From Acidobacteria bacterium 28-9 (GTDB taxonomy: Bacteria; Acidobacteriota; Blastocatellia; Pyrinomonadales; Pyrinomonadaceae), in NCBI GenBank assembly GCA_002050355.1, contig MWYY01000056.1, positions 1 to 40,234 of the forward strand: 40,234 nucleotides of DNA, in the 5' to 3' direction. Position numbers and translations under genes: made by a program. Positions 1 to 40,234 of this stretch are shown one piece after another; position 1 is the stretch's first letter; every line of letters starts with the position of its first letter. Under the pieces are notes generated by a model. The model was given only the letters and a program-made list of their open reading frames with translations. It made no database searches and was not told the DNA's origin.

Positions 1-617
1 CCTCTTTTTGTAGTGTCGGAAATCGCCGTTTTGGTTACACCGAGTTTTTCCGCGCAGTCATTGATACATTTTTCCAGACGCTCGCGGATACGGCACGCTT
101 TGACCTTTAACGTTGTCATCGTCAAATTTAATTTGACTGCCAGATTTCGTCTGGCTTCTTTATTTTTTTCGCCCGCCTCCGCGTCGTAATAACCGAGGAT
201 AAGCACTCGATCTGAGTCATTCGGGACGACTTCCGCCAGACATTTTCGCAAACATCGAAGGCGCAAATCCGGGTCTTTTAAGATTTCGATGTCGGGTTCG
301 GTGAAATTTTCCGGCATTTTATCTTCGCCAACCGCGTCTTCCCGGTGCCGACGAATGTGTTCGAGCCAAACAAAGCGTAGAACTTCGCAGGCGTAAGCAT
401 TCAGGTTTTGAATTTGTTCGCCGCCTGCGAGTTTTCCCGCCACGCGGTCGAGCGCAGTATCAGCCAGCGTGTCGGCTTCAGTTTCAGGACAGCCTTTCCA
501 CGTCAGACATTTAATGAGTTTCAGGCGCAGAATTTCGTATTTTTCGGCGGCAACAGCTTGGTCGCCGGCAAGACGATTTAAAAGCAGCTCAAATGAATTT
601 GCGGTTAATGACGACAA
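1..617 (-). CDS. sigma-70 family RNA polymerase sigma factor (partial, ECF-like)
   Basis: The minus-strand frame is open from a TAG at about 624-626 to the left edge, giving about 205 residues. The first ATG is only codon 101, while good sequence lies upstream, so the start is read as TTG at 617; ribosome binding there is not obvious. A region-2-like helix is seen at residues 71-92 (LNAYACEVLRFVWLEHIRR). A region-4-like helix-turn-helix follows at 151-182 (ARRNLAVKLNLTMTTLKVKACRIRERL), typical of small ECF-like sigma factors that recruit RNA polymerase. The C-terminus lies beyond the window. A promoter-like pair is at 786-813. The group to which this sigma belongs was not identified. Confidence 0.7.
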   Translation of the reverse strand, partial: MSSLTANSFELLLNRLAGDQAVAAEKYEILRLKLIKCLTWKGCPETEADTLADTALDRVAGKLAGGEQIQNLNAYACEVLRFVWLEHIRRHREDAVGEDKMPENFTEPDIEILKDPDLRLRCLRKCLAEVVPNDSDRVLILGYYDAEAGEKNKEARRNLAVKLNLTMTTLKVKACRIRERLEKCINDCAEKLGVTKTAISDTTKR

Positions 618-785
618 TGTAAACTAATGCGAAATTTAAGTTTGTCAGGCGTGATAAAGCAATCGAATTTAGCCGCATACGGGAAATTACTGCAATTTTT
701 CAAACCTTGGAACGAAAGCAAAATAACCGCGCGCCGGTAATTCTGCGGCGGCTTATCTTAAATAGAAAACTTAGCGATAACCTGC

Positions 786-813
786 ATTTTAGGCTTTCTC
801 TCCGGTTTGTCAA
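786..813 (-). promoter_or_regulatory. sigma-70-type promoter candidate upstream of the left-edge sigma gene
   Basis: On the minus strand TTGACA (808-813) and TAAAAT (786-791) are separated by 16 bases. This is a near-consensus housekeeping promoter pointing at the sigma gene that starts at 617, with a leader of roughly 160 bases. Inferred from sequence only. Confidence 0.45.
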
Positions 814-887
814 AAATTTTTGCGCCGTTGCGACTTTACCGCTAAGTTTCTCTCTGCCGTTCATCCACATTTTCAATCGTTTTTCGT

Positions 888-1055
888 TTAACTAAACGGA
901 CTGATTGCGGCGACGGTAAAATCGCTCAGAGCGTCGGTTGCCGAATTTATCAAAATAAACACGAAAACCAAAAAGGTTGTAAGCGTAAAGGTAACAAATA
1001 CCTCCAGGGCGATTAAAATATTCCAAAATAAATTTTTAGCTAAAAGATTTTTCAT
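888..1055 (-). CDS. small single-pass membrane protein, 55 aa
   Basis: ATG at 1055 is preceded by a good Shine-Dalgarno sequence (GGAGATAAAAA) and opens a 55-codon frame ending in TAA at 888-890. Residues about 11-39 form one strongly hydrophobic helix rich in F, L, V and T. The short N-terminus carries two lysines, and the polar C-terminal tail has three acidic residues. No family was recognised. It lies between the histidine kinase gene and the sigma factor, all on the same strand, so it could be part of a signalling unit, but that is a guess from position. Confidence 0.55.
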   Translation of the reverse strand: MKNLLAKNLFWNILIALEVFVTFTLTTFLVFVFILINSATDALSDFTVAAISPFS

Positions 1056-1081
1056 TTTTTATCTCCGTTTTCTTATATTTA

Positions 1082-1102
1082 TGTAATGTGTTTTGCCTTA
1101 CA
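1082..1102. promoter_or_regulatory. possible operator dyad upstream of the small membrane protein
   Basis: TGTAA (1082-1086) and TTACA (1098-1102) form a perfect 5-bp inverted repeat with 11 bases between, 27 bases upstream of the small membrane protein's start codon. The size and spacing are compatible with a dimeric regulator site, but a dyad this short may be chance. Confidence 0.25.
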
Positions 1103-1320
1103 TTTTCGAGTGTCGGGAAAACGAAAAAGGTTACACAGGAGATAAAATTTTAGGAATTAAATGCGCGGTTTTGATTTGTTCTTCATTTGCGGATCAAGAT
1201 TTAAAGTTGAAATTAGAAACAAAACTTTAACTGTTCGCAAAGCGCGTTTAATGAAGAAACGAAATGCTTTTTTATGATTTTCATTCCAACTTTTGGATTA
1301 CAGTTTTTTAATTTACACGC

Positions 1321-4173
1321 TCAAACTTGTCCGTTGCGTCCGGCGACGCTGGCGACGACTGCCGCTAATTCGACCGGCTCGACCGGTTTCGGAACGTGAA
1401 CCTGGAATCCGGCTCTCAATGCCCTCACGCGGTCTTCAACCCGCGCATACGCCGTCAGAGCGATTGCCGGAATGCGCCCGCCTTTTTCTTTTGATAAGGA
1501 ACGAATTTTTGCAATCAATGAGTAGCCATCTTCGTCCGGCATTCCGATGTCGCTGATTAAAACGTCGGGCGGCTGTTTTTCTATCGCGGCGAGCGCATGG
1601 GTTGCCGAGCCGACGGCTGTTACGATTGAACCGCAGTGTTCGAGAATCTGGCGCAGCAATTCGCGCGAATCCTCTTCGTCGTCAACCACCAGAACACGCA
1701 AATCCTTCAATTCCGGCGCACAGTCAAGCGAGGCGAGTTCTTTCGAGGCAGTCGGGTGAACGCGCTCTTCGCCTTTTATTTCTGTATGCGGAACAGTTAT
1801 TGAAAGCGGAAGCTTGACGACGAAGCTCGCTCCCTTTCCTTCGCCTTCGCTTTCGACTTGCACAGTTCCGCCGTGCATCTCGACGATTTGGCGAGCGATG
1901 GAAAGTCCGAGTCCGAGACCGCCCTGCCTGCGCGTGCTTGTCTGGTCGGCTTGGCGAAAACGGTCGAAAACGCTGGGCAGAAATTTCGGCGCAATACCCT
2001 TTCCCGTGTCACTGACGATAAGTTCGACGTACGAGTTGACTCGTTCGAGATGAATCTGCACGCGCCCGCCTTTTGGCGTGAATTTGACCGCGTTGGTCAA
2101 CAAATTCCAGATGACTTGCTGAAGGCGGTCAGGGTCGCCGGAAATCGCGCCGGTCGCCGTATCAAGCAGCGTCTGTAGGCGAATATTTTTCGCTACCGCC
2201 GCCGGACGAATCGCGTCAACTGCGGCTTCTATAACCGCCGGAAGTTCAACCGGGCGCACTTCGAGCCGCAGCTTGCCGGTGATAATGCGCGAGATGTCAA
2301 GTAAATCGTCAATCAATTGGACTTGCGAGAGTGCATTGCGCTCGACCGTCTCCATCGCGCGAACCGAAGCCTCAGCGTCGAGCCGACCGCTTCGCAGTAA
2401 ATTTGACCAGCCCAAAATAGCATTGAGCGGCGTGCGCAGTTCATGTGAAAGAGTGGCGAGAAATTCGTCCTTGATTCTGTTGTTTTCTTCCGCCGTCCGC
2501 TGCGCCCTTTGCGCGACGTTCAGCAAACGTTTTCGTTCTTCTTCGATTCGTTTTCGCTCGATGCCGTTAGCGATGCCGTTCGAGACCGAAGCCATCGCCT
2601 CTAGCGTTACGTCCGTCAGCGGCTGGCGCGCGAAAACGCACATCACGCCGACCAGTCGCTCTTCGACAATCAGCGGATAACCGGCAAACGCCGTCATTCC
2701 TTCGCGCTTAGCCCATTCTTTATCGCTGACGCGCAGGTCGCCCGCAACATCATTTGTCAAATGCGGCAGGCGTTCTTCAGCAATCATACCGATTTTGAAT
2801 TTGCCGACCGGAACTCTCGAATGCGCTCCGTCCAGATGTGTGTATGTGCCGGAACTTGCCTGTAATTCTAAAACGTTTTCCTGCACGTTTAATGTCCAGA
2901 TGCGCGCGAACGCTACGTCCAGATGCCGGACCAGGGCTTCCGTGCAGTTACCGAGAACCGTCTGCAAATCTTCGCCTTGAATCAAAGCCGTTCCGATGTC
3001 GCCGTTTAATGTCGCCAGACGCGAGCGTTCGAACAGCATCGCTTCGGATTGTTTGCGGGCGGTGATGTCGTGAAAATAAACTGACAACCCGTCGGACGAA
3101 GGATAAGCGCGAACCTCGAACCAGATGTCGAGCGGCGCGTAGAAACTCTCGAAAGCAACAGCCGTTTGTCTTGCGACTGCTCGATGGTATTGCTCGTAAA
3201 AAATAGAACTGACCGCTTGGGGAAATTCTTCCCAGACGCTTTTGCCCAGAGTTTCTTCGCATTTCCGCTGCAGCAATTCTTCGGCTTGCCAGTTGATATA
3301 AGTAAATCGCCAGTCGTGGTCGAGCGCGAAGAAAGCATCGGTAATGCTCTCCAAAATAGTGTGCCTGCGCTGGTTCGACACTATCAACTCTTCTTCAATC
3401 CGCCTCTGCACGGTGATGTCGCGTGAAACCGTCAGAAGCTGTTTCGGATTGCCTGTTGCGTCCAGAATCGGCGAGATAATCACGTCCCAGTATTTAAGAT
3501 TTCCTTTCGCCGTCCGCCGACTCCCGCGAAAGTGATGCGTGCCGCCCTGTTTAGCTGTTTCGACAGCGGCGAGTGCCTGCTCGCGTTCTTCTCCATCCCA
3601 GAAATCAGTCCAGAAACTTTTCTCTAAATCGCCGAACTCGTCTATCTCCATCGCGCGTCGGCTTGCCGCGTTTATCGAGAGCAATTTGCCGTCGAGGTCT
3701 AAAACCTTGATGCAATCGGTGCTTGAGTCGAAAACGCGGCGGCTGAAAATTTCGCTTTCAACCAGGTTATCTTCCGCCAATTTGCGAGCGGTAGCGTCAC
3801 GCGCCACTTTTGCAAAACCGAGCAAAGCTCCCGCTTCGTCGCGCAACGCGGTCGTTATACCGCTTGCATAAAACCGCGAACCGTTTTTGCGCAGATGCCA
3901 GCGCACGTCTTCGGCGCGCCCGACCCGTCCGGCTTTTTCCAGTTCGTGTTCCGGCACGCCGCTTTTCCTGTCTTCGGGTGTAAAGATAATCGAGAAGTGT
4001 TGACCGATAATTTCGTCCGCCGCGTAGCCGAAAACAATTTCCGCTCCTTCATTCCAGCTAAGAACGCGACCTTCCGAATCGAGATGGAAAATGGCAAAGT
4101 CCTTAATTTCTTTGACCAGCGTTCGATACGGCAGCTCGCCGAACAAATCTTCTAACCTGTCTTCTCTATCCAT
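1321..4173 (-). CDS. hybrid sensor histidine kinase: PAS-PAS-PAS-GAF-HisKA-HATPase-receiver
   Basis: 950 residues with no membrane segment, so a cytosolic sensor. Three PAS/PAC units cover roughly residues 15-130, 140-255 and 265-375, and a GAF domain roughly 385-540. The dimerisation/phosphoacceptor helix has His577 in SHELRTPLN. The ATPase domain shows the N box around Asn694, DTGKGIAP at 722-729 and the glycine-rich GGLGLGLS at 751-758. The C-terminal receiver has the acidic pair 831-832, phosphoacceptor Asp875, Thr907 and Lys929, all intact. It should autophosphorylate and pass phosphate to its own receiver. No output response regulator lies next to it, so its target is unknown. The ligand of the PAS/GAF sensors cannot be read from sequence. 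Confidence 0.93.
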   Translation of the reverse strand: MDREDRLEDLFGELPYRTLVKEIKDFAIFHLDSEGRVLSWNEGAEIVFGYAADEIIGQHFSIIFTPEDRKSGVPEHELEKAGRVGRAEDVRWHLRKNGSRFYASGITTALRDEAGALLGFAKVARDATARKLAEDNLVESEIFSRRVFDSSTDCIKVLDLDGKLLSINAASRRAMEIDEFGDLEKSFWTDFWDGEEREQALAAVETAKQGGTHHFRGSRRTAKGNLKYWDVIISPILDATGNPKQLLTVSRDITVQRRIEEELIVSNQRRHTILESITDAFFALDHDWRFTYINWQAEELLQRKCEETLGKSVWEEFPQAVSSIFYEQYHRAVARQTAVAFESFYAPLDIWFEVRAYPSSDGLSVYFHDITARKQSEAMLFERSRLATLNGDIGTALIQGEDLQTVLGNCTEALVRHLDVAFARIWTLNVQENVLELQASSGTYTHLDGAHSRVPVGKFKIGMIAEERLPHLTNDVAGDLRVSDKEWAKREGMTAFAGYPLIVEERLVGVMCVFARQPLTDVTLEAMASVSNGIANGIERKRIEEERKRLLNVAQRAQRTAEENNRIKDEFLATLSHELRTPLNAILGWSNLLRSGRLDAEASVRAMETVERNALSQVQLIDDLLDISRIITGKLRLEVRPVELPAVIEAAVDAIRPAAVAKNIRLQTLLDTATGAISGDPDRLQQVIWNLLTNAVKFTPKGGRVQIHLERVNSYVELIVSDTGKGIAPKFLPSVFDRFRQADQTSTRRQGGLGLGLSIARQIVEMHGGTVQVESEGEGKGASFVVKLPLSITVPHTEIKGEERVHPTASKELASLDCAPELKDLRVLVVDDEEDSRELLRQILEHCGSIVTAVGSATHALAAIEKQPPDVLISDIGMPDEDGYSLIAKIRSLSKEKGGRIPAIALTAYARVEDRVRALRAGFQVHVPKPVEPVELAAVVASVAGRNGQV

Positions 4174-4258
4174 CTGTGTTTAGTCGGATTGTATAAAACC
4201 GATGCCCTTACTAAATATAACAAGCTAAACTGCTTAAAAGAGGATAAATTCACCGAGT

Positions 4259-4756
4259 TCATTTCACCCCGAGAACTTCTACGATAAAAATCAGCGTTGC
4301 ATTCGGCGGTATCACGCCGCCTGCGCCGCGCGCGCCGTAACCGAGCTGCGGCGGAATAAAAAATGTCGCTCGATCACCGACGCGCAGTTTCTGAAAGCCT
4401 TCGTCCCAGCCTTTTATGACTCTGCCCGCACCAAGCTGAAAGGGAAATGGCTCGGCTCTGTCGAGTGAACTGTCGAATTTTACGCCGCTTGTTAAAAGTC
4501 CTGTGTAATTAACCGTTACCGTATCGCCCGCTTTAAGTCTAACGCCCTTACCGTTTTGCGTAATAATGTAAGTCAAACCCGAATCAGTTGTTACAGCCGC
4601 CGATTTTTTTGCCCATGCAACTGTTTTTGCCGTCGGCGTGCGTTTAACCGTCGTCGTTTTTGTGTTACGACGAGTCGTGCCTTTTCTCGTCTGGCTCGAA
4701 GCAAAACCGGCGCAAACGCCCAATATTAAAAGAATCGAAACGATTGATTTTTTCAT
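4259..4756 (-). CDS. secreted FKBP-type peptidyl-prolyl cis-trans isomerase
   Basis: 165 residues. The N-terminal 21 residues form a signal peptide ending near FASSQ, followed by a basic Thr/Lys/Arg-rich spacer (about 23-50). A single FKBP domain occupies about 59-165, with recognisable GDTVTVNYTGLL, FDSS, VIKGWDEG and IPPQLGYG segments. It catalyses prolyl isomerisation and probably helps protein folding outside the inner membrane. A partial lipobox-like stretch (LGVC) could suggest lipid anchoring, but the residue before Cys is unusual. It is on the same strand as the sugar dehydrogenase upstream, 51 bases away. Confidence 0.92.
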   Translation of the reverse strand: MKKSIVSILLILGVCAGFASSQTRKGTTRRNTKTTTVKRTPTAKTVAWAKKSAAVTTDSGLTYIITQNGKGVRLKAGDTVTVNYTGLLTSGVKFDSSLDRAEPFPFQLGAGRVIKGWDEGFQKLRVGDRATFFIPPQLGYGARGAGGVIPPNATLIFIVEVLGVK

Positions 4757-4807
4757 AATATATAAACTAAATGATGCGAAGCTATGAAGCAGTCTTAACC
4801 GAAACTA

Positions 4808-6007
4808 TTACCTTTTTTCGGCACTTGTTTGCCCGGCTTCGAGCTGCACGATTCGCAAAATGCGGTCGTCTTCTTTTGTCGGACTGCCGCGTCCGTCGCG
4901 GTTTGAAGTCGAAAAATAAATCGTGCCGTCCGCCGCTTCCGCAATTTCTCGAATTCGTCCATATTGTTTTTCCAGTAGTTTATCCTGACTGACAATACGT
5001 CTGCCGTCCAGCACAAGCCGAATTATCGCTTCGCCTTTGAGCGTGCCGAAAAGAAAATTGTTTTTCAATTCGGGAAACTTGCTGCCGCGATAAAACATTC
5101 CACTTGCCGGAGCAACCGCCGGAGAGTATTCGATAATCGGCGTTTCCATTTTCGCGCGTCGCGTCGTGTGGCTGATTTTTGCCCAGCCGTAATTTTTGCC
5201 GCCTTCGACAATATTCACTTCGTCGCCGCCAGTGCGTTTGAAAAGCGATACGCCGTCAATAATTGAAGGTCCGTGTTCGGTTTGAAACATCAAACCGGTT
5301 TCCGGCTGAAAATCCATTCCCTGCGCGTTGCGGTGTCCGTAAGACCAGATTTCGGGACGCGCCCCTTTTTGATTAACAAAAGGATTGTCGGCGGGAATTG
5401 TGCCGTCGTCGTTTAAGCGCAAAGTTTTCCCGCTCAAAGATTCAAGCCGCTGCGCTTGATCTTGTTTCGTCGCATCGCCGGTCGTAATGTAGAGTTTTGC
5501 GTCGGGACCGAATTTCAGGCGTGTACCGGAATGGTAACGCGACGCGGGAATGGCTTCGATAATCGTTTTTGCATCGGTGAGGGTTTCGCCGTTTTCTCGA
5601 TAACGCACCACGCGCACGCGCTGATTTTTGTTCGCATCCTGGTAAGCATAAGCCAAATAAACAAAGTGATTTTCCGCAAACTTCGGGTGCAGCGTCATCC
5701 CCATCAAACCGCTTTCGCCCGACAGTTCAACATCGGGAACGACAAAATACGGCGCGGCGGGCAACTTTCCGTTTTCAATCAAACGAACTCTGCCCGGTCG
5801 TTCTGTAAAAAACGTCCGTCCGTCCGGCGCAAAGACAATTGACCAGACGACTTCCAGATTTGTTGCAACCGTTTCGACGCGAAACTTCGGTACATTTTTC
5901 GAGGCAGGAACGATTGGAAAATCCGCCTCGCTTTCAGCGCAAGCAACATTAAACAACAGAAAAATTATAAAAAACGCCTGACAAAAAAATTGTTTTGAGT
6001 GTTTCAT
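4808..6007 (-). CDS. PQQ-dependent sugar dehydrogenase (glucose/sorbosone dehydrogenase family)
   Basis: 399 residues. It starts with a signal peptide whose end (FNVAC) resembles a lipobox, so the mature protein is either periplasmic or lipid-anchored. The rest is a six-bladed propeller of the GSDH family. Typical blade motifs are WSIVFAPDGRTFFTERPGRV, GLMGMTLHPKF, YHSGTRLKFGPDAKLYITTGD, HRNAQGMDF and GGDEVNIVEGGKNYGWAKIS. Members oxidise aldose sugars using pyrroloquinoline quinone and calcium, feeding electrons to the respiratory chain. Exact substrate is not readable. Ends near the FKBP gene and may be cotranscribed with it. Confidence 0.9.
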   Translation of the reverse strand: MKHSKQFFCQAFFIIFLLFNVACAESEADFPIVPASKNVPKFRVETVATNLEVVWSIVFAPDGRTFFTERPGRVRLIENGKLPAAPYFVVPDVELSGESGLMGMTLHPKFAENHFVYLAYAYQDANKNQRVRVVRYRENGETLTDAKTIIEAIPASRYHSGTRLKFGPDAKLYITTGDATKQDQAQRLESLSGKTLRLNDDGTIPADNPFVNQKGARPEIWSYGHRNAQGMDFQPETGLMFQTEHGPSIIDGVSLFKRTGGDEVNIVEGGKNYGWAKISHTTRRAKMETPIIEYSPAVAPASGMFYRGSKFPELKNNFLFGTLKGEAIIRLVLDGRRIVSQDKLLEKQYGRIREIAEAADGTIYFSTSNRDGRGSPTKEDDRILRIVQLEAGQTSAEKR

Positions 6008-6065
6008 TTAGTTACCAAAATTATAAAAAGCAGTAACGGTGAGATGCGAAAACAGCGAAAAGCGA

Positions 6066-6140
6066 TGGTAGCGCATAGGAGAATTGAACTCCTGTTTCAA
6101 GGTTGAGAACCTCGCGTCCTAACCACTGGACGAATGCGCC
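6066..6140 (-). tRNA. tRNA-Glu (anticodon CTC)
   Basis: A full cloverleaf folds on the minus strand: acceptor GGCGCAT with ATGCGCT (outermost pair is G-U), D stem GTCC/GGAC, anticodon stem CGAGG/CCTTG with loop TTCTCAA giving anticodon CTC, and T stem AGGAG/CTCCT with loop TTCAATT. The discriminator is A at 6069 and a genomically encoded CCA follows at 6066-6068. Reads GAG codons. Confidence 0.93.
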
Positions 6141-6290
6141 CCGAATAAATCTAAGTAGAGTATATAACTTTAACGCGCGTTTTTGCGAAATTTTGCAAGC
6201 CTCCAAATTTTGCGCTGATTCTAAAAAACGTTATATTACCTTTTACATTATTGGAGACTTGGAAAACAAATCCAATCGAGGTAGAAAAAA

Positions 6291-7274
6291 ATGTCTGAAC
6301 TCAGGTGGAATCCGCTTTTAGGCGAATGGACAGTCACGGCGACGCATCGTCAAGACCGCACGTTTTTTCCGCCGCCCGGTTACTGCCCGCTTTGCCCGAC
6401 AAAAAAGGGCGGATTTCCGACCGAAATTCCCGCCGAAAATTACGACATCGTTGTTTTTGAAAACAAATTTCCGAGCCTTCAGCCCGCGCCGCCCGCGCCT
6501 GCTGTCGAAGCCAGCGAACTTTATCCGGTGCGACCGGCGCAAGGCGTCTGCGAAGTCGTCGTCTATACGCCCGAACACAATTCGAGTCTTGCACAACAGC
6601 CCGTAACGCAGATTTATAAATTGATGCAGGTTTGGCAAGATAGATTTAACGATTTGAACAATCACGATTTCGTCCGATACGTTTTCATTTTTGAGAACAA
6701 AGGCGAAGCCGTCGGCGTAACTCTGCCGCATCCGCACGGGCAGATTTACGCTTATCCGTTTGTGCCGCCGCGCCTTGTGCAAAAAATCAAACAGTGCCGC
6801 GAACATAAGGAAAAAACCGGCAAAAACTTGATTGCGAACATTTTGGAAGAAGAAAAAAAAGAAGGATGCAGAATCGTCGCCGAAAACGAATCTTTCACGG
6901 CGCTGATTCCGTTTTTCGCGCGTTACCCGTATGAACTGCACATTTATCCGAATCGTCACGCCGAGGCTTTAACCGATTTTTCGTTAAAAGAACTCGGTGA
7001 TTTAGCGGCGATTTTCAAGCAAGTTCTGGCGGCATTTGACAAACTTTTCGAGGTCAGTTTTCCATATATTATGGCGATGTATAATCGTCCGTCCGACAGT
7101 GCGAGTTACGAATTTTTCGATTTTCACATCGAATTCTACCCGCCGATGCGCACGGCAACAAAGCTGAAATTTCTGGCAGGCAGCGAAGCCGGCGCCGGAA
7201 TGTTTATCAACGACACGCTGCCCGAAGAAAAAGCTGACGAACTCCGAAAGCTGGTTTCACCGGTTGATTTTTAA
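6291..7274 (+). CDS. galT: galactose-1-phosphate uridylyltransferase
   Basis: 327 residues of the HIT superfamily. It transfers UMP between UDP-glucose and galactose-1-phosphate in the Leloir pathway. The zinc-binding pair Cys32/Cys35 (YCPLCP) and the catalytic HPHGQ motif with His147 and nucleophile His149 are present. The C-terminal half has the expected second HIT-like repeat (RYPYELHIYPNRH) and FDFHIEFYPP. The start has a good ribosome site (GAGGTAG, 8 bases before ATG). No other galactose genes are next to it, so it appears as a lone transcription unit. Confidence 0.95.
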   Translation: MSELRWNPLLGEWTVTATHRQDRTFFPPPGYCPLCPTKKGGFPTEIPAENYDIVVFENKFPSLQPAPPAPAVEASELYPVRPAQGVCEVVVYTPEHNSSLAQQPVTQIYKLMQVWQDRFNDLNNHDFVRYVFIFENKGEAVGVTLPHPHGQIYAYPFVPPRLVQKIKQCREHKEKTGKNLIANILEEEKKEGCRIVAENESFTALIPFFARYPYELHIYPNRHAEALTDFSLKELGDLAAIFKQVLAAFDKLFEVSFPYIMAMYNRPSDSASYEFFDFHIEFYPPMRTATKLKFLAGSEAGAGMFINDTLPEEKADELRKLVSPVDF

Positions 7275-7318
7275 ATTGTTTTTATATCGAAAACTATAAT
7301 TGTTGCTGTAGTTTATTT

Positions 7319-8200
7319 TTAGCTTTTGGAAAGATTCTTGCCAATTTTTTTTACTAAAGTCTTCAACCGAACAAAAAAGTTTCTAATTTGATAAGTAAAT
7401 CTCGGCGCATCGTCAAAATCACCTTCAAGTTCAATTGTGGCTTGAATCGGATTCGGCTTTATTCTTTTTTTTATCTGTTTGAAAAGTTCTTCTCGATTAC
7501 GCAGAACAAATCTCAAATCCGTAAGCCTGACATCGCTGCGCCATTCGTTTTCAACCGCCTTTATCAACCATTCGGGAATTGTTTTGGCTTCGGTTGCAAA
7601 CGGAGTATTCTCAATGTTCAATCCCAAGTATTTATGCGCCAAGCCAATAGCACAAACAATCCAGCGTCTGCGCTCGGGACTGACAATTTCCAGACATCGC
7701 TGCCAGTCAAAATCCTTCGGGCGGTTTGCAACCGCATAATAAACGTCCCAAAGTCTTTCTCGATCTGCGCCGCCGTCATTTAACCAATGTATGCAAAGCA
7801 CACGCAGATGATCTTCAGGGCGTAAAACGCGAATGTTAGTTGTGCCGCATTTTATAATTCTCGAGTTGGCAAAAAGATTTTCAAATGCAACGCTGTCGAG
7901 ATGTCTCGCGCCTTTGTGTAAATCAACGGGGAACTCCTGTTTCGTATTCTCTAAAAACTTTAAGGCTTCATCAAAACGTGACGGGGCAATTAGTAAGTCA
8001 ATATCGGTAAACTGGCGTTGAAAAGGTTCGGGATAGACCTGCGCTGCTGCCCAGCCTTTGATTAAAACAGGTTCAAAACCAGCCTTCTCAAACCGAGTCC
8101 AAATTCTCTCGAGATGTTGTTCCTTTACTTTGTAGTGAACAATATTAAAACCGTCCTCAATTGCGGTTCGGCTAAAATTCTCTGTAATTTTACTGTTCAT
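7319..8200 (-). CDS. nucleotidyltransferase family protein (NTP_transf_5 type)
   Basis: 293 residues from the ATG at 8200; a longer frame from a TTG at 8230 adds ten residues and is less likely. The N-terminal half has LIKGWAAAQVYPEP followed by RQFTDIDLLI, the pattern of the large nucleotidyltransferase-fold family in which the DxD carboxylates bind metal. Family members often sit in polysaccharide or peptide-modification clusters, but here there is no such context. Substrate unknown. Ends 45 bases from galT in convergent orientation. Confidence 0.75.
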   Translation of the reverse strand: MNSKITENFSRTAIEDGFNIVHYKVKEQHLERIWTRFEKAGFEPVLIKGWAAAQVYPEPFQRQFTDIDLLIAPSRFDEALKFLENTKQEFPVDLHKGARHLDSVAFENLFANSRIIKCGTTNIRVLRPEDHLRVLCIHWLNDGGADRERLWDVYYAVANRPKDFDWQRCLEIVSPERRRWIVCAIGLAHKYLGLNIENTPFATEAKTIPEWLIKAVENEWRSDVRLTDLRFVLRNREELFKQIKKRIKPNPIQATIELEGDFDDAPRFTYQIRNFFVRLKTLVKKIGKNLSKS

Positions 8201-8341
8201 CGTTAGAAGCAATCGGTCTCGGCAATCCAATTAACCCAAAATATCCGGCTTGTCCGAAAATGCGCGCAGCACTCTGAAAGTTATCGTATAGAGTTACAAA
8301 ATAAGTAATTGGAAATAAAGATTTGTAAAAAGAGGTGAATA

Positions 8342-8425
8342 TGCCGAGGGTCGGAGTCGAACCGACATGGGATTGCTCCCGCTAGATTTTGAGTCTAGTG
8401 CGTATACCAATTTCGCCACCCCGGC
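8342..8425 (-). tRNA. tRNA-Leu (anticodon CAA)
   Basis: A class II tRNA of 84 bases on the minus strand. Acceptor GCCGGGG pairs with CCTCGGC (one G-U). The anticodon stem CTAGA/TCTAG encloses CTCAAAA, giving anticodon CAA. A long variable arm (GCGGGAGCAATCCCAT region) and T arm GTCGGTTCGACTCCGAC follow. CCA is not encoded. Reads TTG codons. Confidence 0.93.
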
Positions 8426-8437
8426 GTGCGAATATGA

Positions 8438-8467
8438 ATGATAAAACTATTCGTAACGGGTCGTCAA
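8438..8467 (-). promoter_or_regulatory. promoter for tRNA-Leu
   Basis: On the minus strand TTGACG (8462-8467) and TATCAT (8438-8443) are 18 bases apart, and the -10 ends 12 bases before the mature tRNA 5' end. This is the expected geometry for a tRNA promoter. Confidence 0.6.
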
Positions 8468-8560
8468 CCGATTGGTAAAATAGCTGAAACTGATTTCTAT
8501 TTCAAACAACATTTATCTACAATTAATAACTGTCTCGATTAAAAAGAAGACATCTGATAT

Positions 8561-9577
8561 ATGTCCTTACAATACGAAAAATCTGAAGAAGAAGATGACG
8601 CACCGCAGCTTACGCCCGAAGAATTTCTGAAAAATCAGAAAACGGCGATACGCCGAAGGTCTCTCTGGTTTCTGGCGTTCGGAGTTTTGATAACCGTTTT
8701 TCTTTTGTTCGAGTTAGCTGCCGGATTCGTTACAATCGAAGAATTGTTTCGCAGCATTTTCTTTATTCTCGGCTTGTTCGGTTTGACGGGCGGCATTTGG
8801 GGAATTTATTACGCGAAAAAACTGTCGCTCAAAGATTTGATTCCATCGCCCGAAGCGACTAATTTTATTCGGCAGGGACAACTGACGAAACCTTTTTATT
8901 CGTATATTTTAGTCGGCTGCCTTGTCGTCGTTTCGATTTTCCAACTTTTGACCGAAAGTGCAGTGTCAATTCTCGATGTCGGCGATAAGTCGGCGGAGAT
9001 TGCCGGTCTGGTCAAACCGCTTGTTCTGAAAGGCGAATACTGGCGGCTTTTGACGGCGGCGACTTTGCACGGATTTTTCCCGCTCCATCTTTATTTTAAC
9101 GCGCAGGCGCTTTACGGCTTCGGCAATTTAATCGAACGCCTTTCAAATCGCGCGCATCTGGCGACGGTTTTTCTGCTGGCGGCAATCGGCGGCGGGTTGT
9201 TCAGCTTGTTTTTTATGCCCGATGTTATCTCGATTGGCGCATCGGGCGGAATTATGGGTTTGATCGGATATTTGGCGGTTTACGGTTATCGCCGCAAACG
9301 GCAATTACCGCCTGATTTTCTGAAAAGTATGCTGATAAATATTGGATTTATCACCGCTTTCGGAATCGTCGCTTATCAGATTGTCGATAATTTCGGACAT
9401 CTCGGCGGACTCGTTACCGGCGCGATTTACGGACTTGTCCAAATTCCAAAAGATTTGCACAAAAATCCGCGCCAAGTCAGTGCAACGGCAGAAATCTCCG
9501 GTTTGATTGCGCTCGGCATTTTTATTTTCACCTGTATCTTGAGCGTTTTGTTATTAATGAAATTCGTAAAACTTTAG
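8561..9577 (+). CDS. rhomboid family intramembrane serine protease
   Basis: 338 residues with two extra N-terminal hydrophobic segments (about 35-55 and 60-85) before the six-helix rhomboid core. The catalytic dyad is Ser228 in GASGG and His280 in NFGHLGG. The first core loop shows the usual WR at 161-162, and Asn180 in HLYFN contributes the oxyanion site. Rhomboids cut transmembrane helices of client proteins within the membrane; the client here is unknown. The polar N-terminus (acidic, about 30 residues) is cytosolic by prediction. Confidence 0.9.
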   Translation: MSLQYEKSEEEDDAPQLTPEEFLKNQKTAIRRRSLWFLAFGVLITVFLLFELAAGFVTIEELFRSIFFILGLFGLTGGIWGIYYAKKLSLKDLIPSPEATNFIRQGQLTKPFYSYILVGCLVVVSIFQLLTESAVSILDVGDKSAEIAGLVKPLVLKGEYWRLLTAATLHGFFPLHLYFNAQALYGFGNLIERLSNRAHLATVFLLAAIGGGLFSLFFMPDVISIGASGGIMGLIGYLAVYGYRRKRQLPPDFLKSMLINIGFITAFGIVAYQIVDNFGHLGGLVTGAIYGLVQIPKDLHKNPRQVSATAEISGLIALGIFIFTCILSVLLLMKFVKL

Positions 9578-9627
9578 TTACAAAGCACAATAGTTTTACA
9601 ATCTGTATTCTGAAATTCGGAAATTGT

Positions 9628-10254
9628 ATGAGAGTTCGCATTCACCAGCACGTTAATCCGCTTGCGCCGTTTTACCGAATTTTGCCGCAGCCGTTTGAGA
9701 TTGAAAAGGCTTTTGCCCGCCCGAAACTGCCTCTATTTCTCGACATCGGCAGCGCGCGCGGCAGATTTTTGTTAAAAATGGCTGAACTCGAACCGCAATG
9801 GAATTTTCTCGGTGTGGAAATTCGCGAGCCGCTCGTTGGCGAAGCAAACCGGTTGGCGGCTGAAAAAGATTTGATTAATCTGCGTTACGAATTTTGCAAC
9901 GCGAGCCTTGCGCTCGACAAATTGCTCAAAGAATTGCCCGCCAACGTTTTGCAAACAGTTACCGTTCAATTTCCCGACCCGTGGTATAAAAAGCGCCACG
10001 CCAAACGCCGGATGGTCAACGAAAATATAGTCGAAACTGTTGTCAAACACTTGAAAATTTCCGGCAAAATCTTTGTTCAAACTGACGTTGATTTTCTGGC
10101 GGACGAGATGTTCACGGTTTTTCGTAAAAATGTGAACCTGCGCGAGATTGAAACTGCCGAAAATCCTTTCTCCGTAAAAACCGAAAGGGAAATCGCCGTC
10201 GAAGAAAAAAGTCTGCCGATTTACAGGAGAATTTTTGAAAAACTAAATTTTTGA
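9628..10254 (+). CDS. trmB: tRNA (guanine-N7-)-methyltransferase
   Basis: 208 residues of the TrmB family, which methylates G46 in the tRNA variable loop with S-adenosylmethionine. The SAM-binding loop is LDIGSARGRFLL and the family signature FPDPWYKKRHAKRRMV is present, as is the C-terminal FSVKTERE box (usually FxTxYE, here variant). Starts 50 bases after the rhomboid gene on the same strand. Its last 12 bases overlap the convergent desaturase gene. Confidence 0.92.
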   Translation: MRVRIHQHVNPLAPFYRILPQPFEIEKAFARPKLPLFLDIGSARGRFLLKMAELEPQWNFLGVEIREPLVGEANRLAAEKDLINLRYEFCNASLALDKLLKELPANVLQTVTVQFPDPWYKKRHAKRRMVNENIVETVVKHLKISGKIFVQTDVDFLADEMFTVFRKNVNLREIETAENPFSVKTEREIAVEEKSLPIYRRIFEKLNF

Positions 10255-11076
10255 AGTTTGCTGTAGAACAATCTCGCCGATTTTATCGCTCACCTTGGTT
10301 ATGCCTTGAAAACCCGGTAGATTTTGTATTCTTTGCGTAACGTTTTTGTCAATCCATTCAAGTCCGTCTTTGCCGCTGAAAAGCGTGACAATCGTGTAAT
10401 CGGATTCGGTTTTCGGTTTCGCGCCGCTGCCGACCGGAGTCCAGAAGTTTCCGACAATAAATCTGGCTAATTTTTGAGAAAATTCGGAATTTCTTAATTC
10501 AAGCCGCGCTATGCTTCTGTAAAAATGCGTGTGCGCCGATTCTTCACGGATGATGCCTTGTAAGATTTCGGTCAAAACCGGGTGATTCGCAAGTTCTGCC
10601 AAACGGCGATAACCCTGCGTCGTAGACATTTCGTGAATCGCGCCGAAAGTCATATGAGTAGCCGTAAATTTTTTGCCGACAAGATTTGTCAGAGAAGTTA
10701 TCAGGTAATTATTAACGGTATAAAAGCGCGAAACGGCTCGTCTGACCTGTGTCTGCCATTTTTCGTCGGTTTCAATTCCGGCTTCGTTCAGAAAACGATT
10801 TAAGATTTCGCCGTGCGTCTGCTCTTCGTTGCTCCAACGCTCCATAAACTTGCTAATAATCGGGTCTTTGCCTGTCGGAGTGCGGCGCAGCTCTTCGTAA
10901 TACATATCGGTTAAGGCTTCGACATCGCGCATATACAGCAAAACCGGCACTAATTTTTCGTCGAGCGGGTATTTTTTTATATCTTGCCAGGCGATTCGGT
11001 CAATAAATTCTTTGGTCAAAGTTCTGGGTTGTTTTTCATACCAATCGAGAACATCTTTTTTCGTTTCAAAACTCAT
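10243..11076 (-). CDS. acyl-ACP desaturase-like di-iron protein
   Basis: 277 residues of the soluble, ferritin-like fatty-acid desaturase type 2 family. The di-iron ligand set is visible: Glu53, the pair Glu85/His88 (EEQTH), Glu149, and the pair Glu179/His182 (EESAH). The family introduces a double bond into acyl chains on acyl carrier protein using oxygen and reduced ferredoxin. The protein is shorter than plant stearoyl-ACP desaturases (no transit peptide) and close to actinobacterial DesA-like proteins. Chain length and position specificity cannot be read. Confidence 0.85.
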   Translation of the reverse strand: MSFETKKDVLDWYEKQPRTLTKEFIDRIAWQDIKKYPLDEKLVPVLLYMRDVEALTDMYYEELRRTPTGKDPIISKFMERWSNEEQTHGEILNRFLNEAGIETDEKWQTQVRRAVSRFYTVNNYLITSLTNLVGKKFTATHMTFGAIHEMSTTQGYRRLAELANHPVLTEILQGIIREESAHTHFYRSIARLELRNSEFSQKLARFIVGNFWTPVGSGAKPKTESDYTIVTLFSGKDGLEWIDKNVTQRIQNLPGFQGITKVSDKIGEIVLQQTSKI

Positions 11077-11477
11077 AATCTTTTTTCTCTGTAAATTTTA
11101 TTCGCCGCGAGACGTTTTTCAGATGCGAAACAAAACCGAGAAATTTATGCACAAGAGTTTTGACTTGTGAAATTTCAAGACGCTTCGGAAGATTTTCGAC
11201 CCAAGCCTTTTTTGCGTGATTAATGCTGAAATCGCTTGTGAAATCCGATAGATTTACGGTTTAATAATAACAACTTTCTTATCAGGCAATTTTTGCAAGT
11301 ATCGGTATCGCTCCGAAGAGAATAATCACCAAAACAAATTTTCGGATTTGTGAGATGTTTCCGTAAAAATCAATAAAATTAATTCTTGGTTTTATCTCTT
11401 ATTGATTTGATTTCTAGCCGCGCCGATTTTATAGTTAGCGATTTCAGGTTTTCCGAAATTAAATAATTTTTTAGAAA
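11077..11477. other. 401-bp intergenic region, no supported gene
   Basis: Lies between the divergently transcribed desaturase and murI and must hold both promoters. It is AT-rich. A minus-strand stretch around 11283-11370 is open and hydrophobic at its end (FVLVIILFGAIPILAKIA then stop) but has no credible start codon or ribosome site, so it is at best a gene remnant. No terminator or RNA was recognised. Confidence 0.4.
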
Positions 11478-12344
11478 ATGCTTGTCTTCAATCAACAGCC
11501 AATCGGGATTTTTGACTCGGGCGTCGGCGGTTTAACCGTCTATCGCGCGCTGCACGAAAAGCTGCGAGGCGAGCGGTTTGTTTATCTGGGCGACACGGCG
11601 CGCGTTCCATACGGCACGAAATCGTTGGCGACGGTTGAACGTTACGCGATAGAAAATTCACAGTTTCTCGCTGCTCGCGGCATAAAACTTCTGGTCGTCG
11701 CCTGCAACACTGCGTCGGCTCTTGCGCTGCCGAAAATCCGCGAGAAAATCGGCGTCGAAGTTGTCGGCGTCATCGGACCCGGCGCGCGCAAAGCTGTCCG
11801 GCTGACAAATGACCGAGCAAATCCGCGTATCGGCGTAATTGCAACCGAAGCAACCGTGCAAAGCCATGCTTATTCGGAAGCGATAAGAAAAGCGAGCGCG
11901 CGCGCGGAAATTCTCGAAACGCCTTGTCCGCTTTTCGTGTCTCTGGCGGAAGAAAATTGGACAGACGAGCCGGAAACTCGTTCAATTGCCCGAAAATACC
12001 TGCAGAAAATCGTCGAAAAAAATGTCGATGCGCTCGTTTTGGGCTGCACGCATTATCCGATTTTGCGCCGCGTCATACAGAAAACAGTCGGCGAAAATGT
12101 TATGCTCGTCGATTCGGGCGAAGCGACCGCCGAAGAAGTGGAAAACATATTGAATGAAAAAAATCTGGCAAACGACCATCCGCCGAAACACGCAGGCGAG
12201 CGGCAATTGTGCGACGATTTAGACCATTTTTACGTAACTGACGCGGCGGAACGTTTCGCGCGCGTCGCGGAAAGATTTCTCGGCGTAAAGCCCGCGAAAT
12301 TGGAAGCAGTTGAAGTTTTCGGATTAGACAAATTAAACGAATAA
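11478..12344 (+). CDS. murI: glutamate racemase
   Basis: 288 residues. Converts L- to D-glutamate for peptidoglycan. The two catalytic cysteines are Cys76 in ACNTAS and Cys190 in GCTHYP; Asp13 in FDSGVGGLTVY and the YLGDTARVPYG segment complete the active site. A start at ATG 11478 places the FDSG motif at the usual distance. The ribosome site is weak (AT-rich leader TTTTTTAGAAA). The gene is followed at once by an inverted repeat and then by rph on the same strand. Confidence 0.95.
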   Translation: MLVFNQQPIGIFDSGVGGLTVYRALHEKLRGERFVYLGDTARVPYGTKSLATVERYAIENSQFLAARGIKLLVVACNTASALALPKIREKIGVEVVGVIGPGARKAVRLTNDRANPRIGVIATEATVQSHAYSEAIRKASARAEILETPCPLFVSLAEENWTDEPETRSIARKYLQKIVEKNVDALVLGCTHYPILRRVIQKTVGENVMLVDSGEATAEEVENILNEKNLANDHPPKHAGERQLCDDLDHFYVTDAAERFARVAERFLGVKPAKLEAVEVFGLDKLNE

Positions 12345-12424
12345 TTAACCGCAGATAAAAACAAGATGAAAACAAATAAAGTCAATATATTTATCATCAA
12401 AAATCCGCGTTTATCTGCTGTTAA
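12345..12424. repeat. intergenic inverted repeat of the CGCAGATAAA type
   Basis: Arms TTAACCGCAGATAAA (12345-12359) and TTTATCTGCTGTTAA (12410-12424) match at 14 of 15 positions in inverted orientation and enclose about 50 bases. The left arm begins directly after the murI stop codon. The same word occurs again at 23193-23220 and 23317-23330. Confidence 0.65.
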
Positions 12425-12436
12425 AATAAACCTAAA

Positions 12437-13156
12437 ATGAATTACACGCGAACAGACAACCGAACATTTGACCAGTTGAGAAACACGCGCATTACGCCCA
12501 ATGTTTCGCCTTACGCCGAAGGTTCGGCTTTAATCGAAGTCGGCGGCACGAAAGTTATCTGCACGGCGACGATTGAAGAGCGAGTTCCGCCGTTTTTGCG
12601 CAACAAAGGAACGGGCTGGGTTACAGCTGAATACGCGATGCTGCCGCGCGCCACGCACACGCGCACGAACCGCGAAACGCAGCGTCCATCGGGCAGAACA
12701 CAGGAAATTCAGCGTCTCATTGGTCGAAGTCTGCGCGCCGTCGTTGATTTAAAAATGCTCGGCGAGCGACAGATTTTTCTCGACTGCGACGTTCTGCAAG
12801 CCGACGGCGGCACGCGCACCGCTTCGATTACCGGCGCGTATGTCGCGCTTAATCTCGCCTGCAAACGCCTTTTATCGAAGGGAACTTTGAAAACTTCGCC
12901 GCTTCTCTCGGAAGTTGCGGCAGTTAGCGTCGGAATTATTGAAAACACACCGATTTTGGATTTGTGCTACACCGAAGATTCAAACGCCGAAGTCGATATG
13001 AACATCGTCTGCACGGGCGCGGGAAAATTCATCGAACTGCAAGGCACAGCCGAACGCGCGCCGTTCGACCGCGAGCAGATGAACGAAATGCTCGAACTGG
13101 CGGAAATAGGCGTCAACCAGCTTTTCGCAATTCAGCGTAACGCTTTAAACGGGTAA
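12437..13156 (+). CDS. rph: ribonuclease PH
   Basis: 239 residues, the usual length. A phosphate-dependent 3'-5' exonuclease that trims tRNA precursors and acts as a hexamer. Family features are the N-terminal [28 protein letters not shown], the basic RNA-binding stretch [19 protein letters not shown] and [16 protein letters not shown] containing the phosphate/metal-site residues. Complete C-terminus. Lies between murI and fabG on the same strand. Confidence 0.96.
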
Positions 13157-13180
13157 AGATACGGTATTAGATTGATATTT

Positions 13181-13936
13181 ATGAACGAAAAACAATTTGC
13201 GGAAAAATCGGCAATCGTTACGGGCGCAACGCGCGGCATCGGAAAAGCGATTGTTTTGGAACTGGCAAAACGCGGCGCGAATGTCGCTTTTAATTATGCG
13301 AAAAGTGCGGATGAAGCAGAGAAATTAAAAGCGGAAATTGAAAATTTAGGTGTGAAAGTTTTTGCGGTGCAGTGCGATGTGGCGGATACGGAAGCGTCAG
13401 CCGATTTTGTTAAACAAACGCAAGGCGCGTTCGGCACAGTTGATTTTTTGATAAACAACGCCGGAATAACACGCGACCAATTGATTTTGCGGATGAAGGA
13501 AGGCGACTGGGACGCCGTTATTGACACGAATTTGAAAGGCGCGTGGAATTTCTCGAAAGCTGTTCTAAGACCGATGATGAAAAATGAAACAGGCGGCGCG
13601 ATTTTGAATATCTCCTCAATCAGCGGCGTCGTCGGAATGCTCGGACAATCAAACTATTCGGCGTCAAAAGCCGGAATGATCGGGCTGACGAAAGCTCTGG
13701 CAAAAGAAGTTGCGAGCCGCAAAATCACGGTCAACGCGCTTGCGCTCGGCTTAATCGAAACCGAAATGGCAAGCGAGATGAACGCCGAATACCGCGCGAA
13801 AATTTTGGAAAGCATTCCGCTCAAACGTTTGGGAAATGTGCGGGAAGTTGCTGAAATAGCTTGCTTTATGCTGTCTGACGCGGCGCGTTACATTACCGGT
13901 CAAGTCATACAAGCCGACGGCGGTTTGGCTATGTGA
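13181..13936 (+). CDS. fabG: 3-oxoacyl-ACP reductase (SDR family)
   Basis: 251 residues from the ATG at 13181; a TTG three codons upstream (13172) is possible but less likely. NADPH-dependent reduction of 3-ketoacyl-ACP in fatty-acid elongation. Seen are the cofactor loop TGATRGIGKA, the NNAG motif, catalytic Ser in ISSISG, and the YSASK Tyr/Lys pair, plus the C-terminal ITGQVIQADGG typical of FabG. It is 24 bases after rph and likely cotranscribed. Not next to other fab genes, so another SDR specificity cannot be excluded. Confidence 0.88.
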   Translation: MNEKQFAEKSAIVTGATRGIGKAIVLELAKRGANVAFNYAKSADEAEKLKAEIENLGVKVFAVQCDVADTEASADFVKQTQGAFGTVDFLINNAGITRDQLILRMKEGDWDAVIDTNLKGAWNFSKAVLRPMMKNETGGAILNISSISGVVGMLGQSNYSASKAGMIGLTKALAKEVASRKITVNALALGLIETEMASEMNAEYRAKILESIPLKRLGNVREVAEIACFMLSDAARYITGQVIQADGGLAM

Positions 13937-14152
13937 GCCGATATTAAATTTATTTGAAATTGGAGAATTGTTTTTTATTTTCTAAAATCTTTTAACCTAC
14001 AAACCCTAATAATCCAACCGAATTTATTGAATTAAAAAAATATGTCCGACAAAGGCGCAAAACGCTTAAAAAAATAGCCGACACTTCTAACTCTTGCTTT
14101 ACCTTTTTATTAGTATATAAAGCAATTCCTCACGGAAAACAAAACTTTACCA

Positions 14153-14181
14153 TTCATATTGCTTATCAAATCAATTATAAT
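14153..14181 (+). promoter_or_regulatory. promoter candidate upstream of phenylalanine hydroxylase
   Basis: A perfect TATAAT at 14176-14181 is preceded at 17 bases by TTCATA (14153-14158, four of six consensus matches). It is 50 bases before the hydroxylase start. The remaining fabG-hydroxylase gap (13937-14152) is AT-rich with no supported gene. Confidence 0.4.
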
Positions 14182-14231
14182 AAGTAATCCGCAAAATTAT
14201 TTTTAAATTTGAATACGGGAGACGAGCCGAA

Positions 14232-15137
14232 ATGGAAAACCAAACCGCAACCCAAAAGATTGACGAACCTGCTTTTACTGGAAGTTCAAACAACAACCTT
14301 CCCGAATTTCGGGATATGAAGTTCGAGAAAATAAACCAGCTCGCGCTCGACCACCCGGGCGCGAACGATATGGCTTACCGCACGCGCCGCGATTATATCG
14401 CATCGCTTTCCAAGCGTTTCCGCGAAGACCCGGAACACAAAATCATCGATGTCGAATACACGCCGGAAGAACAACAAGTCTGGCAAATCGTGGCGACAAA
14501 ATTAGAAGAAATTCAGGCGAAACGCGCGTCTTCGTTTTATCTGGAAGCAAAAAAGAAACTAGGCATTTCGACCCGGCAGATTCCGCAATTATCAGAAATG
14601 AACCGGCGGTTGGGCGAGTTGACCGGCTTTCAACTTGCACCGATTGAAGGACTAGTCGAAACGCGCGGATTTTTAAGCTGGCTCGAACATCGCACGATGC
14701 TCTGCACCCAATATATCCGCCACACGTCGCGCCCGGAATACACGCCCGAACCCGACATCGTTCACGAAGCTATCGGTCATATTCCAAATTTTACGAATCC
14801 GGATTTCGCCGATTTTTCCCAATTCATCGGACGCGGCGCTCGTATCGCTTCGGATGAGCAATTGGAAGAACTCGGACGGCTTTACTGGTTTACAGTCGAA
14901 TTCGGTCTGGTCGAAGAAAACGGCGAATTAAAGGCTTACGGCGCGGGTTTATTATCCAGCTTCGGTGAACTCGAAAACGCTTTTACCGATAACGTCGAGC
15001 GTCGCCCGTTTGATTTGAATGAAGTTATTAACCAGGATTACGATTACTCCGATATGCAACCGATTCTATATGTCATTTCGTCCTACGCGGAACTGAAAGA
15101 GACGACACGCAAATATATCGAAAGTTTCGGTAAATAA
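14232..15137 (+). CDS. phhA: phenylalanine 4-monooxygenase (aromatic amino acid hydroxylase)
   Basis: 301 residues. Hydroxylates phenylalanine to tyrosine using tetrahydropterin, oxygen and non-haem iron. The iron-binding facial triad is His178 and His183 in [13 protein letters not shown] plus Glu223 in FTVEFGL. The segments [19 protein letters not shown] and [12 protein letters not shown] are family-typical although the first is divergent from the usual FPVT/FPAT form. It heads a loose aromatic-catabolism region with 4-hydroxyphenylpyruvate dioxygenase and homogentisate dioxygenase downstream. A GGGAG-like ribosome site precedes the ATG. Confidence 0.9.
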
Positions 15138-15138
15138 A

Positions 15139-15540
15139 ATGGATGAAATCGAATATAAAACGAATGTTCCGATTGACGCGCAAAAAATAATCGAGCTTTA
15201 CCGCAGCGCCGGTTTGCCGCGCCCGATTGACGACGCGGCGCGAATCAAGAAAATGTTTGCTAATTCGAATTTAGTTATCAGTGCTTGGAAGGATTCAGAA
15301 TTAATCGGTATTTCACGTTCTTTGACAGATTTTTCGTGGTGCTGTTATCTGGCGGATTTAGCGGTCAGAAAAAATTTTCAAAAAGCTGGCGTCGGCAGAA
15401 AATTAGTTGAAATGACACGCGAAGCGGTGGGCGAAAATTCGATGGTTCTGCTTCTTTCCGTTCCCGGTGCGCTTGCTTATTATCCGAAAATTGGAATGGA
15501 AAAAGTTGAGAACGGTTTTATTTTTAATCGGAAGAATTGA
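15139..15540 (+). CDS. GNAT family N-acetyltransferase
   Basis: 133 residues. The acetyl-CoA-binding motif A is clear: CYLADLAVRKNFQKAGVGRKLVE, with the RxxGxG-like QKAGVG loop. The C-terminal part (LLSVPGALAYYPKIGMEK) is typical of small GNAT proteins. Starts one base after the hydroxylase stop, so translation is probably coupled. The acceptor substrate is unknown. Confidence 0.85.
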   Translation: MDEIEYKTNVPIDAQKIIELYRSAGLPRPIDDAARIKKMFANSNLVISAWKDSELIGISRSLTDFSWCCYLADLAVRKNFQKAGVGRKLVEMTREAVGENSMVLLLSVPGALAYYPKIGMEKVENGFIFNRKN

Positions 15541-15674
15541 TTTATGCCTTTTAGAGCGTGAACAATTTTGCTTCTTATTTGTCTGACGGTTTTGTTTGCG
15601 TCTTTTAACGCGGTGCAAGAAAATTTTATTTAATCATTTGGTGTGAGAAAATAATTATTTACACGGAGAAAATT

Positions 15675-16183
15675 ATGAAAAAATTAAGTGCTAGCCTAAT
15701 TGTTGCAGTTTCAGCATTTTTAATTGGTGTAGCATTAACTTGGGTCTGCTTTTACTTCGTTTTTCCAAAAATCTCAACAATCGAAACAAGCTCGCAATTT
15801 GGTAATAAATCTGCGGATTTGGAAGTGAACTTTAAGCGAATTGTTAAAATGAAAACATTTATACTGCGGAATTTGAAGTTGTAAACAATAGTCCACAAGA
15901 TGTGTATTTTATGGGTTATTCTAAAAATCAAATCTGCGGCTTTAATTTCAAAAATGTGGAAGGTCTTGTTAGTTCACAATTAATTAAATTTGACTATTCT
16001 TCCTGCAGTTGCGGAACAGGTCTGCAAAAGAATTATTTAGCTTTAGGAGAAAAGACATCTTTTGAAATTACTGTTCCTGACAAAAGAAAGGAAGTTTTTC
16101 AAGTAGGATTTGATTTTTATACAAAAAATGACCGTCAATTTACGCTTTGGAGCGAAAACATTTCAGAAAAAGAAAATAAATAA
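15675..16183 (+). pseudogene. hypothetical membrane-anchored protein broken by a -1 frameshift
   Basis: Two open frames that read as one protein. The first (from ATG 15675, ribosome site GGAG) gives an N-terminal transmembrane segment at about residues 8-31 and then ELEVNFKRIVK-like sequence before a stop at 15882-15884. From the A run at 15846-15849 the other frame continues smoothly (NENIYTAEFEVVNNSPQDVY...) to a stop at 16183. One extra A would restore a protein of about 169 residues with a CSCGTG motif and a beta-rich, NEAT/DUF-like soluble domain that I cannot assign. Either a real inactivating deletion or a sequencing error in a homopolymer. Confidence 0.65.
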
Positions 16184-16197
16184 AATTTGAGGCAATT

Positions 16198-17307
16198 ATG
16201 ACAGACCAAAAAAATCCTTTAGGCTTAAAAAAAATACATCACGTCGAGTTTTACGTCGGCAACGCCAAACAAGCTGAGTTTTATTATCGGAAGGCGTTCG
16301 GCTTTTCGCGCCTTGCGTATTCGGGACTTGAGACAGGGAATCGAGAGACGGCTTCGTATGTCGTGCGGCAGAGTCGTGCGGCGTTTGTTTTGACGACGCC
16401 GCTGTCGGGCGAACACGCGGGAAGCGAGCATATCAGGCAGCACGGCGACGGCGTTTATGATATTGCGTTTCAGGTCGAGGACGCCGATTTTGCGTTTGCC
16501 GAAGCTGTCAGACGCGGCGCGCAATCGGCGATTGAGCCGTATGATATGACGGACGAAAACGGCAGCGTGCGGCGGGCGGCGATTCGGACTTACGGCGACA
16601 CGATTCACTCGTTTATTTCTTATAACAACAATAACGGACACAATTACAGCGGCGTTTTTCTTCCCGGTTTTACCGAGCAGCAAATCGCGGGCGAAGATGT
16701 CGGCATCGTGCTGGTTGACCATATGGTCGGGAACGTCGAACTCGGCAAAATGGAAACGTGGTGCAATTATTACCGCGACGTGATGGGTTTCGAGCGTTAC
16801 ATCACGTTTGACGATGAAGATATTTCAACCGAATATTCGGCGCTGATGTCAATCGTGATGTCGGACGGCGGACACAACATCAAATTCCCCATAAACGAAC
16901 CGGCGGAAGGCAAGCGCAAAAGCCAGATTCAGGAATATCTCGACTACTACAAAACGCCCGGCGTCCAGCACGTCGCGCTGCTGTGCAAAGACATCATTTC
17001 AACCGTCGGAAAATTACAGGCGAACGGCGTCGATTTCCTGCGCGTTCCCGATTCGTATTACGCCGAAATCCCGGCGCGTATCGGCGAGATTGACGAAAAC
17101 ATCGAAGATTTAAAACGCCTCGGAATTCTCGTTGACCGCGACGAAGAAGGTTATCTATTACAAATCTTCAGCAAAAACACCCAAGACCGCCCGACCGTTT
17201 TCTTTGAAATTTTGCAAAGAAAAGGCTGCAAAGGCTTCGGCAAAGGAAATTTCAAAGCGTTATTTGTTTCTATTGAAGAAGAACAAGCGAAACGCGGGAA
17301 TTTATGA
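16198..17307 (+). CDS. hppD: 4-hydroxyphenylpyruvate dioxygenase
   Basis: 369 residues. Converts 4-hydroxyphenylpyruvate to homogentisate in tyrosine breakdown. The iron ligands are His175 (VDHMVGNV), His258 (GVQHVALL) and Glu337 (FFEILQR), all intact. The two vicinal-oxygen-chelate halves and the C-terminal [14 protein letters not shown] signature are present. Start ATG has GAGG upstream. Lies 14 bases after the frameshifted gene. Works between the hydroxylase at 14232 and homogentisate dioxygenase at 19275. Confidence 0.96.
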
Positions 17308-17406
17308 GAATTTTTAGCCGTGAATAATAATTGAGCAGAAAGGTTTTCGCTCAATAATAAGTTGGATGCTTATGGTTATAAGGAACATTTTTGTTTGCGA
17401 AACATT

Positions 17407-18396
17407 ATGCAAATAGTTAGCAGTTCAATAATTTTAATTATTCTCTTTACAATTTCTATTTGCGCTCAGGAAAAGAAACAAGAACCGTGCGAGTTACATC
17501 AAATAGAAGTGAATGGCAAAGCTGGATATATCGATGCTACGGGCAAAGTAATTGTCGAATCTCGTTTTGATTATAATTATCCGTTTTACGACGGTTTAGG
17601 TGCGGTCGAAAGTAACGGGAAATGGGGTTATGTTGATTGTGCGGGAAAATTAGTCATTCCTTTGACACTACCAAATGCTTACTATTTTGCTGATGGTTTA
17701 GTTCGCATCAAAATAAACGAAAAGTATGGCTTCATAGATAAAACAGGACAAGTTGTTATCAAACCTCAGTTTGATTCCGCTTGGATGTTTTCCGAAGGAT
17801 TAGCGGATGTGGTTATAAACGGTAAAGCTGGTTACATTGATAAAACTGGTAAGTTGGTAATTCCACCGAAATTTGATGACGCACATTCGTTTTCCGAAGG
17901 TTTAGCCCAAGTAATCGTTAATAATAAAGAATTTTATATAAACAAAGCTGGAGAAATTGCAATCCATTTTCCTAAAACTGTAACACTAATTGATATTTTT
18001 TTTTCGGAAGGACTTGCAGCCGTAAGAGTAGGAGAAAAATGGGGCTTTGTTGACAAGTCAGGAAGGTTTGCAATTCAACCCCAATTTGATGACCCGAACG
18101 AGTTTCACGAAGGTTTAGCCGTCGTTAAGTATAACGGTTATGACGGTTATATTGATAAAACTGGTAAAATTGTCATTCAGCCTAAATATGATTCAGCATA
18201 TGGCTTTTCTAAAGGTTTGGCTAGAGTTTGGGTAAAAGGTAAATATGGTTACATTGATAAATCTGGAAAATTTGTAGTTAAACCAATTTTTAACTTGGCT
18301 TGGGGATTTTCTGGCGGCGTCGCAATGGTTATGGTAGATGACAAAAAGGGCTACATAAATCATAAAGGCGAATACGTTTGGCAACCTACTAAGTAA
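17407..18396 (+). CDS. secreted WG-repeat protein
   Basis: 329 residues from ATG 17407, which opens a clear signal peptide (MQIVSSSIILIILFTISICA). An upstream TTG at 17362 would add 15 residues ahead of it and hide the signal. The mature part is about eight WG-type repeats of roughly 40 residues, each with the pattern G-Y/F-I/V-D-K-T/S-G-K followed by P-x-F-D and F-x-x-G-L-A. Such repeats form a beta-propeller-like or solenoid binding surface. Function unknown. The AT-richer codon use differs from the flanking catabolic genes. Confidence 0.85.
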   Translation: MQIVSSSIILIILFTISICAQEKKQEPCELHQIEVNGKAGYIDATGKVIVESRFDYNYPFYDGLGAVESNGKWGYVDCAGKLVIPLTLPNAYYFADGLVRIKINEKYGFIDKTGQVVIKPQFDSAWMFSEGLADVVINGKAGYIDKTGKLVIPPKFDDAHSFSEGLAQVIVNNKEFYINKAGEIAIHFPKTVTLIDIFFSEGLAAVRVGEKWGFVDKSGRFAIQPQFDDPNEFHEGLAVVKYNGYDGYIDKTGKIVIQPKYDSAYGFSKGLARVWVKGKYGYIDKSGKFVVKPIFNLAWGFSGGVAMVMVDDKKGYINHKGEYVWQPTK

Positions 18397-18430
18397 CAAT
18401 AAGCACACAATCTAGTAGTTATTGTGTTAT

Positions 18431-18474
18431 TCGCGGCAAAATAAAATATGCAAACCGAAACGCTCAAAAATCCA
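18431..18474 (+). repeat. left copy of an imperfect direct repeat flanking the DUF6934 module
   Basis: The stretch TCGCGGCAAAATAAAATATG... to about 18474 recurs at 19102-19145 with roughly 80 percent identity. It contains a tiny 11-codon frame (ATG 18448, MQTETLKNPII) whose TGA overlaps the ATG at 18480. Confidence 0.55.
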
Positions 18475-18479
18475 ATCAT

Positions 18480-18923
18480 ATGATGCTTCCGCGCTACGAG
18501 CTTAAATCCGATGAGAGTTTGACCGTTTTTGAGTTTGTGAGCGTCGGCGGAAAAGGCGAGATTTCAAAGATTGTTCAGTATTCGGAAACCAATTTGAAGG
18601 ATTTTTACAATCTCGGTTTCGGCGATAAAGATTTACAAACGGGCAAAGTTGACGACACGGTTATTTCAGACAACGGCGACAGTCAAAAAGTTCTGGCGAC
18701 AGTTGCCGCTACCGTTTACGCTTTTACCGATAAATATCCAGAGGCTTGGATTTACGCGACGGGCAGCACGAAATCGCGGACGAGGCTTTACCGAATCGGA
18801 TTGACGAACAATTTGGGCGAAATTACGGAAGATTTTGAGTTATACGGACAGCGAGAAGGCGAGTGGCGGGAATTTGTCAGAGGCGTCGAATACGAAGCGT
18901 TTTTGGTCAGACGAAGGAGTTAA
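18480..18923 (+). CDS. DUF6934 family protein
   Basis: 147 residues; two adjacent ATGs (18480 and 18483) are possible starts. I recognise the DUF6934 pattern: F-E-F-V-S-x-G-x-K-G-x-I-x-K-I-V at the N-terminus, FYNLGFGDKDLQTGKVDD, the KVLATVAATVYAF helix, and YATGSTKSRTRLYRIG. No function is established for the family to my knowledge. The start overlaps the stop of an 11-codon leader frame, so translation may be coupled. The next gene begins within 5 bases, and its ribosome site AAGGAG lies inside this gene's end. Confidence 0.75.
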   Translation: MMLPRYELKSDESLTVFEFVSVGGKGEISKIVQYSETNLKDFYNLGFGDKDLQTGKVDDTVISDNGDSQKVLATVAATVYAFTDKYPEAWIYATGSTKSRTRLYRIGLTNNLGEITEDFELYGQREGEWREFVRGVEYEAFLVRRRS

Positions 18924-18927
18924 AGCG

Positions 18928-19095
18928 ATGAAAAAAATTGAGGAATTAAACGAATCGAAACTGCCGATAGTTAAAATTGACAAATCGCTGGGCAAATACA
19001 GAGATAAAGTTTTGTTCAAGGAAAAAGTTGAAAAAGCCAACGAGACATTAAAAAGCGTCGGTTTGCCGAAGGCTTTACAAAAGTCGAAAGCATAA
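18928..19095 (+). CDS. small partner protein of the DUF6934 gene, 55 aa
   Basis: ATG 18928 with an AAGGAG site 9 bases upstream opens 55 codons rich in Lys and Glu (MKKIEELNESKLPIVKIDKS...). It lies 4 bases after the DUF6934 gene and appears cotranscribed. No known family. The pairing of a 145-residue protein with a small charged partner resembles toxin-antitoxin layouts, but nothing in the sequence proves this. Confidence 0.6.
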   Translation: MKKIEELNESKLPIVKIDKSLGKYRDKVLFKEKVEKANETLKSVGLPKALQKSKA

Positions 19096-19101
19096 CACTT
19101 A

Positions 19102-19227
19102 CTCGCAAAATAAAATACGCAAGACGAAACGCTCGAAAATCAAGCCGCGCATCTTGCGCCCGTTAACGCAGCCGCTGAATTGATTGACCGCGAGATTCAC
19201 CAAAAAACGCTCGAACAATCCGCGTAA
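19102..19227 (+). repeat. right copy of the direct repeat with a degenerate reading frame
   Basis: Bases 19102-19145 repeat 18431-18474. The 11-codon leader ATG of the left copy corresponds to ACG at 19117. From there the frame stays open for 36 codons (TQDETLENQAAHLAP... to TAA at 19225-19227), in the same frame as the small gene upstream. It looks like the remains of a short coding sequence without a start codon. Confidence 0.45.
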
Positions 19228-19274
19228 ATATTTCAGCTTATTTACAACAAGTCGAAAAGAAATCCTAAAAATAA

Positions 19275-20579
19275 ATGACACCGACGACAAGCGAAGAACA
19301 ATTGAAATATCAAAGCGGTTTCGGCAACGAATTCGCCACCGAAGCTGTTAAAGGTGCGTTGCCCGTTGGACGCAATTCGCCGCAAAAAGCGCCGCTCGGA
19401 CTTTACGCCGAACAGTTTTCGGGAACGTCTTTTACCACGCCGCGCCTTTTGAATAAACGTACCTGGACGTATCGCATTCAACCGTCGGTTCTACACAAAC
19501 CTTTTCGGCAAATCGAAAATAATCATTTTCTTTCAAAGTTCGATGAAATAGTTACGACGCCGAACCAACTGCGCTGGAATCCGCAGCCTTTGCCGCAAAC
19601 AGAGACGGATTTTATTGACGGCATTGTCACGATGGTAGGCTGCGGCGACAGTTTCTCGCAAACAGGTTTAGGCATTCATATTTTCGCCTGCAACAAAAAT
19701 ATGACGGATAGATTTTTCTATAATGCTGACGGCGAAATGCTCGTTGTCGCGGAGAAAAATCGCGTTCGTTTTTTGACCGAACTTGGAATTGTCGAAATCG
19801 GTTCGGGTGAGATTTGTGTTTTACCGCGCGGTTTGAAATTTCGCGTCGAATTACCGGACGGCGATGCGCGCGGCTACATTTGCGAAAACTACGCGGCGCA
19901 TTTTCGTCTGCCTGATTTAGGTCCGATTGGTGCGAACGGTTTGGCGAATCCGCGCGATTTTGAAACGCCTGTCGCTTGGTTTGAAGATGAAGACGGCGAG
20001 TTTGAATTGACGGCGAAATTCGGCGGCAATCTTTGGACGACGGAAATAAAAAGCTCGCCTTTGAATGTCGTCGCCTGGCACGGAAACTACGCGCCATATA
20101 AATACGATTTGCGAAGATTTAATACAATCGGCTCGGTTTCTTTTGACCATCCAGACCCAAGTATTTACACGGTTTTAACCGCGCCTTCGCCGGAAATCGG
20201 CGTTGCGAATTGCGATTTCGTAATTTTTCCAGACCGCTGGCTCGTGCAGGAAGATACGTTTCGCCCGCCGTGGTTTCATCGCAATTATATGTCGGAATTT
20301 ATGGGTTTGTGCTTCGGGCAATACGACGCTAAAGAAGAAGGTTTTGTCGCAGGCGGCGCGAGTCTGCATAATCAAATGTCGGCGCACGGTCCCGATGCTG
20401 ATGCATTTGAAAAAGCATCGAATACTGAATTAAAGCCGCAGAAACTTTCCGGCACTATGGCGTTTATGTTTGAGTCGCGTTATATTATTCGCCCGACGCG
20501 CTTTGCGATGGAAACCGCAGAACTCCAGCACGAGTATTTTGAAGTTTGGCAAAATCTGCCGAAAAACTTTAAATCTTAA
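19275..20579 (+). CDS. hmgA: homogentisate 1,2-dioxygenase
   Basis: 434 residues. Opens the ring of homogentisate to maleylacetoacetate. The iron ligands His335 and Glu341 ([10 protein letters not shown]) and His371 (AHGPDADAF) are at the same positions as in the human enzyme, as is the presumed base His292 ([11 protein letters not shown]). N-terminal [13 protein letters not shown] and [11 protein letters not shown] are family signatures. The later enzymes of the pathway (maleylacetoacetate isomerase, fumarylacetoacetase) are not in the window. Confidence 0.97.
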
Positions 20580-20866
20580 GTTGAAATTAATTCGATAAAT
20601 CACCGGAAAATTTCCTGCAAAGGTGCAAATTCGGGTTATGACAAATCAGCTAATGCATTATTTGGTAGACAACGGAAAACGATTTAATAAATTTCGTAAA
20701 AATTCCGTTCGATTCAATTCCGCGATTATTAAGTTCATAAAAGTGTTTACCTTTTCGGGTTTTAAAACTAAAATAACAAGGCGGGGAAGCAACCTGAATT
20801 TGGAGGTGGCACATCATAGACACAGACAATTTATTAAATTCCGAAAACAATCTTTTAGGAGCTTCT

Positions 20867-21529
20867 ATGGAATCAGCTTCGATAGCTATTGAGCGCGACG
20901 GCGTTTTTCAGACAGAGGAAATTGCGAATATTTCCGCGTTTGTTTCCTCTTCGCCCGCCGAGACGGAAATTGTTGCAGCCGATACGCCCGATTTTGAATT
21001 GACGCGCCTTGCCGCCTCGGGAAATATCTCCGCGTTTGAATTGCTTTATGAACGTTATCATCGTCGGACTTACGGTTTGTGTCTGCGGATGACGAGCAGC
21101 CAGACCGAAGCGGAAGATTTGACGCAGGAAGTTTTTATACAGCTTTTTCGCAAAATCGGCAGCTTTCGCGGTGAATCGGCTTTTTCAACCTGGCTGCATC
21201 GCTTGACGGTTAATCAGGTTTTGATGCACTTTCGGCGGCGCAGTGTAAAAAACGAAAGAATATCGGAAGATGGGGAGATTCCCGAACAAATCGTGCCGGG
21301 AACGGAAAATCAAGCCCGTATGCCGGTTCTCGACCGCATCGGTTTGACCAAAGCCGTTTCGGAATTGCCGCCCGGTTACCGAAATGTGTTTTTGCTGCAC
21401 GATGTCGAAGGCTACGAACACGAAGAAGTTGCGAAAATACTTCATATTTCTGTGGGAACATCAAAATCTCAACTTCACAAAGCGCGTCTCAAACTGCGCG
21501 GTTTGTTGTTCAAACAAAACAAAGCGTAA
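20867..21529 (+). CDS. ECF-type RNA polymerase sigma factor (RpoE-like)
   Basis: 220 residues. After a 40-residue leader, region 2 is at about 55-120 ([48 protein letters not shown]) and region 4 at about 160-212 ([45 protein letters not shown]). ATG 20867 has an AGGAG site. In-frame sequence continues 17 codons upstream to an ATA at 20816, which has a stronger GGAGGT site. It is followed by a zinc-finger anti-sigma gene, its probable regulator. The 287-bp gap before it (20580-20866) holds no other supported gene. Confidence 0.93.
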
Positions 21530-21635
21530 ATTTTTTGCAAGGCAACCTAAAACTTTCCGCTGCAATCTATTAGTTGAATCCGCAAAACAAAGCGCGAGTG
21601 TTAAATTAAATTTTACTTTCTCCTGTATTAAACCG

Positions 21636-22394
21636 ATGAACTGTAAGCAATGCCAAGAATTAATCAGCTTGTTTTTGGACAATGAACTGAATGAAACAAT
21701 TTCGATGAATGTCCAAACGCATCTGGCGTTATGTTTGCCGTGCGCCAAGGTTTGCGAAGAGTTTGCGATGATTCTGGATTTTTGCGCTTTGGACGAAACC
21801 GAAAATTTTTTGCCGCCGAATTCAAAAGCTCTGTGGTGTCGGATAAATAATATTATCGAAAGCGAGATTGAACCGGAAATTCGTCCGGTGCAAAATGAAT
21901 CGGTTAAAACGGGATTTCTTGCAAAGATTCGACATAATAGCTGGCGATTTTCGTCTTCGCAGGTTTTGGCTACGGTTTTTGGTGTTGCGCTCGTCAGTTC
22001 TTTGCTGACGGTTGTCGGTTTTACAAATTATACGGGGCAAGACACAGATATTTCCGTAAATACTTCTGCTGCCACTTCCGCGCCGCCAGGCGCTTTTCAG
22101 CGAGTTCTCGGTAAATTCGGTTTGGTCGAAATGCCGGAACAAGCGCGAGAGCGTCGCGTCAAGGAACAACAAGGTGCGATTGATTACTGGAACAAGCGCG
22201 TCGAAGCAAGACGCACAAAATGGAACAATCATCTGCGCCAGGCGTTTGACCGCAATTTGAACGAGATAAATCAGGTTGTTTTTGAATACGACAGAATTTT
22301 GCAGGAAAATCCGCAGGACGAACTCTCAGGCGAAATGCTGGATTCGGCTTTGAATGAAAAAATGGCTCTTCTTCGTGAATTTTCCGATTTATAG
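21636..22394 (+). CDS. membrane-bound anti-sigma factor with zf-HC2 domain
   Basis: 252 residues from ATG 21636; the longer open frame upstream only overlaps the sigma gene. The N-terminus has the zinc anti-sigma motif: Cys3, Cys6 and the H-x3-C-x2-C set His29/Cys33/Cys36. One transmembrane helix spans about 107-129, and the remaining region (about 150-252) is charged and helical, probably periplasmic coiled coil. It should hold the ECF sigma at the membrane until a signal releases it. Starts 106 bases after the sigma gene. Confidence 0.85.
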   Translation: MNCKQCQELISLFLDNELNETISMNVQTHLALCLPCAKVCEEFAMILDFCALDETENFLPPNSKALWCRINNIIESEIEPEIRPVQNESVKTGFLAKIRHNSWRFSSSQVLATVFGVALVSSLLTVVGFTNYTGQDTDISVNTSAATSAPPGAFQRVLGKFGLVEMPEQARERRVKEQQGAIDYWNKRVEARRTKWNNHLRQAFDRNLNEINQVVFEYDRILQENPQDELSGEMLDSALNEKMALLREFSDL

Positions 22395-22408
22395 TTTTAG
22401 TTTTGAAA

Positions 22409-23188
22409 ATGAATTTGGAATTGAAAAAATTATTTACCCGTTTTACAAACTTAAAAACTACGATTCTTCTGTTGACCGTAGTTTTTTTCTTTGCGTCTTC
22501 GGCAATCGGCGTCGCGGCGCAGAAAAGATTTACAAGAACTTATCCGGCAAGCAAAAACGTTCGTCTGCAATTGCTAAACCGCTCCGGCACGATTACGGTC
22601 GAAGGCTGGGACAAAGCGGAAGTCAAGATTGTGGCTGATTTGGAAGCGCCGGTGGCAAATATCGAACCGCAAAGTTTGAGCGGTATAATCAACATCAATC
22701 TGGTCAAAGACAATCAAGGCAGGAACGAAGTCGGAAACGTCAATTTTCTCATCAAAGTCCCTTACACTTCGATGGTTGACATTGAAACCAGGATGGGAAA
22801 TCTGAATGTCAGCAATATCGGCGGCGGACTTGTTCGCGCGCATATCTCCAGCGAGGGCGATATAACTTTAACGAATATCAGCTCAAGCGCGGTTGCCGCC
22901 GAGAATGTTATGGGCGACATCTTCTTCGACGGCGATATTAAGCGCGAAGGCAACTACCGGATTAGTTCGATGCGCGGCAATATAAATCTTCGTATTCCTT
23001 TTAACTCTTCATTTCGCCTCGTTGCCACCGCTCCATCGACGCGCAGCATCTCGCTCGGTTCTTTTGCCGCCGGTTCCGGTTTGAATTTTGTCAGCGACGG
23101 TCGGCGCGTCGTCGGCAGATTCGGCGACGGCAGCGCAACTCTAACCGTAACAAACCAGCGCGGAAGCATTTCGTTCATTCGCCGGTAA
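22409..23188 (+). CDS. DUF4097 family beta-strand repeat protein (first copy)
   Basis: 259 residues from ATG 22409. N-terminal signal/transmembrane segment at about 17-36 ending near GVAAQ, then a right-handed parallel beta-helix-like domain typical of DUF4097 (SGTITVEGWDKAEVKI, VDIETRMGNLNVSNIGGGLV, AENVMGDIFFDGDI, SMRGNINLRIP). Proteins of this family often sit beside ECF sigma/anti-sigma genes and may act in envelope stress sensing or scaffolding. It is 14 bases after the anti-sigma gene and likely in the same operon. Confidence 0.8.
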   Translation: MNLELKKLFTRFTNLKTTILLLTVVFFFASSAIGVAAQKRFTRTYPASKNVRLQLLNRSGTITVEGWDKAEVKIVADLEAPVANIEPQSLSGIININLVKDNQGRNEVGNVNFLIKVPYTSMVDIETRMGNLNVSNIGGGLVRAHISSEGDITLTNISSSAVAAENVMGDIFFDGDIKREGNYRISSMRGNINLRIPFNSSFRLVATAPSTRSISLGSFAAGSGLNFVSDGRRVVGRFGDGSATLTVTNQRGSISFIRR

Positions 23189-23192
23189 AATT

Positions 23193-23330
23193 AACCGCAG
23201 ATAAACGCAGATAACGCAGATTTTATTTTCACCTCAAATTTCCACCAATCAATTTACTTTCGAGTTAGAAGAATGAAACAAATTATAAAATTGAAAAAAA
23301 CTTGTATTCGTTTGTGTTTATCTGCGGTTT
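23193..23330. repeat. inverted repeat of the CGCAGATAAA type whose right arm is coding
   Basis: Left arm AACCGCAGATAAACGCAGAT... (23193-23220) holds three tandem copies of the word CGCAGAT. Right arm TTTATCTGCGGTTT (23317-23330) is its inverse complement and lies inside codons 15-20 of the next gene, in its signal peptide. Same family as 12345-12424. Confidence 0.6.
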
Positions 23331-24199
23331 CATTTTTTCTTTTTTTGTCTTCGTCTTCTTTCGGACAGATTGTCGTTGCCAATCCTGCGCCGCTTCTCAA
23401 ACGCACGACTTATAAAACCGAAAACATTGATTTCGGCTCGGGCGGAACAATTTCGATTGTCGGTGCGCCGATAGGCTCGATAACGATTGAAGGCTGGCAG
23501 AAAGCGGAAGTTGAAATTACGGCGGAAGTGGAAGTTCAAGCCGCTAACGAGAACGATTTGGCTTTGCTCGCTCAAATAAATACTTTTGTTATCAACGAAG
23601 ATTTCAGGCATATTCGCGTCGAAACGGTCGGAACTTTCGATAAAAACTATATGAAGCGCGCGGCGAAAAAATTTCCCAAAAACCTTTTGAATATGCCGTT
23701 TCGAGTTGATTATTATATAAAAGCTCCAGTTTTTTGCGATTTGGAAATTGACGGCGGACGCGGTGATTTGAATTTGTCGAAAGTCGAAGGCGCAATTCAA
23801 ATAAAGGTTTTGGAGTCGAACGCCAAACTCGATTTAGTCGGCGGAACGCTTACCGCCACAATCGGCAGCGGAAACGTTGACGTTACAATCCCGACAAGCA
23901 TTTGGCGCGGCAGAAACGCCGACGTTCTGCTCGCAAAAGGAAATATGAACGTTTTTTTTCCGCAAAATCTCAACGCCAATGTTAACGCAACGGTTTTGCG
24001 AAGCGGGCAAATCGAAAATTCTTACAAGTTTCTAAAACCCCGCGAACAGCGCGCAAAATTTACTGCCAAATCAATCGCGGCGAAATCCGGCAACGGCGGC
24101 GCGACACTATCTTTTACAGTCGGCGACGGAAGCTTAAAACTCGGCGCGTTTGAAAATAAGCGCGCAAAACTTTACGTTCCTTTGCTAACCGGTCTGTAA
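23273..24199 (+). CDS. DUF4097-like envelope protein (second copy)
   Basis: 308 residues. Signal peptide of about 31 residues (hydrophobic LCLSAVSFFLFLSSSSFG). The mature part again shows beta-strand repeat motifs shared with the gene before it, such as IGSITIEGWQKAEVEITAEVEV, LEIDGGRGDLNLSKVEGAIQIKV and GTLTATIGSGNVDVTIP. It appears to be a diverged tandem paralogue of the gene at 22409. It probably acts in the cell envelope under the same ECF regulation. An overlapping palindromic repeat contributes part of the signal peptide. Confidence 0.75.
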   Translation: MKQIIKLKKTCIRLCLSAVSFFLFLSSSSFGQIVVANPAPLLKRTTYKTENIDFGSGGTISIVGAPIGSITIEGWQKAEVEITAEVEVQAANENDLALLAQINTFVINEDFRHIRVETVGTFDKNYMKRAAKKFPKNLLNMPFRVDYYIKAPVFCDLEIDGGRGDLNLSKVEGAIQIKVLESNAKLDLVGGTLTATIGSGNVDVTIPTSIWRGRNADVLLAKGNMNVFFPQNLNANVNATVLRSGQIENSYKFLKPREQRAKFTAKSIAAKSGNGGATLSFTVGDGSLKLGAFENKRAKLYVPLLTGL

Positions 24200-24224
24200 T
24201 TTTATTCTTTGTTCCGAATAAAAT
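24199..24224 (+). terminator. possible weak terminator hairpin
   Basis: A 9-bp perfect stem, ATTTTATTC with GAATAAAAT, starts at the stop codon of the second DUF4097 gene. There is no T run after it, so intrinsic termination is uncertain. Confidence 0.3.
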
Positions 24225-24594
24225 CTCTCAGCCAGCCGATGTTTTTGCGCCGACTGTTAAAACTTTTTGTAACTGTTTTTGCTAACAAAAACTCTTAACC
24301 GTTTCGGCGGACTTATTTTTTTATTTTGCCGTATTTTGCATCTGATTTCTCGATACAATCGAATTAAATACCAAGAAGCGAAAGATTTTTTTCACTCTTC
24401 GGGAGGATGAAAAATTAAGAAAATCGTCAATAGAACGCGCGGCATAAGATAGAAAAATTTAGTGACGATTTAGGTGAAAAATTGAGGCTGCAATCGGGTG
24501 TTGCGCTCTGCGCCGACTTTGAAAATGCTTTGAAATAGAGTAGCTTGAAATTGACTGACTAACTCAAAACTGCTTTTCTAAGAAGATAAAAGTT
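24225..24594. other. 370-bp leader region upstream of the second ECF sigma gene
   Basis: No coding region longer than a few codons. A GGGAGG site at about 24400 is followed by ATG AAA AAT TAA, a three-codon dead end. The region must hold the promoter of the sigma gene at 24595. No riboswitch or RNA fold was recognised. Confidence 0.35.
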
Positions 24595-25155
24595 GTGGCT
24601 CAGACTATTCTAAATCGCATTGCAGCCGGACAAAATTCAGCCGTTCAAGAGTGTTTAGACACTTACGGCGGTTTGGTGTGGTCACTGGCGCGCCGGATGT
24701 TGCCGAACGCGGAAGAAGCCGAAGATGCCGTGCAGGAAATTTTTATAGACGTTTGGAAAAATGCGGAACGCTTTGACGAAACTAAAGCGTCGGAGACGAC
24801 TTTCGTAGCGATGATTGCGCGGCGGCGACTGATTGACTGGATGAGAAAGGGAAATCGTCAGCCTAATACAAATTCTTTAGAAGAGATTGTCGTCGAGCCG
24901 TTTGAGAGTAAAGACCGCGATATGCAAATCTTCATCGAGGCGAAGGAAGCGGCGCGGGCGATGAAAAATCTGCGCCCGGAACAGAAACAAATTTTGCATC
25001 TTTCGATTATACAAGGAATGTCGCATCAGGAAATCGCCGAAAGGCTCAGTATGCCGCTCGGCACGGTCAAAACGCACGCCCGACGCGGCTTGATGCAGGT
25101 CAGGGAAAATTTAGACTCGGAAAATTCCGGCGGAAGCAAGGGGGCGACAGTATGA
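24595..25155 (+). CDS. ECF-type sigma factor (SigK-like)
   Basis: 186 residues from a GTG start with a weak AAGAAG ribosome site. Region 2 is at about 20-85 (SLARRMLPNAEEAEDAVQEIFIDVWK, FVAMIARRRLIDWMRK) and region 4 at about 123-170 (LRPEQKQILHLSIIQGMSHQEIAERLSMPLGTVKTHARRGL). Its stop codon overlaps the ATG of the next gene (ATGA), which encodes an RskA-type anti-sigma factor. The pair is a standard sigma/anti-sigma switch. Confidence 0.93.
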   Translation: MAQTILNRIAAGQNSAVQECLDTYGGLVWSLARRMLPNAEEAEDAVQEIFIDVWKNAERFDETKASETTFVAMIARRRLIDWMRKGNRQPNTNSLEEIVVEPFESKDRDMQIFIEAKEAARAMKNLRPEQKQILHLSIIQGMSHQEIAERLSMPLGTVKTHARRGLMQVRENLDSENSGGSKGATV

Positions 25156-26273
25156 ACGAAATACAAAAAAACAGACTGATTGAACTGCTCGCCGACCAAG
25201 CCGTTTTCGGATTAAATCAAGAAGAATTGACGGAGCTTTATCAATTAAAAAAACAATTTCCCGAATTGGAAAACGACATTTCATTTGAATTGACGGCGGC
25301 GGCAATCGGTTTGACCGATGTAAACGTTTCCGAGACTTTACCGGCAAATTTGCGAGCTAAAATTTTAGTCGGTGCCGACGAATTTTTTGGGTGCAATGAT
25401 ACCGCGCAAAACGTCATTAATTTTCCGGCTAAAGCACAGGAAACCAGAGCAGCAAATCAAGCGGAAACAAAGCAACCTTTTTGGCAATGGCTCGGTTGGG
25501 CGGTTGCGGCGGCGGCGTGCGTGGCGCTCGCGGTTAATTTATGGCTGACTCGTACTCGACCATCAGTCGAAGAAGCTAAAACTCCACAAACTGTTCAAAC
25601 TCCCGAAACCTTGGGAGTTCCTGAAACCATAAAAACTCCTGAAGTTGTAATAACTCCTGAAACCGCAGAGATTCCCGAATCCCCGAAAATCCCTGCGACC
25701 GGTGAGAATAACGAAACGTTGAGGAATGGTGGAACCGCGAGAAATCCCGAATCAGGAAGAAATCAGGAAGCAGCGAGAAACCCCGGAACCGTAAAAACTC
25801 CTGAAATTTTCAGAACGCCGAACGTAGCAAAAACTCCTGAAATTGCCAGTATTCCCCAACCCTCAAAGCCTCCGACGCCGGAATTGTCGGCAGCGCAAAA
25901 GCGCGCGCAACTACTTGCTTCCGCGCCGGACATTGTTCAAACAAGCTGGACATCTGCGAAAGACAACAAGAGAGTTTTAGGCGATGTCGTTTGGAGCAGC
26001 GCGCAGCAAAAAGGTTATCTTCGTTTACGTGATATGCCCGCGCTTGACCCGAATCAAGAAACTTACCAGCTTTGGATTGTAGATGAAGCGCAAAATGACA
26101 AGACGCCGGTCAGCGGCGGCATATTTAACGTCAATCAAGCGGGCGAAGTTATCGTTCCGATTAACGCGCAGTTGAAAATACAAAAACCGAAGATGTTTGT
26201 CATCAGTAAGGAAAGAGCAGGCGGAGTCGTGGTTTCCAAGCCGAACCGCTTTGTGGCAATCGCAAAGATATAA
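25152..26273 (+). CDS. RskA-type anti-sigma factor with a Pro/Thr/Glu repeat linker
   Basis: 373 residues. The N-terminal domain (about 1-60) is the helical anti-sigma part without zinc ligands. One transmembrane helix lies at about 113-132. Residues 137-245 form a low-complexity linker of 5-6-residue units such as KTPET and ITPET. The anti-sigma-K C-terminal domain is at about 255-373 (VLGDVVWSSAQQKGYLRL, YQLWIVDEA, KMFVISKE). It probably keeps the sigma factor of the overlapping upstream gene inactive at the membrane. The linker is much longer than in typical family members. Confidence 0.88.
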   Translation: MNEIQKNRLIELLADQAVFGLNQEELTELYQLKKQFPELENDISFELTAAAIGLTDVNVSETLPANLRAKILVGADEFFGCNDTAQNVINFPAKAQETRAANQAETKQPFWQWLGWAVAAAACVALAVNLWLTRTRPSVEEAKTPQTVQTPETLGVPETIKTPEVVITPETAEIPESPKIPATGENNETLRNGGTARNPESGRNQEAARNPGTVKTPEIFRTPNVAKTPEIASIPQPSKPPTPELSAAQKRAQLLASAPDIVQTSWTSAKDNKRVLGDVVWSSAQQKGYLRLRDMPALDPNQETYQLWIVDEAQNDKTPVSGGIFNVNQAGEVIVPINAQLKIQKPKMFVISKERAGGVVVSKPNRFVAIAKI

Positions 26274-26293
26274 AAAATTACAATCGGAAAATG

Positions 26294-26331
26294 AAAAAAA
26301 GGCGAAGCATCAAAACTGTTTCGCCTTTTTC
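26294..26331 (+). terminator. rho-independent terminator
   Basis: GGCGAA (26301-26306) pairs with TTCGCC (26320-26325), extended by an A run before and a T run after (TTTTTCGTTTTT). It follows the RskA-type gene by about 20 bases. Confidence 0.75.
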
Positions 26332-26517
26332 GTTTTTATAATAAGCGTGCGCCGTTGGTTGAATTTATCTCGCAAATTTGATTTTACTTCTTAATTGCTT
26401 TTGCGTATAGATATTTACCTTGATTTCGTGATAATTTTTTTGAAAGAATTTTATCCTTATTACACAGAATTTTTCTTTTTGTCCGCAGCTTAAAATTGCT
26501 TTTATACAAATTAAATA

Positions 26518-28431
26518 ATGGAAGAGATTTTTTACGATAAGCCCGACGATGCCACTGCCGACGCAACCATTAGAAGCGATTTAATTGCCCAACTGCCCGT
26601 CGCTGCCGCAAGGCAAAATTGGAGGCAATGGCTTGGAACTGATGAAGCGATTCGTTGGGTTTATTTGTTTTTCGGTTTATTCACCATCATTTTGTTGATG
26701 ATTTTGCTTCAATTTTCGACATCGGCGATTTGCTGCGGCGATTGGGACGGCTATTATCATATCCGTTGGAGTTCGCTTTTGTGGGAAAATTTCCGGCACG
26801 GACGATGGCTGCCGGAATTTACGTGGCTGCCTTTGACCGTTTTAAACGCGCAGGATTATGCCGACCATCATTTTCTTTTTCATCTTTTGCAAATTCCTTT
26901 TTTGTGGTTTTTCGAGCCGGTAACGGCGGCGAAAATGGCAGCGATTTTCTTCGGCAGCGCGGCGATTTTTTCCGTCTATTGGCTGATGTTTCGCTACAAA
27001 ATAGATTATATGCTGTTGTGGCTCGCGGCACTTTTAACGTGCGCCAACTCTTTCTTTTATCGTATAAATATGGCGAAAGCGCCGCCGTTAACAATCATTT
27101 ATACTGTTGTCGGAATCTACCTGCTGTTCGAGCGTAAATACGTTTGGCTGTTGCCTTTAATGTTTGTATTTGTCTGGACTTACAGCCTTTTTCCGATTTT
27201 GTTCATCGCCGCTTTTTTCTGGACGTTGATTATTGCCTGGAATGAAAAGAAACTTGAATGGCGACCGCTCATTTACACTTTCGCCGGAATGATTTTAGGA
27301 AACGTCGTCAATCCGTATTTTCCGCAAAATGTCGGGCTTTTTAGCGAACATTTTTTTACGAAATTCAAAGTCGGCTCGGATTTTGCGGTCTCGGTCGGCG
27401 GCGAATGGTATCCGTTTTCGGGGATGGAATTGATGTTGAACTTGCCGATTGCATTGATTGCAATGCTCGTCGGTTATATTTTGTTCTATCCGAAAAACGG
27501 AAAGCTGCCGGAAAAATCAACGTTTTTCCTGATGTTCGCCACCGTTTTGCTGGCGGCGCAATTTCGCTCAAAACGTTACGCCGAGTATTTTCCGCCGTTT
27601 GCGATTCTTTTTGCAGCTTTTAGTTGGCGGGGATTTTTAATTTCGGGTGTTCAGCGTTTTCCCGAAAAATTCAAAGGTTATGTCGAGCCGTCTTTCGACA
27701 ATGAAAAGAAGGGGCAAAAACGTGAAATTTACGATGGCATTGTCAAACAGACATTCGCCTGGACTTTAGGCGCGATGCTGGTTGTCTGGATGGTTTATAA
27801 TCTTTTCGGTCTTAATACGACGAATTGGGCGGGAGAAAATTGGAAAAATACGCCTGTTTTAAAATCACTTTTCAACATCAACGAAGGCGGTTTAATCGGG
27901 GACATAAGAAACAACGAAACAAGCGACAAATACCGACGCGCGATGGCTTGGGCGGATGAAAACATTCCCGAAGGCGAGCGGATTTTTAACTGTAACTGGG
28001 ATGATTTTCCGAAAATGTTTTTCTACGATACGAAACATAATTATGTTTACGGTCTCGACCCGAATTATCTCTACACAAAAAACCCTGAAATCTATAAATC
28101 CGTGATGGACATAACGAGCGGGAAAATCGAAGACCCGGCGCCGGTAATACGCGAGCAGATGGGCGCGCGTTTCGTTTTCTCGGACGTAAAGGAAAACGAA
28201 GATTTTATCAACAAATGTCTGCAAAGCGGTTGGTGTGAAATGGCATACGAGGACGACGAAGCGCGAATCTTGAAAATCCGCGACCAAAAAGGCGAGCCGT
28301 CCTCCGCCGGCGCGGGAAGCGACAAACAGGCAAAGCCCGAAGAAACCAAACAACTCGAAGAAAAACAGGCGGCAGACAATCAAAATCAAAACGCTCAAAA
28401 CGATAACGACAATGAAGACAAAGAAAATTAA
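26518..28431 (+). CDS. GT-C-like multi-pass membrane protein
   Basis: 637 residues with about ten transmembrane helices between 45 and 430, then a soluble C-terminal part. The first long loop carries GDWDGYYHIRWSSLLWENF and QDYADHHF. This recalls the acidic DxYYH loop of the GT-C glycosyltransferase fold, seen in oligosaccharyltransferase-like proteins. The C-terminal 440-600 looks like a soluble domain with NCNWDDFPKMFFYD, and the last 45 residues are a Gln/Asn/Lys-rich tail. I infer a polyprenyl-sugar-using transferase, but family and substrate are not established. Overlaps the next gene by 20 bases. Confidence 0.6.
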   Translation: MEEIFYDKPDDATADATIRSDLIAQLPVAAARQNWRQWLGTDEAIRWVYLFFGLFTIILLMILLQFSTSAICCGDWDGYYHIRWSSLLWENFRHGRWLPEFTWLPLTVLNAQDYADHHFLFHLLQIPFLWFFEPVTAAKMAAIFFGSAAIFSVYWLMFRYKIDYMLLWLAALLTCANSFFYRINMAKAPPLTIIYTVVGIYLLFERKYVWLLPLMFVFVWTYSLFPILFIAAFFWTLIIAWNEKKLEWRPLIYTFAGMILGNVVNPYFPQNVGLFSEHFFTKFKVGSDFAVSVGGEWYPFSGMELMLNLPIALIAMLVGYILFYPKNGKLPEKSTFFLMFATVLLAAQFRSKRYAEYFPPFAILFAAFSWRGFLISGVQRFPEKFKGYVEPSFDNEKKGQKREIYDGIVKQTFAWTLGAMLVVWMVYNLFGLNTTNWAGENWKNTPVLKSLFNINEGGLIGDIRNNETSDKYRRAMAWADENIPEGERIFNCNWDDFPKMFFYDTKHNYVYGLDPNYLYTKNPEIYKSVMDITSGKIEDPAPVIREQMGARFVFSDVKENEDFINKCLQSGWCEMAYEDDEARILKIRDQKGEPSSAGAGSDKQAKPEETKQLEEKQAADNQNQNAQNDNDNEDKEN

Positions 28432-28948
28432 ATTTGAGGCGAAAACCGTCAAGACAAAAATTGGCAGCCCGCAGCCGGAAAATACTACATCTTTTTTCAA
28501 CCGCGCATTTTTGTCCGTTTATAAAGTTTGTGCAAAATTTCCCGGCGTCCTTTTATTTCTAATCGCTTTGTTTAATTTTGGCTGTGAGAGTCCATCACTC
28601 AAAAAAGCCGATTCAAGCACGCCGACCTCGAACGCGCAAGAAGACATGAAATCTAGTCTTGAAACGGATTTGCAGACGATGAGAAACGCCAGTTTCGATT
28701 ACATTTATGTCTTCCGGCGCAAGGATGGCGGCACACTCGACGGTGAGGACAAAAAATATTTAAAGGCGAATTCGCCCGTCGCTACCAACCGCTTTATTTT
28801 AACCGATGAAAACAAAGCCGTAGTCGCCGGTTCATCTTACAAATTTGAGCCGGAAAATCTGGACAATCTGCAAAAGCGTTTTGCGATTGAAAATTTTTCA
28901 AAAACCGAAAATCAAGAAACGCCGAAAAATTCAAATTCCAACAATTAA
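28412..28948 (+). CDS. lipoprotein-like hypothetical protein
   Basis: 178 residues from ATG 28412, which overlaps the previous gene. A hydrophobic stretch FPGVLLFLIALFNFGC at about 43-58 ends in a cysteine and looks like a lipoprotein signal. A TTG at 28511 would place it at the N-terminus, where a signal peptide belongs, so the true start may be there. The mature part contains DYIYVFRRKDGGTLDGEDKKYLKAN, beta-rich with no known family. The neighbouring membrane proteins suggest an envelope role. Confidence 0.6.
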   Translation: MKTKKIKFEAKTVKTKIGSPQPENTTSFFNRAFLSVYKVCAKFPGVLLFLIALFNFGCESPSLKKADSSTPTSNAQEDMKSSLETDLQTMRNASFDYIYVFRRKDGGTLDGEDKKYLKANSPVATNRFILTDENKAVVAGSSYKFEPENLDNLQKRFAIENFSKTENQETPKNSNSNN

Positions 28949-28958
28949 GGAGAAATTC

Positions 28959-30200
28959 GTGGCAGAAAATAACAGTGACAAAGAAACCCAATTATTGCCG
29001 AAGGAAGAGTTAGTCAAAACAGAAGACGTCGTCGAAACGAAAAAGGGCGAGCTGCCGGTTATTTTTACTCAATTCACAATGTCTACATGGCTCGTCGTGC
29101 GCGTGGTCATCATCACGCTGCTGATTATCTTCGCCGTTGATTTCTTCAGAAGTACAATTTCTCTGTTGGTTCATTTGTTGTTTTTGATGGTTCTGTCGAT
29201 TTCTTTCGCGTATTTGATGGAGCCGCTCGTTAAATTGTTAAGCGGTTTGTTCGAGAAGGTAGGCAATGGCAAGGCGATACCGCGCTCGATACCGATCGCT
29301 ATTGCATATGTAATTGTTTTTTCAGTTTTAGGCGTCGGCATTTCCGCCATAGCGCCGCTTGCCAGTGAGCAAGCCAGGGAATTTGCTGAAAAAGTGCCTA
29401 GTTACGTCACGACTTTTCAAGAGCGATTTAATTTTCTCAACACTCGTTTTCGCTACAGTCTGCCAAAAGATTTGCAGGATAATATCAGCGCAAAGTTGTC
29501 GGATTTTGCCGGCGGAATAACAGGTGCGGTCGGAGAATTTTTATTAGGACTCGTAATTTATGTGCCGTGGCTTGTTTTAATACCGATTCTGGCGTTTTTC
29601 TTTCTCAAAGACATAAATCTTTTTCGCGTCTCCTTGCTGCGCGTTCTGCCGCACGGCGATTGGCGCACGCGCGTCGAAGCAATTCTCGAAGATTTCAACA
29701 AAACGCTCGCTGCTTACGCTCGTGCGCAGCTGATTTCTTGTTTTCTCATCGGTTTGCTCTGCACCGTCGGTTTTTATTTGATTGGTTTGAATTACGCTAT
29801 TCTGCTCGGCATTTTGGCGGGAATTTTTGAATTTGTTCCGCTGATTGGACCTTTGACGGTAGCAGTAATCGTTGTTATAACAGCGAGTTTTTCGGATAAT
29901 CCGTGGGTTGCTCTCTACGCCGTCATATTTTTGGCTGTTTTGCGCATCGCGCAGGATTACGTCATCTACCCGCGAATCGTGCGCGAAGGAATTCACCTGC
30001 ATCCTTTAGCAATTATTTTGTCGGTTTTGGCGGGCGAGCAGATTGCCGGTATTGCCGGAGTTTTTATCTCGATTCCGGTCGTCGCGCTGATAACTGTTCT
30101 CTACAAACATATTTTGGAACACAGCGGCAACACCGGACTTTTTGCCGGTTGGCTCGCGCCAAAGGAAAATCCGGTCGATGAAGAAAATACGTCCGGTTAA
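28959..30200 (+). CDS. AI-2E family transporter (PerM-like)
   Basis: 413 residues from GTG 28959, which has an AAGGAG ribosome site; the longer open frame from 28845 only overlaps the gene before. A charged N-terminus of about 35 residues precedes the eight-helix core typical of the family. The conserved late segment is GLNYAILLGILAGIFEFVPLIGPL, and the C-terminal pair includes VIYPRIVREGIHLHPLAIILSVLAG. Proteins of this group export or exchange small solutes; AI-2 itself is not implied. Substrate unknown. Confidence 0.88.
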   Translation: MAENNSDKETQLLPKEELVKTEDVVETKKGELPVIFTQFTMSTWLVVRVVIITLLIIFAVDFFRSTISLLVHLLFLMVLSISFAYLMEPLVKLLSGLFEKVGNGKAIPRSIPIAIAYVIVFSVLGVGISAIAPLASEQAREFAEKVPSYVTTFQERFNFLNTRFRYSLPKDLQDNISAKLSDFAGGITGAVGEFLLGLVIYVPWLVLIPILAFFFLKDINLFRVSLLRVLPHGDWRTRVEAILEDFNKTLAAYARAQLISCFLIGLLCTVGFYLIGLNYAILLGILAGIFEFVPLIGPLTVAVIVVITASFSDNPWVALYAVIFLAVLRIAQDYVIYPRIVREGIHLHPLAIILSVLAGEQIAGIAGVFISIPVVALITVLYKHILEHSGNTGLFAGWLAPKENPVDEENTSG

Positions 30201-30247
30201 TTTCGATTCGGAAAAAGTTTTAACAATCGTTTCTCTGCTGCTTAAAT

Positions 30248-30299
30248 AAAAAAAGCGTAAAACAAAATTATATGTGATATTTTGCCTTACGCTTTTTTT
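30248..30299. terminator. bidirectional terminator
   Basis: AGCGTAA (30254-30260) pairs with TTACGCT (30287-30293), flanked by an A run on the left and T run on the right. It lies between the convergent transporter gene at 28959 and the phosphate transporter gene, and can serve both strands. Confidence 0.75.
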
Positions 30300-30331
30300 A
30301 TTGCCTTAAACTTTTTAATTTTTCTTTTTTA

Positions 30332-32203
30332 TTACATAACTAAATTATGAATGATATTGACGATAAAATAAGAAATGCCGGCAATCAGAGCTGCCATCGG
30401 AATCGTTAAAATCCACGCCCAGACAATTCTGCCCGCGACGCCCCATTTGACCGCCGAAAGCCGTCGGGCTGAACCGACGCCGACGATTGCGCCCGTTATG
30501 GTATGAGTCGTCGAAACCGGAATTCCCGCAAAAGTGGCTCCGAAAAGTGTCAATGCACCGGCAGTTTCTGCACAGAATCCGCCGACCGGCTGGAGTTTCG
30601 AAATTTTTGAACCCATCGTTTTGACAATTCGCCACCCGCCCGACAGCGTTCCCAAACCGATAGCAGCATGTGCCGCAAGGACAACCCAGAGAGGAATATC
30701 AGGCAGCTTTCCGGCGGGCGTCATTTGCAGGAATCCGCCCGAAACAAGAACAATAGTGATGATTCCCATCGTTTTCTGCGCGTCGTTGCCGCCGTGTCCG
30801 AGCGAAAAGGCGGCGGCAGAAAAAAGCTGTCCGATGCGAAATCCCTTATCGACTTTGGAAATCGTCGTGCGGCGAAAAATCCAGTAAACCGCCACCATTA
30901 GCCCAAAACCCAAAGTTACTCCGATGAGCGGCGAAAGCACAATAAAGGTCAGCGTTTTTATCCAACCGGCGGCTATTAAAACCGACGACATTCCATTAAA
31001 TCCGAAATGTTCGATATAAGAGACGAGCGCCGCGCCCGCGTAGCCGCCGACAAGCGCGTGCGAACTCGAAGTCGGAAGCCCCAGATACCAGGTTATTAAA
31101 TTCCAAATAACCGCGCCCAGAAGACCACCGAGCAAAACGTAAAGCCGGTCGTCCGCCGGGATTGCCGCGATGTTGACCATATCGCCGCCGATTGTTTTAG
31201 CGACGGCAGTGCCGCACGCCCAGACAATTCTGCCCGCGACGCCCCATTTGACCGCCGAAAGCCGTCGGGCTGAACCGACGCCGACGATTGCGCCCGTTAT
31301 GGTATGAGTCGTCGAAACCGGAATTCCCGCAAAAGTGGCTCCGAAAAGTGTCAATGCACCGGCAGTTTCTGCACAGAATCCGCCGACCGGCTGGAGTTTC
31401 GAAATTTTTGAACCCATCGTTTTGACAATTCGCCACCCGCCCGACAGCGTTCCCAAACCGATAGCAGCATGTGCCGCAAGGACAACCCAGAGAGGAATAT
31501 CAGGCAGCTTTCCGGCGGGCGTCATTTGCAGGAATCCGCCCGAAACAAGAACAATAGTGATGATTCCCATCGTTTTCTGCGCGTCGTTGCCGCCGTGTCC
31601 GAGCGAAAAGGCGGCGGCAGAAAAAAGCTGTCCGATGCGAAATCCCTTATCGACTTTGGAAATCGTCGTGCGGCGAAAAATCCAGTAAACCGCCACCATT
31701 AGCCCAAAACCCAAAGTTACTCCGATGAGCGGCGAAAGCACAATAAAGGTCAGCGTTTTTATCCAACCGGCGGCTATTAAAACCGACGACATTCCATTAA
31801 ATCCGAAATGTTCGATATAAGAGACGAGCGCCGCGCCCGCGTAGCCGCCGACAAGCGCGTGCGAACTCGAAGTCGGAAGCCCCAGATACCAGGTTATTAA
31901 ATTCCAAATAACCGCGCCCAGAAGACCACCGAGCAAAACGTAAAGCCGGTCGTCCGCCGGGATTGCCGCGATGTTGACCATATCGCCGCCGATTGTTTTA
32001 GCGACGGCAGTGCCGAAGATGACAAAGGCAATAAAATTAAAAAACGCCGCCCACGCCACCGCGACGCTAGGCGACAAAACTCTGGTTGAAACGATTGTGG
32101 CGATTGAATTGGCGGCATCGTGAAAACCATTTACATAGTCAAAAACCAGAGCTATGAAAATGATAAAAACGACCAAACCGAATGCAACTGATTGACCTTC
32201 CAT
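30332..32203 (-). CDS. Pit family inorganic phosphate transporter with internal tandem duplication
   Basis: 623 residues; family members are usually about 330-500. The N-terminal helix bundle has the first signature region NGFHDAANSIATIVSTR (about 26-42). The C-terminal half has the second, GHGGNDAQKTMGII. The stretch from GTAVAK to RIVWA is present twice, 267 residues each, without any difference, and the second copy lacks the N-terminal signature. Removing one copy gives 356 residues, a normal Pit protein that cotransports phosphate with a cation. The DUF47 gene upstream (same strand, 45-bp gap) is the usual PhoU-like partner. Function of the duplicated form is uncertain. Confidence 0.9.
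   Translation of the reverse strand: MEGQSVAFGLVVFIIFIALVFDYVNGFHDAANSIATIVSTRVLSPSVAVAWAAFFNFIAFVIFGTAVAKTIGGDMVNIAAIPADDRLYVLLGGLLGAVIWNLITWYLGLPTSSSHALVGGYAGAALVSYIEHFGFNGMSSVLIAAGWIKTLTFIVLSPLIGVTLGFGLMVAVYWIFRRTTISKVDKGFRIGQLFSAAAFSLGHGGNDAQKTMGIITIVLVSGGFLQMTPAGKLPDIPLWVVLAAHAAIGLGTLSGGWRIVKTMGSKISKLQPVGGFCAETAGALTLFGATFAGIPVSTTHTITGAIVGVGSARRLSAVKWGVAGRIVWACGTAVAKTIGGDMVNIAAIPADDRLYVLLGGLLGAVIWNLITWYLGLPTSSSHALVGGYAGAALVSYIEHFGFNGMSSVLIAAGWIKTLTFIVLSPLIGVTLGFGLMVAVYWIFRRTTISKVDKGFRIGQLFSAAAFSLGHGGNDAQKTMGIITIVLVSGGFLQMTPAGKLPDIPLWVVLAAHAAIGLGTLSGGWRIVKTMGSKISKLQPVGGFCAETAGALTLFGATFAGIPVSTTHTITGAIVGVGSARRLSAVKWGVAGRIVWAWILTIPMAALIAGISYFIVNIIHNLVM
30414..31214. repeat. 801-bp perfect tandem repeat, unit 1
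   Basis: Unit 1 of a head-to-tail duplication. It begins at CACGCCCAGAC (30414) and ends at CAGTGCCG (31214). The next base begins unit 2. Comparison along the window shows the two units identical at every position I checked, with an offset of 801 throughout. The length is divisible by three, so the frame is kept. Confidence 0.95.
31215..32015. repeat. 801-bp perfect tandem repeat, unit 2
   Basis: Identical to 30414-31214. The bases just outside differ (30413 is C against G at 31214; 32016 is A against C at 31215), so there is no shared microhomology at the junction. Adds 267 codons to the phosphate transporter gene. Confidence 0.95.
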
Positions 32204-32206
32204 AGT

Positions 32207-32248
32207 TTTAATGGTGAATGGTGAATGGTAATACCATTCACCATTAAA
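32207..32248. repeat. hairpin-forming intergenic repeat between DUF47 and pit genes
   Basis: Arms TTTAATGGTGAATGGT (32207-32222) and ACCATTCACCATTAAA (32233-32248) are perfectly complementary over 16 bases. The right arm ends one base before the DUF47 stop codon (TGA at 32249-32251). Placed inside the two-gene operon, it may act as a partial terminator or RNA stabiliser. Confidence 0.7.
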
Positions 32249-32881
32249 TCAGGTGTGTTTTAAGATAATGCCTTCGACGATATTAGCGACGTGTTCGCAG
32301 CGGTCGGTGGCGTTTTCCAGAATCTCGTAAAGTTCTTTAAATTTAATCAGCGTTACCGGTTCGGTCGAGTTGCGGAAAAGCTCGCCGATGGCGCGAAAAT
32401 AAATGTCGTCCGCTTCGTTTTCCAGGCGATGAATTTCGACGATATGCTCGTTCAAACCGTCCGGCTTTTCCAGCATAGAGATGGCTGAATGCAGCTCGAT
32501 TGCCAGACTTTGAATAACTTTGGCAAAACGGTGTGTATGTTCGTTAATTTCCTTGATGTCATACATCAAAATCGCGCGCGCGGCGGCGTCAATGTAATCA
32601 ATCACATCGTCGAGCGCAACCGAAAGTGTATAAATGTCTTCGCGGTCAAATGGCGTGATAAAAGACTTGTTCAGTTTAACGGTCAGATTGTGCGTTACTT
32701 CGTCGCAGCTGTGTTCAACGTCTTTGATTTGTTTGGCATAAGACTCGGAATTTCCGTTTGTGTCCTGCATCATTTCGACCAGAATGTTCGAAGCCTCTTG
32801 AATTTTTACGGTCATTTGCGAAAAGAGAGAAAAATACTCGTTTTCGCGCGGCAGTAAGCTAAAAGCCATTGTTTTCGGCAT
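32249..32881 (-). CDS. DUF47 family (PhoU-like) phosphate transport accessory protein
   Basis: 210 residues, entirely helical, with no membrane segment. The family pattern is seen in FFSLFSQM..., ANDVKHVEHSCDEVTHNLT-like (residues about 45-65, VEHSCDEVTHNL), the basic-acidic FDREDIYTLSVALDDVIDYIDAAA, and the second half HRLENEADDIYFRAI and YEILENATDRCEHVANIVEG. Members sit next to Pit transporters and are thought to modulate phosphate uptake. It is the first gene of the operon, with PHO-box-like repeats about 80 bases upstream. Confidence 0.92.
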   Translation of the reverse strand: MPKTMAFSLLPRENEYFSLFSQMTVKIQEASNILVEMMQDTNGNSESYAKQIKDVEHSCDEVTHNLTVKLNKSFITPFDREDIYTLSVALDDVIDYIDAAARAILMYDIKEINEHTHRFAKVIQSLAIELHSAISMLEKPDGLNEHIVEIHRLENEADDIYFRAIGELFRNSTEPVTLIKFKELYEILENATDRCEHVANIVEGIILKHT

Positions 32882-32960
32882 CTCCGTTGATTTTCAATTT
32901 GAATTAAAGATTTTTAATATATCCGAACGAGCAGATACTGTCTAATTACAAAGAAATTTG

Positions 32961-32989
32961 TGTAACAGATTTGTAACACCGCCGTAATA
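32961..32989 (-). promoter_or_regulatory. PHO-box-like tandem heptamer repeats
   Basis: On the plus strand TGTAACA occurs at 32961-32967 and 32972-32978, with four bases between, and an imperfect copy CGTAATA at 32983-32989 keeps the same 11-bp spacing. Read on the minus strand the unit is TGTTACA. Seven-base units every 11 bp is the layout of PhoB-type boxes. It lies upstream of the DUF47-pit operon (minus) and also 100 bp before the M48 gene (plus). Confidence 0.45.
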
Positions 32990-33091
32990 GCCGACGCACC
33001 ATTTAATGGTAAACTTTCGCTTGCGAATTTTCATCATAAACGGCGATTTTGGTTTTCATATTATTGACAACGCAGATTTTGGGAGGAACAG

Positions 33092-34516
33092 ATGAAAAGA
33101 TTTGATTTAGGCAAAAGTTTGACGGCAAGCGCGCTGGTTTGGACGATGTTGATGATGCCGCTTCTGGCATTTGGACAAACGCGCATTTCGATGTCGAAAA
33201 ACAAATATAAAATTCAAGACGACGTAAAACTCGGTCAGCAAGCGGCGGCGGAGGTCGAGCAGCAAATGCCGATTTTAAACGATTACGAAGCGAGTCGATA
33301 CATCCAAGATGTTGGACGACGGCTTGTTAATGCCATTCCTTCGCAGTTTCAGCATCCCGAATTTCGATATACATTCAAAGTGGTTAATGCCAGAGACATC
33401 AACGCTTTTGCGCTTCCGGGCGGACCGATGTATATCAATCGCGGAATGATTGAAGCAGCGCGCAACGAAGGCGAGATGGCAGGCGTTATGGCACACGAAC
33501 TTTCGCACGTCGCGCTTCGACACGGAACGGCGCAGGCTACGAAAATGAACAATCCGCTTAATCAAATTTTAGGAATCGGGGCGGTTTTAGGCGGCGCGGT
33601 TTTAGGCGGGCAGCAAGGCGCGCAGCTCGGACAAATTTTCGCGCAAGGCTATTTCACACGTTTCAGCCGTGAATATGAAACTCAAGCCGATATTCTAGGT
33701 TCCCAGATTATGGCGCAAGCAGGTTACGACCCGCGCGATTTGGCGAATATGTTCAAAACCATCGAGCGACAAGGCGGCAGTGGCACACCGGAATTTTTGA
33801 GCAGCCATCCGAGTCCGGCAAACAGATATGCCACTATCGAACGCGAAGCTGCGATGCTCAGAGTTTCAAACCCGATTGGACGCACCGCACAGTTTGAAAG
33901 AACCCAAAGCCAACTCAGAGGAATGGGACGCGCGCCGTCAATGCAGGAAATCGCGCAGAATGCTCAGAGATACCCGCAAGGTCAAGGCAGAGGAGGAAAC
34001 GGACAACAAAATCCAATGGCTAACGGCAGATATTCGAACCGTGTTCAATATCCGTCACAGCAAATGAGAATTTTCAACGGCGGCGGAATTCAGTTGAACG
34101 TGCCGAACAACTGGCAGCAATTTCAGCAGAGCCAGACGGAAATCTGGTTTGCGCCCGACGGCGCATACGGCGCGCAGGGTATTACGCACGGCGCACTGGT
34201 CGGTTTGAGCCAGAGCAGAACGAATAATATTGACCAGGCAACGCAGGATTACGTCGAAGGTATTTTGCAGGGCAACAATTATTTGCGGCAAACGTCAAAC
34301 TACGAGCGTGTAAATATCGGTGGGCGGCAAGGCTACGCGACGGTGTTGTCAGGTCGCTCGAATCTTACCAACCGAAACGAAATGACGACCGTTTACACGA
34401 CGCAGCTTCGCAACGGCAATTTGTTTTACATCGTAACGGTTTCGCCCGAAAACGAGGCTTCAAATTATAATTACGCTTTTCGTAATATGATTCGCTCGCT
34501 TCGGATAAACGATTAA
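33092..34516 (+). CDS. M48 family zinc metalloprotease with C-terminal extension
   Basis: 474 residues. Signal peptide of about 28 residues. The zinc site is His135/Glu136/His139 in MAHELSHVALRHG, with Glu196 in REYETQAD as third ligand. This is the BepA/YggG-like group of periplasmic proteases that act in outer-membrane protein quality control. Residues 290-330 are Gln/Gly/Asn-rich linker. The last 145 residues form a separate beta-rich domain (GGIQLNVPNNWQQF..., NLFYIVTVSPENE) resembling DcrB/PsbP-like folds, an inference. Ribosome site GGGAGGA before ATG. Confidence 0.9.
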   Translation: MKRFDLGKSLTASALVWTMLMMPLLAFGQTRISMSKNKYKIQDDVKLGQQAAAEVEQQMPILNDYEASRYIQDVGRRLVNAIPSQFQHPEFRYTFKVVNARDINAFALPGGPMYINRGMIEAARNEGEMAGVMAHELSHVALRHGTAQATKMNNPLNQILGIGAVLGGAVLGGQQGAQLGQIFAQGYFTRFSREYETQADILGSQIMAQAGYDPRDLANMFKTIERQGGSGTPEFLSSHPSPANRYATIEREAAMLRVSNPIGRTAQFERTQSQLRGMGRAPSMQEIAQNAQRYPQGQGRGGNGQQNPMANGRYSNRVQYPSQQMRIFNGGGIQLNVPNNWQQFQQSQTEIWFAPDGAYGAQGITHGALVGLSQSRTNNIDQATQDYVEGILQGNNYLRQTSNYERVNIGGRQGYATVLSGRSNLTNRNEMTTVYTTQLRNGNLFYIVTVSPENEASNYNYAFRNMIRSLRIND

Positions 34517-34543
34517 GAAACATCTGTTAAATCGTTTCTTTCA

Positions 34544-34597
34544 ATTACAAAGAAAAAGGCTGAGAGTTATTTCAACTTCAGCCTTTTTCTTTGTAAT
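34544..34597. terminator. strong bidirectional terminator
   Basis: A 20-bp perfect stem runs from ATTACAAAGAAAAAGGCTGA (34544-34563) to its complement (34578-34597). It is rich in A on the left arm and T on the right. It separates the M48 gene from the convergent peroxiredoxin gene and can act for both. Confidence 0.85.
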
Positions 34598-34611
34598 TTT
34601 CAATGCAAAAC

Positions 34612-35070
34612 CTACGCGTCAAACGCTTTTAAAACTTCGTCGGCGTGTTCTTCAATATTCACTTTGTCAAAAACCTTTTTAATTTTTCCGCTCTCGTCAA
34701 TCAAAAAAGTTTTTCGCAAAACACCCTTGTAAATTTTCCCGTCGTATTCTTTGTCGCCGTAACTGCCGTAAGCATCCGCAATCCGGTGGTCGGTGTCGGC
34801 GAGTAGCGTAAACGGCAAATTATATTTGGAGATAAACTTTTGGTGCGATTTTTCGTCGTCCATCGAAACGCCCAAAACCTTTATATTCTTCTGTTTGTAA
34901 ACGTCGTTTGCATCACGAAACGAACTTGCTTCCAGCGTTCAGCCCGTCGTATCGTCTTTCGGATAAAAATACAAAACAACTTTCTGCCCGCGAAAATCCG
35001 AAAGTTTTACGTCGTTTCCATTTTGGTCTTTGACCGTAAAATCAAGCGCGGTATCACCTTGTTTAATCAT
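34612..35070 (-). CDS. bcp: Bcp-type peroxiredoxin, probable selenoprotein (TGA at the catalytic position)
   Basis: From ATG 35070 (ribosome site AGGAG 7 bases before) a 152-residue frame runs to TAG 34612, with a single in-frame TGA at 34939-34941. It is codon 44, exactly the peroxidatic cysteine of PxxxTxxC (here PKDDTTG then TGA). The flanks are typical Bcp: DFTVKDQNGNDVKLSDFRGQ, VVLYFYPKDD, and later VLGVSMDD, YNLPFTLLADTD and GVLRKTFLID with Arg119. Position 49, where E. coli Bcp has its resolving Cys, is Ser. The protein has no cysteine. A SECIS-like hairpin follows the TGA. Alternative: a nonsense mutation or TGC/TGA read error. An ordinary caller would start at 34875 and lose the catalytic half. 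Confidence 0.75.
34904..34923 (-). promoter_or_regulatory. SECIS-like hairpin downstream of the in-frame TGA
   Basis: On the transcript TCGTTT and AAACGA pair over 6 bp around the 8-base loop CGTGATGC. The stem begins 15 bases after the TGA, so 21 bases separate the TGA from the loop. Bacterial SECIS elements are short hairpins in the coding region with an early G in the loop (here second position) at about this distance. Supportive, not proof. Confidence 0.5.
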
Positions 35071-35126
35071 AATTTTCTCCTAAGTTTTAATTTTGGTAGA
35101 ATTGTATCACGACGAACGGAAAAAAT

Positions 35127-35660
35127 ATGAAAATGCTGACCGAAACAAAAGCGTTGGGCGGACTCGAAAAACTCAAAACCAGTTTTCAAAATTTCATAAA
35201 AACAAATTACGAATACCGAGCGCAAAATTGCCAAACCTGTCCGACAAAAGGTGCATGCTGTCTTGACGCGCACTTCGTCAATGTTCACATCACACGACTC
35301 GAAGCGGTTGCCATACGCAACACGCTGAAAAATTTAAGCGAAGAAAAACAACGCGAAATCTACAAACGCGCCGCAGAAACCGTCGAGAAATATAATTTGA
35401 AAAGCGATGACGACACATTTGAAAAAACTTTCGCCTGTCCGCTTTTTGAAAAAAGCCTCGGCTGCCTCATCCACGAAAACGCCAAACCTTCAGCTTGTAT
35501 TTCACACGCTTGTTACGAGAACAGAGAAGATTTACCGCCCGAACGATTTCAAGAACAAATCGAAAACACAATTGAAAAATTGAATAAAAGAACTTACGGC
35601 AACGCTTTGACGTGGCTTCCGCTCCCCGTATGGCTCGATTCGATAAATACGTCTAAATGA
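35127..35660 (+). CDS. YkgJ family cysteine-cluster protein
   Basis: 177 residues. The N-terminal cluster CQTCPTKGACCLDAH (residues about 32-46) and later single cysteines (CPLF, CLIH, CISHACYEN) match the CxxCxxCxC-type family that probably binds iron or zinc. No function is established. It is divergent from the peroxiredoxin gene with only 56 bases between the two starts, so both may share a regulatory region, perhaps redox-related, which is inference. Stop codon TGA (35658-35660) is part of the palindromic repeat that follows. Confidence 0.82.
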   Translation: MKMLTETKALGGLEKLKTSFQNFIKTNYEYRAQNCQTCPTKGACCLDAHFVNVHITRLEAVAIRNTLKNLSEEKQREIYKRAAETVEKYNLKSDDDTFEKTFACPLFEKSLGCLIHENAKPSACISHACYENREDLPPERFQEQIENTIEKLNKRTYGNALTWLPLPVWLDSINTSK

Positions 35661-35723
35661 ATGATGAATGATGAATGTAAGACAGTTTCTTTAATTCATC
35701 ATTCATCATTCACCATTCATCAT
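35657..35723. repeat. hairpin-forming ATTCATC repeat
   Basis: Left arm ATGAATGATGAATGATGAAT (35657-35676) and right arm around 35694-35723 (ATTCATCATTCATCATTCAC...) are inverse complements at 19 of 20 positions. Both consist of tandem ATTCATC/ATTCACC words. The left arm includes the YkgJ stop codon. It lies between convergent genes and may act as a terminator. Confidence 0.7.
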
Positions 35724-35747
35724 TTCTCTAGTCTGTGATTAATTTTA

Positions 35748-36596
35748 TTAAAAATAAAAGCGCGCGAAATAATAAAGAATCGGCGCGTTGAAAAGTAAAC
35801 TGTCCAATCTATCTAATAATCCGCCGTGTCCGGGCAAAATGCTCGCCGCGTCTTTGGCGCCTGCACCGCGTTTTATCGCGCTTTCCGCCAAATCACCGAA
35901 AAGTCCGACGACGCTCATTACGATTGCCAATGGAATCGAGACTTTGTAAGACAATTCGGGGAAAAACCAAAGACTGGAAATTAAAGCAAAGATAGAACTT
36001 AAAACAAGTCCTCCGATAACGCCTTCCCAGGTTTTTCCGGGCGAAATCTGCGGCGCGAGTTTGTGTTTGCCGAAGTTTTTCCCGATGTAATACGCTCCAG
36101 TATCTGCGCCCATCACGACGAGAAAGAAAAACGCCAGAAGTTTTGTCGAAAGTCCGGGAGAGTTTTCAAAACCAGTGCGTACCGAAACGATAAATCCGCC
36201 CAAAAACGCGACATACAAAACGCCCAAAACCGTTACGCCGACGCCTGCCAGCATTTTTGAAAAATCTCTTTGAAAGCGAAAAGTCTGCGTGATTAAAACA
36301 ACGATTAGAAAAAGCGCAACGGTTAAAAGCAGTAAATCCGGCGCTTTTGTCGGGGCATCAAAAAGAAAAGCGACGAACAGCGCCGCAGCACCCAAATAAG
36401 CAATCGAAGCGTCAGCTTTAAGTGCGAGCTTTTTCGTCAAGCTGTAAAATTCAAAAAGTCCGGCGCTGAGTGCAAGTGCGGCAATCACCAAAAAAAGCCA
36501 ATTCGCTTGCGGAAACTGCGGCAAAAAAACAGGCAAAACGATTGACAAAATTAAAACCGGGAGCGCGACAAGCGCAGTCAATAATCTACTATTCAT
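35748..36596 (-). CDS. cdsA: phosphatidate cytidylyltransferase
   Basis: 282 residues with about eight transmembrane helices. Makes CDP-diacylglycerol from phosphatidic acid and CTP, the branch point for phospholipid synthesis. The C-terminal signature is clear: GDLAESAIKRGAGAKDA followed by LPGHGGLLDRLDSLLF, carrying the catalytic and metal-binding acids. Also GADTGAYYIGKNFGKHKLAP and SPGKTWEGVIGG. Downstream of uppS with a palindromic repeat between, as in many bacteria where the two genes are adjacent. Confidence 0.95.
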   Translation of the reverse strand: MNSRLLTALVALPVLILSIVLPVFLPQFPQANWLFLVIAALALSAGLFEFYSLTKKLALKADASIAYLGAAALFVAFLFDAPTKAPDLLLLTVALFLIVVLITQTFRFQRDFSKMLAGVGVTVLGVLYVAFLGGFIVSVRTGFENSPGLSTKLLAFFFLVVMGADTGAYYIGKNFGKHKLAPQISPGKTWEGVIGGLVLSSIFALISSLWFFPELSYKVSIPLAIVMSVVGLFGDLAESAIKRGAGAKDAASILPGHGGLLDRLDSLLFNAPILYYFARFYF

Positions 36597-36667
36597 AAAA
36601 AGTAGTCGGTAGTCAGTTGTCGGTAAGATTATTCAAAAAACTGATAACTGACAACTGACTACTTTTT
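36597..36667. repeat. hairpin-forming AGTCAGTTGTC repeat
   Basis: Left part AAAAGTAGTCGG...TCAGTTGTCGGTAAG (36597-36627) and right part CTGATAACTGACAACTGACTACTTTTT (36640-36666) are imperfect inverse complements built from tandem TCAGTTGTC/ATC words. The right arm overlaps the uppS stop codon (TAG at 36659-36661). Fills the gap between uppS and cdsA. Confidence 0.65.
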
Positions 36668-37438
36668 CTCAATCCCGCCAAATCTACGTTCGCGTTTTTG
36701 AAAATCCAAAATTGCCTCAAAAATTTCTCTGCGGCGAAAATCGGGAAAAAGCGTTTCGGTTACATAGATTTCGCTGTAAGCTAGTTGCCAGAGCAAAAAA
36801 TTGGAAATTCGCATCTCGCCGCTCGTCCGAATCATTAAATCTACTTCCGGCAAGCCGCGCGTGTAAAGATTTGCTTCGATGTCGGCTTCGGTCAAGTTTG
36901 CGACGGAATCGCCGTTTTGCTGCAAATTTTCGATTGCCTTTTTGCAAGCCTCGACAATCTCGGCGCGCCCGCCGTAGTTAAGCGCGACGCTCAAAATTGT
37001 GCCTGTATTGTTAGCTGTTTTTTCGGTTGCGACGGCGATTTGCTTTTGAACTGATTTGTCCAAACCTTCGATTTTTCCGATTGCTTGGAATTTTATGCTT
37101 TGACGGTGAATTTCGTCGAGTTCGGTTCGCAAATAATATTTTAGCATTTGCATCAACGCGCCGATTTCAAGTTTTGGACGCTTCCAGTTTTCGGTCGAAA
37201 AAGCGTAAAGCGTAACAGCTTTCAAATTCAGCCTCGCACTTGTATCGACGATAGCGCGAACCGATTCGACGCCGGCGCGATGTCCGAAAATTCGCCGCTC
37301 GCCGCGCTGCCGCGCCCAACGCCCGTTGCCGTCCATAATGACCGCAACGTGCTGCGGCAGATGCGCAAAATCAATCGCGCCGAGCAGTTCGGCTTCGGCG
37401 GAGTTCGGTTTGATGACTTCGGCAAAGTTCTCGTGCAT
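36659..37438 (-). CDS. uppS: isoprenyl transferase (undecaprenyl diphosphate synthase)
   Basis: 259 residues of the cis-prenyltransferase family, which builds the C55 lipid carrier for cell-wall synthesis from farnesyl and isopentenyl diphosphate. Family residues seen: catalytic Asp36 in VIMDGNGRWARQRG, the FGHRAG loop, STENWKRP with Asn83, and the C-terminal RTSGEMRISNFLLWQLAYSE with its basic diphosphate-binding pattern. The N-terminus carries about 20 extra residues. Upstream of cdsA on the same strand. Confidence 0.95.
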   Translation of the reverse strand: MHENFAEVIKPNSAEAELLGAIDFAHLPQHVAVIMDGNGRWARQRGERRIFGHRAGVESVRAIVDTSARLNLKAVTLYAFSTENWKRPKLEIGALMQMLKYYLRTELDEIHRQSIKFQAIGKIEGLDKSVQKQIAVATEKTANNTGTILSVALNYGGRAEIVEACKKAIENLQQNGDSVANLTEADIEANLYTRGLPEVDLMIRTSGEMRISNFLLWQLAYSEIYVTETLFPDFRRREIFEAILDFQKRERRFGGIEKK

Positions 37439-37472
37439 TTTCTTTTAGGTTACAGGCGTTAGGTTTTAGGAA

Positions 37473-37805
37473 TTAGCGATTGTTTAATTTTCCTGACAGC
37501 CAATCTCTAACATCTATTTCCTTAAAACTGACAATTGCTTCCGCGTTTATTTTGCCGTAAATATGCGGGTAAATTTCACCGCCGGTCGATGTTTCCTCAA
37601 CGAGTTTTGACATTAATTTTTCCGGTTCGATTTCTAAAATCAAAACCGTTTGCGCGTCTTTATAATAACGCTGCAAAACCGTCTCGACTTGGCGGGCGAA
37701 ACTGCAATGAATGAATCCTTCAGTTTTTAAACTGTCGGCTTCATAGAATTTTTCGTTCTTAAACTTTTCCCAGACTTCGGGTAAGACAATGTGGAAAATC
37801 ATCAT
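37473..37805 (-). CDS. DUF952 family protein
   Basis: 110 residues. The DUF952 pattern is present: IFHIVLPEVWEK at the start, GFIHCSFARQVETVL, LILEIEPEKL and EIYPHIYGKINAEAIVSF. Function of the family is not established; an ADP-ribosyltransferase-like fold has been proposed for related proteins. Its ATG is immediately after the stop of the nucleotidyltransferase gene, so it is likely the last gene of the pyrE-truA operon. Confidence 0.85.
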   Translation of the reverse strand: MMIFHIVLPEVWEKFKNEKFYEADSLKTEGFIHCSFARQVETVLQRYYKDAQTVLILEIEPEKLMSKLVEETSTGGEIYPHIYGKINAEAIVSFKEIDVRDWLSGKLNNR

Positions 37806-38429
37806 TTATTCTTCGGTCGCTTCAGCAACGGCTTTTTGCAGTTCGGCAAACTTCTCACGCACAAATGGATTGAGCTTTTCGGCAAAATCCGCTGTTAGAT
37901 TTTTTATTTTGATAATTTCCTGAACGTCCGCTAAATCTTTCAACCGATGCGGCGCTGTCATTCCCGAAGCCAGTTTAAGCTCAACGAGTTTTTCCAAACT
38001 GACTGTTTTTATGCCTTCAATTTCCGTTTCGCTCTCCTGCGGATTTGGAAAAACAACGGGTTTTGGCTTCCCGTCGCCCGGAAATTCGCCTGCTGTTATT
38101 ATTTCAATCGTTACATTTTCAGCAGTCGTTCTGAATTTTTTCGTCGCGCCTTCAAACGCCGGACGATAACCTAAACCGACCAACTCTCGGCGAAATTTGT
38201 CCAAACCTTCGCGTGTCAAAAGCAAATCGATGTCTTCGGTAAAACGCCGGTAACCATATTGATTAAGCGCAACCGCGCCGATGACGTTGTAGTCGATGCC
38301 CTTTTTTTCAAGGTCGCCGATTACGCGCCGCAGCGTTTCGTTTAAAATTCCTTCGCCCATAAAAAATCGCAAACCTTCCTGATACGCCGATACAGGCGAA
38401 GCTATAATTTGTTGAAAGTCTATTCTCAT
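37806..38429 (-). CDS. nucleotidyltransferase-fold protein
   Basis: 207 residues. NVIGAVALNQYGYRRFTEDIDLLLT at about 49-73 is the minimal nucleotidyltransferase motif with the D-x-D metal-binding pair. Further on are IEIITAGEFPGDGKPKP and a helical C-terminal part with LKLASGM and RLKDLADVQEII, as in AbiEii-like and related groups. No antitoxin partner is next to it, so a defence role is not supported. Its ATG overlaps the truA stop (ATGA), which suggests coupled translation in the pyrE-truA unit. Confidence 0.72.
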   Translation of the reverse strand: MRIDFQQIIASPVSAYQEGLRFFMGEGILNETLRRVIGDLEKKGIDYNVIGAVALNQYGYRRFTEDIDLLLTREGLDKFRRELVGLGYRPAFEGATKKFRTTAENVTIEIITAGEFPGDGKPKPVVFPNPQESETEIEGIKTVSLEKLVELKLASGMTAPHRLKDLADVQEIIKIKNLTADFAEKLNPFVREKFAELQKAVAEATEE

Positions 38430-39178
38430 TCGTAACTGACTTTAAGCAGTGTCAAGCCCTGTGCCGGTGAGGTTATTCCGGCTAAATCTCTATTGCCGTT
38501 GGCAATTGCCGTCTGAATTGTATCAGAATCTTTCTCGCCGCGCCCGACTTCTAAAATCGTCCCGACAATCGAGCGCACCATATAACGCAGAAATCCGTTT
38601 GCCGAGATGCGAAACTCAATGATTGAAGCGTTTGCGCGCGCGTCCCAAAGCGATTCGACGGAAAAATCCATAACGGTTCGCACGCGATTTTTCACATCTG
38701 AACGCGCCGAAGAAAACGCCATCCAATCATGTTCGCCCAAGAACATTCGTGCCGCATCGTTCATTTTGCCGACATCCAGCGGGCGCGCTTCGTGATGCGC
38801 GTAACGCAGCCAGAACGGAGATATTACAGGAGCGTTGACGACGCGATAAACGTAAGTTTTGATTTTCGCGGAAAACCGCGAATGAAAATCGTCATTGCAT
38901 TCTTCAACCTGCAAAACACGCACGTCGCGCCCGATATTGCCGTTGATTGCGCCGCGCAGTCTGTTGGGCGTGAAATGCCGGTTCAAGCGTACATTGGCGA
39001 TTTGACCTTCGGCGTGAACGCCCGCGTCCGTTCTGCCGGAGCCGACGACTTTAACTTCCGCGTTTTCGAGCATTCCGACGACTCGTTCAAACTCGCCCTG
39101 CACAGTGCGCTGTCCGTCTTGAACTTGCCAGCCGTGAAAATCCGTGCCGTCGTATTGAATCAACAATTTGAAATTCAT
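38426..39178 (-). CDS. truA: tRNA pseudouridine synthase A
   Basis: 250 residues. Makes pseudouridine at positions 38-40 of the tRNA anticodon arm. The catalytic Asp51 is in GSGRTDAGVHA. The IQYDGTDFHGWQVQDGQRTVQGE N-terminus and the late NGFLRYMVRSIVGTILEVGRG are standard. Its ATG overlaps the pyrE stop, and its stop overlaps the start of the next gene, so three genes form a tight operon. Confidence 0.96.
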   Translation of the reverse strand: MNFKLLIQYDGTDFHGWQVQDGQRTVQGEFERVVGMLENAEVKVVGSGRTDAGVHAEGQIANVRLNRHFTPNRLRGAINGNIGRDVRVLQVEECNDDFHSRFSAKIKTYVYRVVNAPVISPFWLRYAHHEARPLDVGKMNDAARMFLGEHDWMAFSSARSDVKNRVRTVMDFSVESLWDARANASIIEFRISANGFLRYMVRSIVGTILEVGRGEKDSDTIQTAIANGNRDLAGITSPAQGLTLLKVSYE

Positions 39179-39762
39179 TTTGAAACTCGGCTGCCGGGTT
39201 TAACTGCGATTTCGCCTTTTGCGCACATCAGACAATCTACGGTTTTGTAGCTCGGAATATCCAAACTAGCGAGCGCGATTCGCGGAATGCCGACATCGGC
39301 TCGTCCGTTTGAGCGGTCAATTATTGAAGCCGCGTTTGTAACTCGCGCGCCGTGCCTTCCTAACGCTTCGATACATTCGCGCGTCGAACCGCCGGTTGTG
39401 ATAACGTCTTCGACGACTAAAATTCGCTCCGTTTCACAAACCGAAAAACCGCGCCGCAAAGTCATCGCGCCGTTTTCGCGTTCCGTCCAAATGAAGCGAA
39501 TGTTTAAGGCTTGCGCGACGGCGAAACCGATTATCAAACCGCCGATTGCGGGTGACGCGACAGTATCAAACTGTTCGTCGTTGAAATTTTCGGCTATCGC
39601 TTTTCCGAACTTCGCTGCGTCTTGCGGCTTTTGCAAAGCAAGCGCGCATTGCAGATATTTCGGGCTGTGTAAGCCGCTCGACAATATAAAATGTCCTTCT
39701 AAAAGCGCGCCGGTTTCACGAAAATGTTTTAAGATTTTTTCCTGTGTCATTTGAGTTTTCAA
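39175..39762 (-). CDS. pyrE: orotate phosphoribosyltransferase
   Basis: 195 residues. Joins orotate to PRPP in pyrimidine synthesis. The PRPP-binding loop is ILVVEDVITTGGSTREC at about 114-130; GHFILSSGLHSPKYLQ and ASPAIGGLIIGFAVA are other family regions. A second in-frame ATG four codons in is an alternative start. First gene of the operon with truA. The divergent ychF gene begins 122 bases away. Confidence 0.94.
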   Translation of the reverse strand: MKTQMTQEKILKHFRETGALLEGHFILSSGLHSPKYLQCALALQKPQDAAKFGKAIAENFNDEQFDTVASPAIGGLIIGFAVAQALNIRFIWTERENGAMTLRRGFSVCETERILVVEDVITTGGSTRECIEALGRHGARVTNAASIIDRSNGRADVGIPRIALASLDIPSYKTVDCLMCAKGEIAVKPGSRVSK

Positions 39763-39884
39763 CCGTTAAAATTCTCTACAAAATTAAGCCACATTTTCCG
39801 CATTTCTCAAAATCAAACTTAAAGGTTAAAATGCTTGTTTTGCTTTTACTTTGAACTTTAGACCACAAACTTTAAACTAATTTT

Positions 39885-40234
39885 ATGCTGCAAGCCGGAA
39901 TCGTCGGACTGCCGAACGTCGGAAAATCTACTTTATTTAACGCGCTGACCGCTGCTGAAGACGCGCTCGCCGCCAATTATCCGTTTGCCACGATTGAGCC
40001 AAACGTCGGTGTTGTCGCCGTGCCGGATGAGCGCCTTCCCGTTCTGGAAAAACTGAACAAGGCACAAAAGGTAATTCCTGCGACCGTTGAATTTGTTGAT
40101 ATTGCAGGCTTGGTTCGAGGTGCAAGCAAAGGCGAAGGTTTGGGCAATCAATTTCTTGCAAACATCCGCGAAACCGATGCCATTATTCAAGTCGTGCGCT
40201 GTTTTGAAGACGAAAACATTGTTCACGTCGAAGG
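39885..40234 (+). CDS. ychF: YchF/OLA1 family GTP/ATPase (partial, 5' part)
   Basis: 116 codons from ATG 39885 to the right edge. The G1 motif [27 protein letters not shown] and the switch region [20 protein letters not shown] are diagnostic of YchF, a ribosome-associated nucleotide hydrolase that prefers ATP. The C-terminal TGS domain lies outside the window. No strong ribosome site (TTTTATG). Confidence 0.95.

Follow-up and report, generated by a model that had tools for sequence, protein, structure and literature searches.

The literature has covered selenocysteine (Sec)-containing peroxiredoxins of the TxxU type (COG1225) since 2005, which means that the protein described here does not found a new family. 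In the available parts of the relevant surveys, 43 such genes are reported from the Sargasso Sea (PMC1088965), and 12 Sec-peroxiredoxins with five Cys-to-Sec events from bacterial genomes (PMC1794560). The same excerpt of the second survey gives three peroxiredoxins for Anaeromyxobacter dehalogenans, and for Acidobacteria four selenoproteins in three families, which are unnamed there (PMC1794560); three selenoproteins are given for one Acidobacteriota genome in the accessible text of a further paper (PMC12013277). A 2026 review lists this family, the words Acidobacter, Pyrinomonad and BCP being absent from it (PMC13188914). Sec in place of the peroxidatic Cys, called a known theme among peroxiredoxins by the first-pass annotation of the present locus, is indeed documented in the available text of both surveys of TxxU COG1225 proteins (PMC1088965; PMC1794560).

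The window, i.e., the whole stretch of DNA that was analyzed, comprises 40,234 nucleotides of contig MWYY01000056.1 from Acidobacteria bacterium 28-9 (Pyrinomonadaceae, hereafter the family). It harbors an intact gene for a Bcp/PrxQ-type peroxiredoxin in which UGA44 very probably encodes Sec, selenium then being the sole catalytic centre of a protein devoid of Cys. The features concerned are the following:

34612 to 35070, minus strand: Bcp/PrxQ-type peroxiredoxin gene of 152 codons, TGA predicted to be read through as selenocysteine, no Cys codon (NF006960, 167.8 bits).

34939 to 34941, minus strand: TGA in frame (codon 44), occupying the peroxidatic site of the PxxxTxxU motif; the same codon is TGA in seven other genomes of the family.

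34924 to 34926, minus strand: codon 49, AGT (Ser), which is TGT (resolving Cys) in the other seven TGA orthologues of the family.

34903 to 34925, minus strand: predicted bacterial SECIS stem-loop, in which a closing G-C pair and a bulged U lead into a stem of 6 bp capped by the 8-nt loop CGUGAUGC, whose second base is G.

35075 to 35080, minus strand: Shine-Dalgarno-like sequence GGAGAA ahead of the ATG.

35127 to 35660, plus strand: divergent gene for a Cys-rich protein, with TGA as its own stop codon.

The minus-strand frame from 35070 to 34612 consists of 152 codons and a stop, with a single in-frame TGA (34941-34939) in the context YPKDDTTG*TLEASSFRD, and shows neither a frameshift nor a second internal stop. 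PF00578 covers residues 5-132 of the protein (E 8.6e-42), the Bcp/PrxQ model NF006960 is passed over residues 2-149 (167.8 bits for a cut-off of 140), and Bcp structures rank among the best PDB matches. Pro37, Thr41 and Arg119, which we take to be the catalytic residues of the Bcp/PrxQ family, are all found. The active-site motif given for Bcp/PrxQ in the available text of PMC5302317, P(K/A/R)(D/A)xTxG and then the peroxidatic residue, is present as PKDDTTG with the TGA next. The protein resembles the thioredoxin-dependent thiol peroxidase Bcp/PrxQ (NF006960/PRK09437; PF00578) over nearly its full length, in the PrxQ motif and in the Pro, Thr and Arg residues, but differs in that its peroxidatic residue is UGA-encoded and the resolving Cys at +5 is replaced by Ser. 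With PrxU of Eubacterium acidaminophilum it shares the likeness of a Sec-containing peroxiredoxin, yet it scores below the cut-off of that model (NF040737, 58.6 vs. 270 bits), as it does for the thiol peroxidase Prx-SUH model (NF045827, 36.3 vs. 298 bits). The first-pass annotation had described a complete peroxiredoxin frame with a lone TGA at codon 44, had considered that a chance nonsense mutation would rarely fall on this peroxidatic codon, and had predicted that an ordinary gene caller would yield only the 87-residue C-terminal part. This description stood when the frame was re-read: the mechanical list of open reading frames holds only an 87-aa piece at 34612-34875, and codon 44 is TGA in at least eight of the 119 genomes of the family, among the matches listed, which argues against chance. 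What had been overlooked is the loss of the resolving Cys (codon 49, Ser) and the Thr at codon 42, where most relatives have Pro.

Matches to the window Bcp were obtained in 111 of the 119 family genomes, and its best relatives bear names that point to Pyrinomonadaceae (Acidobacteriota). The TGA-type genes belong to two genera, the window's own (G000, G011, G012, and G014) and another one (G057, G060, G074, and G075). The DNA at codon 44 was inspected in those loci that were fetched, the listed rows of the other genomes being flagged as stop-free or, in a few cases, as having a stop elsewhere; among 43 orthologues this codon is TGA in 8, TGC in 30, and TGT in 5, a count that excludes the distant paralogues L137 and L145 as well as loci without codon 44. 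The Cys/TGA alternation that the first-pass annotation had proposed to look for is thus found in the family. Two TGA-flagged rows (G112 and G094) were rejected as Sec-type, having TGC at codon 44 and TGA elsewhere. L133, on contig C7 of G112, offers a useful contrast: in this Cys-type bcp the in-frame stop falls on codon 18, away from the active site, and has the look of a common lesion or an error. When 162 genomes of the class were searched, no TGA-flagged bcp outside the family appeared among the matches listed. In addition, a database protein, P0001, is 93-94% identical to the window protein and has W at codon 44; the W is consistent with TGA having been translated under code 4, and P0001 is counted below as Sec-type by inference from it. 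A second search, on the Myxococcota side, covered 195 genomes (the phylum of a Myxococcaceae genome), 151 of them with a match; all 25 TGA-flagged rows among the matches listed were fetched together with 40 chosen others. One flagged row, G273, was dropped as Sec-type, its codon 44 being TGC, and joins the 40 to make 41 Cys-type rows. There remain at least 24 TGA-type bcp genes in 23 genomes (G174 and within G195-G223). One of these genomes, G221, has two of them (L152 and L175), one of which lies on a very long branch, has Arg at position 49 and misses the common stem.

The divergent gene at 35127-35660 adjoins bcp at all eight TGA loci and at several Cys-type loci, its hits amounting to 23 of the 126 loci searched, which are of unequal length. 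Since it stands beside bcp genes of both types, these loci look orthologous, and TGA and Cys appear to alternate in place. Its product is presumably a small YkgJ-like protein; NCBIfam offered no more than a weak hit to a transposase model, scoring far below the cut-off. A functional link with bcp is possible. Elsewhere in the window, the gene at 30332-32203, which we assume to encode a PiT-type phosphate transporter, holds two exact 300-nt copies in direct repeat (at 30414 and 31215, 801-bp spacing) and so reads as a frame of 623 aa in which a segment is doubled. The doubling may stem from recent duplication in tandem or from faulty assembly.

With regard to decoding, the window genome (3.65 Mb, 117 contigs, 86.6% complete) was searched for the four genes that the first-pass annotation had put forward as a check, and all are present: selA (543.9 bits), selB (404 bits), tRNA-Sec (72.9 bits; anticodon UCA, TCA by ARAGORN), and selD (354 bits). 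Two selD genes score above the cut-off of the selD protein family, each with one in-frame TGA and both reading SCAG*VAK around it. This pair (L017 on contig C29 and L018 on contig C97) is ~84% identical, as derived from a mean column identity of 92%, and the gene order nearby, judged by eye, is partly alike and partly different; the second copy is either a paralogue or a contig of a related organism in the bin. The presence of Sec machinery discriminates little because it is near-universal in the family, selA being found at E 1e-30 in 106 and tRNA-Sec at E 1e-8 in 105 of the 119 genomes. Among the eight genomes with a TGA-type bcp, selA is found in seven and tRNA-Sec in six, the misses being assemblies 71% and 79% complete.

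In bacteria the SECIS element is described, in the available text of PMC1088965, as a hairpin that lies immediately after the UGA and whose small apical loop bears a guanosine. All eight family TGA genes are able to form the closing pair, the bulged U, the 6-bp stem and the 8-nt loop with G second; 56 of 56 cells are paired, and seven cells in two pairs are changed on both sides in a compensatory manner. Neither the percentage paired nor the covariation score was reached by any of 500 shuffles, whereas two of the five stem measures were ordinary, pairs changed on both sides being as high in 335 and further pair types in 499 of 500 shuffles. Slid versions of the stem have 23-57% of their cells paired, and RNAalifold recovers this hairpin, placing the bulge one base away. 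At 37 other loci, which include the distant paralogues L137 and L145, a mean of 3 of the 6 stem pairs can form and four loci form all six; 12 Cys-type rows drawn from the better-pairing loci have 88% of cells paired. Codons 49, 50, and 53 of the TGA genes show restricted third bases (Fisher p 0.004, 0.042, and 0.0014; 8 TGA genes vs. 35, 31, and 35 sequences), these three codons having been picked after viewing the alignment. On the Myxococcota side, a 6-bp stem that starts as far behind the UGA as in the family genes is found in 23 of 24 TGA-type genes vs. 1 of the 41 others, with the loop CGKGAY in the same proportion (23/24); both this stem and that of the family were chosen by inspection prior to counting. 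Folded alone, the 55-nt stretch of the window is outdone by 197 of 200 shuffles (z +2.03) and shows no convincing hairpin, the 23-nt hairpin attains only -3.9 kcal/mol, and an Rfam search matched no family. Given this poor single-sequence fold, the structural case for the stem comes from comparison between genes, by which the hairpin expected behind the UGA of a bacterial selenoprotein gene is predicted here.

The window bcp frame contains no Cys codon whatsoever, and the second Cys at +5 from the peroxidatic residue that characterizes the atypical 2-Cys type of Bcp/PrxQ is absent from the protein. The usual resolving position is codon 49, which is TGT in seven of the eight family TGA genes, the window gene (AGT, Ser) being the exception. 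P0001 likewise has Ser at 49 and no Cys, which makes an error in a single assembly an unlikely source of the loss. Similar losses are seen among the Myxococcota-side TGA-type Bcp proteins, with which the window protein shares the TGA codon and the stem at the same distance (23/24), even though it is only about 38-46% identical to them: position 49 is Cys in 16, Ser in 5, Leu in 2, and Arg in 1 of the 24 genes, and seven of the eight proteins without Cys49 hold no Cys at all. In contrast, Cys49 is kept in 37 of the 41 Cys-type rows from that side (Fisher p 0.024), and the other four have one to three other Cys. Taken over both sides, proteins with no other Cys make up 9 of 33 Sec-type (window protein and P0001 included; 7 of the 31 others) vs. 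0 of 74 Cys-type proteins, with Cys counted over a core of ~152 residues and the Cys-type rows partly hand-chosen; the corresponding p of 1e-5 assumes independent rows, yet the rows are related. The idea that loss of Cys49 is tied to the change of Pro42 was abandoned, since TSG is found also in Sec-type and Cys-type proteins that keep Cys49.

Trees were built from 51 and 107 rows, both without the distant paralogues L137 and L145, the short L140 and L147, which has no N-terminus; L140 and L147 were kept in the stem and third-base counts, and L133 was omitted from the 51-row tree because of its codon-18 stop and included in the 107-row tree. That Sec arose only once in the window's family was rejected on the 51-row tree (AU p 0.0027). 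On the 107-row tree, several forks of which are weak, the starred branches force at least four changes between Sec and Cys, and the Myxococcota-side TGA-type Bcp proteins form a separate Sec group. Three Cys-type rows from that side (L177, L185, and L189) are nested in a Sec clade and all retain Cys49, likely representing a return from Sec to Cys. Complete loss of Cys accounts for four changes on this tree, all on Sec branches; as these represent 0.20-0.24 of the tree length, the chance of all four falling on them is ~0.002-0.003 by a crude estimate.

These losses bear on the explanation that the protein is a selenoprotein in which the loss of Cys49 was neutral, another protein supplying the thiol in the conventional 2-Cys manner. 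Among the family bcp orthologues compared, Cys49 is missing only from the window gene and P0001, and the resolving-Cys site is said to vary among Bcp proteins in the available text of PMC5302317, both of which would suit a neutral loss. With no Cys in the chain, however, a homodimer would be unable to supply one, and total loss of Cys has occurred about four times on the tree, always on a Sec branch, so that we regard this explanation as unlikely while still giving it some weight.

Far less credible is the view that the TGA is a nonsense mutation that ends translation and that bcp is a dying pseudogene. It would account for the 87-aa fragment in the list of open reading frames, a missing resolving Cys could look like decay, and no near Cys-type copy of bcp was found in the window genome (the best remaining match being 42% over 101 residues), hence no backup upon loss. 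Yet the same codon is TGA in at least eight genomes of two genera, the frame has neither a frameshift nor another stop, and the third bases behind the TGA are restricted. Moreover, the gene is under purifying selection on both flanks of the TGA and is not decaying: against three same-genus TGA orthologues, dN is 0.09-0.16 and dS 0.56-1.8, before and after the TGA, several other dS values in the same comparison being saturated, and dN/dS is about 0.1 on both sides in the close pair L103/L105. The first-pass annotation had seen a threat to its reading in close relatives that all have Cys combined with further decay of this strain; TGA-bearing relatives and selection on both halves were found instead. 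Decoding of UGA44 as Trp or another residue, through a changed code or read-through, is equally hard to credit. The W at codon 44 of P0001 points that way, but W is what a code-4 gene call writes for TGA, and the divergent neighbour terminates on TGA. The genome moreover holds tRNA-Sec, selA, selB, and UGA-bearing selD, and the other family orthologues have Cys at this codon (30 TGC and 5 TGT), never Trp. Least probable of all is a sequencing or assembly error in which TGC or TGT was misread as TGA, since, in spite of an assembly 86.6% complete in 117 contigs and of the exact 300-nt repeat (801-bp spacing) nearby, which is maybe an assembly fault, TGA is found at codon 44 in eight assemblies, the independent database protein P0001 has W there, and TGA-type genes share features rare in Cys-type genes.

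The reading of the in-frame TGA at the peroxidatic codon as Sec is thus supported by sequence comparison, and a catalytic scheme can be proposed for the predicted selenoprotein. SelB and Sec-tRNA would decode UGA44 using the stem at 34903-34925, and Sec44, held by Pro37, Thr41, and Arg119, would attack the peroxide to give a selenenic acid. In relatives with Cys49, an intramolecular Se-S bond would come next. In the window protein, where Cys49 is replaced by Ser, an external thiol may act as the resolver, attacking the Se-OH before a second thiol frees the enzyme. The protein would overall be a one-Sec peroxidase reset by an outside thiol, either thioredoxin-like or bacillithiol, the latter being a candidate reductant because the window genome encodes BshC (bshC, 466 bits). 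This mode of action is likely, and it would resemble that of 1-Cys peroxiredoxins and selenium-dependent glutathione peroxidase, which have one chalcogen residue, a sulfenic or selenenic acid and an external-thiol reset, according to the available text of PMC8533274, and which belong to different families.

In comparison with the TxxU COG1225 Sec-peroxiredoxins, as far as these are described in the available text of the surveys, Sec at the peroxidatic position and PxxxTxxU are common to both, while the window protein has no Cys. Loss of the resolving Cys in Sec-peroxiredoxins is not mentioned in the available parts of the literature searched, and no account of a Sec-peroxiredoxin in Pyrinomonadaceae or Blastocatellia was found in that literature, which mostly excludes subscription papers; the single hit for Pyrinomonadaceae and selenoproteins concerns, by its abstract, a mangrove metagenome. 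The predicted selenoprotein is thus of a known kind, in an apparently undescribed lineage, the Cys-free form being new. Such genes are easily missed or misread, since gene callers can reduce them to a C-terminal stub or put W in place of the catalytic residue.

Knowledge of how Sec affects the rest of the active site lags behind that of Sec at the peroxidatic site itself. In the present sample, the switch from Cys to Sec is accompanied by recurrent loss of the last Cys, on Sec branches only. We lean, by a modest degree, towards the view that Sec at the peroxidatic site frees Bcp from the need for a resolving Cys, and that Cys-free, one-Sec peroxidases recycled by an external thiol have thereby arisen repeatedly, in Acidobacteriota, the window gene included, and on some three occasions in Myxococcota. 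The benefit that selenium brings to an enzyme becomes directly testable in this system, a U44/S49 protein being predicted to be active with external thiols and a C44/S49 protein to stall or become over-oxidised.
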